DNA of 64,000 nt from Lentisphaera araneosa HTCC2155 (lineage in GTDB: Bacteria; Verrucomicrobiota; Lentisphaeria; Lentisphaerales; Lentisphaeraceae): contig NZ_ABCK01000001.1 of assembly GCF_000170755.1 (NCBI RefSeq), forward strand, positions 372,001-436,000, written 5' to 3'. The first letter of the stretch is position 1; the number at the start of each line of letters is the position of its first letter. Under the pieces are notes generated by a model. That model made no database searches. It saw nothing but the letters and a program-made list of their open reading frames with translations, and was not told where the DNA came from. A program made the translations under genes and the position numbers. This document shows positions 1 through 64,000 of the stretch, one piece after another.

Positions 1-7
1 AAAATAC

Positions 8-388
8 ATGGTTCGCAAGAAACAGGGCAAAGCTCAAATCAGTCATTTAAAGAGCAAAGGAAAATCGCGCTATGGCTCTCGCCTTAGGCTAAGAGAATCC
101 GAGGCTTTTTTTGATGAGATTTTAGAAAAGCTATTTAGTGAAGATTATAAATTCATTTCAAGTATTTATTATCATTGTCCCGTACGCCTCAAGGCTTGTC
201 TAAATGAAGCGGCTGAAGACCTAAAGTTAGATCTTAATCAATTCACTTGGAAACGCTTAGCTACTGATATTAAGGAATGTAGTTTTAATGAGTTTAAACG
301 AGTCAGTTCAGAACATCATTATTGCCGCTTTTTACTGGAAAACGAACATTCAAAAACCCCCTCAATCCCAGAATATAAAAAACTCTAA
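8..388 (+). CDS. Small basic hypothetical protein
   Basis: A 126-residue ORF with a Lys/Arg-rich N-terminus followed by a mixed alpha-helical-looking region that contains three Cys and several His without a clear metal motif. I recognise no family. Only seven bases precede the ATG in the window, so the ribosome binding site cannot be judged and the true start may lie upstream. It converges on mfd with a small hairpin between them. It has a sensible stop, is not overlapped by a better candidate, and its codon use resembles the neighbours, so it is probably a real gene of unknown role. Confidence 0.55.
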   Translation: MVRKKQGKAQISHLKSKGKSRYGSRLRLRESEAFFDEILEKLFSEDYKFISSIYYHCPVRLKACLNEAAEDLKLDLNQFTWKRLATDIKECSFNEFKRVSSEHHYCRFLLENEHSKTPSIPEYKKL

Positions 389-400
389 TCACCAAGGATT

Positions 401-424
401 ACTATTGTAAACTAATAGTTTTTT
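401..424 (+). terminator. Intrinsic terminator-like hairpin
   Basis: Stem ACTATT / AATAGT with a 7-base loop followed by six T residues, 13 bases after the stop of the first ORF. The stem is short and AT-rich, so it would be weak. It lies between two convergent genes. Confidence 0.4.
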
Positions 425-430
425 AGTCAG

Positions 431-3400
431 TTAAACAAGTTTAACTTTAAAACGTTTCGCAATATTTCTTAAGCCTTGCTCCACTTCATCTAATGCCGCA
501 TAGCCTTTTTGTTTTAATTTGGGGATTTTGCGAGCCTCGCAATAGAGACCGTCATTGCCTTCAAGGTAAAGCGAGGACTCTTTGATCTCACATGAATGAA
601 ACTCTAGTAAGTTACATAAAGATTTGATTTTGTGAATCACCACATAAGCTTTTACTTCGCTCGTAAAGTTTCCAAAACGATCTTTGAGTTCATCTTCTAA
701 ACTAATAATTTCATTATACTTCACTGCTGTAGAAAAGCGCTTATACATTTCTAGGCGAACATCATCTGATTCTATATACTGCGGTGTCAGTGCCACGGGG
801 ATTTTATTATCAATAGACTGAAAACCATAATGAATAAAATCGGCGCTAAAACTAGTACTTGTGTCTTGATGAATACTACCCTTTAAATCTTCGACTGATT
901 TTTTAAGAAGTTGACAATATAATTCAAAGCCCACGGCAGCAATATGACCACTCTGTTGCGAGCCCAACATATTCCCCGCTCCACGAATCTCGAGGTCACG
1001 CATAGCGAGTTTAAAGCCTGCTCCAGGATGAGTGTGTTTGCGAAGAGCGCTAAGTCTTTCTTTAGCATTATCCATAATAGCTTCATCACGAGGCATCAGT
1101 AAGTAACAATAAGCTTGACGATGATCACGCCCTACACGGCCGCGAAGTTGATAGAGTGAGGATAAGCCAAAGCGGTCAGCACGATCGATGACCATTGTAT
1201 TGGCATTGCGTATATCCATTCCTGACTCAATGATTGTTGTACAAACTAAAATCTGCCCATCTCCATCGGTAAATTCATTCATCACCATCTCGAGTTCTTC
1301 TTCATCCATCTGACCATGACCAATCAAAATATTAGCTTCTGGAAATTGCCTCTTCAGTTTAAGAGCCACATTTTCAATAGTCTTCACACGATTATGAAGA
1401 TAATAAACCTGCCCTCCTCGCTCCAGTTCACGCCTAATGGCGACCTCTATGATTTCATCATTTTCTTTTGTCACAATCGTACGTACAGGTTTACGGTTAT
1501 GCGGCGCCGTCAAAATTGTCGAGAAATCTCTCAAACCCGTCATGGAAAGATAGAGTGTCCTTGGAATTGGCGTTGCCGACATGGAGAGGATATCCACATT
1601 GACTCGCATGCGCTTCAAAGCTTCTTTACTTTCGACGCCAAAACGTTGCTCTTCATCAACGACCAATAAACCCAATTTTTGAAAGTTAATATCTTTTTGC
1701 AATAAACGATGAGTTCCTACCACAATATCGACTTCACCTTCAGCCATTTCTTTTAAGACTTGTTTCTGATCTTTTTTACTGATAAAACGACTCAAGGTCG
1801 CAATCTTAATCGGAAAATCTGACATCCTCTGAGAAAAAGAGTGAAAGTGCTGTTGAGCCAAAACTGTCGTTGGCACCACTATTGCGACTTGATGAGAACT
1901 CATGACAGCTTTAAAGGCAGCTCGCATGGCAACTTCAGTTTTACCAAAACCCACATCACCGCAGAGTAAGCGATCCATTGGTTTAGCTCTTTCCATGTCC
2001 TTTTTGACTTCTTCTATGGCGCTTAGCTGATCGGGAGTTTCTTCATAGGGAAAACTCTCCTCAAAAAGACTTTGCCAATGATTATCTTTGGGAAAAGAAA
2101 TCCCCTCGCTATGTTCTCGAGCGGCTTGAAGACGAAGTAACTCAGCTGCGTAGTCTCTGGCTGAATTTTCGGCTTTATCTAAAGATTTTTGCCAAAAGCC
2201 TGTCCCCAAGCGAGCTAATTTGGGTACGGATTTTTTGCCGCCGATATAACGCATCAATAAATGAGACGAATCGAGTGGTAAATAGAGTTTGCGATCGTCA
2301 GCAAATTCTAAAAGAAGAAACTCTTGGGAGTTTTTCACTTTAATGCCTAAGTAGCGGCAAATTCCGTAGTTTGCGTGCACCGCAAAATCACCTTCGTTGA
2401 GTTCTGGCTCATATTCTAAATTCTTCTGAAGTTGAGAGCTATACGACACATCTTTCGTTTCTTCAATTGGTCGTCCAAATAACTCTTGCTCACTAAGTAC
2501 AGCATATTTTAACTCTGGTACAATAAAGCCGTAGTGAAGTGAGACAGGGTATAATAACAAATTCTTTTTATTACCGAGTTCGAGGACTTCATTTAAACGT
2601 TCTACTCCTGCTTCACTGCCACAAAAAACATGGACAGACCAGGACTTATTAATCCAGGACTTAACTCGATCAATCAGAAACTTTTGATGCGCTTGGTGAA
2701 TTGACCTTTCCACTTCAGGTAATGTACTGCGATAGACAGGTGCTAAAGCAGCTACAGGAAAATCTTTAATATTATAGTCAGCTTGTATATCTATATCGGA
2801 CACAAGTTCAATGGAGTTCTTAATTTCATCCCACAAGCTAAGTTGGACCTTTTCCTGATATCGCTCAAGATGTCGATCAATTGATTCTTCTTCCACAACA
2901 CAAAGCTTAAAGCCTTTTATATACTCCAAGATACCTCGAGGCTCTAAACCACACTTTTCTACTGGGCTCACTTGGTATGATTTTGCATCGGCAATTGATT
3001 TTTGTGAGTCCACGTCGAATAAACGAAGCGAATCAATTTCATCATCAAAAAAATCTATGCGGACAGGAAACTTTTGATCAGGTGAAAAAACATCTAGAAT
3101 GCCGCCCCGAAGACTAAATTCTCCGGGTAAGCTTACTTGGGCTTCGTTATCAAAGCCCATCTCTGTGAAAATTTCGCAAAGCTTCTCAGGGGCATATTGC
3201 TCATCGGCTAGTTTCAGTATTAAACTTTGCGAATTCAGCAAACCTGGCGGAGTCACGGCGCAAAGTAATGAGGCAACTGAACAGATAAGAACTTGAGGCT
3301 CACCACGGTTTTGCAACAATTGATTCAGTGTACGTGAGCGTTCTAAATCTATATCATATTCAACTTGATCAGAATTGAATTCTGGGTAGAGGAGTAAGTC

Positions 3401-3619
3401 TACATTCGGTAATAAAGATGCACTTTGATATTTCTTGAACTCATTAAAACAACTTTCTGCTTTCGATGACGTTTCAAAAACACAAAGCAACCTTGTGTGA
3501 TCACTCACATTTTTAGCTAGAGCTAAATTTACGAGCTCTGGATCTGAAAGCTTTGTTTCTTTTTGATTGGGGAGGGATTGGAGTATTTCGTCAAAATTTT
3601 TAACAAATGAATTAAACAC
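431..3619 (-). CDS. mfd: Transcription-repair coupling factor Mfd
   Basis: Cytoplasmic ATP-dependent translocase that releases RNA polymerase stalled at DNA lesions and recruits UvrA. The 1062 residues carry the family layout: a UvrB-like N-terminal module, an RNA-polymerase-interacting domain beginning at LNEGDFAVHANYGI, then the RecG-like motor with Walker A (CGDVGFGKTE), a DEEQ motif (VVDEEQRFG), the SATPIPRTL motif, the RGRVGR motif and the C-terminal UvrA-binding regulatory domain. Length is slightly short of the 1150 typical of the family but no domain is missing. It lies 26 bases downstream of the RibBA-type gene, so it is probably the last gene of that transcript. The start ATG is the first Met ahead of the conserved N-terminus. 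Confidence 0.96.
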   Translation of the reverse strand: MFNSFVKNFDEILQSLPNQKETKLSDPELVNLALAKNVSDHTRLLCVFETSSKAESCFNEFKKYQSASLLPNVDLLLYPEFNSDQVEYDIDLERSRTLNQLLQNRGEPQVLICSVASLLCAVTPPGLLNSQSLILKLADEQYAPEKLCEIFTEMGFDNEAQVSLPGEFSLRGGILDVFSPDQKFPVRIDFFDDEIDSLRLFDVDSQKSIADAKSYQVSPVEKCGLEPRGILEYIKGFKLCVVEEESIDRHLERYQEKVQLSLWDEIKNSIELVSDIDIQADYNIKDFPVAALAPVYRSTLPEVERSIHQAHQKFLIDRVKSWINKSWSVHVFCGSEAGVERLNEVLELGNKKNLLLYPVSLHYGFIVPELKYAVLSEQELFGRPIEETKDVSYSSQLQKNLEYEPELNEGDFAVHANYGICRYLGIKVKNSQEFLLLEFADDRKLYLPLDSSHLLMRYIGGKKSVPKLARLGTGFWQKSLDKAENSARDYAAELLRLQAAREHSEGISFPKDNHWQSLFEESFPYEETPDQLSAIEEVKKDMERAKPMDRLLCGDVGFGKTEVAMRAAFKAVMSSHQVAIVVPTTVLAQQHFHSFSQRMSDFPIKIATLSRFISKKDQKQVLKEMAEGEVDIVVGTHRLLQKDINFQKLGLLVVDEEQRFGVESKEALKRMRVNVDILSMSATPIPRTLYLSMTGLRDFSTILTAPHNRKPVRTIVTKENDEIIEVAIRRELERGGQVYYLHNRVKTIENVALKLKRQFPEANILIGHGQMDEEELEMVMNEFTDGDGQILVCTTIIESGMDIRNANTMVIDRADRFGLSSLYQLRGRVGRDHRQAYCYLLMPRDEAIMDNAKERLSALRKHTHPGAGFKLAMRDLEIRGAGNMLGSQQSGHIAAVGFELYCQLLKKSVEDLKGSIHQDTSTSFSADFIHYGFQSIDNKIPVALTPQYIESDDVRLEMYKRFSTAVKYNEIISLEDELKDRFGNFTSEVKAYVVIHKIKSLCNLLEFHSCEIKESSLYLEGNDGLYCEARKIPKLKQKGYAALDEVEQGLRNIAKRFKVKLV

Positions 3620-3645
3620 AATGAACTCCTACAGGGGAATAGAAC

Positions 3646-4731
3646 CTAAATTCTATGTCCCATACGATCTCGTTTAGTGTCCAAATAACGCTTATTGTGC
3701 TTAGAAGGTGGAATGATGTGAGAAACCTGTTGTTCCACGGATAAGCCATAACGATTCAAACCGGTGATTTTCGCAGGGTTATTCGTCAATAATTTAAGCG
3801 GTTCAAATTTAAGGTAGTTAATTATTTGAGCACCGATCAAGTAATCCCTTGCATCTTCAGGCATGCCAACCGCTATATTGGCATCTACTGTGTCCATGCC
3901 ATGGAATTGTTGTAAATAATAAGCGTCAAGTTTAGCTTTTAAGCCAATTCCACGACCTTCTTGCCTTAGGTAGACGAGAGCACCATAGCCGTATTCTTTG
4001 ATTTCCTCTAAACCTTTGCTTAACTGATCTCCGCAGTCGCACAGTAAAGAACCAAAAACATGACCAGTTAAACACTCAGATTCGATTCGTACAAGAGGAG
4101 TTTTCTTCTCTTCTTTTTTTTCATCACACACAAAAGCCCAATGGTAGCGAGCATCAATTTCCGAATAGAATGAATAGAGTTTAAAACTACCTTGCTGAAG
4201 ATCGAGTTCAGTCATCCCCGTCATCTCGATTAATCGTGGATTAAAGAAGCGTGATAAACTCACGTCCTCCTCGTTCAACAATAAACTGGAATCAACATTG
4301 ACTTTGTTATAAATCTTTGTGTAGATAAGGCAGTGTTCGTCACCTTCAACATTTGAAGCAAACTCTACGATTCGTCCTTCAACTGATAGATTCTCTAATA
4401 TATCGTGATTTTTTACGACTCGTAAGAGGACTCTATCTTCTGTTTCAGACTGATTATTAAAAACATTAATGAGTCCTTGTGGAGTAAACTCACATGGCAA
4501 GACTGTACAATCTTCAATAATCTCTCGAGACTGACAGATTTCACTCTGGTCACTCACAAGTAAAGATAGTGGACCACCATAAGTCATCAAATCAGCTATT
4601 TTTAATTCTGCACTCTTGTTCAAAAAACAAAAAGCATAAACATCTTCGGACTTTTCTGCTTTGTAATAAAGCAATTCACCACGACGTAAGTGATCTAACT
4701 TTTTTTCGAGTCTATCTTTGAGTTGATTCAT
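3646..4731 (-). CDS. ribA: RibBA-type protein with intact GTP cyclohydrolase II half
   Basis: The C-terminal half is a canonical GTP cyclohydrolase II, which opens the imidazole ring of GTP in the first step of riboflavin synthesis. The zinc-binding Cys are C220, C231 and C233 (SECLTGHVFGSLLCDCG), and the substrate-binding RQEGRGIGL (256-264) and TNNP (316-319) motifs are present. The first 200 residues occupy the place of a 3,4-dihydroxy-2-butanone-4-phosphate (DHBP) synthase domain but lack the acidic DDEDRENEGD-type loop and the GHTEA motif, so I expect no RibB activity. Its ATG overlaps the stop of the upstream paralogue by one base (TAATG), implying translational coupling. The product may work as a heteromer with that paralogue; this is inference. 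Confidence 0.9.
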   Translation of the reverse strand: MNQLKDRLEKKLDHLRRGELLYYKAEKSEDVYAFCFLNKSAELKIADLMTYGGPLSLLVSDQSEICQSREIIEDCTVLPCEFTPQGLINVFNNQSETEDRVLLRVVKNHDILENLSVEGRIVEFASNVEGDEHCLIYTKIYNKVNVDSSLLLNEEDVSLSRFFNPRLIEMTGMTELDLQQGSFKLYSFYSEIDARYHWAFVCDEKKEEKKTPLVRIESECLTGHVFGSLLCDCGDQLSKGLEEIKEYGYGALVYLRQEGRGIGLKAKLDAYYLQQFHGMDTVDANIAVGMPEDARDYLIGAQIINYLKFEPLKLLTNNPAKITGLNRYGLSVEQQVSHIIPPSKHNKRYLDTKRDRMGHRI

Positions 4732-5813
4732 TAATACTTCACCTGTTCAACGATTTCTAAACCGTAGTTATTAATCCCAATGAAGCTGGAAGGGCTATTG
4801 CTCATAAGCCTCATTTTACGCACGCCTAAATCTCTTAAAATTTGAGCACCCAAGCCATAAGCCATACCATCCTTAGGTCGCAAAGTTTTGATTTCACCAT
4901 TTTCCATCCATATATCTGTTGGACGCTTAGAGTCACTAAACAAACCAGAATTGGCTGCTTGTTCAGGAGTATTCCTCAAAAATACAATGATGCCCGAACC
5001 TTCATCAGCTACTTGTTTCATCGCTCTATTTAAAGATGAACCCTCTTCGTTTTTTAAGCGATTAACAATATTACCAATCGACCATTCACTATGAACTCTT
5101 ACTAAAACAGTTTCATCTTCATCAAATTTGTCTTTCCCACAAGTTAAAACTAAATCAATCCCCCTAGCAGGGTCGTAAATAACATTATAAACATGAAGTC
5201 GAAAGTCCCCGTAATCAGTTGGCATATTTACGATATTGAGAGCTTCTACTAAAGGTTCTTTATTTAAACGATATTCAATAACATCGTTTAAATCAGTAAT
5301 CGCTAAATCATTATCAGACGCAAAGTACTTAACTTGCTCTTCACTTAAGCCGTTGGCTTCTTCATCTAAAAGTTGACAAAAAACACTTCCTTCTGAGTGC
5401 TCCGATAAACGTGCTAAATCATATGCAGCTTCCGCAATACCAGGTTTGACCAAAGCAGCACCATGAGAAATCCAGTTAACTTTCAGAAAACCTGGACTTA
5501 TAAAATCACCCGCTTGTACATGCTCGTCTATCATCCTTAAAATACAGTGGCAGCGATCGTTAGCGTTTATACCCGTTTTTAAGGTATTATTCAGTTCAAA
5601 AGTCTGACGACTTAATACTGAGTTCAAAGGAGATGATTTTTTAAGTGCTATTTGAACTTGGCCACGACAATCGTTCATCATAAAAGTTACATAAGCTGAA
5701 GTGCACGCGGCAGCCGCAAAAACAAGGTAATATTTATCATCATCCGCAACGACGACTCGATCCCCTGATTTAAGCTTATCTAAAACTTTTTCTGTATCTC
5801 TGTCTAGACTCAT
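4731..5813 (-). CDS. Degenerate RibBA paralogue, probably non-catalytic
   Basis: A 360-residue protein with the full RibBA layout whose active sites are eroded. In the DHBP synthase half the acidic loop reads VVADDDKYYLVFAA (21-34), GINANDR (81-87) still recalls GIxAxDR, and the GHTEA motif has become PGIAEA (124-129), so the catalytic His is gone while the following AYDLARL remains alignable. In the GTP cyclohydrolase II half the zinc Cys are lost (HSEWSIGNIV at 241-250), RQEGRG has become RNTPEQ, and TNNP has become SNSP. It is first in the operon and coupled to the intact GTP cyclohydrolase II gene. Possible roles are a structural or regulatory subunit, or a neofunctionalised enzyme. No FMN riboswitch was seen upstream. 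Confidence 0.85.
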   Translation of the reverse strand: MSLDRDTEKVLDKLKSGDRVVVADDDKYYLVFAAAACTSAYVTFMMNDCRGQVQIALKKSSPLNSVLSRQTFELNNTLKTGINANDRCHCILRMIDEHVQAGDFISPGFLKVNWISHGAALVKPGIAEAAYDLARLSEHSEGSVFCQLLDEEANGLSEEQVKYFASDNDLAITDLNDVIEYRLNKEPLVEALNIVNMPTDYGDFRLHVYNVIYDPARGIDLVLTCGKDKFDEDETVLVRVHSEWSIGNIVNRLKNEEGSSLNRAMKQVADEGSGIIVFLRNTPEQAANSGLFSDSKRPTDIWMENGEIKTLRPKDGMAYGLGAQILRDLGVRKMRLMSNSPSSFIGINNYGLEIVEQVKY

Positions 5814-5876
5814 TTATAAAATTCCATTAAAAATAATTTACCCTATGTAACCCCAAAAACCTAATAGTCAAATACA

Positions 5877-5900
5877 CTATTGATAACCCATTATCAATAG
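5877..5900. promoter_or_regulatory. Perfect 10-bp inverted repeat
   Basis: CTATTGATAA / TTATCAATAG separated by CCCA, between the stop of the 169-residue gene and the start of the RibBA paralogue, both on the minus strand. There is no T-tract, so it is a poor terminator. It could be an operator for the riboflavin/mfd unit or an RNA-stability hairpin. Confidence 0.4.
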
Positions 5901-5913
5901 AATGACTCAAAAC

Positions 5914-6423
5914 TTAAGTTATGATCTTTTCTCCAATCATACAGCAGATCTGGGATTCTGGTCCATCGCCATATTCACATATAATAAAATAAGGTGAACT
6001 TGGGCTCGTTTCGCAAAAATAGAGCGCAAAAGCAAAGGGACACTCACCCTCTCCTTCCCAACTATCAATCTTCACTAAACCTCTATATTCGCTTTGTTTT
6101 TTGTAAGTAAAATTTTGCTTTTCAACCTGATTAAAAATACTCTTGGCAAAAGTATCGGATTCAAAGTCACCCTCTTCAAATATCCATGGGCAATCAAGAA
6201 GGTCGGCGCGATTGCCCATCGGCAAATCGTGATGAAGGTGAAAGTGAAGTGCTGGGAAATCATTTTCGTTACTGACTAAAACATAAAGATCTTCATGCTC
6301 ATCTCCCAATTCGGAAAAAATATATTTTCCTGCATAGGTTTTCGCTTTTAGAAACACACTGTGTCCCTCATACTGAAATTCAGTATTGGGTTTGTGATTA
6401 TCTATGAATTGAAAATTAAACAT
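5914..6423 (-). CDS. Hypothetical acidic cytoplasmic protein coupled to hisC
   Basis: I take the ATG at 6423 as the start. It overlaps the end of hisC by eight bases, whereas the longer reading would lie deep inside hisC. The 169-residue product begins MFNFQFID, is acidic, contains a His cluster (ALHFHLHHDLPMG) and a Cys pair near the C-terminus (ICCMIG), and has no signal peptide or membrane segment. I recognise no family. The overlap with hisC suggests translation follows hisC. Confidence 0.6.
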   Translation of the reverse strand: MFNFQFIDNHKPNTEFQYEGHSVFLKAKTYAGKYIFSELGDEHEDLYVLVSNENDFPALHFHLHHDLPMGNRADLLDCPWIFEEGDFESDTFAKSIFNQVEKQNFTYKKQSEYRGLVKIDSWEGEGECPFAFALYFCETSPSSPYFIICEYGDGPESQICCMIGEKIIT

Positions 6424-7525
6424 CGTTAGATTGACGCAATTGCTTAATGGCTGAACCAAAAGCTTGATTTTCTTCGGCTGTACCAAAACTTACGCGAATC
6501 CAATCGTCTAAAAGATAAGGTTGTAAAGGACGCACAATGACACCAAGTGCCATAAGTTTTTGAGCGATATCACCACCATTCCCAGTTTTAATCAAGACAA
6601 AATTTGCGTAGGAAGGTATAAATTCGAGTTCCAATTCATTACAGAGTTGTTCGTAGTACTGTTTCGCTGATCTATAGGCTTCTATTGAGTCTTGCAAAAA
6701 CTCGTCATCATCGAGTGCGGCAACAGCCATATTTTGAGCTGCGAGGTTGGCGTTAAAGGGTTGGCGTGGTTTGTTTAATTCACTCACTAATTCTGCTGAT
6801 GCCATACCGTAACCAATTCTAATTCCAGCTAAACCATAAGCTTTTGAAAATGTTCTTAACACTATGCACGTTTTACCCTTCTTAACGAAAGATAAAGTAT
6901 CAGGCATTTCCCCAAGACATATTTCTGCGTAAGCTTCGTCAAACACAACTAAGACATCATCAGGGACTTGCTCCATGAAGTTATCTATCTCTTCTTGAGA
7001 GATCAAAGTACCCGTCGGATTATTCGGATTACAAACAAAAACGAGCGATGTTTCTGGAGTGATCGCTTTTGCCATAGCATCTAGATCGTGCTGAAGTCCA
7101 GCTTTCACCGGAACTTCAATAAAATCGCCGCCCATCATTGCAGTGAGGATTTTATATATAACAAATGCGTGTGCTGAAGCTACAACGGCTTTGCCTGGTC
7201 CTAAAAAAACTTGTGCTAAAAAAACTAAAATCTCATTGGAGCCTGCACCAAAGATGAATTGATCTGGCTCTAAGTTCATTTTTTTCGAGAGCTTGTCTCT
7301 TAGCTCCCAGGCACCAGCATCAGGATATCGGTGTAAGTTTGAAACACATTCAATGAGAGCTTTCTGCGCTTTGGGTGAAACACCTAAAACACTTTCGTTT
7401 GAAGCTATTTTTACAATCTCATCTGGGTTCAAACCAAAATCTCTCGCCACATCTTCTATGGGTCGACCCGGCTGATAGGGGCGGACTTTGCTCACAGGCT
7501 CGTTGATTTTATCAAGTATTTTCAT
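6416..7525 (-). CDS. hisC: Histidinol-phosphate aminotransferase
   Basis: PLP-dependent class I/II aminotransferase that converts imidazole-acetol phosphate and glutamate to histidinol phosphate. The 369 residues show the Asn of NPNNPTG, the Asp/Tyr of FDEAYAE, the Schiff-base Lys in SKAYGLAGIRIGYG and a C-terminal Arg in DWIRVSFGT. Length is normal for HisC (about 350-370). No other his genes are adjacent, so the gene is isolated from a histidine operon. Some HisC-like enzymes act on aromatic amino acids, so substrate specificity is not certain. Confidence 0.9.
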   Translation of the reverse strand: MKILDKINEPVSKVRPYQPGRPIEDVARDFGLNPDEIVKIASNESVLGVSPKAQKALIECVSNLHRYPDAGAWELRDKLSKKMNLEPDQFIFGAGSNEILVFLAQVFLGPGKAVVASAHAFVIYKILTAMMGGDFIEVPVKAGLQHDLDAMAKAITPETSLVFVCNPNNPTGTLISQEEIDNFMEQVPDDVLVVFDEAYAEICLGEMPDTLSFVKKGKTCIVLRTFSKAYGLAGIRIGYGMASAELVSELNKPRQPFNANLAAQNMAVAALDDDEFLQDSIEAYRSAKQYYEQLCNELELEFIPSYANFVLIKTGNGGDIAQKLMALGVIVRPLQPYLLDDWIRVSFGTAEENQAFGSAIKQLRQSNDV

Positions 7526-7613
7526 TACCTTACCTAAAATTGAGTTTATTCTCTGAAAAATGCCCCTAAGATAAAGCTGACTTGCTAACTTTCACTCGGG
7601 ACTCAAAAAAAGC

Positions 7614-8564
7614 ATGAAACTTTTCAGAACAGAGATTATTCCTCAACAAACTTGTCCCGAAAGACTCAGTTGGCAAAACTCTTTTATTTCTCTTGGTTCT
7701 TGCTTTGCCGATAAGAGCTCTAAACTCCTTCAAAAATCAGGTGTAAAGGTTTATTCAAACCCTACTGGAGTTCTCTATAATCCACAAAGTATTGCCGATT
7801 TAATCAACAATAGCTTAGAGGGGAAAGTGTGGTCAAAAAATGAATGCGTGATTCATGAAAAACGCGAAGTTTTTCCATTTATCCAAGGAACACAAAGCGA
7901 TCCCATTAAATTTATTAATGACACACAAACCGAACTTTTAGAGCAGATCAATAATGCGGACGTCCTTTTAGTCACTTTCGGGACCGCCTGGGCTTATCGC
8001 TTATTAACAAATAATGAAGTTGTCGCCAACTGCCATAAATTACCCAGTCAGCTATTCAAAAGACAGATGCTTGATCTTGATAGTATTTACAAAACTTGGA
8101 ATCAAACCATTTTAAAGCTTCAAGAAAACAAGCCTGAATTAAAAATCATATTCACAGTTAGTCCCGTAAGACACCTAAGAGATGATTTCAGAGATAATCA
8201 AATCAGTAAATCGACCCTCCATTTAGCCATTGAAAAACTCGTTAAACACAATGAAAATTGTTTCTATTTTCCAGCCTACGAAATTATGATGGATGATCTA
8301 AGGGATTACCGCTTCTATTCTGAGGACATGGCGCACCCAAGCGATGAAGCCACTGCTTATATCTTAGATAAATTTATCAAATCAAGTTTTGACCAAGCCT
8401 CTGAAAAATACTTTTTAGAAGCCCAAAAAATTAGTAGCATGTTTGAACATAAGCTTTTAAATCCTGAGAGTGAAGACAGTCAGAAATTTATACTTTCCCG
8501 TCAAAAGAAAGCTCACGGTTTTCTTAAAAAATACCCTTCGAGTTTACTGGCTATCAATGTCTAA
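7614..8564 (+). CDS. GSCFA domain protein (SGNH-like hydrolase)
   Basis: The N-terminus contains the name-giving GSCFA motif (FISLGSCFADKS, about residues 26-37), followed by NPTGVLYNP and by VTFGTAWAY and SPVRHLRD blocks, all characteristic of the GSCFA family, which is related to SGNH/GDSL hydrolases. The DMAHPSDEA segment near residue 240 supplies a candidate catalytic Asp-His pair. No signal peptide is visible. The stop overlaps the murJ start by eight bases, so the two are probably co-translated, which suggests a cell-envelope substrate. Its actual substrate is unknown. Confidence 0.85.
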   Translation: MKLFRTEIIPQQTCPERLSWQNSFISLGSCFADKSSKLLQKSGVKVYSNPTGVLYNPQSIADLINNSLEGKVWSKNECVIHEKREVFPFIQGTQSDPIKFINDTQTELLEQINNADVLLVTFGTAWAYRLLTNNEVVANCHKLPSQLFKRQMLDLDSIYKTWNQTILKLQENKPELKIIFTVSPVRHLRDDFRDNQISKSTLHLAIEKLVKHNENCFYFPAYEIMMDDLRDYRFYSEDMAHPSDEATAYILDKFIKSSFDQASEKYFLEAQKISSMFEHKLLNPESEDSQKFILSRQKKAHGFLKKYPSSLLAINV

Positions 8565-10086
8565 AAAAAACACCATCAACGCAATTATTTCTGGTGTAGG
8601 CAACTTAACGGGTCGCCTTAGCGGATTAGTAAGAGAAATGCTTTATGCCTACCTTTTTGGGACATCCCCACTGATCGGCTATTTTAAATATGCAGTTGCA
8701 TTACCCAATCTAGCGAGAAGAATTTTCGGGGAAGGTGCCCTAGCCAATGCTTTCATCCCTTTACTTGCGGATAAAAAAAACAATGAACAAGACCCCAACT
8801 CTTACGCTTCAAAAATACTAACACTAACGGCAACCTTCAATACCTTTCTCGCTCTATGTGGTATTGCGATTTTGTTCATTCTTTTTTCTTTAGGCATCAT
8901 TTCTAATGAGAGCCAGGAACTAGTTTACTTGGGAAGTGTTATGATGCCCTACCTACCTTTTATATGCTTAGCTGGTTTACTTGCTAGTATTCATAACCTG
9001 TACAGCAAATACTCACTTCCTGCACTCATGTCATCCACCATGAATGTTTGTTTGATAGCGGCGTCTTGTTTTGCAATTTTTACAAATCTTGATGAAAAAT
9101 CAACTATTTATCTACTCGCTTTTTCTTTAGTTTTCTCGGGCCTCTTACAAGTTTTTATACTTTTAAGATCCGCAAAAAAATTCATCAAGTTAAAAATTGA
9201 ATATTGTAAATTCAAAGCTCCTGAACTTAAATCTTTTTGGATAAGTTTCATACCTGTCACTATTGGGGCTTCGGCTCAGCAAATCTCTACTCTACTAGAT
9301 AAAACAATTGCTTTATGGATTGGTCCTCATGCGGTTAGTTCATTGAGCTACAGTGAATTACTTATTTATTTGCCCGTAGGAGTATTTGGTGTATCTCTTG
9401 GATCTGTGTGCTTGCCATCTTTGTCGAGTTCTTTAGCCAAAGGTAATTTAAATGATGTACAACGAGACTTTGAAAAAGCCTTGTCCCAAGCTTTCTTTTT
9501 ATCAATCCCCTGCAGTGTATTTTTTTATTTATTGGGAGACACCCTATTAAAAACTCTATTTTTACGTGGTGCATTTGATCTTGAAAGTCTTCAATTCACT
9601 CTAAAAGCATTTCTATGGTTTCTTCCAGGGATTCCTTTCTTCACAGCCTTAAAAGTTTTGCTTTCTCTATACTATGCCAATAAAAATACTAAAACACCGC
9701 TAAAAATATCATTAGCTATGATTACTCTTAACCTCGTATTGGGAATCAGCTTCATTCCTTTATTGAGTCATGCTTCCTTGGCTATGGCAAGTTCAGTCAC
9801 TGCTTTATTGAACTTTGTTTTCTTGTTAACAAGCGCTAAGAAATTATCTTATATTCAAAACTTAAGTCAAATTGTACAAACTAACCTTCCCACTATAATT
9901 GCTGCCAGCCTGAGTTGTATCACTTTTAAACTCATAGCAGACCAACTAAGCATACTCGAGACCGGTTCCCTAAAATTCGCCGACAACTTATTAACGACTA
10001 TCATTGGTGGCTTAATTTTTTCACTTTTATATTTATTTTTCTTCAAAGTTTTTAAATCTGTCTTCAACATAATTCTTAAGCTTTAA
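8557..10086 (+). CDS. murJ: Lipid II flippase MurJ
   Basis: Polytopic inner-membrane protein of the MOP/MVF family that flips lipid II for peptidoglycan synthesis. I place the start at the ATG at 8557 (MSKKNTINAIISGVGNLTGR), because the longer reading would run far inside the GSCFA gene. The N-terminal region shows the family pattern LSGLVREMLYAYLFGTS and ALPNLARRIFGEGALANAFIP, followed by many hydrophobic helices (about 13-14). The 509-residue length fits MurJ. The product supports a peptidoglycan-containing Gram-negative envelope. Confidence 0.93.
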   Translation: MSKKNTINAIISGVGNLTGRLSGLVREMLYAYLFGTSPLIGYFKYAVALPNLARRIFGEGALANAFIPLLADKKNNEQDPNSYASKILTLTATFNTFLALCGIAILFILFSLGIISNESQELVYLGSVMMPYLPFICLAGLLASIHNLYSKYSLPALMSSTMNVCLIAASCFAIFTNLDEKSTIYLLAFSLVFSGLLQVFILLRSAKKFIKLKIEYCKFKAPELKSFWISFIPVTIGASAQQISTLLDKTIALWIGPHAVSSLSYSELLIYLPVGVFGVSLGSVCLPSLSSSLAKGNLNDVQRDFEKALSQAFFLSIPCSVFFYLLGDTLLKTLFLRGAFDLESLQFTLKAFLWFLPGIPFFTALKVLLSLYYANKNTKTPLKISLAMITLNLVLGISFIPLLSHASLAMASSVTALLNFVFLLTSAKKLSYIQNLSQIVQTNLPTIIAASLSCITFKLIADQLSILETGSLKFADNLLTTIIGGLIFSLLYLFFFKVFKSVFNIILKL

Positions 10087-10239
10087 AACGAAGCAAATCA
10101 ACCATATCCTTAGTCTTAGTAGAGTTTCTTTTTTAATTTTTAGACAAGTAAATGATATTTTGTGCTCACAAACTTGTATCTTATTAAGCAGAAGTTAAAT
10201 TTTATTGCGTACATATACAAGAATGAGGAAGTGCCTAAA

Positions 10240-10740
10240 GTGAATGAATTACAGAAAATAAATATTAATGATCTCAACTGGACACTTCTAATAAGCTTAG
10301 TCTTATTCTTTACTATTATTATTGGTTCCGCCGCCCTATCTTCGACCATAGCCGAAAAACGCGGTCAAAAATTTACAATTCATTTTTTTATTGGCTTATT
10401 CCTTCCCGTAGCTTATCCAGTTTTTTTGATGATAGCAATGAAAAATAAACTTAAGCAAGCTAGCATCCAAGCTCAAAAAGCTGCGGAAGAAGAAGAGGAC
10501 GATATTCCAGAGTTAGATATAGCCATCGATATCAATGAAGACTTTTTTAAACAATACCCGACAGACAAAAATGGACACCGTGCGGGTCCATTTGTCTTTG
10601 AAACCGATCAAGGTATTATCACGGCTCAATTTATTATTGAAATACAAAAACAACTTCTCGTCATCCAGACTTTAAACTCCAAAGAGCAGGAACAAAAACT
10701 TCGCCTGCCTTATGAAAAAATCATTAGCTGCAACACCTAA
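10240..10740 (+). CDS. Hypothetical membrane protein with cytoplasmic tail
   Basis: I choose the GTG at 10240, which follows a GAGGA box at 10-base spacing; an upstream GTG at 10162 has no ribosome binding site. The 166-residue product has two hydrophobic helices near the N-terminus (LLISLVLFFTIIIGSAAL, then FFIGLFLPVAYPVFLMIA), an acidic Glu-rich linker (AEEEEDDIPELD) and a soluble C-terminal domain of about 70 residues. I recognise no family. It ends 15 bases before the next gene, which also encodes a membrane-anchored protein, so the two may act together. Confidence 0.6.
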   Translation: MNELQKININDLNWTLLISLVLFFTIIIGSAALSSTIAEKRGQKFTIHFFIGLFLPVAYPVFLMIAMKNKLKQASIQAQKAAEEEEDDIPELDIAIDINEDFFKQYPTDKNGHRAGPFVFETDQGIITAQFIIEIQKQLLVIQTLNSKEQEQKLRLPYEKIISCNT

Positions 10741-10755
10741 GGACTCCCCTATATT

Positions 10756-12519
10756 ATGTTTGAACTCACCTTTGAATTCTCGTGCCCAAGTTGTGCCGGT
10801 CACGTGCCCTTTGTTAATAACACTAAAGAAGCTCATTGCTCTTCATGTGGATTAAATATTATTTTTGAAAACCCCGATCAGTTCTTAGATGCACTAGACC
10901 CTGACTCTGATATTGAGATGTTCCAAACTAATTCTGTTAAGCAGGTAGATAAATCAACTGGCAGTTTGCGAGAAACCATCACTGTTTCCTTTTCACGTCA
11001 AGACTTACTTAAACAAGCGATGGCTGCATCTTCTCCACCTCCAGTTAAAAACACTTCTACTAGTAACAACTTAAGCGCCATTAACACTCCTGTTGCTGCT
11101 GCGAAAAAATTAGGTAAACTAAAAGTAGCTCAGCCCGTAAATAATGATTTATTAAATCCAGGCAATAGCAGTTCAACTCCTGCAGCAGGCGCTCCAAACT
11201 TTGGTAGTACGGCTGCGAAAAAGCCGGCTCCCATGGGAGCTCCGAACTTTGCACCTCAAACTACAGCAAAAAACCTTTCCTCTGCAGAGACTATCACTGG
11301 TGCCCCAGCTTTCAATAAAGCTCCAGCTCCAAGCTTCTCTACACCAACTGAAGCTAGTGCTCCAAAATTTAGCACAACTCCACCTTCCGAATTATCTCCG
11401 CTTGAGCAACAACGTGCAGAACTTGAAGAGAAAAAGCGCCATATTGAAGAAGAGAGAGCTCGAGTGGAAGCAGAGTTCGAAAGAATCCAAGCTGAAACTG
11501 AAGCTGCTGAAGAAGAAGCGCGCATGGCTGCTGAAAAAGCTAAAGCCGAAGATGAAGCTCGCATTGCCGCTGAAAAAGCTAGAGCTGAAGAAGAAGCTCG
11601 CATGGCCGCTGAAAAAGCTAGAGCCGAAGATGAAGCACGCATTGCCGCTGAAAAAGCTAGAGCTGAAGAAGAAGCTCGCATGGCCGCTGAAAAAGCTAAA
11701 GCTGAAGAAGAAGCTCGCATGGCCGCTGAAAAAGCTAGAGCTGAAGAAGTTAGTATCGCCGCGGAAAAAGCTGAATCTGAAGATAAGAAAGTAGACGAAA
11801 AAGCTGAAGATAAGAAAGTAGACGAAAAAGCTGAAGATAAGAAGGAAGACGAAAAATCTGAAGATAAGAAAGTAGACGAAAAAGCTGAAGATAAGAAAGT
11901 AGACGAAAAAGCTGAAGATAAGAAAGAAGACGAAAAAGCTGAAGATAAGAAGGAAGACGAAAAATCTGAAGATAAGAAGGAAGACGAAAAAGCTGAAGAT
12001 AAGAAAGAAGACGAAAAAGCTGAAGATAAGAAGGAAGACGAAAAATCTGAAGATAAGAAAGTAGACGAAAAAGCTGAAGATAAGAAAGTAGACGAAAAAT
12101 CTGAAGATAAGAAGGAAGACGAAAAAGCTGAATCTGAAGATAAGAAACTTGCTCCTAAAAAACGTCCTGCAGGATCAAAACCCAGTTCCAAAACTGGTGC
12201 TAAAAAGCGTCCTGCGGGATCAAAACCCACTTCTAAGACTGGCGCTAAAAAACGTCCTGCGGGATCAAAACCTGGCGCGAAAAAAGCTCCTGAAAAACCC
12301 ACTCTAGATAAAGATGGTAACGTGATTGACAAACCAAAACGTAAAAAGCCTCAAACAAAGTCGGACCGTCCCCGTACCCAAACTGGTTTGACCCCAGATA
12401 TGAGAAGAAAACTAGATGAAGAAACTCGAGTAAAATCAAAAGCCATTAAGACTAAAATTGTCATTTTCAACATTCTACTTCTTATCGGAGTTGGCGTTTA
12501 CTTCTTCATGTCTAAATAA
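10756..12519 (+). CDS. Zinc-ribbon, coiled-coil, charged-repeat protein with C-terminal membrane anchor
   Basis: A 587-residue modular protein. Residues 9-36 form a zinc ribbon (CPSC then CSSCG). A Pro/Ala/Ser-rich linker follows (about 95-215). Next is a long predicted coiled coil (about 220-335) with a 13-residue period around EARMAAEKARAEE. Then come about a dozen 9-residue units of the form EDKKVDEKA (about 342-460), three Lys/Pro-rich units around KKRPAGSKP, and a single hydrophobic helix at the extreme C-terminus (IVIFNILLLIGVGVYFFM). The layout is that of a tail-anchored cytoplasmic protein. The N-terminus resembles MJ0042-type zinc ribbons. Function unknown; it could be a scaffold or tether. 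The next gene starts directly after its stop. Confidence 0.75.
   Translation: MFELTFEFSCPSCAGHVPFVNNTKEAHCSSCGLNIIFENPDQFLDALDPDSDIEMFQTNSVKQVDKSTGSLRETITVSFSRQDLLKQAMAASSPPPVKNTSTSNNLSAINTPVAAAKKLGKLKVAQPVNNDLLNPGNSSSTPAAGAPNFGSTAAKKPAPMGAPNFAPQTTAKNLSSAETITGAPAFNKAPAPSFSTPTEASAPKFSTTPPSELSPLEQQRAELEEKKRHIEEERARVEAEFERIQAETEAAEEEARMAAEKAKAEDEARIAAEKARAEEEARMAAEKARAEDEARIAAEKARAEEEARMAAEKAKAEEEARMAAEKARAEEVSIAAEKAESEDKKVDEKAEDKKVDEKAEDKKEDEKSEDKKVDEKAEDKKVDEKAEDKKEDEKAEDKKEDEKSEDKKEDEKAEDKKEDEKAEDKKEDEKSEDKKVDEKAEDKKVDEKSEDKKEDEKAESEDKKLAPKKRPAGSKPSSKTGAKKRPAGSKPTSKTGAKKRPAGSKPGAKKAPEKPTLDKDGNVIDKPKRKKPQTKSDRPRTQTGLTPDMRRKLDEETRVKSKAIKTKIVIFNILLLIGVGVYFFMSK
11514..12147 (+). repeat. In-frame coding repeats (39-bp then 27-bp units)
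   Basis: Two blocks of tandem repeats lie inside the preceding gene. The first has a 39-bp period encoding 13-residue coiled-coil units. The second has a 27-bp period encoding EDKK(V/E)DEK(A/S). Unit-to-unit differences are mainly GTA versus GAA and GCT versus TCT codons. Such repeats are expected to vary in number between strains. Confidence 0.85.
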
Positions 12520-13221
12520 ATGACACAAGAGCTAGATTCTTTAGGCACACAAGAGAAACAGGTATTACTTGCTAAACTTCAGTCACATTTAATTGATGAC
12601 CGAATCGAACTCATAGATAAAGTTTGTTCAGAAAGAACTGAGCATATTTGCCTTGTTTTAGAAAACCTCTACCAAGAACATAATGCCTCAGCTATTCTTC
12701 GAAATGCTGATGCATTTGGTATTCAAAATATAAATGTCATCGAAAATGACAACGACTTTGCGGCCAATAAAGAGGTCTCTATGTCAGCTCACAAGTGGCT
12801 GGATATTAAAGCTTGGAATGAAAGTAAAATTGATAACACAGTCAAATGCTTAAGCGCTCTGAAAAAACAAGGTTATAAAATTTGTGCCACGAGTTTACGA
12901 CCTGAATCTATCACTCTTGATGAACTGCCTGTCGACGAACCCATAGCTTTATGCTTTGGAACCGAATTAACAGGCTTAAGCGAGGTCGCACATGAGATGG
13001 CAGACTACATGACTTATATACCTATGAATGGCTTTATTCAGAGCTTCAATGTTTCTGTGGCATCTGCTCTTAGCTTATCACATCTCAGAAATAAAATGAA
13101 ACGAAAAAACATTGAGCACGCATTAAGTCCAGAAAAAACTCTCGATACCAAGATCAACTGGAGCTTATCCTCAATGAAACGTCCAGAGACTATGTTAGAG
13201 TATTACTTAAAGCAACTATGA
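12520..13221 (+). CDS. trmH: TrmH/SpoU-family RNA 2'-O-methyltransferase
   Basis: SPOUT-fold methyltransferase, probably acting on the G18 2'-OH of tRNA with S-adenosylmethionine. The three SpoU motifs are visible: HNASAILRNADAFG (motif 1), ALCFGTELTGLS (motif 2) and IPMNGFIQSFNVSVASAL (motif 3). Length (233 residues) fits TrmH. The ATG follows the preceding stop directly (TAAATG), so it is co-transcribed with the zinc-ribbon protein. Its stop abuts the stop of the convergent radical SAM gene with no intervening base. The exact RNA target within the SpoU family is inferred. Confidence 0.85.
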   Translation: MTQELDSLGTQEKQVLLAKLQSHLIDDRIELIDKVCSERTEHICLVLENLYQEHNASAILRNADAFGIQNINVIENDNDFAANKEVSMSAHKWLDIKAWNESKIDNTVKCLSALKKQGYKICATSLRPESITLDELPVDEPIALCFGTELTGLSEVAHEMADYMTYIPMNGFIQSFNVSVASALSLSHLRNKMKRKNIEHALSPEKTLDTKINWSLSSMKRPETMLEYYLKQL

Positions 13222-14106
13222 TTAATTGAAACGTTCGCGGTAAGTGCAGCGTTTACATAAGTCTTCTACAATTCTACTTTGCTGAAAACCTTTCCTTAAA
13301 TTTTGTGCGCGATCATCAGCTAAAATATCATCTAAACTCATCTTGCGGCATGAGCCTAAATCAATCACACCTTCCCTATCAAAACAGCAAGGAACAACCG
13401 TTCCGTCCACCAAAATCGCAAATTGATTTTTGAGGGCAACACAATAACCTCTTTCTGCTACTAAAGGTCCATCAAGTTCAGGCCATTCAAACCTCTCGGC
13501 CAAGTTAAGGAATATATTTCCCTTTATACGGTGCCCTTTTAAACTAAGCTTTGCTATCTCCGCAAAATCTAGATCTAAAAACTTTGCGATTTCAGCAATA
13601 ATCCCAGAATTTTCATCTATTGTTTTTTGATCGTGACCTGAGTTCCAAAGACGTAGGTTAATATGCATATCGGAGCGTTTCTCTAAAACTAGACGAATGA
13701 AATTAAATATTTTTTTGAGATAGTCCTTATTGCTACTTTGAGGGAAATTATCTCCAAAACTCTGTAAAGAAAAATTTATCTGATGAACCGTAGCGTTTAG
13801 CAACGCTTGGACGTTACGTTCATTCAATTGCACGCCATTGGTCACAATAGATACGGCTTGTTCGTGTTTCTCACAAATCTTTATAAACTCTGGCAACTGT
13901 GGATGATTCAATGGTTCACCCATAACATGTAAACAGAGTAAATAAACCTTGGGCGAAACTTGCTTAACTAAGGACTCAAAGAAATCTGCCTTCATAAAAT
14001 CTGATTCTCTTTGGAGGTATGTTTGTGGACAAAAACTACACTTCAAATTACAAACATTACTGATTTCTATATAAACTTTGCGAAATTTCTTTCTAGGATA
14101 CAGCAT
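13222..14106 (-). CDS. Radical SAM protein with SPASM-like C-terminus
   Basis: The N-terminus has the radical SAM cluster motif CxxxCxxC (C19, C23, C26; NVCNLKCSFCPQ), followed by GEPLNHP and the TNGVQLN block. The C-terminus has further Cys (VVPCCFDREG, LGSC, DLCKRC) typical of an auxiliary-cluster SPASM or truncated SPASM domain. At 294 residues it is shorter than sulfatase-maturing enzymes (about 370-400), so I do not assign it to maturation of the sulfatase at 40-41.6 kb. No precursor peptide gene is seen beside it. Substrate unknown. Confidence 0.8.
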   Translation of the reverse strand: MLYPRKKFRKVYIEISNVCNLKCSFCPQTYLQRESDFMKADFFESLVKQVSPKVYLLCLHVMGEPLNHPQLPEFIKICEKHEQAVSIVTNGVQLNERNVQALLNATVHQINFSLQSFGDNFPQSSNKDYLKKIFNFIRLVLEKRSDMHINLRLWNSGHDQKTIDENSGIIAEIAKFLDLDFAEIAKLSLKGHRIKGNIFLNLAERFEWPELDGPLVAERGYCVALKNQFAILVDGTVVPCCFDREGVIDLGSCRKMSLDDILADDRAQNLRKGFQQSRIVEDLCKRCTYRERFN

Positions 14107-14282
14107 TATAGCATCCCTGTTTTTTTAATTTTAATAGTCGCTTCATACCCACCTTAATTAATAAAGATGCCCAACAGTTGACTAACTGAATATAAATGAA
14201 ATCCCTATTCTTAAGCATAAAGTCCTTCACCTAAAAATCTACTAAATAAACTTCTTTTATAATAAGTTAAACTGGGTATAAA

Positions 14283-14314
14283 AAACGGGTGACGCTATGC
14301 TGCATCACCCGTTT
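14283..14314 (-). terminator. Terminator hairpin of grpE-dnaJ
   Basis: Stem AAACGGGTGA / TCACCCGTTT with a 12-base loop, located 23 bases downstream of the dnaJ stop. The trailing U-run on the minus strand is short (about three), so termination may be incomplete. Confidence 0.65.
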
Positions 14315-14336
14315 ATAGAAATGTAATAACTATGAA

Positions 14337-15473
14337 TCAACCACCAAAAAATCGGCTCGCTTTTTCAAAAAAGGATTCTTTCATAGGCTGTACATTATCA
14401 CCACACAAATCAGCAAATGTTTCCAATGCTTCTTTTTGTTCGGAATTTAAATTTGTGGGTACTTCGACAATGATCGTAACAATTTGATGCCCCGTATCAT
14501 GGCTTCTTAGGTTTTTGACGCCCTTACCTTTAATTCGAAACTTTGTACCTGACTGAGTACCTGCTGGGATTTTTAGGCTTTCTTTACCATTCAAAGTTGG
14601 TACTTCTATTGATCCACCTAAAACTGCTGTAGGAAAACTCACCGGAATCTTGCAATAAATATGATCTCCATCACGCTCAAAAATATCGTGATTCCTTACA
14701 TGAAAGACAACATAGAGGTTACCAGCAGGAGCCCCTGCTTCACCAGCATCACCTTCACCTCGAATACGCATTTTAGAACCTGTGTCAACGCCTGCAGGAA
14801 CATCGATTTTGACTTTCTTTTCTTTACGAACTGTAGCATTGCCACGGCAGGTATTACAGGGTTTTTCAATTTTCTTTCCACTTCCGTGGCAATGTGGACA
14901 CTCTTGATTGATAGAGAAAAAACCTTGCTTGATATGAACTTGACCATTACCACGACAAGTCGGGCAAGTTGTCATTTTTGATCCTGGTTCAGCACCAGAT
15001 GCATCACAACGTTCACAAGCTTCATTTTTCGTCAATGAAATCTCTTTTTTACATCCAAAAACTGCTTCTTCGAAAGTAAGCTCCAAATCTTTTCTTAAGT
15101 CAGCTCCTGGCTGTGGTCCACCACCGCCTCCGCCACCAAAGAACGATTCAAAAATACTAGAGGCTCCACCGCCTCCACCACCACCGAAAACTTGGCTGAA
15201 GATGTCGAAGGGATCACCATGCATACCACCACCGCCGCCTTCGCCGCGCTGAGTGTACGCTTCATGACCATACTGATCATATTGACGACGCTTACCTTCA
15301 TCAGATAGTACCTCATAGGCTTCAGAAATCTCTTTAAACTTAGCTTCTGCCACTTCATCACCAGGATTTTTATCTGGGTGGTATTTTACAGCTAACTTCC
15401 TGTAAGCTTTCTTTAATTCACTCGCAGAGGCCGATCTAGATACCCCTAAAAGTTCATAGTAGTCTTGTGACAT
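14337..15473 (-). CDS. dnaJ: Chaperone DnaJ
   Basis: Hsp40 co-chaperone that stimulates DnaK ATPase and delivers clients. The J domain has the HPD tripeptide ([10 protein letters not shown]), followed by a Gly/Phe-rich region with long Gly runs. The zinc domain has four repeats: [24 protein letters not shown] and CNTCRGNA. The first and last depart from CxxCxGxG by one residue. Length of 378 residues is typical. The start codon directly follows the grpE stop (TAAATG). dnaK is not in this window. Confidence 0.97.
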
Positions 15474-16115
15474 TTATTCAGCCTCGCTTTCAATTACTTC
15501 TTCTTCCACTTCTGGTTCTGGGCCTTTACTAACCACTACCATCGCGGGACGAAGAAGTCTTTCACCTAATTTATATCCGCAGCGTGTTTGCGAGAGAACC
15601 ACCCCTTCTTCAACTTCATCTGAGTGTGCTTCGGAAGTGGCTTCGTGAATATTAGGATCGAACTTCACTGCTTGAGCATCGATCTCTTCAACTCCCATAT
15701 CATCCATAGCTTTGACAAACATATTTTGAATCATGTTCATACCCTGAACAATCATATCCAAGTTAACATTATCCATTTGAGTCGCTTGCATGGCCATTTT
15801 GAAAGTATCATAAACGGGAAGTACATCCTCAAGAACACTTGTTTTACCTCTTTGACGAGCATCCTCTTGATCGCGAATACTACGTTTTCTGAAGTTATCA
15901 AAATCAGCTCTTTGCCTTAACATTGAGAGTTCTAAGTCAGCAATAACTTCCTCGGGTGACTTTGGCTCTTCAATCACTTCTTCAGCAACAGTTTCACTTG
16001 ATTCTTCTGCTACATTTTCATCTATAGATGTTTCTGTTTCTTCAACATTCTCTACAGACTCATTGAGTTCGTCGACAATGACTTCCTCTACTTGGTCTTT
16101 AATCTCTTCTGACAT
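15474..16115 (-). CDS. grpE: Nucleotide exchange factor GrpE
   Basis: Exchanges ADP for ATP on DnaK. The 213 residues have a very acidic N-terminal extension, a long helix containing LRQRADFDNFRKRS, and the C-terminal beta domain with the conserved ending of the form LRPAMVVVSKGP. It is first in a two-gene grpE-dnaJ operon. No CIRCE element was found upstream; a sigma70-type promoter fits the sequence. Confidence 0.95.
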   Translation of the reverse strand: MSEEIKDQVEEVIVDELNESVENVEETETSIDENVAEESSETVAEEVIEEPKSPEEVIADLELSMLRQRADFDNFRKRSIRDQEDARQRGKTSVLEDVLPVYDTFKMAMQATQMDNVNLDMIVQGMNMIQNMFVKAMDDMGVEEIDAQAVKFDPNIHEATSEAHSDEVEEGVVLSQTRCGYKLGERLLRPAMVVVSKGPEPEVEEEVIESEAE

Positions 16116-16155
16116 AAGGGGTTTTCCTTAAATTAATATATTTTTTTAGTGGCCG

Positions 16156-16184
16156 ATTTTAACCTCATTGAAGGGAAAATTCAA
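16156..16184 (-). promoter_or_regulatory. Predicted sigma70 promoter of grpE-dnaJ
   Basis: On the minus strand, -35 TTGAAT (16179-16184) and -10 TAAAAT (16156-16161) are separated by exactly 17 bases, giving an expected start about 35 bases ahead of grpE. No heat-shock operator (CIRCE) was seen in the upstream region. Confidence 0.5.
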
Positions 16185-16261
16185 GTCATCTCAATGCTTA
16201 GTCTTTTGAAAAAACCTTTACGAGATATAATTTTCATCCACGTCTTTAAATTGGAGTAAAA

Positions 16262-16708
16262 ATGTCCTACCGCTACACATGTGCCGTATTTGTCCTAAAT
16301 GAGGAAAAAGTTCTTTTAATCAAGCACAAAAAGCTCAATAGATGGCTGCCGCCAGGAGGATGTGTTGAAAGCAATGAGACACCCGATGAAGCTGCCTTAC
16401 GTGAAGTATATGAAGAAGTTGGGGTCCATATCGAACTTTTAGGAGACCAAGTTCCTATTCTGCCAGAAGTTAAAGTCGTTCATCAACCCATTCATATTCA
16501 GGTTGAACAAAACCCTGATGGACCAAATAATATAGATTTTATCTATTACGCAAAATTAATGGATAAGAACTATACCATAAAACTGAACTTAGATGAAGCT
16601 TTAGAATACCACTGGTTTGACCGATTAAGTATTGAAGAACTTATCCCTCAGCATGAGCTTAAAATCAATGCTTTAAAAGCCTTAGATTTTGTCTCATTAA
16701 AATATTAA
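16262..16708 (+). CDS. Nudix hydrolase
   Basis: Small 148-residue enzyme that hydrolyses nucleoside diphosphates linked to other moieties. The Nudix box is complete: G, five residues, E, seven residues, then REVYEEVGV, within GGCVESNETPDEAALR. A TATAAT box lies at 16226-16231 and TTGGAG precedes the ATG at good spacing. The substrate cannot be told from sequence. It is monocistronic, bounded by a strong terminator downstream. Confidence 0.85.
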   Translation: MSYRYTCAVFVLNEEKVLLIKHKKLNRWLPPGGCVESNETPDEAALREVYEEVGVHIELLGDQVPILPEVKVVHQPIHIQVEQNPDGPNNIDFIYYAKLMDKNYTIKLNLDEALEYHWFDRLSIEELIPQHELKINALKALDFVSLKY

Positions 16709-16726
16709 GGAAAAGTTAATTAGATC

Positions 16727-16755
16727 TTGCATCCATCCTTATTTTTTATTATTAT
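16727..16755 (+). promoter_or_regulatory. Promoter-like signal inside the Nudix-downstream gap
   Basis: TTGCAT at 16727-16732 and TATTAT at 16750-16755 with a 17-base spacer. It stands just after the Nudix stop and ahead of a stable terminator, with no ORF between them. Confidence 0.4.
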
Positions 16756-16761
16756 AGGGAT

Positions 16762-16836
16762 GATTGGAATTGATTCCATCAATTCAGCGACATGGGTAAA
16801 TTTAATTATTTAGGACACCCCATGTCGCTTTTTTTT
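16762..16836 (+). ncRNA. Candidate small RNA, about 75 nt
   Basis: The stretch starts about seven bases after the TATTAT box, contains a short self-complementary hairpin (TGGAAT TG ATTCCA) and ends in a strong intrinsic terminator. No ORF is present. Promoter, hairpin and terminator fit a small RNA gene. The alternative is that this is just the 3' untranslated region of the Nudix gene. Confidence 0.35.
16786..16836 (+). terminator. Strong intrinsic terminator
   Basis: Eleven-base-pair perfect stem AGCGACATGGG / CCCATGTCGCT with a 22-base loop, followed by eight T. It ends the Nudix transcript or the candidate small RNA. Confidence 0.85.
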
Positions 16837-16996
16837 GTATAATAATTAAGATAAAAAGATCTCACTATTCTAAGAACTTGAATACTTCACTATTTTTCCA
16901 CAATTTTAATGACTGGATTGCATGAAATATTTTTGCTTTTATCACTACCTTGGGATACATTGAATTCACACACACAGTGCAACCAAGGAGAGAACT

Positions 16997-17293
16997 ATGC
17001 CACACGTTTATGTCCGTCCAAGCCTAAACCCTGTCAACCTAACTCCCAAAATTAAGGAAATTAAAGGTCCATTCGCCTACCTTCATTTAAAACGCACCAT
17101 CAAAGAACAAAACTTTGAAGTGAAACAACGACAAAGCATGCGAAGGCAAACGAATGCTTTATTAGATTCAATTGAATTATCCGATATTGAAGAACAGGAA
17201 ATTGACAAATTGCTAAAAGAAAGTTTGAGCATGCGCTATTGTAAACAATGTAGCGAAGAACTCTGTTCTGGCTCCTGCCCTTTTTGTATGTAA
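16997..17293 (+). CDS. Small protein with C-terminal Cys cluster, coupled to AlkC-like gene
   Basis: A 98-residue protein preceded by a clear AAGGAGAG ribosome binding site. The body is charged and probably helical; the last 17 residues are Cys-rich (YCKQCSEELCSGSCPFCM) with five Cys that could form a zinc site. I recognise no family. Its stop lies inside the start region of the next gene (ten-base overlap), so the two are translationally coupled and the small protein may be a partner of the DNA-repair enzyme. Confidence 0.7.
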   Translation: MPHVYVRPSLNPVNLTPKIKEIKGPFAYLHLKRTIKEQNFEVKQRQSMRRQTNALLDSIELSDIEEQEIDKLLKESLSMRYCKQCSEELCSGSCPFCM

Positions 17294-18384
17294 AATTGTC
17301 TAAGTTACTCAAAGATTCTTACAACAAACACTTTTTAGAAAAGCTCAGCCAAGAGATAAAAAAACACGATCAAATGCTTGATAAAAAAGCATTTATTAAT
17401 CATTGTGTACAAGAACCTTGGAATGAGTTAGGTCTCAAAGAGCGCATGAAAAAAATCTCATGCGCTTTTGATCATCATGTAAATGGTAATTTCACCTTTA
17501 AAGCCACCATTCTAACAAAGGCCTCTGTAAATTTTAACGGTTATACCGCTTGTGTTTTTCCAGATTTCATTGAAGAATTTGGCCTTAATCATTTTACAGA
17601 CTCTGTCAAAAGTCTAGAAAAAATGACTTGCTATTCAACTGCGGAATTCGCAGTTAGGCCTTTCCTCGAATTATACCCAAAAAAAATGCAGCAGCAGATG
17701 ATAAAGTGGTCTAAACATCAAAATCATCACGTTAGACGCTTGGCTTCTGAAGGCTGCCGCCCTCGTCTCCCTTGGGGAAAAGCACTCGTACAATTCAAAC
17801 GAGACCCTCAGCCTCTGCTAATAATCTTAGACAACTTAAAAAATGACCCTAGCGAATACGTCCGCCGTTCAGTTGCCAATAACTTAAACGACATTGGCAA
17901 AGATCATTCAGAAGTACTAAAATCCTTTGTAAAAGCAAACTATCAAAAGGTGTCGCTTAACTGTGATAAAATGCTAAAACACGCCAGTCGAAACCTCCTA
18001 AAAAGTAGCGACAAAGATATTTTAAAAATCTTTTCTTACCCGAGTATTGAACATATTAAATTACTCGATTTTAATATGACTGAAACAGTTAATTGGGAAT
18101 CTAATCTCGAGTTTTCTTTTTTACTTAAAACTCAAGACACAAGTTTAGGAATCCTGAGGATTGAATATGAAATTGCCCATTTAAAAAACGATGGCAGTTA
18201 CCATTCGAAGGTGTTTAAAATTAGCGAAAGCAATTTTAAAGCTAATGCAAAAACAGTCCTAAGAAAACATAGTTTTAAAGCAAGGAGTGTTCGAAAGTAC
18301 TACCCAGGCTTACATCATATTAGCTTAAAACTAAATGGAAAAGTAAGTCTAAGGAGAAGCTTTCACTTACTCGACCCTAACTAA
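17284..18384 (+). CDS. alkC: AlkC-like DNA glycosylase (HEAT repeats plus Ig-like domain)
   Basis: Member of the AlkC/AlkD HEAT-like repeat DNA glycosylases (COG4335), which excise N3-alkylated bases. The family signature SEGCRPRLPWGKAL lies at about 155-168, and DPSEYVRRSVANNLND at about 187-202 is a typical HEAT repeat. The C-terminal ~110 residues are beta-rich with LRKHSFKARSVRKYYPG, matching the Ig-like domain of the AlkC-beta type. No ATG is available at the N-terminus; TTG at 17284 (or 17296) is the likely start, overlapping the small Cys-rich gene. The 3' end overlaps the convergent hydrolase gene by 18 bases. Confidence 0.85.
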   Translation: MYVKLSKLLKDSYNKHFLEKLSQEIKKHDQMLDKKAFINHCVQEPWNELGLKERMKKISCAFDHHVNGNFTFKATILTKASVNFNGYTACVFPDFIEEFGLNHFTDSVKSLEKMTCYSTAEFAVRPFLELYPKKMQQQMIKWSKHQNHHVRRLASEGCRPRLPWGKALVQFKRDPQPLLIILDNLKNDPSEYVRRSVANNLNDIGKDHSEVLKSFVKANYQKVSLNCDKMLKHASRNLLKSSDKDILKIFSYPSIEHIKLLDFNMTETVNWESNLEFSFLLKTQDTSLGILRIEYEIAHLKNDGSYHSKVFKISESNFKANAKTVLRKHSFKARSVRKYYPGLHHISLKLNGKVSLRRSFHLLDPN

Positions 18385-19311
18385 CTTTTTCTCATAAAAA
18401 GCTTCGCTACGATTTAGGATAAATGGCAAAAATAAAATAGCCGAATAATGTCCCGCCAACATTGTGTATGATTTAGCACCTGGCATCGCTTCAAAGAGCT
18501 GTTCACCATAATAATATGGCACTGACCGATCAAAATACGCAAGTATGTGCAAGGTTCGACTCCCATCAATATATGGAGCCATCAGAAGCGGGTCTACAGT
18601 CAGTTTCTCACGCAACTCACCTCTCAAAGAATCCAAATCACTTTCATTCTCTGCCATATATTTTTTACGAGCTTTTATAATACCTTTTTCTTTTGATTCG
18701 GTTAAGAGATTTGGTAAATCACCTCCAGCCAAAACAATGACGGCCGCTTTTATTCTTTTTTCATAGCCTATAATCATACTCGTTTTGATCCCCCCCTTAC
18801 TGATGCCAAACATGGCTATATCGGAGTATTCAAAGGGTTTTTCATTCTCTAGAAAATCAATAATGTGGCGACTATCTAAAAGCAATTCATTCATTTGCAA
18901 GTTTAACGCTTCCGGTGTGAATAATTTTTTATAGGCTTCTTCACGTTTAACAATCATGCAACTCCATCCACGGGCAAAAAAGTAATTCGCCACAAATTCT
19001 GAAATTCGGTACTTCCCTTTTGAAATAGGTTGAATTAACAAGAGGTGAGATTTTGGATCTGAATTTATGTAGGCTTTTAAATGAATCTGCCTTTCATCGA
19101 GTAGCAGTTGATCATTAGCTTCAAGTTTATATTCAATGATTTGTCCTCGAGAGGATCTATCAATTAACTCTTCTTGATAATTATATTGGGCAGCTTTTTT
19201 ATACTTATAATCAATCTTATAAACAACTTTTACTTGAATCTCTGCCTGCGGCAATGGAACTTGTCGTAAATGACAAGAACAGAGTAAAAACATTAAGACA
19301 ATAAATCTCAT
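18367..19311 (-). CDS. Alpha/beta-hydrolase lipoprotein
   Basis: The N-terminus is a lipoprotein signal (FIVLMFLLCSC) with Cys as the likely lipidated residue, so it is envelope-anchored. The nucleophile elbow reads GISKGG, with a downstream Asp (AYFDRSVPYY) and His (LAGHYSAIL) in the right order for a Ser-Asp-His triad. At 314 residues it resembles acyl esterases or peptidases of the alpha/beta-hydrolase fold. It follows the C45-family gene with a one-base gap and is probably co-expressed with it. The substrate is unknown. Confidence 0.8.
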   Translation of the reverse strand: MRFIVLMFLLCSCHLRQVPLPQAEIQVKVVYKIDYKYKKAAQYNYQEELIDRSSRGQIIEYKLEANDQLLLDERQIHLKAYINSDPKSHLLLIQPISKGKYRISEFVANYFFARGWSCMIVKREEAYKKLFTPEALNLQMNELLLDSRHIIDFLENEKPFEYSDIAMFGISKGGIKTSMIIGYEKRIKAAVIVLAGGDLPNLLTESKEKGIIKARKKYMAENESDLDSLRGELREKLTVDPLLMAPYIDGSRTLHILAYFDRSVPYYYGEQLFEAMPGAKSYTMLAGHYSAILFLPFILNRSEAFYEKKLVRVE

Positions 19312-19312
19312 T

Positions 19313-21100
19313 TCAATTAGACTTTAGATAAAAATCTTTCTTAAGTAATTCAGATAATTTAAGTTCAATAAACTCTTCATCATAGGCCCCATGATAAATC
19401 CCCGCATATGAAATCCACAATTTCATTTTTTCGGGCACAAACAATACTGAGTGTAGGTTATTAGTTAGGCTTGCAGTTGGGGCATTCATTAAGTCAATTG
19501 CTTTTTGGTCGTCAATCAGTTCATATTCTTTAACTTTATTATGAAGCGATTCATAACGAGACCCCGAAGCAATCATTAAACACTTAGGTACTTTGTAGGG
19601 CAGTTTTTCATGACTCTTACCTGGGTCTAAAAATTCTATACTTTCGGGCTTTGCGTAAACCGCAGTTGAGCTCTTATCTTTACCGTCTGCAAAGATGTAG
19701 TAATACTCGCAGGTTCTCTCATTCGTAGAAAAAATGGTTTTAGCTTCTTCTAAACTATGGGCTTTTTCCAATGTCATGCGCATCAATATAGGCATCGGGA
19801 CACCATCCCAGAGACCTTCTCCGCGGCCTCCCATTTCTCCTAAAGATATCTTCTCTTCATTCATACCACTTACAGAGCCGATAAAACCGGCAAATCCTAC
19901 ATTGACAAAAGCTAATGAATCTACTTTTTCTACCGTGAAAATAGCATTATTATACTGAAGGCCGATACGACACATATAATCTAAAACTCTTCCATGATAA
20001 AGAGTACCATCTACTGTTTTCTCATCTTTAACAGTGAAACCTGAGCAATGAAATAAGGCCGGAAAATAATTAGCTAAGTGAACTTCTTCATAGGGGATTT
20101 TTGAACCTTCTGCTAAACCCTTTAATTCTTCTAGGTATTCTTTTGGAGTGTATTTATCTAAGCGCACTTGAGCTTCGCGAATTTTATCCATAAACCAGTT
20201 ACCAGTTTTAATTGTATACACCATACCCATTAGATAAAGCGTACTATCAATAACGCGACGACTCTCTGCAGCCAAAAAATCGCCATGTTGCCAACCAATT
20301 TCATAGGGCGAACCTTTGAGATAGACAAAGTTGAATCCTTTATATCGCCTTAACGTCCCATGTTTGCCCTCTTTGACATCTTCTTTGATCTCTGGCTGTA
20401 AAATTTCGTGATGCCGGATTTCTATATACCTTGCCAAGGATCGAGTTAGACTTCGGTTCATATCCATTTCACTAGGTTTTACAACTGTCTTTGCCTGGGA
20501 GTTTCTGTAAACTAAATAAGCTCGTTTAGAATTCGAAAACTTTAAATTTAAGATGCCTGTTTGAAAAAAGATCTTTGCTTTATCTAAAGTAGAACCTTTC
20601 AGTTTGATTTCTGCGACCATTACACCTTTCGCGTAGATGTAATAAATAGGCCCATTTTTACGTACGATTACATCACAATTATTTTGCAGCTTTTCAAAAG
20701 ATAGCAATGTTTTTATATCATCACTGAGCTTAGGGTCCATTCCTTCCAAGCAAGTCATAACTGAAGCTAAAGAAAAACCACTCTCACTAGAAGAACTCAT
20801 GAATAAAGTTTTATTATGCGGTGTATAAAGTTGGAGACGCCCCTTATCTCTTGTCACATGGATTTTCAATAAGCCGAGTGAAAAGCTAAGAGTAAAGCTT
20901 GAGTCTCCTTTACTTAAATAAGTTAATCTCCCCGATTTATCGAATTCTCTATCATTAGCTTTAAACTCGTAATCTATACGACGAGTAAATTCTTCAGTTT
21001 GAGGATTTAAAAAATCACCATAAGCCTTGTACAGGACTTCATCAGCAAAAACTGATACAGAACAAATAATTAAACAGACAAACAACTCTTTGAGTCTCAT
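19313..21100 (-). CDS. Exported peptidase C45-type Ntn hydrolase
   Basis: A signal peptide (LFVCLIICSVSVFA) precedes an extra beta-rich domain of about 230 residues, then a C45 (acyl-CoA:isopenicillin-N acyltransferase-like) domain starting with LKGSPYEIGWQHG (262-273). The expected nucleophile is C352 in FHCSGF, and NYFPALFHCSG and GFAGFIGSVSGMNE match the family. C45 proteins normally self-cleave ahead of the Cys. This one has His at that position and an unusually long N-terminal extension (595 residues in all). It forms a two-gene unit with the hydrolase lipoprotein, suggesting amide or ester cleavage in the periplasm. Confidence 0.8.
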   Translation of the reverse strand: MRLKELFVCLIICSVSVFADEVLYKAYGDFLNPQTEEFTRRIDYEFKANDREFDKSGRLTYLSKGDSSFTLSFSLGLLKIHVTRDKGRLQLYTPHNKTLFMSSSSESGFSLASVMTCLEGMDPKLSDDIKTLLSFEKLQNNCDVIVRKNGPIYYIYAKGVMVAEIKLKGSTLDKAKIFFQTGILNLKFSNSKRAYLVYRNSQAKTVVKPSEMDMNRSLTRSLARYIEIRHHEILQPEIKEDVKEGKHGTLRRYKGFNFVYLKGSPYEIGWQHGDFLAAESRRVIDSTLYLMGMVYTIKTGNWFMDKIREAQVRLDKYTPKEYLEELKGLAEGSKIPYEEVHLANYFPALFHCSGFTVKDEKTVDGTLYHGRVLDYMCRIGLQYNNAIFTVEKVDSLAFVNVGFAGFIGSVSGMNEEKISLGEMGGRGEGLWDGVPMPILMRMTLEKAHSLEEAKTIFSTNERTCEYYYIFADGKDKSSTAVYAKPESIEFLDPGKSHEKLPYKVPKCLMIASGSRYESLHNKVKEYELIDDQKAIDLMNAPTASLTNNLHSVLFVPEKMKLWISYAGIYHGAYDEEFIELKLSELLKKDFYLKSN

Positions 21101-21171
21101 AAAACTTCCTCATTTTATCCAATATATTATTGGGACGCTACCCAAATCAAATTTGATCATAGTTTTTATAC

Positions 21172-21197
21172 AAAAAAAGCCGGGAAAAATCCCGGCT
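21172..21197 (-). terminator. Intrinsic terminator, probably the ancestral pyrG terminator
   Basis: On the minus strand, stem AGCCGGGA / TCCCGGCT with a four-base loop followed by seven U. Removing the ISL3 element and one target-duplication copy puts this hairpin about 20 bases after the pyrG stop, where a native terminator would be. Confidence 0.85.
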
Positions 21198-21237
21198 CTT
21201 TGAAAGATTAGGCCTCTTCGCACTTATCTGTAAAAGA

Positions 21238-22034
21238 TCATAGAGTCTGACGAGTTTTTAGATTAGGCAAATCAAAGATTTTGAGTATGAGATATTCTTC
21301 ATCTCGGTAACCATATGCCTGCCTTGTTAACCAGCCGATCTTATTATTAAATCCTTCCATAATTGCTGACGTAATTTTTGTTTTCCAAAATGCTAAAATT
21401 CCCGCTGCATGCTTGCGAATTGTTTTTGCCATAGAAATTAGTTCAGGAACTTTACTACAGTCAGCTTTTTCAAACCAATATTGCAATGCATTTTCAACGA
21501 AAACTAAATCTTTGATACGATAAATCCTTCTCAATGCTTCTTTTAAAGCGTATGTAATACCCAGTTCTGAAAACAAGGTGCAGCATTGTTTTATTTCAGC
21601 TTGAGCGGTTTCTTCAAGGTCTTCATTGTTTCTGTTAAACTTCCATCGCAGACCTTTGATTTCACCCTTGTCTTCATCTTCCAGTTCTCTGGAAATTCTT
21701 CTTCGAACTTTATTTAGCCTATCATTCATAAGTTTGATGACATGAAAGTGATCATAAACAATTATAGCATGAGGCAAATTAGCCTTAATCCATGCTGTAA
21801 AAGATGGAGCTAGATCCACAGCGACAAACTCAATATTCGCTTTACTGGATTTCAGTTTTTTCATAAAACCATCTAGGCACTCCCCCTTTTTTCCTTTGCC
21901 TACAAATAAAGTCGCCCCGCTTTTTAGATCTCGCACAATTATCAAATAGCCTTTGTCGCCAATTCGTTTTCCCATATGGATTTCATCGATGCCAATAGAA
22001 CTAATATGTTTCAAAGAGATTTTACTGTACTTCT
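21238..22034 (-). pseudogene. C-terminal part of ISL3 transposase
   Basis: Encodes the DDE catalytic region (SIGIDEIHMGKR, VAVDLAPSFTAWI, YDHFHVIKLMND, then EGFNNKIGWLTRQAYGYRD) typical of ISL3 transposases. The reading frame is open up to the 6-bp duplication at 22035-22040. Splicing it in silico to the fragment ending at 23929 restores VEKTYL-SKKYSKISL in frame. Translated alone it lacks the zinc-finger and HTH N-terminus, so it should not transpose. Confidence 0.9.
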
Positions 22035-22040
22035 TACTTA

Positions 22041-23922
22041 GTGCGTGACCGAAAACCCAGTGTTTATGAGTTTGTTGATGATTTTAAGTTAATATAAAAA
22101 TTCAAAATATGGCTATACGTGTCGTGCAGTCATAGTATTATCATTTTTTTAAGGCCTAGGCGTCAGAACAAAGGCTTTTTTTCTATTTATTCACTAAGTC
22201 AAGGCAGGAGAAAGTACGCCGTGAATGGCGTTTTTATTATTATGAAGAGCTTTAAGCGCTTTTTCTTTTTCTACGTAGGACTTTGATTTCTCTGGCCATG
22301 ATGATAGCACCAAGATGATGGATATTACTGGCACTTATCGCCATAGCGGCATAACGTTCGAAATTAGGAGTACCCTTATCAGGGCATCGGTCAAAACCAT
22401 GACTTTCAAGAGCGTTAATAGCTGATTCAACTGCGGGGTGTTGTTTGCGAGCGACGACAAAGGCCTCCTTACTTTCACGCTCTTGAGCAGCTTTATTTCG
22501 GCGACCTTTTACAGGGAGGTGAGCTCTTACCTCTAATGCTTCAATGCGGGAGTGATTATTTTGACCATCCTTATCTACCTTTGAATAAAAACCCTTATCA
22601 AAACTCATCGATGTCAGCCCAGGGTACAGCTCCTTACTTTTACGAACCATTTCAACCGCCACGTCTTTATCCTGCTCGCCCTTCATGATCCTATGGTCGA
22701 GATAAAGCCAAACTGATCTTCACTACACATACCTTCACGCCAAGTTCCTGACGAATCCCAGCTTTTCCTTTGCATATCCATTCTGTGTGAGGTTCAAAAA
22801 TCGAATACACCTTTTCATCGGGTGAAATAGTCTCTCCATTAAGAACTCTACGACTTATTTGCTTAATGAATAAGTCCGTGTAATCCATGTTTAACTGAAG
22901 CTTGGGACACTCTTCATCTAAAGAATTCTGGAGAGTTCTTGCTTTGAGTAAATGAGCTCGAGCCACACTAAGGTAATCCTTAATTATCTCCTCTATTTCT
23001 AAGCGACGTTTTTCCTTTCGCTCTTCTTTCTTCGAGTTAGAGTGACGCATCTTGCTCAGTTTATTATAAAGGCTATGGAATTTCTTTTGCTGGCTTTTTA
23101 CTTCACGCCAGCCAGTGATTTTCAAAGATGAAGCCAATTTGCCTCCGATGCTCAATACTTTGCGTACAGAATCTTTTAATAGATTCAAATCAGTGGGGAA
23201 ATGAACATTCGTTTCAAAAACAAAAGAATCGCAACGACTATGTAATTCTCGTTCTTCTGGGAAAAGTAATTCATGGCTGAAAGCAACTACGAGCTTACTA
23301 ATTTTATTGGCAATTTCTTTTGTAAAAAGGCTAACGTTATCGTGTATTGTTTGGCGTCCTGTAACTATGTCGACATCACAAAAAAGATCAACTCCACAGA
23401 TCTCCCGAATTTTGTGATGATAATCATAGCAACTTTTGAGCTTGTCATAATCCCAATTACAGCTCAAACGCAAAGTGCCTAAAACAAAAATAACCCAGAG
23501 ATCCATTCCTTTACGTCCATCATTCCAGGATGTTCCTTTAGGAACTAATTCAGACAAAACATCTTGGATTTCTTTGAGTAAAACTTTGTTTCGATAAATT
23601 TCTTGTAAACCACGAAGAGTTTTGGTTATTTCATCACGGCAGTATGTGTCGAGTCTCACTTGTTCAATTGGCGTGACTCCGAGAAGTGGGTTTTCTCCTA
23701 ATTCTGCTTGTGTACTTGTAAAATTACGCATGCTATATGACACCTTGGATTCTTTTATTTTATCTGTATCCTATTGGATAAATAGTAGTTTATGATGAAG
23801 TACTATACATTTAAACAAAAGTTTTATAGGGTATTTTAATACTGTTTTCTAGAAAAACTCACAACTTATTTTCCTTATAAATTATTATACTTAAAAGACT
23901 TAGGTTCATTTCGGTCAGGCAC
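22041..23922 (-). mobile_element. ISNCY-like insertion sequence nested in the ISL3 transposase
   Basis: An 1882-bp element with inverted termini GTGCGTGACCGAAA (left) and GTGCCTGACCGAAA (right, read inward), 13 of 14 identical. It is flanked by the 6-bp duplication TACTTA at 22035-22040 and 23923-23928. The gap between its right end and the transposase start (about 180 bp) contains no gene. Family assignment rests on transposase motifs such as YSIFEPHTEWICKGKAG and is from memory of the group. Confidence 0.85.
22252..23743 (-). pseudogene. ISNCY-like transposase, broken by frameshifts
   Basis: The N-terminal 350 residues are encoded at 22691-23743 (with YSIFEPHTEWICKGKAG and ELGVKVCVV) and the C-terminal 144 residues in another frame at 22252-22686 (MKGEQDKDVAVEMV onward, with a basic tail). 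Between them the translation EDQFGFI appears in the third frame, bounded by two positions about 20 bases apart (near 22720 and 22701) where one base seems missing each time. The simplest reading is a transposase inactivated by two single-base deletions. Errors in the sequence are the alternative. Confidence 0.8.
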
Positions 23923-23928
23923 TACTTA

Positions 23929-24342
23929 AATATGTTTTTTCAACAGCTTTAACTGTATGCCAGTTTAGCTTGAAATAGTTAGCTAAACTCTGAATACACA
24001 TGTGCGCTCGTAGCTCTATGATATGCCTTTCTAATACTTGTGTAATCCTACTTTTAGAACTCGAAGTAAACGAAAGTTTCTCCATTAAATATGAACTACA
24101 ATCATGACAACGAACTCTATGCATTTGTACACAAAACGAAGTCTTTTTGGTGCACACGGGTAATGATTTGATAAAACGAGTGCCTGTTGCAGTTGCGGTT
24201 ACATCGGCGCTTTTGCATTTGGAGCAGTTAAAGGTCTTTTTTTTCGACATATATGAATAATCAGCTCATTGCCTTTGTATTCAAAGCGCTTGTGCTCGTA
24301 TCCAATGATTCCGTGTGTATGTTGATGTAGACTGCTTGACAT
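23929..24342 (-). pseudogene. N-terminal part of ISL3 transposase, with frameshift at an A8 tract
   Basis: Translation should begin at the ATG at 24342, preceded by AAGGAG at ideal spacing, giving MSSSLHQHTHGIIGYEHKR, which resembles ISL3 N-termini. That frame ends at a stop at 24199-24201. The zinc-finger and HTH segment (FNCSKCKSADVT, then VRCHDC) is in another frame that opens before 24250. The two frames meet in a run of eight A, and one extra A would join them. This may be a mutation, or slippage on the A-tract. The coding region then runs into the nested IS at 23928. Confidence 0.8.
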
Positions 24343-24567
24343 GTTTTCTCCTTTTTGAAGTAATTAAAGAGAGATGTGCAAGCAGTTTTTTGTATTTGAA
24401 ACCTTGGGTTTCTGCCCGCTGGCGAAGCATTACGCCAGTAAAGCAACTAAAGATCAAATCTTTACCCGTATAAATAACGAGCTTGCGAGTGGCTTTATGC
24501 CGGAAGAAAGCTTTGAACGAAGGCGGTAGTTTTACAGATTTCTACGAAGAACCAAGATTAGACTAAC

Positions 24568-26178
24568 TTATTTTCTATAGTCTAAAGAAGCTTTTACAAA
24601 ACCACTAAACAAGGGGTGAGCATCTAAAGGAGTAGACTTGAACTCAGGGTGAAACTGACACGCGACAAACCAAGGATGATCTTCGCGTTCAACAATTTCA
24701 ACCAAAGTGCCATCTGGTGACGTACCAGAAATAACTAAACCAGCTGCTTCAAGTTGCTCTTTAAACTTATTGTTGAATTCATAGCGATGCCTGTGACGCT
24801 CATCAATTCGATCACTCTTATACACTGCTTGAGCTTTTGTCCCTTCTTTTAACACACAAGGGTAAGAGCCAAGTCTCATTGTTCCGCCCATCTCAGTAAC
24901 CGATTTTTGATCTAACATCAAATCAATTACAGGTGCTGGGGAACTTTCGTCAAATTCACTTGAGTTAGCTCCAGTTAAACCAGCAATATGACGAGCTGTT
25001 TCAACAACTGAAAGTTGCATACCTAAGCAGATACCGAAGAAAGGAACATTGTTAGTACGAGCGTAATTGATCGCGTCAATTTTACCCTGTACACCACGGT
25101 GACCAAAACCACCCGGAACCATCAGTCCAGAAACACCTTCAAGTAATTCTGCAACATTATCTTGGTTGATTTTTTCAGCTTCAATATGACGTAGTTTAAC
25201 TTTTGCAGAATTTGCGATACCCGCATGGATAAGTGCTTCATTTATACTTTTGTAAGCATCAGCTAGAGAAACGTATTTACCTACAACAGCTAATTCAACG
25301 ATACCATTTTGAGGTTCGATATAAGTTTCAACCATTTTTCTCCAGTCATCAATTTTCAAATCATTGACTTCTAAATCAAGAGACTGAAGAATTTTAACAT
25401 CAACATCTTGATCAATGAGCTCTAATGGCACTTCATAAATCGTGTTAGCTACATCAACTTCTTGAATTACTTTGTCACGCTCAACATTACAGAAAAGAGA
25501 GAGCTTATCGATATGCTCTGGATCGAGAGGACGCTCAGAACGGCAAACTAAGAAATCTGGCATAATACCAATCTCACGCAGAATACTTACAGATTGTTGA
25601 GAAGGCTTAGTTTTTAACTCACCCGCGGCAGCGATATAAGGAACTAGTGTTAAGTGAATAAATAAACCATTTTTTGCGCCAATCTTGTGTCTGTATTGAC
25701 GGATAGCTTCCATAAAAGGGAGTGATTCAATATCACCAACGGTTCCGCCAATTTCTGTAATCACAATGTCCACATCATCAGTAGCCATTGCAGAAATGGC
25801 ACGAGTAATTTCATTAGTGATATGTGGGATAACTTGAACTGTGCGACCTAGATACTCACCTTTACGTTCACGCTCTAGAACAGTTTTATAAATTTTACCC
25901 GCTGTGTAATTTGAGTGTTCACAGCAAGGTGTACCTGAATATCTTTCATAGTGACCTAAGTCCAAATCTGTTTCGGCACCATCTTCTGTTACATACACTT
26001 CACCATGCTGATAAGGCGACATAGTTCCAGGGTCTACGTTTAAATAAGGGTCAAGCTTTTGCATTTTCACGGAGTAACCGCGACGTTTTAATAATAATGC
26101 AATCGATGCTGCAGTAATGCCTTTGCCCAAGGACGAGACAACTCCACCAGTAATAAAAAGATGTTTTGTTTCTTTCAT
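24568..26178 (-). CDS. pyrG: CTP synthase
   Basis: Converts UTP to CTP using ATP and glutamine. The 536 residues include the N-terminal synthetase domain (FITGGVVSSLGKGITAAS, the MSPYQHGEVYVTEDGAETDLDLG block split over two motifs, and EIGGTVGDIES) and a class I glutamine amidotransferase domain (GFGHRG, the nucleophile elbow FFGICLGMQ, and HPEF near the end). All catalytic residues are present and length is typical. The ISL3 element lies just after the stop, separating pyrG from its probable terminator, so pyrG transcripts may read into the IS in the sense direction of its transposase. Confidence 0.97.
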   Translation of the reverse strand: MKETKHLFITGGVVSSLGKGITAASIALLLKRRGYSVKMQKLDPYLNVDPGTMSPYQHGEVYVTEDGAETDLDLGHYERYSGTPCCEHSNYTAGKIYKTVLERERKGEYLGRTVQVIPHITNEITRAISAMATDDVDIVITEIGGTVGDIESLPFMEAIRQYRHKIGAKNGLFIHLTLVPYIAAAGELKTKPSQQSVSILREIGIMPDFLVCRSERPLDPEHIDKLSLFCNVERDKVIQEVDVANTIYEVPLELIDQDVDVKILQSLDLEVNDLKIDDWRKMVETYIEPQNGIVELAVVGKYVSLADAYKSINEALIHAGIANSAKVKLRHIEAEKINQDNVAELLEGVSGLMVPGGFGHRGVQGKIDAINYARTNNVPFFGICLGMQLSVVETARHIAGLTGANSSEFDESSPAPVIDLMLDQKSVTEMGGTMRLGSYPCVLKEGTKAQAVYKSDRIDERHRHRYEFNNKFKEQLEAAGLVISGTSPDGTLVEIVEREDHPWFVACQFHPEFKSTPLDAHPLFSGFVKASLDYRK

Positions 26179-26314
26179 TTCACCTAATTCTCTATGTAAT
26201 TTTTATATATTGGCTTATTTATCACTTAAAGCAAAAATTCCAATCTCAAGTAAGCTATGAATACTCATTAAAGAGGATAAAATCTTAAAGCTCAACTATT
26301 GAATTTTATTAGCA

Positions 26315-26935
26315 TTAATTGGAATGCCAAAACGAATTCCACATTCGTCTAAAATCTTTGGGTCCAATTACTTTTTTTTGTGAGTGGGAGTATAAGCCAC
26401 AGAGTTCTCCGTCTACATTAACATACGCTCCCCCATCATCTAACTGGTCATATTCAAAAGCCTCCAAGGGCTTACTCAAATCCCTAACTAACCTTATCGC
26501 TGGTCGAGGCGCATTTGGGTCTGAAAAAGAAATAAATAAGCCCATGCCTTCAAACTCATCTGTATCGGCAAATGCAAGACCTTTTGCATTATCATAAGTC
26601 ATATTAGAAACTAAACGAACTGCAGACATGTATTCATTATTTCCGATTAAAGCTCCCTGTAATTGAGGCGAGTGAGAAAAATCTATCGGCAATAAGGTAC
26701 CGCTTTTATCTGACCTTAAAGATGAGGTTAAGATTAATCCTCCAGGAATTAGCACTCCAGTTCTCCTGCCATTCACATCATGGATTGTCGCAGCATTATC
26801 TTGCAGCTTCGGTATAACTTGTAATACTAATTTTTCGATACTTTGCAAACGTTTATATTGATCTTTATCTGTCGATTGACATGAACAAAATAATAAAACT
26901 ATCAAGAATACACGTATCACTGATTCTTTAACCAT
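26315..26935 (-). CDS. Lipoprotein with degenerate trypsin-like protease fold
   Basis: The lipoprotein signal (VFLIVLLFCSC) is followed by about 185 residues that recall an S1C/DegP-type protease: GVLIPGGLILTSS resembles the strand before the catalytic His, and DDGGAYVNVDGELCGLYS resembles the GNSGGPLVN-type Ser motif. The His and Ser themselves are missing, so catalysis is not expected. The start overlaps the end of the antiporter gene by 19 bases, indicating coupled translation. A binding or sensing role for the transporter is possible. The fold assignment is my inference from two motifs. Confidence 0.6.
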   Translation of the reverse strand: MVKESVIRVFLIVLLFCSCQSTDKDQYKRLQSIEKLVLQVIPKLQDNAATIHDVNGRRTGVLIPGGLILTSSLRSDKSGTLLPIDFSHSPQLQGALIGNNEYMSAVRLVSNMTYDNAKGLAFADTDEFEGMGLFISFSDPNAPRPAIRLVRDLSKPLEAFEYDQLDDGGAYVNVDGELCGLYSHSQKKVIGPKDFRRMWNSFWHSN

Positions 26936-28770
26936 TCGAGAGTCGTTTTACGTTTAGCCGCAACCTGTAGACCATCAATAAAACCTGGTTTCATCAAGCT
27001 TTTTGTAATATTCTTCATTGCTTCAATATGCATCTGTGGTTCATTCAAAGGGCTCACTAAAAGAATGATATAACGTACACCAGCCCCATCAACACTATCC
27101 CAATCTATACTTTCCCCTTCTCGAATGTAAGCAAAAACTGCCATAGGGTATTCCACATCAGCTGAACGACAGTGAGGAATGGCAATCTCATCACCAATAC
27201 CCGTTGTGCTCAATTTTTCGCGTTCGAGTACTAATGATATGGTTGCTTGGAGATCTGTAATATCTCCATTCTTCATTAGTTCCGAACAGAGCATTTTTAT
27301 TGCATCTTCTTTAGTTCGTAATTCTACATTGAGTAGCACACGGTCATGGAATAAGCTTTCTAATGGAATTTTTTCTACATCCGAAGATTTATTGGAGCTA
27401 TCAAGCTGACTATGACTCTGTTTGTCCGCAATAAGGATTTGTTTCCATTTTTTAACACTCCAATTAATAAATGGCGCGCCTAATATTTCAGATAAAATAA
27501 AAGCTGGAACCAAGCCATTAATAAAAGTGTTAAGCAAGGGGTGACTATGTTGATGTAAAACAATGAAAGCAATCCCTGTGGCTCCCATATTAGGAATGAA
27601 TAATAGAGGTAAATACTTTTTGGCTTCAGGTCGTGCTGCAAATAAACTACATGATAAATAGCCGCCACCTAATTTACCGATCAAACGCATCACAAAGTAA
27701 ACCGATGCAATGACAAATGTTTCTTTTTGCATAAGTGTTGATAGATCTAAATGAACCCCTAACAAGGCAAAGAAAATCAAGTGAAAGAAGCCCATTAAGT
27801 CTTGAATTCGTAATGAATCAAAAATGTATTGATTGTGTACATTCGCAGTAATGACACCCGCAAAAATCACTGGTAACATAAAGGGAACTTTGAGACCTAA
27901 TGAAACACCTACAACTAATGCAATCACCGACCATATAACAAAGACAATATTTACTGTCGGTATCGTATCAGATGATAATAAATTCTTCAGTTTACTATCG
28001 TTCACCACACCTTTTATTTCATCAGAACTAAAAGAGTTACTCGCGGCGGTTCTAATTAACCAAAAACCTACAACACTTATAATTGCAATAATAATAAATG
28101 ACTTGCCAATAAAGCGTAAGTCCCATGCGGCCGCTTCATCGACAAAGTAATTCACAACTAAGAAAACAATGAAGACTTCTGCAATAGCTTCTAAAACTAC
28201 CGTTTGAGACCATACAGTTTTAAATTTACCTTCTACCTGTCTACGCGACATAGAAATAAATGCGGAGCATGGCGACGTTCCAACAGCAAGGCAACCCGCA
28301 ATACAACTAATGGGCCAACCTAAGTCAGTTAAAAAATAGAGCGCACAGGAAACTAAACCGAAAGCTAAGGCTGATTGAGATATAAAATTAAAACTTGAAA
28401 AACGCCAATTCTCTTTGATTCGATCAATATGCGTTTCATCAGTAATTGAAAATAAAATAACCCCTAAATAAATAGGCATAAAAAAAACAAAGCTTACAAT
28501 GGCATAATTATGCACTTGCTTGAGAGGAAAACTCCACTTTAACATCTCTTCTACATGCGGGTATTGTTCAGCTAGCTTGTGTGAATAAGACATCAAGAGT
28601 GGGCCACCAACGAAGCCTCCTGAAATCTGGCCAATGATTTCGCCTAAGCCGATGCGTCTTGTAATTCGTCCTCCAACATAGGCCAAAAAGATAAGTGCCC
28701 CTACTATCAGAATTTGACTAGTTATTTTAACTAGATCTGGATGATTAAACAAATTATTTATTCCTATCAA
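26917..28770 (-). CDS. Cation/proton antiporter fused to PTS EIIA-type domain
   Basis: The first ~430 residues form about 12 hydrophobic helices of the CPA2 sodium/proton exchanger type (AYVGGRITRRIGLGEIIGQI, FALLGVHLDLSTL). After a polar linker, residues about 470-617 match a PTS fructose-type EIIA or PtsN-like domain, with the phosphorylatable His in GDEIAIPHCRSADVEYP and ending in a block like HIEAMKNITKSL. The fusion suggests transport controlled by phosphorylation from a nitrogen- or sugar-PTS. The ion is not determinable. It lies upstream of, and overlaps, the protease-like lipoprotein. Confidence 0.85.
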   Translation of the reverse strand: MIGINNLFNHPDLVKITSQILIVGALIFLAYVGGRITRRIGLGEIIGQISGGFVGGPLLMSYSHKLAEQYPHVEEMLKWSFPLKQVHNYAIVSFVFFMPIYLGVILFSITDETHIDRIKENWRFSSFNFISQSALAFGLVSCALYFLTDLGWPISCIAGCLAVGTSPCSAFISMSRRQVEGKFKTVWSQTVVLEAIAEVFIVFLVVNYFVDEAAAWDLRFIGKSFIIIAIISVVGFWLIRTAASNSFSSDEIKGVVNDSKLKNLLSSDTIPTVNIVFVIWSVIALVVGVSLGLKVPFMLPVIFAGVITANVHNQYIFDSLRIQDLMGFFHLIFFALLGVHLDLSTLMQKETFVIASVYFVMRLIGKLGGGYLSCSLFAARPEAKKYLPLLFIPNMGATGIAFIVLHQHSHPLLNTFINGLVPAFILSEILGAPFINWSVKKWKQILIADKQSHSQLDSSNKSSDVEKIPLESLFHDRVLLNVELRTKEDAIKMLCSELMKNGDITDLQATISLVLEREKLSTTGIGDEIAIPHCRSADVEYPMAVFAYIREGESIDWDSVDGAGVRYIILLVSPLNEPQMHIEAMKNITKSLMKPGFIDGLQVAAKRKTTLEWLKNQ

Positions 28771-28872
28771 TTCTCAATATTTTAGGCTAATCCATCGATT
28801 ATAAAAATCAAGAAAAGTCTCTTGCCAAAGATCATTTATGCGTCAAGTTATAAGAAATTAGGAACTCAATGA

Positions 28873-29292
28873 ATGCAATTTGAATACATCTCTTTTATTT
28901 CAGCTACTAACGATAAAGTCTGGGCCTACTTTGAGAAGGCTCAATTATTCAGTTTATTCCAAGTAGCACCCCTCCAACAATTCTCTTTCCAAGAAGGAAA
29001 AGGTTTTTCTCTAGGGACAAATGATACTCCTGTCCTAAAAGCTGAATTTAAGCTTATTAAGAAGTATAAAGTCATACATTTATCTTTAAATTACTCAGGA
29101 ATCGAAGGCGACGCAATGATCGTTAAAATCATCTTTTATCCCTTGGGAGAGATGTCTTCGCTTAGCATTATCATTGACGACTTAAAAGACGATGACTCTC
29201 GCTTGGATGTGGCCCGAAATCATTGGCCAGGAGCCATCTCCCAATTAAAAACGATTATTGAAACAGGTGAAAGCCTGCCTTGGCCCCAGTAA
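28873..29292 (+). CDS. SRPBCC/AHSA1-like domain protein
   Basis: A 139-residue protein with the helix-grip-type pattern: N-terminal FEYISFISATNDKVWAYF and a C-terminal helix ending NHWPGAISQLKTIIETGE, as in AHSA1-family members. It is a small ligand-binding or chaperone-modulating domain without recognisable enzyme motifs. It converges on the kinase gene with only three bases between the stops. Function unknown. Confidence 0.65.
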   Translation: MQFEYISFISATNDKVWAYFEKAQLFSLFQVAPLQQFSFQEGKGFSLGTNDTPVLKAEFKLIKKYKVIHLSLNYSGIEGDAMIVKIIFYPLGEMSSLSIIIDDLKDDDSRLDVARNHWPGAISQLKTIIETGESLPWPQ

Positions 29293-29295
29293 ATA

Positions 29296-30255
29296 TTATT
29301 GTGGGGTGGCCGTTAATTGCTTACGAATCAAGCCCTTAAACTCAGGAAATGAACCTAGTCTTACATTTCGGTCTTGATCCGTTAAGCGCTCGACTAACTT
29401 AATAAAATTTACAGGTAAATGCTTCAGTTCAACTTTCATAAAGCTTGCTGCATTATTTTTAACGTGTTTTTCAGCGGTCTCTTGAAGACTTTCAGCTATA
29501 TATAATTTCTTAGCTGTGAAAATATAATGTATGAGCAATCCGACACTATATAAGGAGCTTCGACAATCCTCTTTCACACCAGTCAATCTTTCAGGAGAAA
29601 TAAAATCAGCAGTACCAGAAATATTATCTTTATCTTCTTCTATTGAATGCAGGCTTGACACATGCCCATAGTCACAGAGTTGTATATCGCCACTTGCTGA
29701 AATTAAAATATTTTGTGGTTTAATGTCAGGGTATAGAAAGCCATTTTTATAAAGACACTGAAGTGCATCAGTGACTTGTAGAATGATTTCTAAGCCCTTT
29801 CGAAAGTCCATTGGACCATTAGTTTCTACATACTGTGCTAAAGTCCCTCCTTTTTCGTAAGGAGTAATTAGACCAGCATAAATATCATTTTCAAAAAAAG
29901 CTTCTAGTGGCAAGAGGTGTTTATCGATTTCTTTTAAAGAAGTAAATACATCATATTCATTGTGTAATTCTTTTAGGGCTTGCCAATCTTTTTTATAGAC
30001 AAGCTTTATAGCTTTATCTCCTGATTTAAAAACAGCACCAGAACCACCATAGGAGATGAACTCTTCTAATTGAATATTAGCTATACTAAAAGCTTTAAAA
30101 TTAAGCGTATTGCAGGATTTACACTTATATATGTTAAATTTAGATTTAATAGGTAGGGAACTATTGCAAGAATAGCACAGCTCACTCTCAAAAATATCTT
30201 CTTTAGATTTTTTCTTAAATAGACTTTTCAAGAGTCGACGCATATAAACCTTCAA
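29296..30255 (-). CDS. Small Ser/Thr protein kinase with N-terminal zinc ribbon
   Basis: A 319-residue cytoplasmic kinase. C27, C30, C45 and C48 form a zinc ribbon (CYSC then CKSC). The kinase domain starts with a Gly loop at 69-76 (YGGSGAVF), has the ATP-anchoring Lys in AIKLVYK (K84), the catalytic Asp D177 and Asn N182 in YPDIKPQNI (the HRD motif is reduced to YPD), a DYG in place of DFG (195-197), and an activation-segment end SGTADFISPERLTG. Key catalytic residues remain, so activity is plausible. There is no sensor domain or membrane segment. Such kinases are common in PVC bacteria. Confidence 0.85.
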   Translation of the reverse strand: MKVYMRRLLKSLFKKKSKEDIFESELCYSCNSSLPIKSKFNIYKCKSCNTLNFKAFSIANIQLEEFISYGGSGAVFKSGDKAIKLVYKKDWQALKELHNEYDVFTSLKEIDKHLLPLEAFFENDIYAGLITPYEKGGTLAQYVETNGPMDFRKGLEIILQVTDALQCLYKNGFLYPDIKPQNILISASGDIQLCDYGHVSSLHSIEEDKDNISGTADFISPERLTGVKEDCRSSLYSVGLLIHYIFTAKKLYIAESLQETAEKHVKNNAASFMKVELKHLPVNFIKLVERLTDQDRNVRLGSFPEFKGLIRKQLTATPQ

Positions 30256-30397
30256 TTAATCAATATTTAATCAAGTATAAATGTTAGCACAAAAAAATCT
30301 ATATTATTACACAGAAAATTCCTTTGTTTGTTTTGCATAGCTGAATACAAATATTAAATTTCCTTGACAAATCTATTAATCAATAGGGAGCTTAAAG

Positions 30398-30613
30398 ATG
30401 CGTGTAAGAGTAAAAGACTATAAAGTCGTATTTAATGTCGAAGGTGAAGCTTTTGACAACCTCGTAACAGAATGCCTTAATGACGGCTGGGAACTCTATG
30501 GGAATCCATGGGCCCACCAAGAATCAGGCAATCCAATCGTAACACTCTACCAAGCCATCAGCCGAGACACCGCGGTCATCATAGAAGGTGACGACGTCGC
30601 TGTTGAGGAATAG
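30398..30613 (+). CDS. DUF1737-like small protein
   Basis: A 71-residue protein preceded by AGGGAG. The pattern VKDYKVV, then DNLVTECLNDGWELYGNP, then TLYQAISRD matches the small DUF1737-type fold (a short strand-helix-strand unit of unknown function). It precedes another tiny ORF by 39 bases. Confidence 0.7.
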   Translation: MRVRVKDYKVVFNVEGEAFDNLVTECLNDGWELYGNPWAHQESGNPIVTLYQAISRDTAVIIEGDDVAVEE

Positions 30614-30652
30614 CTCTTAAACATTCCCCACAAACAACAAGGATAGAGAAAA

Positions 30653-30853
30653 ATGGCACTTAAAAAAATTAAAGGAAAAGTTCGCTTCCCAAAAAGAGAG
30701 CTTAATACCTGGCTGAAAAAAAACTCAGAATGGAATGAAGCTTCATGGGAAGCTCTAATTACTGATCTTACAGATCAAGGCTTCAATGATTGGACTTCTA
30801 ATCAAGAAGGAAAAGATTCTATTGGTCTTTATATTGAAACCAACCGTAAATAA
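30653..30853 (+). CDS. Small hypothetical protein
   Basis: A 66-residue ORF that follows a purine-rich AAGGATAGAG sequence. It is Trp- and Lys-rich (TWLKKNSEWNEASWEALI) and may form a compact helical domain. It lies between the DUF1737-like gene and an exported protein in the same direction. I recognise no family. Confidence 0.6.
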   Translation: MALKKIKGKVRFPKRELNTWLKKNSEWNEASWEALITDLTDQGFNDWTSNQEGKDSIGLYIETNRK

Positions 30854-30873
30854 TTGCCTCTAGCTTTTATTTA

Positions 30874-32106
30874 ATGAAGAAGTTACTTCTATGCGCAGTA
30901 GTCATGCTTAGTCATGGCTACTGCGCTGAGAAAAACCTGTTTAGATTAGATTCTAATGCAGGTTTTTCTTTTTATGCGGATAAAGAAGATCCCTACTCCC
31001 GTAAATTCCTTGAAATTTTAGAGCTCTGCTCAAAAAATATTACCGAAACCATCGGAAAAAAGAGTAATGATAAAGTAAGTAAATTCTTCCTTTTTGAAGA
31101 TAAAAGCAACAAGCCTCTGAATGCGAGTAAACTAAGCTTTTCCTATGAAGAACTTAAAAAACTAGATGACATAAGTTTAATTTTCATCATAAACGAAGGC
31201 CTATTACAAGCCCACTTTCAAAATGAAAACATCCCTTCATGGCTCAATGCTTCAATTATCCATAATGCTTTACATCTGAAAAATGATTTTTTACACTTAC
31301 AAAATCGTTATGTATTTACACGTTTCTTGATGAGTAAAGAACTCTCCTACAAACTCAACTTCATCGATAACATTAAAAAGTTGGATACAGCCCCCTACTT
31401 AGTAAAATTAGCTTACTTAGAGAAATCTAAAGTTTTAAGCCGAATCATTTTTAGAAATAAACAATTTAAAAAACAGCTTTTTGAGCAAATTTCAAAAGGC
31501 ACATATAATCATCGCTTTATTTACAATGTCTTAGAAGAATTAGCGGCAAAGAAAAATATCGCTTTTGAACTGTGGCTTCAGGAAGAAGTACAAAGAATTG
31601 TCTTTAATTATATGTATCCCGTCGATAGTGGAACTATTTTAAAACAGCTTGACGAGCTCTCAAACTTAACTGTATCAAGAAAGAATAGCTTAGGTCAATT
31701 CGAGCTTATTCAACTTCCATTAGAAGACTTGGGATCCTATAAAGGAATAAGCAATAAACATTTTCTCTCCTCCATAGTCTTTAACTATGCAAAAATCTAT
31801 AATAAAAGCCCCTTTTACCTCAAGCCCCAACTCTTAATCATCCAAGAAGCTTTAGTTGACTACACTAAGGGTAAAAAGAAATCGTATAAAAAAGATATAC
31901 TAAAAGCTAAAACAAAAATTCAGTCTACATACGAACTCGAAAAAAGGCGCCAGCAATGGTTTGAAAAAGTTGAACGTGAACATTACAAAAGCGCTAAAAT
32001 CTACCCAGAATTACTCAATCAACATGACGATTATAATAAAGCATTAGAGCAACTTTTTCCCGACGCCTACATTTGGTATAAAAATATAGAGCAGCAAATT
32101 AAGTAA
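30874..32106 (+). CDS. Exported hypothetical protein
   Basis: A signal peptide (MKKLLLCAVVMLSHGYC) precedes about 390 Lys-rich, mostly helical residues. No catalytic motif is evident. A segment ASIIHNALHLKNDFLHL is placed where helices of peptidase-like proteins carry zinc ligands, but no HExxH is present. It is 20 bases after the small ORF, so the three genes may be one operon. Function unknown. Confidence 0.65.
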   Translation: MKKLLLCAVVMLSHGYCAEKNLFRLDSNAGFSFYADKEDPYSRKFLEILELCSKNITETIGKKSNDKVSKFFLFEDKSNKPLNASKLSFSYEELKKLDDISLIFIINEGLLQAHFQNENIPSWLNASIIHNALHLKNDFLHLQNRYVFTRFLMSKELSYKLNFIDNIKKLDTAPYLVKLAYLEKSKVLSRIIFRNKQFKKQLFEQISKGTYNHRFIYNVLEELAAKKNIAFELWLQEEVQRIVFNYMYPVDSGTILKQLDELSNLTVSRKNSLGQFELIQLPLEDLGSYKGISNKHFLSSIVFNYAKIYNKSPFYLKPQLLIIQEALVDYTKGKKKSYKKDILKAKTKIQSTYELEKRRQQWFEKVEREHYKSAKIYPELLNQHDDYNKALEQLFPDAYIWYKNIEQQIK

Positions 32107-32111
32107 TTTGC

Positions 32112-33485
32112 TTAAAGTCCTACTATACTTTTTGGAGCAAAAAGTGCCTGAGCCTTTTTGAGTGCCTGTTGCTCTCCCATCATCACAACGAGATCACCAA
32201 CTTGGAAAGTTTGATTGCCTGTTGCTGGAATAATTACATTTCCTCGAAAAATCATTGCAAATACCGCACCACGTGGACAGGCTGATTCACTAATACTTTT
32301 CCCAACAATTCGACTTTTGGGCACGACGGTCATTTCAAACACTTCAGCAGAAATCCTATGGAGGATTGCTCCAATTCGACGGTTTTCTCCTTGGATTAAG
32401 TTGATAATCGAATTCAATGCTGCCGTTCGAGGACTAAAACATCCATCAATATTATCCATGCTTGAGATAATTTCGCGATAATCTGGTTTGTTGATAATAG
32501 TAATAACCTTCTCGGCACCTTTTCTTTTGGCCAGAAGGCAACTCAAAATATTATTTTCATCACTACCCATTGCTGATAAATAGAGGTCAGCCACATCAAC
32601 ACCCGCTTCTTTTAAAATGTCTCCATTGGTAATATCACCGTGAAGGATATTCACTGAACTCTCTAATTTTTTCAAAGCATTTTCAGCTGTACGCTCATCG
32701 CTTTCCACTAAGGTTACATTTTTACCCTGTTCATTAAGAGCAGCAACAAGATGAGTGCCAAGTTCCGTCGCGCCACCAATGACAATATTATTCACACTTT
32801 TCTCATCTAAACAAGACCATTCCGCTAAAGCTAAAACGGCCTCTTTTTCCCCAGCCACATAAACATCATCGTAATTATTAAAACGCTCTTTCCCTCGAGG
32901 AATGATCAATTTACCTCTTCTCCAAATCGCACACACTCGGATTTTCTCAAGTAAATCAGGTCGTGGAAAAGAGAATAACTGCGTTCCCACCATCGCTGAC
33001 CCAGGTGAGAGATGAAAACCACAGATCAGCGCACCTTCGACCGAGAGCTTCGTTAATTCTTTTAAATTGGGCCCAGATAAAACATCTAAAATCGTTTGAG
33101 CACATTCTTTCTGAGGAACCACAAGGTGGTCAATCCCAAAACTCTTGAGATCGAAATCTTCATCTTCACTGAAATATTCAGTGTCGTTAACTCGGCAAAT
33201 GGTACGAATTGAAGGGTTCAGTGTCTTTGCGGTATGACAAGATAAAACATTGACTTCATTTGAGTCAGTAACAGCCACCATCAAATTAGCTTCTTTGATA
33301 TTTGCGTCACATAGTACCTTACCTGATGCCCCATTACCATTAATGATCATCAGATCAAATTTATTAGAAAGGTTTTTTAACAGATCATAATCTAAGTCGA
33401 TCACAACAACAGCATTCTTTTCCAAGCAAAGCGTTTCTGCAAGACCTGTACCTACTTCACCTGCACCAATAATCACTACCTTCAT
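32112..33485 (-). CDS. trkA: Trk potassium uptake regulatory protein TrkA
   Basis: Cytoplasmic NAD(H)-binding regulator of Trk/Ktr potassium channels. The 457 residues hold two RCK-N/RCK-C units: the first starts with the Rossmann motif VVIIGAGEVGTGLAETL, and the second with IVIGGATELGTHLVAAL near residue 235. Each is followed by a TrkA-C domain, the last ending in a GDLVVMMGE-type motif. Its ATG overlaps the futalosine hydrolase stop by four bases. The membrane partner (TrkH/KtrB) is not in the window. Confidence 0.93.
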   Translation of the reverse strand: MKVVIIGAGEVGTGLAETLCLEKNAVVVIDLDYDLLKNLSNKFDLMIINGNGASGKVLCDANIKEANLMVAVTDSNEVNVLSCHTAKTLNPSIRTICRVNDTEYFSEDEDFDLKSFGIDHLVVPQKECAQTILDVLSGPNLKELTKLSVEGALICGFHLSPGSAMVGTQLFSFPRPDLLEKIRVCAIWRRGKLIIPRGKERFNNYDDVYVAGEKEAVLALAEWSCLDEKSVNNIVIGGATELGTHLVAALNEQGKNVTLVESDERTAENALKKLESSVNILHGDITNGDILKEAGVDVADLYLSAMGSDENNILSCLLAKRKGAEKVITIINKPDYREIISSMDNIDGCFSPRTAALNSIINLIQGENRRIGAILHRISAEVFEMTVVPKSRIVGKSISESACPRGAVFAMIFRGNVIIPATGNQTFQVGDLVVMMGEQQALKKAQALFAPKSIVGL

Positions 33486-34144
33486 GGATCTACCCTAAAA
33501 CATTTTTTTATTGAGGTTAAATCTACTTCTTTTGATGACGAGATCAAAGCTTCTAAACTCTCTATCCCCTTAGAAATAGATTCTATCGCTCGAATCGCCC
33601 CACTTTTAAAGCTTTCTTTGCTCTCCTCAGAGGCTTGATCTGAGATTAGTTTAATAAAATAAAACTCCTGCTCACACTCTTTTGCCCAATTCGCAAAAAG
33701 GTATGCTTCCATATCCACCAACTCCGCCCCTAAGCCTCGCAAATGATTATGATTGGCTTCATCCCAAACGGGAACTGCGCTCGTCGCTAAACACGGGCCT
33801 TCGTACAAATCTATCTGTGGATAACAGCTATCCACAAAACCTTGACTTGGTGATTCAACAAGGCTAAAAGTATTAAAAACAAAGCTGCCTGGCATATAAA
33901 CCTGACTGGCATCTGAGTTTTTTAACGAGCCTGCAATGCCTATATTAATAAAATGAATTGATTTATACAAACTTCTAAATTTCTCAAGTTTAACTAAGCT
34001 CAAGGCAGTTTTTGCGACCCCCGCACCTGTAATAATGATACATAACTCATCATTTAGTTTGGTGAATTTCAGACCCTCAAACACTTCCCATTCAAAGTTC
34101 CTAACTCCAAGTTCAAATTCAGTGGCAAAAACTAAAGCAATCAT
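33482..34144 (-). CDS. mqnB: Futalosine hydrolase MqnB
   Basis: Purine-nucleosidase-family enzyme that removes hypoxanthine from futalosine in the alternative menaquinone route. The 220 residues have the MTA/SAH-nucleosidase pattern: ITGAGVAKTAL, FINIGIAGSL and VDMEAYLFANWA, the last containing the catalytic Glu region, then LISDQASE. The gene sits directly after mqnD with a four-base overlap, which decides between MqnB and other nucleosidases. Confidence 0.88.
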   Translation of the reverse strand: MIALVFATEFELGVRNFEWEVFEGLKFTKLNDELCIIITGAGVAKTALSLVKLEKFRSLYKSIHFINIGIAGSLKNSDASQVYMPGSFVFNTFSLVESPSQGFVDSCYPQIDLYEGPCLATSAVPVWDEANHNHLRGLGAELVDMEAYLFANWAKECEQEFYFIKLISDQASEESKESFKSGAIRAIESISKGIESLEALISSSKEVDLTSIKKCFRVDP

Positions 34145-34989
34145 TGAACTAAGAACTCAGCACTTTGGATATCTCGTCCCTTCAAAATACTGAACATCCT
34201 CTCGATAGCTTTTTGTGCTTGACAACTTAAGCTCACTGATTCCTGGTTCACATACAAGTCAATATGTGAATCTAAAACATCAGGCGAAATCTCCTTGGCA
34301 TAAGAGCAGATGAACTCCGAAAACTCTGCATTAGTTTTCCAATCATTAGCAAAGGCCCATTGAATTGACTCTTTTAACGCCTGATTAAACTCTTTAATGA
34401 GCTCATCACCCAAAGCACGTTTCGCACTTATGGCGCCAAGTGGAATCGGAAGGGAATATTCAGCTTCCCACCAATCACCTAAGTCAACCAAGCTATGCAA
34501 GCCAAAATCTTGATAAGTAAAACGGCTCTCGTGAATAATTAAACCTGCATCAGCTTCCCCTCTCTGCAAGGCAGGCATAATCTCTGAAAACAAACATTCT
34601 TCCGCTTGAAAAGTATCTCCTAAATAAGCTTTCAGTAAGCTATAAGCACTTGTATCAAAACCTGGGACGAGGATTTTGGATTTGAGTAAATCCGCTTTTG
34701 AAAGGTTCTTATTCGCTGAAATTAAAATAGGACCACATGCATGCCCCAAAGCAGCTCCCGAATTCAGCACTAAATAATCCCCCATAACTTTTGGAATCAT
34801 CCCAAATGAAGCTTTACAAAAGTCCACCTCGCCTTGCTTCAAAAGTTCATTGAGTTCTTGAATATCAAGTACATTCAGTTCCAAATCATATTTTTGAGAA
34901 AACTCGGAGTGATGCAATAAGTGATAAAACATAAAGGTGTCGTTGGGACACGGGGACATTCCTAACTTTATTTTTCTTTTCATTTTCAT
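34141..34989 (-). CDS. mqnD: 1,4-dihydroxy-6-naphthoate synthase MqnD
   Basis: Converts cyclic dehypoxanthine futalosine to 1,4-dihydroxy-6-naphthoate. The start KLGMSPCPNDTFMFYHLLH is the signature of the family, which has a periplasmic-binding-protein-like fold. IIHESRFTYQDFGL contains the conserved His/Glu region. Length of 282 residues is typical. It begins the mqnD-mqnB-trkA transcript and implies that the organism makes menaquinone by the futalosine pathway. Confidence 0.93.
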   Translation of the reverse strand: MKMKRKIKLGMSPCPNDTFMFYHLLHHSEFSQKYDLELNVLDIQELNELLKQGEVDFCKASFGMIPKVMGDYLVLNSGAALGHACGPILISANKNLSKADLLKSKILVPGFDTSAYSLLKAYLGDTFQAEECLFSEIMPALQRGEADAGLIIHESRFTYQDFGLHSLVDLGDWWEAEYSLPIPLGAISAKRALGDELIKEFNQALKESIQWAFANDWKTNAEFSEFICSYAKEISPDVLDSHIDLYVNQESVSLSCQAQKAIERMFSILKGRDIQSAEFLVQ

Positions 34990-35104
34990 CGCTTTTAATT
35001 ATTTTTGCTAATTTAGCACCAGCTAAGAAAAATCCCTTCTCGATTCACCATTTACTTGACCTAAGCTTTTGAGTCTTTAAGTTAATATTAAACTAGGCTT
35101 ATTT

Positions 35105-36589
35105 ATGAAAATCATCAGTTCAGAAACGATGCGAGATCTTGATGCTCGCACCATTGCCAATAAACGAGTCGCTTCACTCGAACTGATGGAGCGTGCTGGA
35201 AAACAATGCTCCGAGCAAATAGAGCTCTTCTGTTCACAACTAGCACCACATCATAAAAAACGTCTAATCATTCTTTGCGGTCCAGGAAATAATGGAGGTG
35301 ACGGCTTTGTCATTGCACGTTATTTGACCTCCAAGTTTGAGGTCAAAACCTACTGTACACACAAGCAAGATAAGTTAAGTCCAGATGCAAAAACAAACAG
35401 CTCCAAAGTATCTGAGCTTTGTGAGTTTGAGGCTTCCTCTCAACTTTTGAATAAAATCACTGAAGGGGACATCATCATTGACTGCCTTTTTGGTACGGGT
35501 TTAAATCGTGCCTTAACTGGCGAATACGAAACTCTTGTCAATTCAATTAACGCTAGTCAACTACCCGTCATATCAGTGGATTCACCTTCCGGCTTACTCT
35601 CAGATGGACAAGTGCCCTCTGCTGCCATCAAAGCCACCATTACCTTAAGTATTGGACTGCCAAAAACATCATACTTTCAAAACGATGGCCCCGCTCATGT
35701 GGGCTCTCTAATAAATTTAGATATCGGTTTTTCCAAAGATTACATAACTCAAGCTCCTTCCGAGGGGCAGGCTTTTTTTGCGCAAGACGCAAAAAAAACT
35801 TTACAAAGCTTCACTTACAATTCACACAAATATACTCGAGGTCAATGCCTCATTATCGCAGGTTCCGAGCTCTACAATGGCGCTCCCATTATTGCGGCGG
35901 ATTCCGCAGCTGTAAGTGGTGCTGGCATGGTTATTCTTGCTCATGAATCTTTGCGCACTCCGCAAAACCCAGGAATCATTTGTTTAACAAAACCCCCAGA
36001 CATTATCAAATCTCACTTTTTTGAAAAATCCCAGTCGGTCTTAATCGGACCTGGTATCGAGATCAACGACAAAAACAAAAAACTTTTTACACACTTAATA
36101 AAGTCAGATAAAGCGCTAGTCATTGATGCTTCTGCCATTGACCTAATTGCAGATAATAAAACTTTATTCCCTCGCAATGCACCAACGATAATAACGCCTC
36201 ACGCAGGTGAACTCCAACGCTTAGCTAAAGGCTTAAACATAAATCACTCAGATCTAAGCAAAGCAGCTCAGCACATTGCTCAAAATTTATCCATACAAGT
36301 TTTACTTAAAGGTCCACAAAGCAAAATCTATAATGAGCAAGGAGCATTCTCCTACAACACAAGCGGGAATTGGGCCTTGTCGACTGCGGGATCAGGAGAT
36401 GCTTTAGCGGGAATCATTGCCTCGCTATGGGCTAAAAAAGACATCAACTATTATGAGCAAGCTCAGCTCGGCTGTTTCATACATGGCAAATCTGTCGATT
36501 TCTATACTGGCGCAAAACGTTCTTTTACCGTGGATTTATTTCCTAGCTTAATTTCAAAAGTCTTGCATTCACTAAGCCCTTTAGCTTAA
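35105..36589 (+). CDS. nnrD: Bifunctional NAD(P)H-hydrate epimerase/dehydratase
   Basis: Repairs damaged NAD(P)HX. The N-terminal ~215 residues are the YjeF_N epimerase (NNGGDGFVIARYL, DCLFGTGLNRALTG, SVDSPSGL), and the C-terminal ~270 residues the ADP/ATP-dependent dehydratase (TPHAGELQRLAKGL, VLLKGPQSKI, and STAGSGDALAGIIASL with the catalytic Asp). The 494-residue fusion is the common bacterial arrangement (also named Nnr). Monocistronic as far as can be seen. Confidence 0.93.
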   Translation: MKIISSETMRDLDARTIANKRVASLELMERAGKQCSEQIELFCSQLAPHHKKRLIILCGPGNNGGDGFVIARYLTSKFEVKTYCTHKQDKLSPDAKTNSSKVSELCEFEASSQLLNKITEGDIIIDCLFGTGLNRALTGEYETLVNSINASQLPVISVDSPSGLLSDGQVPSAAIKATITLSIGLPKTSYFQNDGPAHVGSLINLDIGFSKDYITQAPSEGQAFFAQDAKKTLQSFTYNSHKYTRGQCLIIAGSELYNGAPIIAADSAAVSGAGMVILAHESLRTPQNPGIICLTKPPDIIKSHFFEKSQSVLIGPGIEINDKNKKLFTHLIKSDKALVIDASAIDLIADNKTLFPRNAPTIITPHAGELQRLAKGLNINHSDLSKAAQHIAQNLSIQVLLKGPQSKIYNEQGAFSYNTSGNWALSTAGSGDALAGIIASLWAKKDINYYEQAQLGCFIHGKSVDFYTGAKRSFTVDLFPSLISKVLHSLSPLA

Positions 36590-36710
36590 ATACACAAGTC
36601 ATATCCTATCATTCAATACTTAAGAATTTTAATGATTTTCAGTGTTGTTTGTGGACAGTCCTTAAGTCGGCTTTATCTTGCCATGTTTTCATGCCAACAT
36701 AGACCCGCTT

Positions 36711-38552
36711 ATGAACCTAAGAACAATCAAGTTAAAGCTCAAGAGAAATCGCCCTCTAAAGATGGTGGTTCTCTCGATTACTGTGGGAGTCATAACGGGT
36801 CTCGTTGCCAGTTTGTTTTTCCTTTTTTTAGAATGGGCAAAAGCGATTATTTTTGATGGTATTTTAGGCTTAAAACTCGCCTCACCTCCTGGGGAACATA
36901 TCATTAGTGATGATAATTTAATTCATATAAAAACGACACTCTACGATAGAATATTTTCTAATATCCCTCAGTCACTCTTAATTATTTTAGTCCCAGGGCT
37001 TGGTTGTGGCTTAGCCGCTTATCTAGTTCGACGTTTTGCTCCTAATGCTGCTTACGATGGAACATCCGCACTTGTGGATACCTTTCATAATAAACGTGCA
37101 AAAATGAAGCTCTCAACAGCATTTACTAAAGGCATTGCTTCAATTATCACCCTTGCCAGTGGTGGTAGTGGCGGTAAAGAAGGTCCCGTAGCACAAGTCG
37201 GTGCAGGTTGTGGCTCCTACTTAGCGGACAAGCTCAAGCTTTCGGTTAAAGAAAGGCGAGTTCTATTCTTATCGGGCTGTGCAGGTGGCTTAGGTGCTAT
37301 TTTCAGAGCTCCACTTGGCGCTGCTATTACTGCGGTAGAAGTTCTCTATAAAGAAGACTTCGAATCGGAAGCCATTATGCCTTGCGTTATCGCCAGTGTT
37401 ACATCTTATTCAACCTTTATGCTGACTTTTGGTAGCCATACAATTTTCAATCTCGGTGAAGTTGAAAGTTTCGAAGGCTTCTTCCATATCCCCTCTTATA
37501 TCCTACTCGCCCTCACCTGTAGTGCAATCGGCGCCTTTTATGTCAAATTCTACCAATTCACTAAAGAATTTTTTATTAAATTAAAAATTCCCACCCCAAT
37601 AAAACCTGTTGTCGGAGGTATGCTTACTGGCCTTCTTGCCCTAATCATGCCCTACGCCTTGGGTGATGGTTGGGGAGCTATACAAGAGGTTATGGATGGC
37701 AATCTAACTTTGGGTTTTATTGCCTTGGCCGTTATAGTCAAAATCGTCGCAACCTCTCTCACCATCGGTTCAGGGGGTTCTGCAGGTATTTTTGGTCCGA
37801 GCTTATTCATTGGAGCCATGACGGGAGGCTGCTTAGGCTCCTTCCTTCACATGCAATTCCCTGACAACCCTATGGTCCCCTCGATTACCGCTTTTGTCAT
37901 GGTCGGTATGGCAGCTTTTTTTGCGGGTGTCGCAAATGCCCCTATTGCATCCATTATCATGGTCTGTGAAATTACCGGTACATACAACCTCCTTGCTCCC
38001 CTCCTTTTAACCTCTGCCTTCAGTATGCTCTTCAACAGTAAGGTTTCTATATTCAAACCACAAGTCTTAAATAAATTTGAATCTCCCGCACACAAAGGAG
38101 ATATGACCGTCAATATTTTGCAAGAAATCCAAGTTGGAGAAGCCGTCGAACTATCCCAAAAAATCAAAACTGTTGAAGCCACTACCATGCTTGGACAACT
38201 TTCTCAACTTGTACGCAATACTGAACAACACATCTTCCCCGTTGTCCGCCAAGGAAAACTTATAGGCATTGCAAATTTGGACAAAATCCGAACCGTTATG
38301 TTCAACCAAGACACCTATTCCATGCTCATTGTCGCAGACATTATGGAGAAATCAGTCGTCTTAAAAAGTAACATGACACTCTATGAAGCTCTAGGTAAAT
38401 TTTTAAACGATGGACACCTTGAACTTTGTGTAGTAAATGACGATAACGAAGTTATCAGTATCCTCCGTTACCAAAATTTAATTGAAGCATACCACAAAGG
38501 TGTAAACCTCCACAACTACGACAAAGAAGACAGTCTACATGCCCCTATTTAA
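36711..38552 (+). CDS. ClC-type chloride channel/antiporter with CBS domains
   Basis: I place the start at the ATG at 36711 (MNLRTIKLKLK), rather than an upstream TTG. About 430 residues of hydrophobic helices contain GGSGGKEGPVAQVGA, with the gating Glu of the GKEGP motif, and GSGGSAGIFGPSLFIGA, the third selectivity motif. The first anion motif is not a standard GSGIP (YDGTSALVDTF at that position). The C-terminal ~140 residues carry two CBS repeats (ending in SILRYQNLIEAY), which usually bind adenylate. The gene overlaps the flavoprotein gene by 14 bases. Confidence 0.9.
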   Translation: MNLRTIKLKLKRNRPLKMVVLSITVGVITGLVASLFFLFLEWAKAIIFDGILGLKLASPPGEHIISDDNLIHIKTTLYDRIFSNIPQSLLIILVPGLGCGLAAYLVRRFAPNAAYDGTSALVDTFHNKRAKMKLSTAFTKGIASIITLASGGSGGKEGPVAQVGAGCGSYLADKLKLSVKERRVLFLSGCAGGLGAIFRAPLGAAITAVEVLYKEDFESEAIMPCVIASVTSYSTFMLTFGSHTIFNLGEVESFEGFFHIPSYILLALTCSAIGAFYVKFYQFTKEFFIKLKIPTPIKPVVGGMLTGLLALIMPYALGDGWGAIQEVMDGNLTLGFIALAVIVKIVATSLTIGSGGSAGIFGPSLFIGAMTGGCLGSFLHMQFPDNPMVPSITAFVMVGMAAFFAGVANAPIASIIMVCEITGTYNLLAPLLLTSAFSMLFNSKVSIFKPQVLNKFESPAHKGDMTVNILQEIQVGEAVELSQKIKTVEATTMLGQLSQLVRNTEQHIFPVVRQGKLIGIANLDKIRTVMFNQDTYSMLIVADIMEKSVVLKSNMTLYEALGKFLNDGHLELCVVNDDNEVISILRYQNLIEAYHKGVNLHNYDKEDSLHAPI

Positions 38553-40080
38553 TAACATCTCACTTTCTCCCGGTGCCTCTTTAGAAAACGCCTTAAAAAA
38601 ACTGGATCCAAGTTTTAAATCCTACAGAATTCTAAAGAAATCACTCGATGCACGTAAAAAGAAAAAGATTATGTACATCTATAACGTGGAAACTTTCACC
38701 ACTGAAATGCCTCCACCCAAAGAGAAAATTGTTTTAGATCGCTTCCCTGCTGACAAAAAGCCTATGACTACAATTATTGGCGCTGGCCCAGCAGGTTTAT
38801 TTGCTGCCTTACGCTTAGTGGAGCGTGGTCTCCCTTGTCGAATCCTCGAACGAGGCAAGCCAATCCTAGAACGTATGCGCGACATCTCTCGTCACTGGAA
38901 AAAGGGTCAATTGAACCCCGACTCAAACGTATGCTTTGGCGAAGGTGGTGCGGGAACTTTCTCTGATGGCAAGCTGATCACACGCATTAAATCTGAGCAT
39001 ATTGATTACGTCATGCAACGCTTCGTGGACTTCGGTTCTCCAGATGAAATCATCTACTTAGCCAACCCTCATGTTGGCTCCAACCAAATCCGTAAAGTCA
39101 TCTCTCGCCTTTCTGAGTACCTTCAGGAAAAAGGCTGCGCAATTGAGTACGATACTCGCGTCGAAGAATTTAACTTAGTGGACTCACAGCTTGAATCCGT
39201 GACTTGTCAGAATGGCAAAAAGTTTGAATCAGATCATTGGATTTTAGCAAGTGGCCACTCAGCTCACGATATCTATCGCAGCCTCATCAATGTAAATATC
39301 CTATGTGAATCAAAATCCTTTGCCATGGGTTTTAGAATTGAACACCCACAGGAATTCATTGCTAAAGCGCAATATGGTAAGTTCTATAATCACCCCGATA
39401 TGCCCACAGCCAATTACAAAATTTCTTGTCATGACAAAAAGTCTAACGTCGGTGTCTATTCATTCTGTATGTGTCCTGGTGGCTACGTCTTAGCCTCCAG
39501 TGCCCAGGCAGGTCAAATGGTGGTCAATGGTATGTCAAACTACAATCACGGCTCACCTTTTGCCAACTCTGGTCTAGTTATAACGATCGACAAAGAGAAA
39601 TGGTTGGGAACTGACCCTCTAAAAGCTTTGGACTTTCAAAGCTCCATAGAAAAGAAAGCTTACGATGTTGGGCAAGATGCTGGGGCGACCATTCATATAC
39701 CTGCTCAGACACCCGAAGATTTTATGAACGACCGCGCGGGTAAAATTGGCAAGAGCTCATGCCCCTCAGGAGTCATATCTGCAAACCTTCGAGATATCTA
39801 TCCAAAAGAATTGAATGATGCCTATATAAAGGCCTTGGAAAACTTCGAGCGTAAAATCCCTGGTTTTATAACAAACAACGCCCTTCTTCATGCTGTGGAA
39901 AGCCGTACTTCCTCTCCGATTCGCGTCCCTCGCGATAAAGCGAACTTGGAATCTCCCTCATGTAGTAACCTCTACCCCTGCGGTGAAGGTGCGGGCTATG
40001 CCGGAGGAATCACCTCTGCAGCAGTTGATGGCATCCGTTGTGCAGAAGCTATCTTCGAAAAAGCTTCTGCTGAACTCTAA
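38539..40080 (+). CDS. COG2509-type FAD-dependent oxidoreductase
   Basis: A 513-residue flavoprotein with an N-terminal ~75-residue domain, then the dinucleotide-binding TIIGAGPAGLFAALRLVERG and the family-typical NVCFGEGGAGTFSDGKL and SNVGVYSFCMCPGG blocks, and a C-terminal FAD motif ending in the form GAGYAGGITSAAVDG. This is the uncharacterised FAD-dependent dehydrogenase group (COG2509). It overlaps the ClC gene by 14 bases and converges on the sulfatase with a four-base overlap. Its substrate is not known. Confidence 0.85.
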   Translation: MPLFNNISLSPGASLENALKKLDPSFKSYRILKKSLDARKKKKIMYIYNVETFTTEMPPPKEKIVLDRFPADKKPMTTIIGAGPAGLFAALRLVERGLPCRILERGKPILERMRDISRHWKKGQLNPDSNVCFGEGGAGTFSDGKLITRIKSEHIDYVMQRFVDFGSPDEIIYLANPHVGSNQIRKVISRLSEYLQEKGCAIEYDTRVEEFNLVDSQLESVTCQNGKKFESDHWILASGHSAHDIYRSLINVNILCESKSFAMGFRIEHPQEFIAKAQYGKFYNHPDMPTANYKISCHDKKSNVGVYSFCMCPGGYVLASSAQAGQMVVNGMSNYNHGSPFANSGLVITIDKEKWLGTDPLKALDFQSSIEKKAYDVGQDAGATIHIPAQTPEDFMNDRAGKIGKSSCPSGVISANLRDIYPKELNDAYIKALENFERKIPGFITNNALLHAVESRTSSPIRVPRDKANLESPSCSNLYPCGEGAGYAGGITSAAVDGIRCAEAIFEKASAEL

Positions 40081-41636
40081 TATTTTTTACGACTGTTCTT
40101 TTTAATGAGCTGAGGCATCGTCCTTTCTTTTTCAGCATCATACTGTGACGCAAAATAAGAGGCGAACTGCTTCTTAAGTTTCCTGAGGACCTCAGCATAC
40201 TCGGGATTATTGGCAAAGTTGGTCGTTTCATTCGGATCTTTCTGATAGTCATAGAGTTCAACTTCAACAATATCATTTTCGTCAAACTTCATAAAGCCAT
40301 AATAATTTTTTGGCATCCATAAAGTTAAACGATACTTCCCCGACCTCATGGTGTAACCATGATTCGCCCATCGTAAATATTGACTAATCGAATAGTCTTT
40401 TACCTTCGCTTTTGGGTCCTCTAAAATCGGACTTAAGTCTTCACCTTCCAATTGCTCCGGGATCTCCAAACCAGTCAATTTACATAAGCTAGGAAAGATG
40501 TCGATAAACTCTGTTGGCGACTGACTCACTTGACCCTTCTTTTGATTCGGAGCCGAAATAATGAGTGGTGCTCGTGTCGCTTGCTCAAAATTAGAGTGCT
40601 TACACCACAAGCCATGATCACCTAAGTGCCAACCATGATCACCCCATAAAACAACGATTGTATTCTTATCTAAATTCAAGCGTTTGAGCTCATCCATAAC
40701 GCGACCAACTTGAGCATCCACATAACTCACGCAGGCATAATAAGCGTGAATTAAATGACGTTGACGTTTCTCATCAACCGCTTTGCCAATTTGATAATCT
40801 TTATAGGCCGCCAGTTCACCAAAAGAGTGATAAGCATATTTTGGGCGTTGCTGATCTTGTTTTTGATGTTCAGCTAAAGGCAATTTATTGGGATCATACA
40901 TGTCCCAGTATTTTTTTGGTGCATTAAAGGGCAAGTGAGGTTTATTGAAGCCCAAAACCATGAAGAATTTTTCTTTCGTTTCGGCTAATTCATTTAATCG
41001 TTGAATCCCTGCTTTTGCAACTGCACCATCGCGATAAGCATCATCGGGCAAATCATATGCCTCTGAAACTAAGTAAGCTCCCTTATTTTTCATCTCTTTC
41101 TGCAACAAACTCGTTTTCAAACGCTTCTGGGTTTTATTCAGTTTTTTAAAAACTTGATGGGCTTTAGGGTTTTGGAACTTATCTAAAACTGGTTTGGGAT
41201 GATTTTTATTATAGGGTAGATCATCGCCCAGTTCTGACCAAGACAATTCTTTGTCGTCATTCTTAGCTCCGTGCATCAATTTACCATAACCAATACTTAG
41301 ATAACCATTTTCTTTAAAATACTGAGGCATGGTTAAAATATTAGGATTTATATCTCGCATATGAGTATGGAGATCCAAAATCCCCGTGGTATCAGGACGC
41401 AAACCTGTGAACATCGAGATCCGCGAAGGGGCACAAACTGCTTGCTGGCAATAGTTGGACCTAAACAAAGTTCCATTGTCCGCCAGGGAATCAATATTGG
41501 GGCTCACAGCATATTTATCGCCATAACAAGCTAAAGTGGGCTTGAGGTCATCTATGGTGATAATGAGAACATTTGCTTTTTCAGCAAATATTGAAAGTGG
41601 CAAGACAATCAGACTTAAAATACGAAGTAATGACAT
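40077..41636 (-). CDS. Exported sulfatase (iduronate-2-sulfatase-like)
   Basis: A signal peptide (LLRILSLIVLPLSIFA) precedes a type I sulfatase. Metal ligands are D29 and D30 (ITIDDLKPTLACYG), and the formylglycine site is C68 in CAPSR, followed by GLRPDTTGI. WGDHGWHLGDHGLWCKHSNFE supplies further active-site residues and is typical of the iduronate-2-sulfatase-like group. It is a secreted or periplasmic enzyme that needs a formylglycine-generating enzyme, which I did not find here. It is divergently arranged from the L-fucose pathway genes, so a sulfated fucan is a likely substrate source (inference). Confidence 0.9.
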   Translation of the reverse strand: MSLLRILSLIVLPLSIFAEKANVLIITIDDLKPTLACYGDKYAVSPNIDSLADNGTLFRSNYCQQAVCAPSRISMFTGLRPDTTGILDLHTHMRDINPNILTMPQYFKENGYLSIGYGKLMHGAKNDDKELSWSELGDDLPYNKNHPKPVLDKFQNPKAHQVFKKLNKTQKRLKTSLLQKEMKNKGAYLVSEAYDLPDDAYRDGAVAKAGIQRLNELAETKEKFFMVLGFNKPHLPFNAPKKYWDMYDPNKLPLAEHQKQDQQRPKYAYHSFGELAAYKDYQIGKAVDEKRQRHLIHAYYACVSYVDAQVGRVMDELKRLNLDKNTIVVLWGDHGWHLGDHGLWCKHSNFEQATRAPLIISAPNQKKGQVSQSPTEFIDIFPSLCKLTGLEIPEQLEGEDLSPILEDPKAKVKDYSISQYLRWANHGYTMRSGKYRLTLWMPKNYYGFMKFDENDIVEVELYDYQKDPNETTNFANNPEYAEVLRKLKKQFASYFASQYDAEKERTMPQLIKKNSRKKY

Positions 41637-41860
41637 AGGAACCTTTTAAATAAAATATTGTTTGCCTATATAATAGTATGTCATAACTAATAATTGACAG
41701 TTCTACTTAATTTGAACTGAAAAAACTTAATACACTCAAAATGACCAAGCTAAATCACATGAGTTTTTAAATGATTCAATGGTAGTGAGTGCGCCCCTTA
41801 CATTTTTGAGCATAAAAAAAATATCAACTTGTAAAATTCGATCATTTAATACTTAAAGAG

Positions 41861-41912
41861 CTCGAGTCTTAAGACCTCGAGTCTTGCATTCTTCCACCTC
41901 CTCTCGTATTGT
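41861..41912 (+). promoter_or_regulatory. Predicted promoter and operator-like repeat ahead of the fuconate dehydratase
   Basis: TTGCAT (41884-41889) and TATTGT (41907-41912) are separated by 17 bases. The direct repeat CTCGAGTCTT occurs at 41861-41870 and 41876-41885, the second copy overlapping the -35 box, with the palindrome GTCTTAAGAC between them. This is a plausible control site in the 312-bp gap shared with the divergent sulfatase gene. The rest of that gap shows nothing else I can name. Confidence 0.45.
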
Positions 41913-41948
41913 TCAGAAAATATTAAGATAAAAATAGGCAGTATAAAT

Positions 41949-43601
41949 ATGGCGAAAAATAGTTTCCTTATCCTTCACCCAAAAGATAATTTAGCAGTCG
42001 CACTCGAAAACCTTAAGCAAGGTCAAGTGATCGAACATGGCGAACAGAGTTTAACTTTATTAGACAATGTAAAACTCAAACATAAGTTTGCCCTTTGTGA
42101 CTTCCCGAAAGACGCTATCATGACTCAATACGGAGTACCTGTAGGTCGTGCTTTAATGGATATTAAAACTGGTCAAGCCATCACTGTCGAAAACACTGAA
42201 CACAGCAGTGACGATATGTGTAACTGGATGCCTGGATACCAAGCTCCTCCCACTGATGCGAGCCATTTTGAAGGTCAAAGCTTTAAAGGTTACCACCGCA
42301 AAGACGGTCAAGTGGGCACGCGAAACAACTGGTTAGTTATCCCTCTTGTTTTTTGTGAGAATAATAACTTAATGACTCTCCGCGAAGTTTTTAACCGCGA
42401 ACTAGGTTTCACGGATCATAGCTCTTACCAAACTGAATTACGTCAATTAACTGAACTCTATAAAAATGGCGCTAGCGTTGACGACATCCTCAACTCAGCT
42501 GAAACAAGTACTTCAACTGCAAAGAGCTCCAACAACCTTTTTCCGAATGTTGATGGTCTGAAATTCCTTTTCCACAACATGGGTTGTGGCGGAACTAACG
42601 AAGACTCACAAGTTCTCGCAAAACTTCTTGCTGGCTACATCAAACACCCAAATACGGCTGGCGTTACTGTCCTCAGTCTCGGTTGTCAAAAAACTCAAAT
42701 GGGATTACTTGAATCATATATGGAACAGCTCGAAGTTACGGGCAAGCCCATTTACTTCCACGAGCAGCAAAAAATTGGCACAGAGAAAGAGCTCATTAGC
42801 CAAGCAATCAAATCAACTTTTGCGGGCCTTATTCAAGCTAACCAGAATGAACGTAGCGACGCACCCCTCAGCAAACTAGTTATCGGTGTTGAATGTGGTG
42901 CTTCCGATGGCTTCTCTGGCATTTCTTCGAACCCTGCTATTGGTCAAGTGAGTGACCTCATTGTGAAACTCGGTGGTGCTGCTGTTCTTTCTGAGTTTCC
43001 TGAACTTTTCGGCGTTGAAAAAGAAATGATCATGCGTTGTAAAGACGAAAACACTGCCAACACTTTTATTGACCTCATGCGCAAGTACGAAGCTCGTGCT
43101 GAAGCAGACGGCACTTCCATGTCTACTAATCCTTCTCCTGGTAACATCAAAGATGGCCTTATCACTGATGCAATGAAATCTGCGGGGGCCGCAAAAAAAG
43201 GTGGTACGGCAGTCATTCAAGATGTTCAAGATTACCCTGGTTACATCAAACAGACAGGCCTCAACTTACTCAACACTCCAGGTAACGACGTTGAGTCATG
43301 CACCGCTCTAGCTGGTGCAGGCTGTAACCTCATTTTATTCTCCACAGGCTTGGGTACTCCAACGGGCAACCCCGTAACACCAGTCATTAAAGTTTCTTCA
43401 AACAGTACTGTGGCAGTAAAAATGCCCGACATCATTGACTTCGACACTGGATGCATTATTTCAGGAGAGAAATCACTCGAAGAAACAGGACAAAACTTAC
43501 TCCAACATTGTATCGACGTGGCTTCTGGAACGACTCTCAGTAAATCAGAAAAACTTGGCCAAGACGACTTCATTCCGTGGAAACGCGGCACTTCACTTTA
43601 A
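41949..43601 (+). CDS. UxaA/altronate dehydratase-family enzyme, likely L-fuconate dehydratase
   Basis: A 550-residue protein with an N-terminal SAF domain (to about residue 85) and the C-terminal altronate/galactarate dehydratase domain (YHRKDGQVGTRNNWLVIP, FHNMGCGGTNEDSQ, LVIGVECGASDGFSG, TGLGTPTGNPVTPV). Cys in the NMGCGG, SLGCQKTQ and VECGAS segments may bind iron. The family dehydrates sugar acids to 2-keto-3-deoxy acids. Its position beside fuconolactonase and ahead of the other fucose genes implies dehydration of L-fuconate, a step usually done by an enolase-superfamily enzyme. The substrate is inferred from context. Confidence 0.8.
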   Translation: MAKNSFLILHPKDNLAVALENLKQGQVIEHGEQSLTLLDNVKLKHKFALCDFPKDAIMTQYGVPVGRALMDIKTGQAITVENTEHSSDDMCNWMPGYQAPPTDASHFEGQSFKGYHRKDGQVGTRNNWLVIPLVFCENNNLMTLREVFNRELGFTDHSSYQTELRQLTELYKNGASVDDILNSAETSTSTAKSSNNLFPNVDGLKFLFHNMGCGGTNEDSQVLAKLLAGYIKHPNTAGVTVLSLGCQKTQMGLLESYMEQLEVTGKPIYFHEQQKIGTEKELISQAIKSTFAGLIQANQNERSDAPLSKLVIGVECGASDGFSGISSNPAIGQVSDLIVKLGGAAVLSEFPELFGVEKEMIMRCKDENTANTFIDLMRKYEARAEADGTSMSTNPSPGNIKDGLITDAMKSAGAAKKGGTAVIQDVQDYPGYIKQTGLNLLNTPGNDVESCTALAGAGCNLILFSTGLGTPTGNPVTPVIKVSSNSTVAVKMPDIIDFDTGCIISGEKSLEETGQNLLQHCIDVASGTTLSKSEKLGQDDFIPWKRGTSL

Positions 43602-43622
43602 TCGACATTTTAAGAGTACTTT

Positions 43623-44444
43623 ATGCGCATTGACTCACATCAACATTTTTGGAATTATTCAGTAGAAGAATATGACTGGATCGACGACTCTATGAAAGTT
43701 CTTCGTCGCGACTTCTTACCCCCTCACCTCAAAGAAGAATTCGATCAACATCAACTCGATGCTTCAGTGGCGGTCCAAGCGCGTTGCACTCTAGAAGAAA
43801 CACGTTGGCTCATAGATTTCACGAAAGAGTATGATCACGTCGGTGGCGTCGTCGGCTGGGTCGATCTAAAGGATGAAAAACTCGCCGAAGTTCTCGAAGA
43901 ATTTAAGGGTGAAAAGAAACTTTGCGGTTTCCGCGAAATCCTCCAAGGTCAAGAACCTGAGTTCATGCTCGACCCCGACTTTATTCGCGGTGTGAAACTA
44001 CTCGCAGAAGAAGGCTACTCTTACGACATTCTAGTTTTCCCAAAACACCTCAAAGCAGTTAAGCAACTCCTTAAAGAACTCCCCGAAATGCGCTTGGTGA
44101 TTGATCATATTGCCAAGCCATTAATTGGCGAAGGTCAAATCGATGAATGGGCGGAAGATATGAACGATATCGCTAAGTACCCTCACGTCTACTGCAAACT
44201 TTCCGGTATGGTTACGGAAACAAAGCCAGGCTGGGATCAAGAAGATTTTACGCCATACATGGAAGTCATCTTTAACGCCTTTGGCGAAGATCGCATTATG
44301 TACGGCTCCGACTGGCCCGTTTGTCTCTTGAACGCTAGCTATTCAGAAACCTACAAAATCGCCCACGACTTCACAACTCAGTTCTCAGACACTGCAGAAG
44401 CCAAAGTCTTCGGCGCCAACGCCGCCAAATTCTACCAGATTTAA
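43623..44444 (+). CDS. L-fuconolactonase (amidohydrolase family)
   Basis: A 273-residue amidohydrolase-2 family protein. The metal-binding HxH is H6 and H8 (DSHQHFWNY); VIDHIAKP and YGSDWPVCLL give the other His and Asp ligands. FWNYSVEEYDWID and LPPHLKEEFD are typical of L-fucono- and L-rhamnono-lactone hydrolases. It follows the dehydratase by 21 bases. In the pathway it would open L-fucono-1,5-lactone to L-fuconate. Specificity for fucose over rhamnose rests on the fucose dehydrogenase nearby. Confidence 0.85.
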   Translation: MRIDSHQHFWNYSVEEYDWIDDSMKVLRRDFLPPHLKEEFDQHQLDASVAVQARCTLEETRWLIDFTKEYDHVGGVVGWVDLKDEKLAEVLEEFKGEKKLCGFREILQGQEPEFMLDPDFIRGVKLLAEEGYSYDILVFPKHLKAVKQLLKELPEMRLVIDHIAKPLIGEGQIDEWAEDMNDIAKYPHVYCKLSGMVTETKPGWDQEDFTPYMEVIFNAFGEDRIMYGSDWPVCLLNASYSETYKIAHDFTTQFSDTAEAKVFGANAAKFYQI

Positions 44445-44483
44445 AAAATACTACTTTGAACGCCAAGAATATGACATAGAACC

Positions 44484-44835
44484 CTATGGCATACCTTCGG
44501 TATTCAATTATGAGTGCTGAAAGCACGGCATAACTCAGCCTGGCACGGCAGTGCTAGGTCTAAATACGAATTGCGATTAATCATTGAGTGCTGAAAGCAC
44601 GGCATAACTCAGCCTGGCACGGCAGTGCCAGGTCTAAATTTGAATTGTGATTAATCATTGAGTGCTGAAAGCACGGCATAACTCAGCCTGGCACGCAAGT
44701 GCTAGGTCTAAATTTGAATTGCGATTAATCATTGAGTGCTGAAAGCACGGCATAACTCAGCCTGGCACGCAAGTGCTAGGAAATAAAGTGACGGTTGTTA
44801 ATGTGAGTCCCAACGGGACGGTATAACTTCCAAAT
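44484..44835. repeat. REP-like hairpin cluster with four 74-bp tandem units
   Basis: Units starting GAGTGCTGAAAGCACGG begin at 44512, 44586, 44660 and 44734, an exact 74-bp period. Each contains hairpin GTGCT GAA AGCAC, then CCTGGCAC...GTGCTAGG with a short loop. The cluster is bounded by ATACC TTC GGTAT near 44491-44503 and GTCCC AAC GGGAC near 44807. No ORF is present. The same modules recur near 45.4, 47.6 and 59.6 kb. Confidence 0.9.
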
Positions 44836-44841
44836 CAAAAC

Positions 44842-45306
44842 TCACTCCCATAAATATTTTTCGTTATATTCAACATCATATTTCTCTAAAAATTTCAAAT
44901 ATTCTTCTTTATATGAATATCTTTTGTGATGCTCTTTTTGCTGTGCAATATATTGTTCGACTTTACTCAAATTCGATGGGCTCACAGAAAAACTTCCATA
45001 GCCCTTTTGCCATGAGAATTTTTCAAGATAGGGATCTATGTGATTTTGCGTTTTCATCCAACGTGATGAATTCGATTTTAATTTCTGAATCAATTCCGCA
45101 ATAGATAGATCTTTTGCTAAACGACACAGAATATGTACGTGATCATTGACGCCATTAATCATACTTGAATTTGAGCCATGCCTTTTACATATTTCTGCAA
45201 GATAAGCATATAAATCTCTTTCTATTTCTGAAGGTATTTTTACTGGATTCACAAAATTAATGTGAAAGATTATATGCACATAATTTTGACATAATGATTG
45301 ACTCAT
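44842..45306 (-). CDS. IS200/RAYT-type Y1 transposase
   Basis: A 154-residue HUH-family single-strand transposase. The HUH motif is H56-V57-H58 (NDHVHILCRL) and the likely nucleophile is Y119 in VEQYIAQQKEHH. FSWQKGYGSFSVS is conserved in this subgroup. It lies between two blocks of REP-like hairpins, the classic arrangement of REP-associated tyrosine transposases, so it may mobilise or process those repeats. It appears intact, with AGGAGAAACC just ahead of the ATG. Confidence 0.85.
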   Translation of the reverse strand: MSQSLCQNYVHIIFHINFVNPVKIPSEIERDLYAYLAEICKRHGSNSSMINGVNDHVHILCRLAKDLSIAELIQKLKSNSSRWMKTQNHIDPYLEKFSWQKGYGSFSVSPSNLSKVEQYIAQQKEHHKRYSYKEEYLKFLEKYDVEYNEKYLWE

Positions 45307-45395
45307 GGTTTCTCCTTTCCTTATGACTTTAAATTATGTAGACATGAAATCAAAAGCAAATTTTCTCAGGTGATACTCAATTAATTTTGGTATAA

Positions 45396-45646
45396 TTCGT
45401 ATCTGCCTCAACGGGACGGCATAGATCAGCCTGGCACGGCAGTGCTAGGTCTAAATACGAATTGTGATTAATCATTGAGTGCTGAAAGCACGCCATAACT
45501 CAGCCTGGCACGGCAGTGCTAGGAATTAAATGATGGCTGTTAATGATGAGTCCTAACGGGACAGCATAGATCTCTATGTCATACCTTCGGTATTCTCTTT
45601 GTGCGAGTTACATATTTTTCCCAAGGCTCACGCCATTGGGCTATAT
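45396..45646. repeat. REP-like hairpin cluster flanking the RAYT and intron
   Basis: It contains two copies of the CCTGGCAC...GTGCTAGG hairpin, one GTGCT GAA AGCAC hairpin, GTCCTAACGGGAC, ATACC TTC GGTAT, and the CCCAAGGCTCACGCC(A)TTGGG hairpin that also occurs at 59668-59682. It ends exactly at the group II intron 3' boundary. The short stretch 45307-45395 holds nothing else I recognise. Confidence 0.85.
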
Positions 45647-45687
45647 ATAAGGGTAGGGAAGACTCCTTGCGGAGTCTCCCCTCCTTC

Positions 45688-45721
45688 CGAACCGTACGTG
45701 CGGTTCTCCCGCATACGGCTC
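45688..45721 (-). ncRNA. Group II intron domain V
   Basis: On the minus strand the 34-nt element begins GAGCCGTATGCGGG, has an AGAA loop, and returns through CCGCACGTACGGTTC. This is the catalytic domain V pattern. A domain VI-like hairpin (GACTCC GCAA GGAGTC) follows before the intron end. Confidence 0.85.
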
Positions 45722-45726
45722 TCCAG

Positions 45727-47067
45727 TCAGTGCTTACTCCGAAGAGACTGAAATTCCAGTTTCCAGGCTTCCTCCAGTGAAAAGAAGCCTAGATCTGTAA
45801 AGTAGGCTTTATTGTATTTACGAGTATCAATCATGCGATGAGAACCTTTCTTGCGATTATATTTGGCTATAATACTGCGCAGTCTTCTGCGTGTAAATTC
45901 ATCTATACCTCGCATTGCATACACAGTGGAGTGCTTGAAGTATTGATACCATCCGAGAAGATTTGGCCGAAGGTAAGCAATTATGTCCTCTATTGAGTCC
46001 TTATTGCTTCTCCTCGTTTTCTTGCGTATGGCATCTTTGCATTTCTTCAGGCTCTGCTTCCTTGGCCAACGTTTAATGCGATGTGTATTTCGCGTTCTCT
46101 CGAAATGGTATCCGAGAAACTCGAAGTACTCGCACTTCTCTGTCATGTCGGCAATTCGCGTTTTTTCTGGATGAAGTTTCAGCCCATTGGCTTTCATCCA
46201 CCTTCGCGTTTTGCGCAATGCCCTTTTGGCTGATTCTTTACTTTTACACATGATCAGGAAATCGTCTGCATAGCGCACTATCTCGAATCCAGCCTCGGTC
46301 ATCTTGTGATCAAAGAGATCAAGATAGATATTTGCTAACAGAGGACTGATAATTCCTCCCTGCGGTGTACCTTCTTCAGGTTCCCAATGTTTGAGACCAT
46401 CAAAGATATTGGCTTTGAGGAATTGTTCGATCAGATCAAGAATTTTACCATCAATGATCTTTTCCTTGACTCGACTCATGAGTTTCTCATGTGGTATAGT
46501 ATCGAAGTAGCTTTGGATGTCGGCATCCATAACATAGAGATAGCCCTGCTTTAACAATTCATTCACTCGTCTAAGTGCATCCTTGCAACCCAGCTTTGGA
46601 CGAAATCCAAAACTGTAGGGCGAGAAGTCGATATCGAATATCGGCTCTATCACATGTTTCAGAGCTGTTTGAACTACTCGATCACGCACTGTGGGTATTC
46701 CCAAAGGTCTGGTCTTTCGACCATCACCTTTTGGGATTTCCACTCGGCGCACTGCACTGGGATCATACCTTCCATCTTGCAGTTCTTCGAGAAGCTTAGC
46801 ATTATTATACTCCAGCTCTGATTCGTAGCGCTCGATTGATACCATGTCCACTCCATGTTTGCCCTTATTTGAACACACTTTCTCCCAAGCCTCCATAATA
46901 TTATTCTTACGCATCAGCTTATCTGATAAGCTGTACCACTTGCCTCTTTCAACTCCTCTATGAAGAGTTTTCAGCATCTGATCCGTCCAGACAGAAGGTG
47001 ACGCCCACGCTTGTATTTCAACAAAGCGTTCATCTCGTCGTAATATTTGTTTAGCCATTTCTGACAT
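45727..47067 (-). CDS. ltrA: Group II intron reverse transcriptase/maturase
   Basis: Multifunctional intron-encoded protein that promotes splicing and copies the intron into DNA. The 446 residues have RT blocks (RRVEIPKGDGRKTRPLGIP, FSPYSFGFRP, EEGTPQGGIISPLLANIYL), the catalytic YADD at 266-269, and the maturase/thumb (GIIM) region with LGWYQYFKHSTVYAM. There is no HNH endonuclease domain, as in several bacterial lineages that target hairpins or single-stranded DNA. The ORF is intact. Confidence 0.93.
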   Translation of the reverse strand: MSEMAKQILRRDERFVEIQAWASPSVWTDQMLKTLHRGVERGKWYSLSDKLMRKNNIMEAWEKVCSNKGKHGVDMVSIERYESELEYNNAKLLEELQDGRYDPSAVRRVEIPKGDGRKTRPLGIPTVRDRVVQTALKHVIEPIFDIDFSPYSFGFRPKLGCKDALRRVNELLKQGYLYVMDADIQSYFDTIPHEKLMSRVKEKIIDGKILDLIEQFLKANIFDGLKHWEPEEGTPQGGIISPLLANIYLDLFDHKMTEAGFEIVRYADDFLIMCKSKESAKRALRKTRRWMKANGLKLHPEKTRIADMTEKCEYFEFLGYHFERTRNTHRIKRWPRKQSLKKCKDAIRKKTRRSNKDSIEDIIAYLRPNLLGWYQYFKHSTVYAMRGIDEFTRRRLRSIIAKYNRKKGSHRMIDTRKYNKAYFTDLGFFSLEEAWKLEFQSLRSKH

Positions 47068-47559
47068 TCTTATATTCCTTCTATTCTTTTCTTCTCAGTT
47101 TCACCTTCCTGCCCCCCTTTGCTCCAGTGACTTTCACCACCTTCATCGCTACTATGAGGGCTCTGACTCCTGCGTGGCGGATTAATCCGTACTGCCCACA
47201 CAGGTCTCCCTACTTGATCCACAACACCTTCACACCATTCCGTCACCAAACACCTGTCAGCGTCTATACACCGCTTTTCTTTCCGCCTTTCTTCAGCGTG
47301 TATAACTTGAGCAGTTGGCTTACTTCGCCCTCAGGCTACGCAGCTCTTCCTCCCGCTCTCTGGTCTTCGCCATGATATAGCAGGCTCGACACCCTGACCG
47401 GCCGAAACGCGTTCGTCATCCTACGGACTGATATTTCGTCTAGGCCCTACTACCCACCCCGTTTCACAACGACGCAGTTGACTTCGACTACAGGGCTGAC
47501 GGTCAACCCTGACGAGGTCTTTCACCTCGCTGATGTTGTGTACGCATAGGCGTACTATA

Positions 47560-47706
47560 TCATGCCTTCGGCATTCAAACCAAGTCCCAACGGAACGGCA
47601 TAGATCAATATATCATGCCTTCGGCATTCAATTTGAGTCCCAATGGGACGGCATAACTCAGCCTGGCACGGAAGTGCTAGGTGTAACGGAATGGCATAGC
47701 GCCCTC
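47560..47706. repeat. REP-like hairpin cluster on the intron 5'-exon side
   Basis: It contains ATGCC TTC GGCAT twice (near 47563 and 47608), GTCCCAACGGAAC, GTCCCAATGGGAC and one CCTGGCAC...GTGCTAGG hairpin. Together with the block at 45.4-45.6 kb it forms one cluster interrupted by the intron. No ORF is present. Confidence 0.85.
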
Positions 47707-47718
47707 CCCTGAATATCG

Positions 47719-48297
47719 TCAAAAGCTACCGGGGCCTTGGTATTGGTAGACGGCGAAGAGGGATTGGTCTTTGGGGTTTTGGAAGACGATGGTGCGGCCC
47801 TCTAGGTTCATGGTGTCGAGGGTTAGGGGCTCTTCTTGGTACTGACCATTGATGGATTTGACGAAGGCTTGCTGTTCTTCTTCAGTATCAAAGTATTCTT
47901 CCACATCGTCGGAATACCAGATGCCAATGAAGGGTAAAACATCGCCATCCAGCATAAACCATGGACCTTCGCCATCATATGGTGGCGTACGGCTAAGTTT
48001 GTCTAGAATTTGATCATTTAAACCTTCTGAAAAGTCTTTGTCTATGTAGTGAAGAACTTTGAGTTTACCCTGAGTAACGGCATAGAGGCTGACATAGAAA
48101 AAATTGTCGCCTGAATGGTTTTTCTCTACCAAGTTTTTGAGCTCTTCCAGACTTAAATCAAGTTTATAAGATTCATCATAATCAGAGAGTTTTGGACGTA
48201 GACAAATGCCTTTATCACCCGTGAGGTCGCAAACTGCATTTGGAACTGGATCCCAAGCCAGGAAATCTAAATCCCCTTGAAAGTAGTTAAGATCCAT
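47719..48297 (-). CDS. Hypothetical acidic protein
   Basis: A 192-residue acidic protein beginning MDLNYFQGDLDFLAWDPVP, with no signal peptide, membrane segment or known motif. It contains an internal EEYFDTEEEQQAFVKSI segment that looks helical. It follows the 399-residue gene by five bases, so the two are probably co-expressed. Both lie between mobile elements and the fucose regulator and may be acquired cargo. I recognise no family. Confidence 0.6.
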   Translation of the reverse strand: MDLNYFQGDLDFLAWDPVPNAVCDLTGDKGICLRPKLSDYDESYKLDLSLEELKNLVEKNHSGDNFFYVSLYAVTQGKLKVLHYIDKDFSEGLNDQILDKLSRTPPYDGEGPWFMLDGDVLPFIGIWYSDDVEEYFDTEEEQQAFVKSINGQYQEEPLTLDTMNLEGRTIVFQNPKDQSLFAVYQYQGPGSF

Positions 48298-48302
48298 AGC
48301 TC

Positions 48303-49502
48303 TTATTCCTCAAAGGCTTCATCAAAACAACCTTGTTCAATAAGCTTCTGTTTTAGTTTACTACTAGCTTCACCTCCAAAATAGCCAACGTCCCAAGGTA
48401 CAGCGCCACTAATATCGTCATCTAATTCTGCTTCTTGAATTAAATGATATAAATTTTGTGAAATAATACAAGAATATTCATTTACAAAAAATAAATCTAT
48501 CTTTTCGATTCGATCTCTAAATTTTGGTGAAATAGATTTAGGTATTGGATGATGATATTTATCGAAAGAAGAATCTCTAAATATCTCTCTTCCCTCTTTA
48601 AAGACCTGCTCTGGAATCGCCCAAAAAATTGTTTTACTAGGTGTAATACTTCCTGTAACACTCTTAACCATTACAGGTTTAAAATTGATATTAAAAATAT
48701 TATTCTCTTCAATAAATGAACAAAAGCGTTTTTTTGCCAACAAAACCAAACAATCTTCTGTATCTAAAAAATTCAATTGAAAGTTTTTAAAATTGCCCAA
48801 TGATTTTTTCTCTAGGAATAAATCACCATTTTTAAATTCATTTAAATACTCTTCTGAATCATATTCAGTTTTTGTCCCAATTTCTAAATAGTCCGCACAT
48901 AGTCTATCTTGGGGGTCATATTCTAAATCAACATATTTTACATAACGTTCTGTTAGAGCTACAGATGAAGTTTTCACATTAAGTTTTTCTGATAAACATA
49001 TTAATTTGTTATAAGTCTCAAAGTCCCATATTTTACCAGTCAAAAATCGGTATCCATAAAGACCATGATCTTTTAAGACATAATCACTATTTATTTTATC
49101 TAAGCCCTCTTTAAAGTCTAAAATTTTCTCTTGGTCAAAAAGGTTGACCGAAAATGTATATCTATACCTCATTTTGAAAAGTCCTTTATAGCTACGTTGA
49201 TGACTGATGCTGAAATATCTACTTTTGATCGAATTTGTACTAACCTGCTCCATAAAGTCTGTTTTTATAGTACTGTAAAGAAGCATCACTGCCAGCAAAT
49301 TCTTCGTAAGATTTTTATAGTGCTCTGACATAATACTCTCTTTTTGTTCCTCAGTATATCCTAATAGTTCTTGAAGTAACGTTGTCCTTCTTTTAGAACT
49401 TGGCCCCTCAGGAATATACTTGTTCAAAATCTTATGGAAAGCCTTATGATCATTCTCACTTTCAGAAAAAAAATCTAAAAAAACACTTGCATAAGCTGTC
49501 AT
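48303..49502 (-). CDS. Hypothetical protein, possible acquired gene
   Basis: A 399-residue AT-rich gene whose product begins MTAYASVFLDFFSES. It has no clear signal peptide, repeats or catalytic motif. A YFGGEAS segment and several Tyr/Phe-rich strands suggest a mixed alpha/beta soluble protein. It is divergent from gntR with a short gap and is followed by the 192-residue gene. Base composition is more AT-rich than the adjacent fucose genes. The two-gene unit has the look of accessory cargo, but nothing in the sequence shows its role. Confidence 0.6.
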   Translation of the reverse strand: MTAYASVFLDFFSESENDHKAFHKILNKYIPEGPSSKRRTTLLQELLGYTEEQKESIMSEHYKNLTKNLLAVMLLYSTIKTDFMEQVSTNSIKSRYFSISHQRSYKGLFKMRYRYTFSVNLFDQEKILDFKEGLDKINSDYVLKDHGLYGYRFLTGKIWDFETYNKLICLSEKLNVKTSSVALTERYVKYVDLEYDPQDRLCADYLEIGTKTEYDSEEYLNEFKNGDLFLEKKSLGNFKNFQLNFLDTEDCLVLLAKKRFCSFIEENNIFNINFKPVMVKSVTGSITPSKTIFWAIPEQVFKEGREIFRDSSFDKYHHPIPKSISPKFRDRIEKIDLFFVNEYSCIISQNLYHLIQEAELDDDISGAVPWDVGYFGGEASSKLKQKLIEQGCFDEAFEE

Positions 49503-49511
49503 ACAGATCTA

Positions 49512-49525
49512 TAATACATGTATTA
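49512..49525. promoter_or_regulatory. Palindrome ahead of gntR, candidate operator
   Basis: TAATACATGTATTA is a perfect 14-base palindrome, 28 bases before the gntR start codon and overlapping a TATAAT-like box. GntR/FadR-type regulators bind short palindromes of this kind, often at their own promoter. I did not find an identical site ahead of the dehydratase gene. Confidence 0.45.
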
Positions 49526-49553
49526 CAGGTTAACTCTCAAGCTCAAGGATCAC

Positions 49554-50243
49554 ATGTTTAAAACCGTCAGTGGAAAAGAAAAGCTCAGCGTACAAGTTGC
49601 GAAAGAGCTTGAAAAAAGCATTTTAGATAAGCGCTTTTTACCTGATCAGCCTATTCCTTCTGAAGCGCGTTTATGTGAATCTTTTGGCGTAAGCCGTACC
49701 GTTGTGCGCGAAGCCATTCAGCAACTCAAATCTCAGGGCATCATTCATTCGATCCCAGGAAGCGGCAACTACATCTCCAGAAATGACACCTCAAATCTGC
49801 AGCGCTCTCTTTCCTTACTAGCTAGCTTAAACTTAGACACCCCACTCTGTTCAGAAATTATTAAACTACGTGAATTGCTCGAAGTCGATTGCATCAAAAC
49901 CGTCTGTCAGTCGCGCAACGAAGAACTGGTAAAAACCCTCGAATCTCATGTAGAGAAAATGCGCAATAACTTTGATTCTCTCAAAGATTTCGGTCGCTTG
50001 GATCACGCTTTCCATCTCAGCATTATTAAAGCATCTGGAAACAACTTATTCTACACTCTTCTCGAATCACTCTACGATGCCTTTGTCGAAATCAGCATCA
50101 AAGTCTACGATTCAAAAGACATGCTCGAGACACTTTGTAATGAGCACTCAGCAATTACCGAAGCCATTAAAAATCAAGATACTGAATTGGCTTCAGAACT
50201 TCTTCTTAAACACATTCATCTCTCAAAAGTAAACCTATCATAA
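49554..50243 (+). CDS. GntR-family (FCD-type) transcriptional regulator
   Basis: I choose the ATG at 49554, which follows AAGGAT at good spacing. The 229 residues have the winged-helix domain (KSILDKRFLPDQPIPSEA, FGVSRTVVREAIQQLKSQG) and a C-terminal all-helical FCD ligand domain with conserved metal-binding-type residues (LREL, DHAFHLSIIKASGN, EHSAITEAI). It is first in the second half of the fucose cluster, 11 bases ahead of the next gene. It probably controls the cluster in response to a pathway intermediate (inference). Confidence 0.9.
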   Translation: MFKTVSGKEKLSVQVAKELEKSILDKRFLPDQPIPSEARLCESFGVSRTVVREAIQQLKSQGIIHSIPGSGNYISRNDTSNLQRSLSLLASLNLDTPLCSEIIKLRELLEVDCIKTVCQSRNEELVKTLESHVEKMRNNFDSLKDFGRLDHAFHLSIIKASGNNLFYTLLESLYDAFVEISIKVYDSKDMLETLCNEHSAITEAIKNQDTELASELLLKHIHLSKVNLS

Positions 50244-50254
50244 AGGAAACAAAC

Positions 50255-51031
50255 ATGGGTAAATTAGACAATAAACTCGCAGTCGTCACTGGTGGCGGAT
50301 CTGGTATTGGCCGTGCTATCACAGAAAAGTTTGCAGCAGAAGGCGCACTCGTCGCTCTCCTCGATTTCAATGAAGAGCAAGGCACTGAAACTGTTGACGC
50401 TATCAAAGCTGAAGGCGGTAAAGCACAATTTTACAAATGTGATGTTTCTGATTCTGCGGGAATCGCAAGTACTTTTGATTCAATCAAAAGTGAACATGGC
50501 AATGTGGACGTCCTCGTCAACAACGCTGGTATTGCGGCTGTGGGCAACTTGGAAACTTGTACTGAAGAAGAACTCGACCGCATCTATAATGTAAATGTTA
50601 AGGGTGTCTTTAACTGCTTAAAATCTGGTATTCCACAAATGCTAGAAAATGGTGGTGGTTCAATTATCAACCTCGCTTCCATTGCTTCTAGCATCGGTAT
50701 TCCTGATCGTTTCGCTTACAGCATGAGTAAAGGTGCGGCTTACACAATGACTCTTTCCGTTGCTACTGATTATGTTGACCAAGGCATTCGTTGTAACTCC
50801 ATTTCACCAGCTCGCGTTCACACACCATTTGTCGATGGCTTCATCGCTAAAAACTACCCTGGACAAGAAGAAGAAGTTTTCAAAAAGCTTTCTGCCACAC
50901 AGCCTATCGGCCGCATGGGTCAGCCCGAAGAAATCGCTAATATGGCACTCTTCTTAGCATCTGACGACGCAGCATTTATCACCGCTACTGACTTCCCAGT
51001 TGACGGCGGCTTCATCAAAATCAAAAAATAA
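50255..51031 (+). CDS. SDR dehydrogenase, likely 2-keto-3-deoxy-L-fuconate dehydrogenase
   Basis: Classical short-chain dehydrogenase of 258 residues with TGGGSGIG for NAD binding, NNAG, catalytic Ser in LASIASS, and YSMSK as the YxxxK pair. The C-terminal segment SPARVHTPFVDGFIAKNYPG is typical of the group linked with L-fucose clusters. In the pathway it oxidises 2-keto-3-deoxy-L-fuconate to 2,4-diketo-3-deoxy-L-fuconate. The exact substrate is inferred from sequence group and neighbours. AAAGGAAA precedes the ATG. Confidence 0.82.
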   Translation: MGKLDNKLAVVTGGGSGIGRAITEKFAAEGALVALLDFNEEQGTETVDAIKAEGGKAQFYKCDVSDSAGIASTFDSIKSEHGNVDVLVNNAGIAAVGNLETCTEEELDRIYNVNVKGVFNCLKSGIPQMLENGGGSIINLASIASSIGIPDRFAYSMSKGAAYTMTLSVATDYVDQGIRCNSISPARVHTPFVDGFIAKNYPGQEEEVFKKLSATQPIGRMGQPEEIANMALFLASDDAAFITATDFPVDGGFIKIKK

Positions 51032-51063
51032 TTTCTTAAAATAATACACAAGGACTAAAAACC

Positions 51064-51912
51064 ATGAAACTTATTCGCTTTGGCGCTTTTGGCGCAGAAA
51101 AACCAGGTCTCCAATTAGAAGACGGTTCACGTATCGACGTTAGCTCAATCGTAGAAGACTACACTCCAGAATTTTTCGCCGAAGGTGGCCTTGAAAAACT
51201 CGCAGCAGCTGACCTTTCAAGCTGCCCAGCAGTCGCTGCAGATGTTCGTCTCGGTGCAATCCTTAAACGTCCTGGTAAAATGGTTTGTATTGGCCTCAAC
51301 TTTAAAGATCACGCTGAAGAAGGTGGCATGGCGGTTCCTGCTGAGCCTGTAGTTTTCTATAAAGCGACTAGCGCAATTGTTGGACCTAACGATGATATCG
51401 TTATTCCTAAGGGTTCTGAAAAGACGGATTGGGAAGTTGAACTTGCCGTAGTTATCGGTAAAAGAGCTTCTTATGTTTCAGAAGCCGATGCACTCGATTA
51501 CGTAGCGGGTTACGCTCTTCATAATGATTACTCTGAGCGCGCTTATCAGCTCGAAAAGTCTGGTCAGTGGATGCTTGGTAAAGGCTGTGATACTTTCGCA
51601 CCTCTTGGACCTTTCATGGCAACTGCTGATGAAATCGCTAATCCTAACAGCCTCAAAATGTGGCTTAAAGTTAATGGCGTTCAGAAGCAAAACGGCACAA
51701 CTGAAAACTTCATCTTCAATACTCAGCACGTCATCTCTTACCTCAGTCAATACATGACACTTGAGCCTGGTGACATTATCTCTACTGGTACTCCTGCTGG
51801 TGTTGGTCTTGGCTTCAATCCTGCTCAATACATCCAACCTGGCGATGTAATCGAACTCGGTATCGAAGGTCTTGGCGAATCAGCTCAGACGGCTAAAGCT
51901 TACCAAGGCTAA
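51064..51912 (+). CDS. FAH-family hydrolase, likely 2,4-diketo-3-deoxy-L-fuconate hydrolase
   Basis: A 282-residue fumarylacetoacetate-hydrolase-fold enzyme. GLNFKDHAEEGGMAVPAEPV and DWEVELAVVIGKRA hold the Glu and Asp that bind the divalent metal. YALHNDYSERAYQ and the TGTPAGVG block near the end are conserved. It would cleave 2,4-diketo-3-deoxy-L-fuconate to pyruvate and L-lactate, in keeping with the lactate dehydrogenase two genes later. 32 bases separate it from the preceding SDR. Confidence 0.85.
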   Translation: MKLIRFGAFGAEKPGLQLEDGSRIDVSSIVEDYTPEFFAEGGLEKLAAADLSSCPAVAADVRLGAILKRPGKMVCIGLNFKDHAEEGGMAVPAEPVVFYKATSAIVGPNDDIVIPKGSEKTDWEVELAVVIGKRASYVSEADALDYVAGYALHNDYSERAYQLEKSGQWMLGKGCDTFAPLGPFMATADEIANPNSLKMWLKVNGVQKQNGTTENFIFNTQHVISYLSQYMTLEPGDIISTGTPAGVGLGFNPAQYIQPGDVIELGIEGLGESAQTAKAYQG

Positions 51913-51920
51913 TTCACTTG

Positions 51921-51940
51921 GGCGGATCTTTTGATCCGCC
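51921..51940 (+). promoter_or_regulatory. Intercistronic hairpin
   Basis: Perfect stem GGCGGATC / GATCCGCC with a TTTT loop, between the FAH-family gene and fucose dehydrogenase. It has no following T-run, so it is more likely an RNA-stability or processing element than a full terminator. Confidence 0.5.
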
Positions 51941-51967
51941 TCAACCTCAATTTATCAGGACTCAATC

Positions 51968-52750
51968 ATGGATCTCAATTTAAAAGATAAAGTTATCATC
52001 GTCACTGGCGGAGCTCGCGGTATTGGTGGCGGCATTTCAGAATCACTCGCTGCCGAAGGCGCAAAACTCGTTATTCCAAGTCGCCCTTCTCCTGCTACAG
52101 AAGAAGCCATTGCTAAACTTCAAGAAAAAACCGAAGTTCTCTACCTCCCAGGTGATCTAACCACTCCAGGTATTTGCGAAGATATCATCAATAAAACCGT
52201 TGAAAAATTTGGCGCGATTGACGTCTTGATCAATAACGCGGGTATCAATGATGGCTGTAACATCACTGACTCACTCGAAAAATTTCAGCAGTCATTAAGC
52301 AACAACCTTATTCACGTTTTTGAATTAGTTCACTACGCACTTCCCCACCTCGAGAAATCTCAGGGTAACGTTATCAATATTGGTTCAAAAGTTGCTGAAA
52401 CGGGTCAAGGTAATGCTACGGGTTACGCAGCTGCAAAAGGCGCCCTCAATGCTTTAACACGTGAATGGGCTCTCGAGTTCCGCATGAAGAATATTCGCGT
52501 TAACTCAATCATTCCTGCTGAATGTATGACTCCCCTCTACGAAAATTGGTTGAGCACACTTCCCGATCCAAAAGCCGAAGAAGATCGCATTTCTGGTATG
52601 ATCCCTCTTGGCGAACGAATGACTACCATTAATGAACTTGCAGATTTAACTGCTTTCATTGCATCGAATCGTTCATCACACACAACAGGACAAATCCTTT
52701 ACGCTGATGGTGGTTACACTCATCTCGACCGTAAATGTACTGTTAAGTGA
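51968..52750 (+). CDS. SDR dehydrogenase, likely L-fucose dehydrogenase
   Basis: A 260-residue short-chain dehydrogenase with VTGGARGIGGG for cofactor binding, NNAGINDG, catalytic Ser in IGSK, and the YAAAK pair. NAGINDG, LIHVFELVHYALPHL, IIPAECMTPLYENWL and ILYADGGYTHLD are hallmarks of the bacterial L-fucose dehydrogenase group. It oxidises L-fucose to fucono-lactone, the entry step. Its middle position in the operon does not affect the assignment. Confidence 0.85.
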   Translation: MDLNLKDKVIIVTGGARGIGGGISESLAAEGAKLVIPSRPSPATEEAIAKLQEKTEVLYLPGDLTTPGICEDIINKTVEKFGAIDVLINNAGINDGCNITDSLEKFQQSLSNNLIHVFELVHYALPHLEKSQGNVINIGSKVAETGQGNATGYAAAKGALNALTREWALEFRMKNIRVNSIIPAECMTPLYENWLSTLPDPKAEEDRISGMIPLGERMTTINELADLTAFIASNRSSHTTGQILYADGGYTHLDRKCTVK

Positions 52751-52779
52751 TCATCACTTAAATTATAAGGAATTTTATC

Positions 52780-53919
52780 ATGGACTCACGTTACCCCTCA
52801 ATCGAATGGTTAGCTGAAAGAGCTAAAAAACGCATGCCGGGTTTTGCTTATGACTACCTTACTGGCGGCTGTTTTTCTGAAGTTAACTTAGCACGTAATA
52901 CTAGCGAAATTCGCGATGTTCAATTACAACCTCATTACCTCAGAGACTTTAAAGGTGCCTCACAAGAAACAACTCTCTTTGGCAAAACTTATGATGCTCC
53001 CTTTGGTATTGCTCCCGTTGGATTGCAGGGTTTAATGTGGCCTAAGTCATGTGAAATTCTTGCGAAAGCCGCAAAGCAACACAATATCCCCTTCTGCCTC
53101 AGTACAGTAGGTACGGCAAGCATCGAAACGATTGCCGAAATCACTGAAGGTGACTTCTGGTTCCAACTTTACCACCCCGCTGAAGACGAGCTCAGAGATA
53201 AGCTTCTCGAGCGCGCTTGGGCAGCTGGTTGTAAAACTTTAGTTATCCTCGCCGACACGCCAACTTTTGCCTACCGTCCAAAAGAAATCCGTAATGGACT
53301 TTCTATCCCGCCCCGTATGACCGCTCGTAACATCATGCAAATGATGGGGCGTCCACGTTGGGTTTGGGAGCAATTGCTCGCTGGTAAGCCTGAGTTCCAA
53401 ACGATGAAGCCTTATATCCCAAAAGGTCTCAACATGAAGCACCTCGGTCTCTTCATGAACAAGACTTTCTCAGGTCGTTTGACTGAAGCTAAAATCAAAC
53501 CTCTCCGTGACAAATGGAAAGGTAACTTAGTGATCAAAGGTATTGTCAACGAAGAAGATGCGAATAAAGCTATTGCACTTGGCGTTGATGGCATGATTGT
53601 TTCCAACCATGGTGGTCGTCAGCTCGACTCAGGTGAATCTACCATTAAGCCTCTCAATAAATTGGCCAAAGCTCTTAAGGGTAAAACGACTTTACTCATG
53701 GATGGGGGTATTCGTTCGGGTGTGGATATTGCTTCCACAGTGGCCTCTGGTGCCGACTTCACTTTCCTAGGTCGTGCTCCCATGTTCGGTGCTTGTGCGA
53801 TGGGTGCAAAAGGTGGTGATCAAGCGCTTCAAATCCTAAAGCGTCAACTCCAACAAGTTATGGAACAAGTTGGCTGTGAACGTGTGGAAGATTTACCCTC
53901 TCACCTTATTGAGCAGTAA
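52780..53919 (+). CDS. lldD: FMN-dependent L-lactate dehydrogenase (LldD-like)
   Basis: Member of the alpha-hydroxyacid dehydrogenase family, 379 residues, using FMN and passing electrons to the quinone pool. It begins with RMPGFAYDYLTGGC, and shows the FMN/substrate motifs IAPVGLQGLMWP, the Tyr of WFQLYHP, the active-site His and Arg in VSNHGGRQLDSGEST, and LLMDGGIRSGVDI. In this operon it would convert the L-lactate released by the FAH-family enzyme to pyruvate. Other 2-hydroxy acids are possible. Confidence 0.85.
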   Translation: MDSRYPSIEWLAERAKKRMPGFAYDYLTGGCFSEVNLARNTSEIRDVQLQPHYLRDFKGASQETTLFGKTYDAPFGIAPVGLQGLMWPKSCEILAKAAKQHNIPFCLSTVGTASIETIAEITEGDFWFQLYHPAEDELRDKLLERAWAAGCKTLVILADTPTFAYRPKEIRNGLSIPPRMTARNIMQMMGRPRWVWEQLLAGKPEFQTMKPYIPKGLNMKHLGLFMNKTFSGRLTEAKIKPLRDKWKGNLVIKGIVNEEDANKAIALGVDGMIVSNHGGRQLDSGESTIKPLNKLAKALKGKTTLLMDGGIRSGVDIASTVASGADFTFLGRAPMFGACAMGAKGGDQALQILKRQLQQVMEQVGCERVEDLPSHLIEQ

Positions 53920-53941
53920 AAATCCTAGTTCATAAAGGCAA

Positions 53942-53970
53942 AAGCGAAGTCCTCGGACTTCGCTTTTTTT
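53942..53970 (+). terminator. Strong terminator of the fucose operon
   Basis: Stem AAGCGAAGTCC / GGACTTCGCTT closed by a tiny loop, followed by seven T, 22 bases after the lldD-like stop. Confidence 0.9.
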
Positions 53971-54049
53971 GGTTCTTCACGTTAGTGCTTGAAAGGTACT
54001 TTATTCTCTAGTTTTTAGTATCTTCCCTTCCCCGGAGGGGGAGTATACT

Positions 54050-54222
54050 ATTAGCCCTAGGTGAATGAAGTGAACCTAGGGAAATAGATAAGAAAGAAGA
54101 CCGTCCTCGGAGAGGGCGTACAGTCCTAATCATATCCAACTGGCTTGAACTTGGCCCTCTTCGAGGACCGAAAATCATTTTAACAAGTTTTCCTAGGTTC
54201 GTGATGCTTACCTAGGGCTAAT
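54050..54222. repeat. 173-bp imperfect inverted-repeat element (MITE-like)
   Basis: The ends are perfect inverted repeats ATTAGCCCTAGGT. Inside, each side also forms its own hairpin around CCTAGG, and a second complementary block (CCGTCCTCGGAGAGGGC with GCCCTCTTCGAGGACCG) closes the centre. The whole region can fold into one long hairpin. It carries no ORF. It resembles a non-autonomous transposable element; the rest of the 53971-54325 gap shows nothing I can name. Confidence 0.7.
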
Positions 54223-54325
54223 CAAAATTTGCCACCTTCAGTGACAATTGGTAGGAATTACTCTTGGTCAAAGACCAACTCACAGGTTTTTGCTCCGATC
54301 GACTGAAAAACGCGAAGAATATTTT

Positions 54326-55399
54326 TTATAGCTTGAGCGCTGGATGAATAATTTGGCCCTTACTCAAATTAACAGCTCGGCGTAATGCGGAGTTCGATTC
54401 TAAAGCTTTTTCGAGACCAAGATCAGCAATCATTTTTATGTAAGGTAGCGTTTGAGCAGAAAGTGCTTGACTCGATGTGAGAGCTACGGCACCTGGCATA
54501 TTGCTTACACAATAATGCAAAACGCCATCAACAACATAGGTCGGTTCTTCGTGTGTTGTTGGACGCGAAGTTTCCACACAGCCACCTTGATCCACTGCCA
54601 CATCAATAATGAGCGAGCCCTTCTTCATGAGTTTGAGCATATCTCGTGTGACAATAGTGGGGGCCTTGCCACCCGGAATTAAAACGGCTCCGACGACCAT
54701 ATCTGCCAAAGGCAATTCTTTTATCACATTTTCTTGAGAAGCAAATAAAGTTTGCACTCGCCCTTCGTATTTTTCATCAATGAGACTCAAGGGGCCTTCA
54801 TTAATGTCCATGATAGTTACATTGGCGCCCATGCCAACGGCAATCTTTAGCGCACTACGTCCCACCATCCCTGCTCCAATAATTAAGACTCGACCTGCCT
54901 GAACACCTGGCACTCCACTTAAAAGGACTCCACGTCCACCACTAGGTTTTTCTAAATATTTAGCGCCCTCTTGAATAGCTAAACGACCTGCAATCTGTGA
55001 CATGGGTTTTAAGCAAGGCAAAGAACCATCATCCAACTGCAAGGTTTCGTAAGCCAGAGCTTCAACTCGTTTATCGAGCAATCCGTGAATCAAATCATCA
55101 TCTGCCGCTAAATGTAAGTAAGTAAATATAATCTGATTTTCATGATAGAGCGCAACCTCTTCTTTTTGTGGTTCTTTGACCTTAATAATCATCTCGGCCC
55201 AATCGTGCAAAACTTTGCGATCATCGCAAATGATACAGCCTGCTTGATCGTAAAATATGTCGTTATAGCCTGCTCCGCTCCCCGCCTTAGTCTCCACCAT
55301 AACTTCATGACCTGCATCAATTAATGCGGCAGCACCTTCGGGTCCAAGTCCAACACGATATTCGTTTTTTTTAATTTCTTTGGGAATAGCAATCTTCAT
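54326..55399 (-). CDS. ald: Alanine dehydrogenase
   Basis: Interconverts L-alanine with pyruvate and ammonia using NAD. The 357 residues begin with the family signature IPKEIKKNEYRVGLGPEG; ETKAGSGAGYNDIFY and EPTYVVDGVLHYCVSNMPG are conserved, and the Rossmann motif is IIGAGMVGRSALKIAVGMG. Length is slightly below the usual 370. It has no operon partner. AGGAGAT precedes the start. Confidence 0.95.
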   Translation of the reverse strand: MKIAIPKEIKKNEYRVGLGPEGAAALIDAGHEVMVETKAGSGAGYNDIFYDQAGCIICDDRKVLHDWAEMIIKVKEPQKEEVALYHENQIIFTYLHLAADDDLIHGLLDKRVEALAYETLQLDDGSLPCLKPMSQIAGRLAIQEGAKYLEKPSGGRGVLLSGVPGVQAGRVLIIGAGMVGRSALKIAVGMGANVTIMDINEGPLSLIDEKYEGRVQTLFASQENVIKELPLADMVVGAVLIPGGKAPTIVTRDMLKLMKKGSLIIDVAVDQGGCVETSRPTTHEEPTYVVDGVLHYCVSNMPGAVALTSSQALSAQTLPYIKMIADLGLEKALESNSALRRAVNLSKGQIIHPALKL

Positions 55400-55572
55400 C
55401 GTTTATCTCCTGTATAACAAGATAATATATATTCTTATTAGCCTTGATCAGTAATTTTTAGATGATTTTCTTTTAAATTTAGATTATTAAAAAATGAAAG
55501 CTTTGCGACTCCCGCAGGTCATATTGGCTTGTACTCAGTTTAGGATTAGGTAAAATAGGCAAGGAGTCTTTT

Positions 55573-57414
55573 ATGCAGTTTATTCACACCTCGTTACTGT
55601 TTGGTTTATTAGCCATACTTATACCTATTTTGATTCATTTGTTTCAAAAGCAGAAGCCCAAGACTGTCTCGATCCCAACTTTTCACTTTATTGAGCAAGC
55701 CTTAATCGAGAGTTCTTCTTCACGTAAAATAAAATCCTCCTTTTTACTCTTTTTGCGCATGCTGCTTATTGCCCTGCCCGTATTGCTCCTGGCTCAACCG
55801 TATTTACCTGGAGTTAATGCTGAGCTGGAGAAAAAGCATATCATCATCATTGATAATTCTTATTACTCCGCTCAAGGACAACAGCTACAAGAAGCCAAAG
55901 ACAAAGCTCAAGAGATTATCAAAAATCTTCCTGAAGGAAGTATGCTTAAGCTCGTCAGCGTTAATAATTATAACAAGGAATTTACCTATATTCACGAAGA
56001 TGTGATCGAAGAAGTAAAGTCCCTAAGTCCAAACAGCGCACTTATTGACTTTAATAAGTTCATCAAAAGGCTCGATAAAAAAGATGATTCACTACGTTTT
56101 CATTGTATAAGCGATCTCAATGCACACGCTTGGAAAAATCAAGTCCCCACTCAAGACAACATCACTTTCCACACCTTAAAAAAGAGACGTTTTAATAATT
56201 ACATTCAAAGCCTTAAGCACCCAGATTTCTTCATTCTCAATCAAGTTGCGACTTTTGAAGTCACCCTAGCTGGCGATAGCCCTTTAGCAGGTTTGAAAGT
56301 TCATCTCTACGAAGATGATCAAATCATTCAGTCCCGCACGGTGCCCCTCAGCCAAAGTTCTTCAATAAGCCTTAAGTTCAATTACACCCCAAGTTCCGAA
56401 AATTTTAAGTTGTACTTCAAGTTAGATGTGGATGATAAATTCCAGGAAGATAACCACTACTACTTTGTGGGAAAATCTTCACCTCAGAAAAAACTCTTCA
56501 TTTTTGATCAAGCCAGCCGTGACGAATTAAGTCCTGGTCTCATTGCTCAACTAGCCCTCGAACAAAATTCGTATTTTGAGATCAGTCGCTCGGACCTCCA
56601 TAAACTTTCTCTCGATGGTGATATTTATTTTTTCTCTGGCCTCAGTCAATTAAAAGAAGCCGATTGGAACAAGATCGATCAGCTCAGCGAAATGGAAAAG
56701 ATCATCATTTTATGGCCGATGGACTCCGACGATCCCGAAAACTTGAGCCCACGAATTCTTCCCATTTTCAGAAGCAATATGAGCCCCGAAATAAGTATGA
56801 GTCGACTGTTTAGCCAAGACGCAAAACTCAGAGATTTTAATCAAGAACTCGCCGAGATCACCCTGCCTCAAACTTTTTTACTCGAGCGTTCAAATACTCA
56901 AAAAAGTTTCCTCAGTAGCTTTGATAAACGTGACCTAGTTTCATCGACTCAATACAAAAAAGCACGCCTCGTTTTCAGTGGTCTTAGTGTGAGTCCCGAA
57001 CTCATCAATTCCAACTTTTTGGCTCCTCTCATCCATGCAATCACTAGATCCCAGACTGATTTAGGAAGCTATAATTTAAGCGTGGGTCAGAATATCGGCA
57101 TCGAGACCGCAAAAGCACTTGTGATGTCCAACCCCGAAGGGATTAAAGAAGACATTGCTCCCAGTGAAAAATTTTATAACAAAACTTTAATAAGTGGCTT
57201 CTACGACTTAAGCAATGAGCAATCCTATGCAGTTAACTTAGAGCGCCCTGTAGGAATCAACTCCTACCTCGATCAGCCCAATAATGAAAACTCTGACGAA
57301 AGTGAATCTCGTGGTTTTTATATCTCCAGCTCTGTGATGACGCTCATTTTACTCATCGTTCTCTTAAGCGTTAATATCGTTGAATTGCGATTAACGCGTA
57401 AGGAGAGTGCCTGA
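55573..57414 (+). CDS. BatA-type membrane protein
   Basis: A 613-residue protein whose first ~80 residues match the aerotolerance BatA N-terminal domain (two membrane helices: LLFGLLAILIPILIHLF, then FLRMLLIALPVLLLAQPYLPG). A large periplasmic-type region with a degenerate von Willebrand A layout (IIIDNSYYSAQGQQ) follows, and a last membrane helix (VMTLILLIVLLSVNIVELRL). It overlaps the next gene by one base. Such pairs normally accompany MoxR and DUF58 genes, which are absent here. Confidence 0.8.
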   Translation: MQFIHTSLLFGLLAILIPILIHLFQKQKPKTVSIPTFHFIEQALIESSSSRKIKSSFLLFLRMLLIALPVLLLAQPYLPGVNAELEKKHIIIIDNSYYSAQGQQLQEAKDKAQEIIKNLPEGSMLKLVSVNNYNKEFTYIHEDVIEEVKSLSPNSALIDFNKFIKRLDKKDDSLRFHCISDLNAHAWKNQVPTQDNITFHTLKKRRFNNYIQSLKHPDFFILNQVATFEVTLAGDSPLAGLKVHLYEDDQIIQSRTVPLSQSSSISLKFNYTPSSENFKLYFKLDVDDKFQEDNHYYFVGKSSPQKKLFIFDQASRDELSPGLIAQLALEQNSYFEISRSDLHKLSLDGDIYFFSGLSQLKEADWNKIDQLSEMEKIIILWPMDSDDPENLSPRILPIFRSNMSPEISMSRLFSQDAKLRDFNQELAEITLPQTFLLERSNTQKSFLSSFDKRDLVSSTQYKKARLVFSGLSVSPELINSNFLAPLIHAITRSQTDLGSYNLSVGQNIGIETAKALVMSNPEGIKEDIAPSEKFYNKTLISGFYDLSNEQSYAVNLERPVGINSYLDQPNNENSDESESRGFYISSSVMTLILLIVLLSVNIVELRLTRKESA

Positions 57415-59495
57415 TGCCCAACTTCTCACCCATAATCCCCTTACCCATTCTGCTACTGGTATTCATTGCCTACCTGTGGACTTTGTGGGCGCTCTGGAAA
57501 CAAGAAAAAGATAAACGTCCCGTTCATTTAATCTTCCGTCTAATCGCCACGCTACTCATTTTCTTTTGTGCTTTAAAACCTGCGTGGAAAGTGTCCCAAA
57601 CCATTAGCTCAAAGCAAACCATCTATATTTTAGTGGACTCATCTCAGAGTATGGAAGTGAAGGATGAACTGCCATCTCGATATCAAAATGCGCTTAAACT
57701 TTTAGAAAATCACCGTGAACAAATTGATAAGCTTGAGCGCGTGAATGTCGAAGTTCGCTTCTTTGACCTCAAGCTTCACGAACTCCAACCCAAAGAGTTC
57801 GGCTCGGCCACTTCCATTTCCAATGCCCTCGCACAATGCCTTCAAGAAGACAATAAAATAAAAGCTTTTATGATTTTGAGTGATGGCCTTCAAAACCATG
57901 GTCAAGATCTGGAAAAAGTCATTTATAATATCAATCAATACGAAATCTCAGTCTATTTTGTCCCCTTTGGTAAAGAGCAGCTCAAGGGTGAGTTTTCAGA
58001 TGTTTCCATCAGCCAAGTTCGAAGCCCCGAGTTTCTCCAGAAAAAACAAGACCTTAAACTCAAGTTCAAAACCGAACTCAAAGGGCTCAAGGGACAAACT
58101 CAAACTTACGAAATCATTCAAAATGATCGCGTTTTAGCTTCTTATTCACTCATCCCCAAAACTAATAACGCTATTGAAGAAGTAGAAATCATTATCCCCG
58201 CCAAAAAACTGAAAGCCAATTATAACCTCATTCAAGTCAAAGCTCAGGGACGTAAAAATGAAATCACTCCACTCGATAATGAGGCTAAACGTTTAATCTT
58301 CGTTCGAGAAGAAGGTTTGAAAATCTTATTGCTTGCATCAGCGCCCTCAGCCGATTATAAATTTTTGCGCCGAACTTTGGAAAGCAACCCTCATTTTACA
58401 TTGACCAGTCCCTCACCCTTTTTACTGCAAAGTTCTAAGGCAACGGAATTCTGGTTAAGTACTGACTTAGCCGATTATGACCTCATTATCTTATGTCGTC
58501 CCAAGCCAAACTTCTTTCCAAAAGAGTTTTTTAATAAGCTCTACGAAACTTATACTTTGAATAAAAAGGGACTCTTGATTTTCAGTGGTGGAGACATCAA
58601 TAAATACCTCGATCAAGATTTAGCTTTTGCCGATTCCCTGCCCGCACTACCCAGTTCATCCCAACTCGAGCAAGAAATCTTAGTTGACTCCATCAATCAA
58701 AATCACTTTGTGAGTAAAAACTTTAAAGATACCAACTTGAACGAACTTTCTCTATCTGGCCTTACTTATCCCAGCCGTGAAAACCCTGGTTCACAAGTTA
58801 TCCTCAAGAGCTCTTTGGCTCCCCTCATTCTCACGCGCAATTGGAAGCTATCAAGAATTGGCCTCATACAAACGAATGCCCTGTGGCAGCTCAACCTCAA
58901 TGAAAAGGCTGAGATTTATCAAGACCTCATGGCCCGACTAGCTTATTACCTCTGTTCACGGGAAGATGATCTCAAGGATATGCTCACAGTGAAAAGTAAT
59001 AAACTCAATTACTCACAGGACGAGAAAGGCTTCTTTACCGCCAGCCTTAAAAATAATGAAGGTGCCAAAGTCACCAAGGCTCAAATTAAACTGATGATTG
59101 GCGAAAAACTGCATCAGATGTCACCCCAAGAACTCAACTACACACACGATCAAAAATTTGATCAAAGTGGTCTTATTCAGTTCAAAGCTCAAAGCCGTTT
59201 AAAAGATGAATTAATAGCATCCCTCTCTGCCAAGATCTACGTCTCTTCGGAGCATAATGAACTCAATGATATCACCACTAACATTAAATTGCTCCGAGCC
59301 CTCAGTGAAAAAACCAATGGTAGTGAAATTCAACGTCAGAAATTCTCTGATTGGCTCACTAAAATGAATCAAACTGGCCGTGTTAATTCAGTCTCACTCC
59401 AAGTCAAAAGAACCCCTCTCTGGGATAACTTTTATATCCTAAGCCTTATTCTTTTCTTCTTCTGCCTCGAATGGTACTGGCGTAAATTTCGTTAA
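57414..59495 (+). CDS. VWA-domain membrane protein
   Basis: A 693-residue protein with two N-terminal membrane helices (LPILLLVFIAYLWTLWALW, then LIFRLIATLLIFFCAL), a von Willebrand factor A domain with a near-complete MIDAS site (ILVDSSQSMEV, later ILSDGLQNHG), a glutamine-amidotransferase-like region of the type found in this family, and a C-terminal helix (FYILSLILFFFCLEWYW). It is translationally coupled to the BatA-type gene (TGATG). Together they probably form a cell-envelope complex of unknown purpose. Confidence 0.8.
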   Translation: MPNFSPIIPLPILLLVFIAYLWTLWALWKQEKDKRPVHLIFRLIATLLIFFCALKPAWKVSQTISSKQTIYILVDSSQSMEVKDELPSRYQNALKLLENHREQIDKLERVNVEVRFFDLKLHELQPKEFGSATSISNALAQCLQEDNKIKAFMILSDGLQNHGQDLEKVIYNINQYEISVYFVPFGKEQLKGEFSDVSISQVRSPEFLQKKQDLKLKFKTELKGLKGQTQTYEIIQNDRVLASYSLIPKTNNAIEEVEIIIPAKKLKANYNLIQVKAQGRKNEITPLDNEAKRLIFVREEGLKILLLASAPSADYKFLRRTLESNPHFTLTSPSPFLLQSSKATEFWLSTDLADYDLIILCRPKPNFFPKEFFNKLYETYTLNKKGLLIFSGGDINKYLDQDLAFADSLPALPSSSQLEQEILVDSINQNHFVSKNFKDTNLNELSLSGLTYPSRENPGSQVILKSSLAPLILTRNWKLSRIGLIQTNALWQLNLNEKAEIYQDLMARLAYYLCSREDDLKDMLTVKSNKLNYSQDEKGFFTASLKNNEGAKVTKAQIKLMIGEKLHQMSPQELNYTHDQKFDQSGLIQFKAQSRLKDELIASLSAKIYVSSEHNELNDITTNIKLLRALSEKTNGSEIQRQKFSDWLTKMNQTGRVNSVSLQVKRTPLWDNFYILSLILFFFCLEWYWRKFR

Positions 59496-59518
59496 TATAT
59501 AATCCTCCGAATAATTGT

Positions 59519-59790
59519 GAGTGCTGAAAGCACGGCATAACTCAGCCTGGCACGAAAGTGCTAGGAAATAAAGTGACCGTAGTTAATGTGAGTCCCAACG
59601 GGACGGTATAAATCCTATACCATACCTTCGGCATTCATTTGTTTTATCATCCGATTTATGCCCAAGGCTCACGCCATTGGGCTACATTATAACATGCCTT
59701 AGGCATTCAATTTTAGTGCTGAAAGCACGGCATAACTCAGCCTGGCACGAAAGTGCTAGGAAATAAAATAACTGTTGTTAATGTGAATAC
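59519..59790. repeat. REP-like cluster with uninterrupted intron target site
   Basis: Two GTGCT GAA AGCAC plus CCTGGCAC...GTGCTAGG modules (near 59519 and 59716) flank GTCCCAACGGGAC, ATACC TTC GGCAT, the CCCAAGGCTCACGCC hairpin and ATGCC TTA GGCAT. The stretch 59668-59706 is homologous to the joined exons of the group II intron. No gene is visible between 59496 and 59965. Confidence 0.88.
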
Positions 59791-59965
59791 CAAAAGTGTA
59801 AATAATGCTTCAACATCGAATGATTTATGCATTTAATAATTTTGAAAAAACTAAATATAAAGATCTCCCAAATTATGCTAAGGAAAGCTTTCAATCATAG
59901 ATGCTTTTCTCTGAGGTCGATCTATATTGCCGACGATTCTTAATAAAACCTATTCGGAGATTAAT

Positions 59966-61042
59966 ATGAGTACTATCTATTGGGGCGTAGGTCTACGCCG
60001 TTCGCACGACGAAAAAGCCCTTGACGTCTTGTTCCCCTTCATTCAATCAAGCACGAGCGAAGAGTTTGCGGAAATCGCAAAAATCACTGCTGTTAATGCT
60101 GAGGCTATCAACACAAAAATCCTCAATGAAGAACAATTACAGCAACTCGTTGAAGTGAACTCAAATGATCTCAGCCTAGCGACTATGCTCGGCGAATTTG
60201 ATATGAACGACAATATCTACTCACTCACCGATCGCGTTATCACTGTAATCCCTAATTTCACAGAAAGTTCAGTTGAAAGCACAGAAGATGCTTACCTTCG
60301 TTTACAGATGCTCTCTCAGCGTCTTGTTAAACCTCATGGTGTAAGCCTCGACAGCATCTTTGGCAAACTCCCAAATATTGCATGGACAAACTACGGCCCC
60401 GTTTTCCCTGAAGACGTTCAAGAGCTCACTATTCAGACTTTTGCCTCTATTCAGCCACTCTCAGTAACTCACGTCGATAAATTCCCTTACATGACTAACT
60501 ACAATGTCCCTTCAGGTGTTCGCATTGGCAATGGCGCAAAAATCCGTCTCGGTGCTCACCTCGGTGAAGGCACAACGGTTATGCAAGCTGGTTTCGTGAA
60601 CTTCAACGCTGGTACAGAAGGCAATGCTATGATCGAAGGTCGCGTTTCTGCTGGTGTATTTGTTTCTAAGGATTCTGATGTTGGCGGCGGTGCTTCTATT
60701 ATGGGTACACTCTCTGGTGGCGGTAAAGAAGTTGTATGCATCGGTTCAAAATGTCTTCTCGGTGCTAACGCGGGTACGGGTATCTCACTCGGCTTCGGTT
60801 GTACTGTAGGTGCTGGCACTTACATCACGGCTAGCTCAAAAGTTTCACTCTACGACGAAAACTCTAATCCCGTTAACCTCAATGGCGACTTAGTGGCCGA
60901 AGGCGAAAACGTCGTCAAAGGCCTCGACTTGAGTGGTAGAGATAAATTACTTATCTATCAAGATTCCGTGTCTGGCAAACTCATTTGCCGTCCGAATCCA
61001 AAGACTGTAGAACTCAATACTTCATTGCACATCAATGACTAA
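59966..61042 (+). CDS. dapD: Tetrahydrodipicolinate N-succinyltransferase
   Basis: Transfers succinate to tetrahydrodipicolinate in lysine/diaminopimelate synthesis. I use the ATG at 59966, preceded by GGAGA at good spacing, rather than an upstream start. The 358 residues have an N-terminal helical region and a left-handed beta-helix of hexapeptide repeats (GVRIGNGAKIRLGAHLGEG, MIEGRVSAGVFVSKDSDVGG, IGSKCLLGANAGTGI). This matches the longer DapD type, not the 275-residue E. coli type. Confidence 0.9.
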   Translation: MSTIYWGVGLRRSHDEKALDVLFPFIQSSTSEEFAEIAKITAVNAEAINTKILNEEQLQQLVEVNSNDLSLATMLGEFDMNDNIYSLTDRVITVIPNFTESSVESTEDAYLRLQMLSQRLVKPHGVSLDSIFGKLPNIAWTNYGPVFPEDVQELTIQTFASIQPLSVTHVDKFPYMTNYNVPSGVRIGNGAKIRLGAHLGEGTTVMQAGFVNFNAGTEGNAMIEGRVSAGVFVSKDSDVGGGASIMGTLSGGGKEVVCIGSKCLLGANAGTGISLGFGCTVGAGTYITASSKVSLYDENSNPVNLNGDLVAEGENVVKGLDLSGRDKLLIYQDSVSGKLICRPNPKTVELNTSLHIND

Positions 61043-61062
61043 TTAGTCCTAACAGCCATTCT

Positions 61063-61093
61063 AAAAAAGGGAGCTCAAGTAGCTCCCTTTTTT
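61063..61093 (+). terminator. Strong terminator of dapD
   Basis: Thirteen-base stem AAAAAAGGGAGCT / AGCTCCCTTTTTT with a five-base loop, 20 bases after the dapD stop. Its T-run makes it active on the plus strand, and the A-run makes it potentially bidirectional. Confidence 0.92.
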
Positions 61094-61244
61094 ATTATTC
61101 ACAAAAACCTTACAACTTGGAAACTTATACATATTATAAACTGAGAGATACTAAGAACAGATGATTTTAAAAAGGAATAAAATTGCCTTTTTTCACATCA
61201 CGATATAACATATATTTATTAGTATATTCTGTGGAGGAACTTGT

Positions 61245-62072
61245 ATGAGATCAGCTAGATTAAAGCCAAGCGATGGCACCTACTACCACATAATGAATCG
61301 CATTGCAGGAGAAAAAAGTTTTTATCCCTTTGGTAATCAAGAAAAACAAATGTTTATTTCCATGATGAACAAGTACCTGAAGCTCTATAAAATTGATCTC
61401 TTATCTTACTGTATTATGTCCAATCATTATCATTTGGTTCTCTTCAGTCCTGGAAAAATCTCCCCTGAAGAAATAAAAACACGTTGGCAGGATTTCTATG
61501 GACATTCAAAAGGACATTTCCACCCTGAACCTCTATGGGAATCTCCGAAAACAATAGAACAATGGCGCCTACGTTTAAGCGATGTATCGGACTTTATGAA
61601 AGTTCTTCAACAGTCATTTACTGCTTGGTATAATCGGACTCATAATAGGCGTGGCCATTTTTGGGCAGATCGCTTTAAAAGTGTTATTTTGGAAGGAGGA
61701 AACTCATTGCTTCGCTGTATTAAATATGTAGAGCTAAATCCGCTCAGAGCCGGTATCTTAGATGAAAACAAAAATTATATTTATTCATCCTATGGCATTT
61801 ATAAATCAACTAAAAAACATCCACTAGAAACAAACCTCATTAAACATCTACCTGCAGCATTAGGCTCTAAATCAAAAGACACAATAAGGCGATTTTATCA
61901 AACTATTCAAACAATAATCTTTAATGCATCGACAAAAGAATTTAGTATACGACAATCCATTTGGACTCATAGCAAAATTATTGGCAGCAAAAAATTCATT
62001 AGCAAACTCATCAAAAAGTACTCGCAGCTTTCTCCAGATATAAAAAGCTCAAGCGATATCTGCTTCATCTAG
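61245..62072 (+). CDS. RAYT-type Y1 transposase
   Basis: A 275-residue HUH transposase of the REP-associated tyrosine group. The HUH motif is H61-Y62-H63 (MSNHYHLVLF) and the likely nucleophile is Y161 in CIKYVELNPLRAGI; RGHFWADRFKS is conserved. It is much longer than the 154-residue copy at 44.8 kb and belongs to a different subgroup. A REP cluster lies about 1.5 kb upstream, on the far side of dapD. It appears intact. GTGGAGG precedes the ATG. Confidence 0.88.
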   Translation: MRSARLKPSDGTYYHIMNRIAGEKSFYPFGNQEKQMFISMMNKYLKLYKIDLLSYCIMSNHYHLVLFSPGKISPEEIKTRWQDFYGHSKGHFHPEPLWESPKTIEQWRLRLSDVSDFMKVLQQSFTAWYNRTHNRRGHFWADRFKSVILEGGNSLLRCIKYVELNPLRAGILDENKNYIYSSYGIYKSTKKHPLETNLIKHLPAALGSKSKDTIRRFYQTIQTIIFNASTKEFSIRQSIWTHSKIIGSKKFISKLIKKYSQLSPDIKSSSDICFI

Positions 62073-62289
62073 AATAACAAATTCACAAGACTTTAAACAC
62101 TAGCAACTGCTTTGTTTGAATTCAGTCATTTATGTACAAAAAAACTCAGAAATAACAAGAAATCCAAACTCGAGAAGTAAGCTTAGAAAATCAAGAGTCA
62201 TACAAAGGCTTTTACATGGCTAGCCCCACCATATTCCTCCAAATATAAGCATCAAATTATAAAAAATTCTTATTTCTCCCTCAAAATCA

Positions 62290-62325
62290 CCTGTCCCTCC
62301 TCATCCCCCTGTCCCTCCTCATCCC
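62290..62325. repeat. 18-bp tandem duplication
   Basis: CCTGTCCCTCCTCATCCC occurs twice in a row at the junction between the first 148-bp repeat and the truncated transposase. It marks the rearrangement breakpoint. Confidence 0.85.
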
Positions 62326-62326
62326 G

Positions 62327-62893
62327 TCATTTACGTCATGGATTAAACTGAACTTCCCTGACGCGACCATTGTATATGATCATTTCCACGTTATTAAGCT
62401 GATGAATGATAAAGTTAACAACATCCGCCGGAGACTCATGCGGGATCTGGAAGATGAAGATAAATCAGATCTAAAAGGTCAGCGATGGAATTTTAACATC
62501 AACAATGAGAACTTAGGTGATGCCGCCCGAGACCAGTTAGATAAATGTTGCTTTCTCTATGAAGAGCTGGGAAAAGCTTATGCTCTCAAAGAAGGCTTAA
62601 GGAGGATTTATCGAATCAAAGATATTGACCTCGCTCAAAATGCACTTGTCTACTGGTGTGAGCTCGCTGAGGCCTCGAAGATCCGTGAAATGATCACCAT
62701 GGCCAAAACTATTCGTAAACATGGCGCTGGAATTATAGCTTATTGGGAGACTGGAATTACCTCCGCGGCAATGGAAGGATTTAATAATAAAATAGGTTGG
62801 CTAACAAGACAAGCTTACGGTTACCGAGATGAGCAATACCTCATACTGAAAATCTTTGATTTACCCAATTTAAAAGTGACTAAAGAATTATAG
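62327..62893 (+). pseudogene. 5'-truncated ISL3 transposase remnant
   Basis: In-frame codons from 62327 read SFTSWIKLNFPDATIVYDHFH..., matching the C-terminal half of the ISL3 transposase at 21.2 kb (SFTAWIKANLPHAIIVYDHFH). It continues to the natural C-terminus (EGFNNKIGWLTRQAYGYRDE). The zinc finger, HTH and first catalytic region are missing. The IS right end is preserved to 62929: its 24 bp read GCATCTTC...CTGTAAAA inward, which aligns with the 21.2-kb element. It is a related but distinct family member. Confidence 0.88.
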
Positions 62894-63058
62894 TCGGCGA
62901 ATGTTTTTTACAGCAACACGTGAAGATGCAGAAATCCAAACTCGAGAAGTAAGCTTAGAAAATCAAGAGTCATACAAAGGCTTTTACATGGCTAGCCCCA
63001 CCATATTCCTCCAAATATAAGCATCAAATTATAAAAAATTCTTATTTCTCCCTCAAAA

Positions 63059-63508
63059 TCACCTGTCCCTCCTCATCTCACCTTTAAATTCATCCTGAGG
63101 TAAATATCTTCCTTCAATACAGTAAATATAGTCCGGAGTTTGATCATTAAGTCTAAATAGCGAGTTCGTATATTTTAAGTCGCAAAAAGAATCTCCGTCA
63201 CTTGGTGGATCAACTAAATCTGGATGTATTAATGTTAATTTTAGAGAATCATTAACTATGATTAGTGGAAGTTCCACATCACACTCAATAACGGAATAAT
63301 ATATGTTTTTACATTTCTCCCATGCTGATTCGGCTATTCCAAAACTATTGCCAAAGCTGTAGAAATAATTCCAATCATATATTTTATCTACTTTGCCATC
63401 ACAATAGTTTTTCCCCGAAAAGCAACCTTCTAAATCACCATTAAATATTTCTAATTTGGGAGCACTAATAGATGGTATAACTTTATATATTTTCACAACC
63501 TTACTCAT
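63059..63508 (-). CDS. Hypothetical protein whose 3' end lies in the 148-bp repeat
   Basis: A 149-residue AT-rich gene beginning MSKVVKIYKVIPSIS. The product is acidic, with six Cys and many Tyr, and no known motif. Its ATG overlaps the end of the upstream reading frame (ATGA). The last residues (EMRRDR) are encoded by the 148-bp repeat, so the original C-terminus may have been replaced by the rearrangement. The gene order and size recall small accessory or immunity-type genes, but I have no motif to support that. Confidence 0.55.
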   Translation of the reverse strand: MSKVVKIYKVIPSISAPKLEIFNGDLEGCFSGKNYCDGKVDKIYDWNYFYSFGNSFGIAESAWEKCKNIYYSVIECDVELPLIIVNDSLKLTLIHPDLVDPPSDGDSFCDLKYTNSLFRLNDQTPDYIYCIEGRYLPQDEFKGEMRRDR

Positions 63509-63615
63509 GGAAGCTTACCTTCAGCTATCTCTTTTGCAATTTTTTGTAATTCATCTTTCAATAAATCTCTAGTGATATCATTTGGCTCCAAATTATAAAA
63601 ATCAGCTATTTTTTT

Positions 63616-63975
63616 TTATTCAAACCAAACTTTTTTGAAGGATAATCCAGTCAGCTTTAATTCTTTGTATATTCTATAAAAATCTGAATCTGGATACTCA
63701 TCATCTGAAATACAGTAAATTGATTTCATGTAGGTTTCTGGTATGTGAAACAGTGACAAACCATGGATACGATCTGTGTGAAAGCAATATTCAGTAATGA
63801 TAGAGTTACCGAGTTCTTTCTTTTGAAACTTTGTCCTTTGCTTATTTAAACAATTATAACTCACTAAAGGGTTAAGGGCGCAAACTTTTTGATCATTATG
63901 AGAAAAAACTACTTCACCAGAGTCACCCAAAATATCCCACATTCTGATATCAAGAGAGATGTCTTTAAAAATCAA
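63616..63975 (-). CDS. Hypothetical protein, possibly partial at the window edge
   Basis: A 119-residue reading frame ending KKVWFE at a TAA at 63616. The frame is open to the window edge upstream and the start used here is TTG, so the true N-terminus may lie outside. After the TAA the same frame continues as KKIADFYNLEPNDITRDLL to a stop at 63509-63511 that overlaps the next ATG. This looks like one longer gene interrupted by a stop next to a run of nine A. I recognise no family. Confidence 0.5.
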   Translation of the reverse strand: MIFKDISLDIRMWDILGDSGEVVFSHNDQKVCALNPLVSYNCLNKQRTKFQKKELGNSIITEYCFHTDRIHGLSLFHIPETYMKSIYCISDDEYPDSDFYRIYKELKLTGLSFKKVWFE

Positions 63976-64000
63976 AAAGTTAGGTGCTATGGAAAAAAAA

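Follow-up and report, generated by a model that had tools for sequence, protein, structure and literature searches.

A doubly degenerate RibBA paralogue as a candidate partner of the only live GTP cyclohydrolase II in Lentisphaera araneosa

The two-in-one vitamin B2 enzyme RibBA, which joins a DHBP synthase half and a GTP cyclohydrolase II (GCHII) half, is replaced in Lentisphaera by two genes, one for a working enzyme and one for a dead look-alike. Both lie on the minus strand of the 64,000-nucleotide stretch of the Lentisphaera araneosa HTCC2155 genome analysed here (the window, to which all positions refer unless a locus is named). The upstream gene, XX (5813-4731), encodes a RibBA paralogue degenerate in both halves, and the downstream gene, XA (4731-3646), encodes the live GCHII. 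Judged from the sequences and their conservation, XX may be a non-catalytic partner subunit of XA in a heteromeric GCHII derived from RibBA, a reading to which we give about an even chance. The features of the pair are as follows.

4731..5813, minus strand: XX, doubly degenerate RibBA paralogue, 360 aa (ORF, Pfam, residue losses, orthologues in 4 further genomes)
5271..5792, minus strand: XX N-half, residues 8-181, dead DHBP synthase domain (Pfam span, residue table, hhalign)
4740..5231, minus strand: XX C-half, residues 195-358, dead GCHII domain (Pfam span, residue table, identity, pN/pS)
4729..4733, minus strand: TAATG, where the stop of XX overlaps the start of XA (sequence)
3646..4731, minus strand: XA, GCHII with a highly diverged N-half, 361 aa (ORF, PF00925 at 176 bits)
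3724..4212, minus strand: XA live GCHII domain, residues 174-336 (Pfam span, catalytic and zinc residues present)
4252..4731, minus strand: XA N-half, residues 1-160 (no Pfam match, weak profile similarity)

Domains and catalytic residues of XX and XA

The XX reading frame has no internal stops, and both of its halves are recognized by Pfam, the N-half as DHBP_synthase (92 bits) and the C-half as GTP_cyclohydro2 (119 bits); the N-half also matches RibB at 100% in hhalign. Relative to E. coli RibA (L140), the zinc cysteines 54, 65 and 67 are replaced by W, N and E, R128 by M and K154 by S, the RQEGRG segment reads LRNTPEQ, and the stretch Y105-Q108 is deleted, the alignment of catalytic residues near this deletion being aligner-dependent. 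Relative to E. coli RibB (L139), the acidic loop with R37, E38 and E40 is deleted and D42, H136, H153 and E174 are Y, F, I and Q in the XX of the window, while H136 is the sole residue of this set kept in the XX of the other genus. Both residue sets of an active RibBA, that of DHBP synthase and that of GCHII (zinc Cys, R128, Y105, K154), are gone from XX. The replacements are fixed across both genera at C54 (W), C65 (N), Q91/E92 (E/Q) and R128 (M), and 37 of the 93 strongly conserved RibBA positions of the GCHII domain are invariant in XX, including R49, H51, S52 and E53. The C-half is the most conserved part of XX.

XA, which also has no internal stops, scores 211.7 bits against the PRK00393 subfamily (cut-off 148) and keeps every GCHII residue checked against E. 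coli RibA, namely the zinc cysteines 54, 65 and 67 and E92, R94, Y105, D126, R128 and K154. Its N-half has no Pfam match and none of the DHBP synthase catalytic residues of E. coli RibB (R37, E38, E40, D42, H136, H153, E174), and profile comparison with DHBP synthase gives only a trace (raw probability 2-9%). The profile score of this N-half beats 200 of 200 column shuffles against the XX N-half, 100 of 100 against the dead domain of a riboflavin synthase fusion encoded elsewhere in the genome, and 196 of 200 against live RibB. Because no column shuffle reaches its scores against the dead DHBP synthase halves, the XA N-half is probably a far-diverged DHBP synthase remnant. The initial annotation, made from the letters of the window, had described this half as unrecognisable, which agrees with the Pfam result, the profiles showing a weak similarity above the shuffles; what it had said of the copy at 4731-5813 (loss of the acidic loop, the GHTEA His, the zinc Cys and RQEGRG) is borne out by the residue tables, as are the intact GCHII residues of XA, and the one-base overlap is confirmed by the TAATG. 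The minus strand of both genes is an addition to that annotation, as is the third dead RibB domain, which lies in the riboflavin synthase fusion.

Distribution, origin and selection

XX and XA are adjacent and keep their order in five of the six genomes of the family, these five belonging to two genera, and the pair is complete in all five genomes having either gene, so that XX never occurs without XA. Between the two genera XX is 47% identical. The genes overlap by one base, at the junction ...AAGTATTAATGAATCAA... (TAATG), in the genome of the window and in G003, G004 and G005; in G002 the junction is TAAGATG, with no overlap and the start about 1-2 bases past the stop. The same order and the close junctions fit a one-to-one partnership of the two proteins, and XX is under purifying selection and always accompanied by a live XA, as would be expected of a pseudoenzyme subunit. 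The sixth genome, from the third genus (G001, in 370 contigs), lacks XX, XA and any detectable GCHII, although it does have RibB, RibD and the fusion on riboflavin synthase; an assembly gap or a loss may be the cause.

Outside the family, each of the 25 other RibBA proteins of the same class whose complete sequence was read is intact and of canonical type, and the canonical RibBA compared from class and phylum keep the GCHII residue set. A profile of the XX C-half, run on 241 genomes of the phylum, reaches 351-373 bits in four genomes from the two genera and at most 119 bits elsewhere, there against proteins of canonical length. The close relative Lentisphaera marina shows 83% identity, and the system occurs, with this species, in bacteria with named isolates.

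The old pocket of XX holds new invariant residues, among them W244, N255 and M317 as well as those of the stretches LRNTPEQ and KRPTDIW, and the neighbours of XX include histidine-synthesis genes, with hisC upstream in the window and a hisF-like ORF in the other genus (both identified by reading translations). These observations could point to a new catalytic or ligand-binding function of XX outside riboflavin synthesis, the gene being merely co-transcribed with XA. Such a function is distinctly unlikely, since XX always adjoins the sole live GCHII, with no occurrence apart from XA, and no known catalytic motif is recognised in it.

Several other genes near the pair may be recorded here. An ORF between hisC and XX (5914-6486, minus strand) has no Pfam match and is conserved in both relatives of the same genus; it has 170 aa in L. 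marina, and the listed TTG start is probably too far upstream. A GSCFA-family gene lies at 7614-8564 (plus strand), and in the other genus (L009, L010) XX is likewise adjoined by a GSCFA-like ORF, a neighbourhood that is conserved but has no known link. The ORF at 10756-12519 (plus strand) has a zinc-ribbon-like start, followed by a long repetitive region rich in Ala, Glu and Lys and then in Lys, Asp and Glu, and a C-terminal hydrophobic segment.

The XA C-half groups among the RibBA of the class in one tree (82/86 support), and XX stands on a long stem, the long branches blurring its placement. Tandem duplication of RibBA is compatible with these data as the source of XX and XA, because AU tests reject neither a clade of XX and XA (p 0.51) nor the grouping of XX with the RibBA of the class (p 0.48).

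Within the genus, amino-acid identity is 91-94% in the dead C-half of XX (92-94% for the copy in the window), 92-95% in the live C-half of XA and 89-93% in RibB. The pN/pS values, which were computed as proportions with synonymous sites near saturation, are 0.08-0.14 for the XX C-half, 0.04-0.09 for the XA C-half, 0.07-0.17 for RibB, 0.17-0.26 for the XX N-half, 0.20-0.37 for the XA N-half and 0.13-0.31 for the dead domain of the riboflavin synthase fusion. The function of XX appears to be concentrated in its dead GCHII half. Because this half is conserved like the live one, decay of XX is regarded as excluded. Loss of both active sites would be expected of a pseudogene or relaxed relic, an explanation that is extremely improbable, since XX is intact in five genomes of two genera with pN/pS of 0.08-0.26, its replacement residues are fixed, and the gene order and close spacing are conserved. 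The initial annotation had named absence of the pair from relatives, or stops and relaxed selection, as signs of decay; the relatives do not lack the pair, and neither stops nor relaxed selection are found in XX.

Proposed partnership and related systems

In the proposed partnership, XX and XA would descend, probably via tandem duplication, from the bifunctional RibBA used by the rest of the class. XA would have retained the GCHII reaction, XX would have shed both reactions and been retained as the partner subunit of XA, and DHBP synthase activity would have been taken over by a separate RibB, whose gene adjoins that of ribH. Both GCHII and DHBP synthase act as dimers, and the dead GCHII half of XX would most likely replace one protomer of the GCHII dimer, where XX could stabilise, allosterically control or localise XA, the sole live GCHII. 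Residue losses, conservation, close adjacency, a sole live GCHII and a separate RibB are what the sequences show, and the physical heteromer and its regulatory or structural effect are what we infer. A heteromer of one catalytic and one regulatory or structural subunit had already been proposed in the initial annotation, which is thereby supported in part. The stem of XA is long, with 1.6-2.2 changes per column, and its crown short, at about 0.3, in contrast to live RibB, whose stem is 0.27; 15 otherwise conserved positions are fixed to new residues in XA. This is the pattern expected if XA adapted to a new partner, as if it had changed rapidly when the pair formed and had been fixed afterwards.

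Against a partnership, overlap of two genes is insufficient proof of a complex, the genes of G002 do not overlap, and XX could instead act on RibB or elsewhere. Two-sequence AlphaFold runs, with the sequences of the window and of L. marina, gave pLDDT of 30 and 35.

RibBA shares with the pair its two-domain layout and its homology to both halves of XX and to the C-half of XA, and is the probable ancestor; it differs in that XX lacks both catalytic sets and XA a recognisable DHBP synthase half. Prozyme-type pairs, such as those of trypanosome AdoMetDC and deoxyhypusine synthase, in which a catalytic subunit is activated by a dead paralogue, are similar in combining an enzyme with such a paralogue and differ in that they concern other enzymes, activation by XX being putative.

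In proteobacteria (Shewanella, Aeromonas, Bradyrhizobium), RibBX carries a conserved dead GCHII behind RibB, and a live GCHII is encoded elsewhere, according to PMC10012899, citing Brutinel 2013. In XX, too, a RibB domain is followed on its C-terminal side by a dead GCHII domain, the live GCHII being separate. As described there, the RibB half of RibBX is active, whereas the XX N-half has no catalytic residues; XX also shares a gene pair with the live GCHII, and it is no closer to RibBX than to canonical RibBA.

XX could act in trans like the X domain that is fused in RibBX, its dead DHBP synthase half pairing with live RibB and its dead GCHII half controlling RibB. In the same source, the dead GCHII half of RibBX affects the attached RibB by a mechanism described as unknown. 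The residue comparison made here finds GCHII catalytic residues lost also in RibBX-type proteins of Acinetobacter, Novosphingobium and Pseudomonas, and by profile the N-half of XX remains clearly a DHBP synthase domain. Such a role is nevertheless fairly unlikely, since the XX N-half, which would contact RibB, evolves faster than the C-half, the two genera differ at H136, the coupling of XX is with XA and not with ribB, and the XX C-half is nearer to canonical RibBA of class and phylum (87-115 bits) than to RibBX (51-60 bits).

In Arabidopsis, the paralogues RIBA2 and RIBA3 have each lost one of the two activities, and a structural or complex role was proposed for half-dead plant RIBA (Hiltunen et al., PMC3509567). 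RIBA3 resembles XA in that DHBP synthase is lost and GCHII kept; neither a doubly dead isoform nor any pairing or coupling of the genes is described there (PMC3509567). In the open-access literature, no description of a doubly dead RibBA paralogue coupled to a live GCHII was found. Half-dead RibBA are known from RibBX and from plant RIBA2 and RIBA3, and what appears new here is a doubly dead, separate and coupled candidate partner of a live GCHII.

Riboflavin genes elsewhere in the genome

In the genome of the window (6.0 Mb, 97% complete), GCHII is matched exactly twice, by XA and by XX, and by its residues XA is the only live one. DHBP synthase is matched three times, by XX, by a canonical RibB and by a protein of 415 aa on contig C11 (L003:856-2103) in which riboflavin synthase is fused to a dead DHBP synthase domain without its catalytic residues. 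A genuine RibB elsewhere, which had been predicted from the pair, is found separately on contig C31 with all motifs present, and its gene adjoins ribH. The fusion is the only riboflavin synthase detected in the genome, and RibD occurs once. As XA, RibB, RibD and riboflavin synthase are all found, the riboflavin pathway is complete; XA is its sole live GCHII, RibB is present once, and the single riboflavin synthase carries a dead RibB domain.

The fusion is present in six of six genomes of the family and in none of the 14 other genomes of the class that were searched. Matches to it in records of Enterococcus, Bacillus and the like were set aside, as they look like adjacent ribE and ribBA aligned through and not like fusions; in E. 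mundtii, ribE and ribBA are annotated as two genes.

Because riboflavin synthase carries a fused dead RibB domain, a scaffold can also be considered, in which the dead RibB domains of this family would serve the whole pathway as a module for docking. On the live RibB dimer would sit XX, the fusion domain and perhaps the XA N-half, and GCHII, RibB and riboflavin synthase would thus be joined in a single complex, which could channel short-lived intermediates. We consider this quite unlikely. The separate dead paralogue and the dead RibB domain on riboflavin synthase make the role of dead domains testable, whether activation, regulation or scaffolding of the first committed step.

Nine loci scanned with Rfam, which surround the pair, ribB-ribH or the fusion on riboflavin synthase in the genome of the window and its relatives, gave no match to an RNA element, such as an FMN riboswitch. 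In G001, G002 and G003, the catalytic His153 is replaced by Gln in the only canonical RibB detected (GQTEA; L011:1489-2133, L012:1513-2211 and L019:1444-2106), a pattern seen in one of 195 sampled genomes of the phylum (G001, the sample being without G002 and G003). Just upstream of ribB-ribH in Lentisphaera lie two tandem tRNA genes of the same score (L001:1061-1238, minus strand; L018:1137-1315, plus strand).
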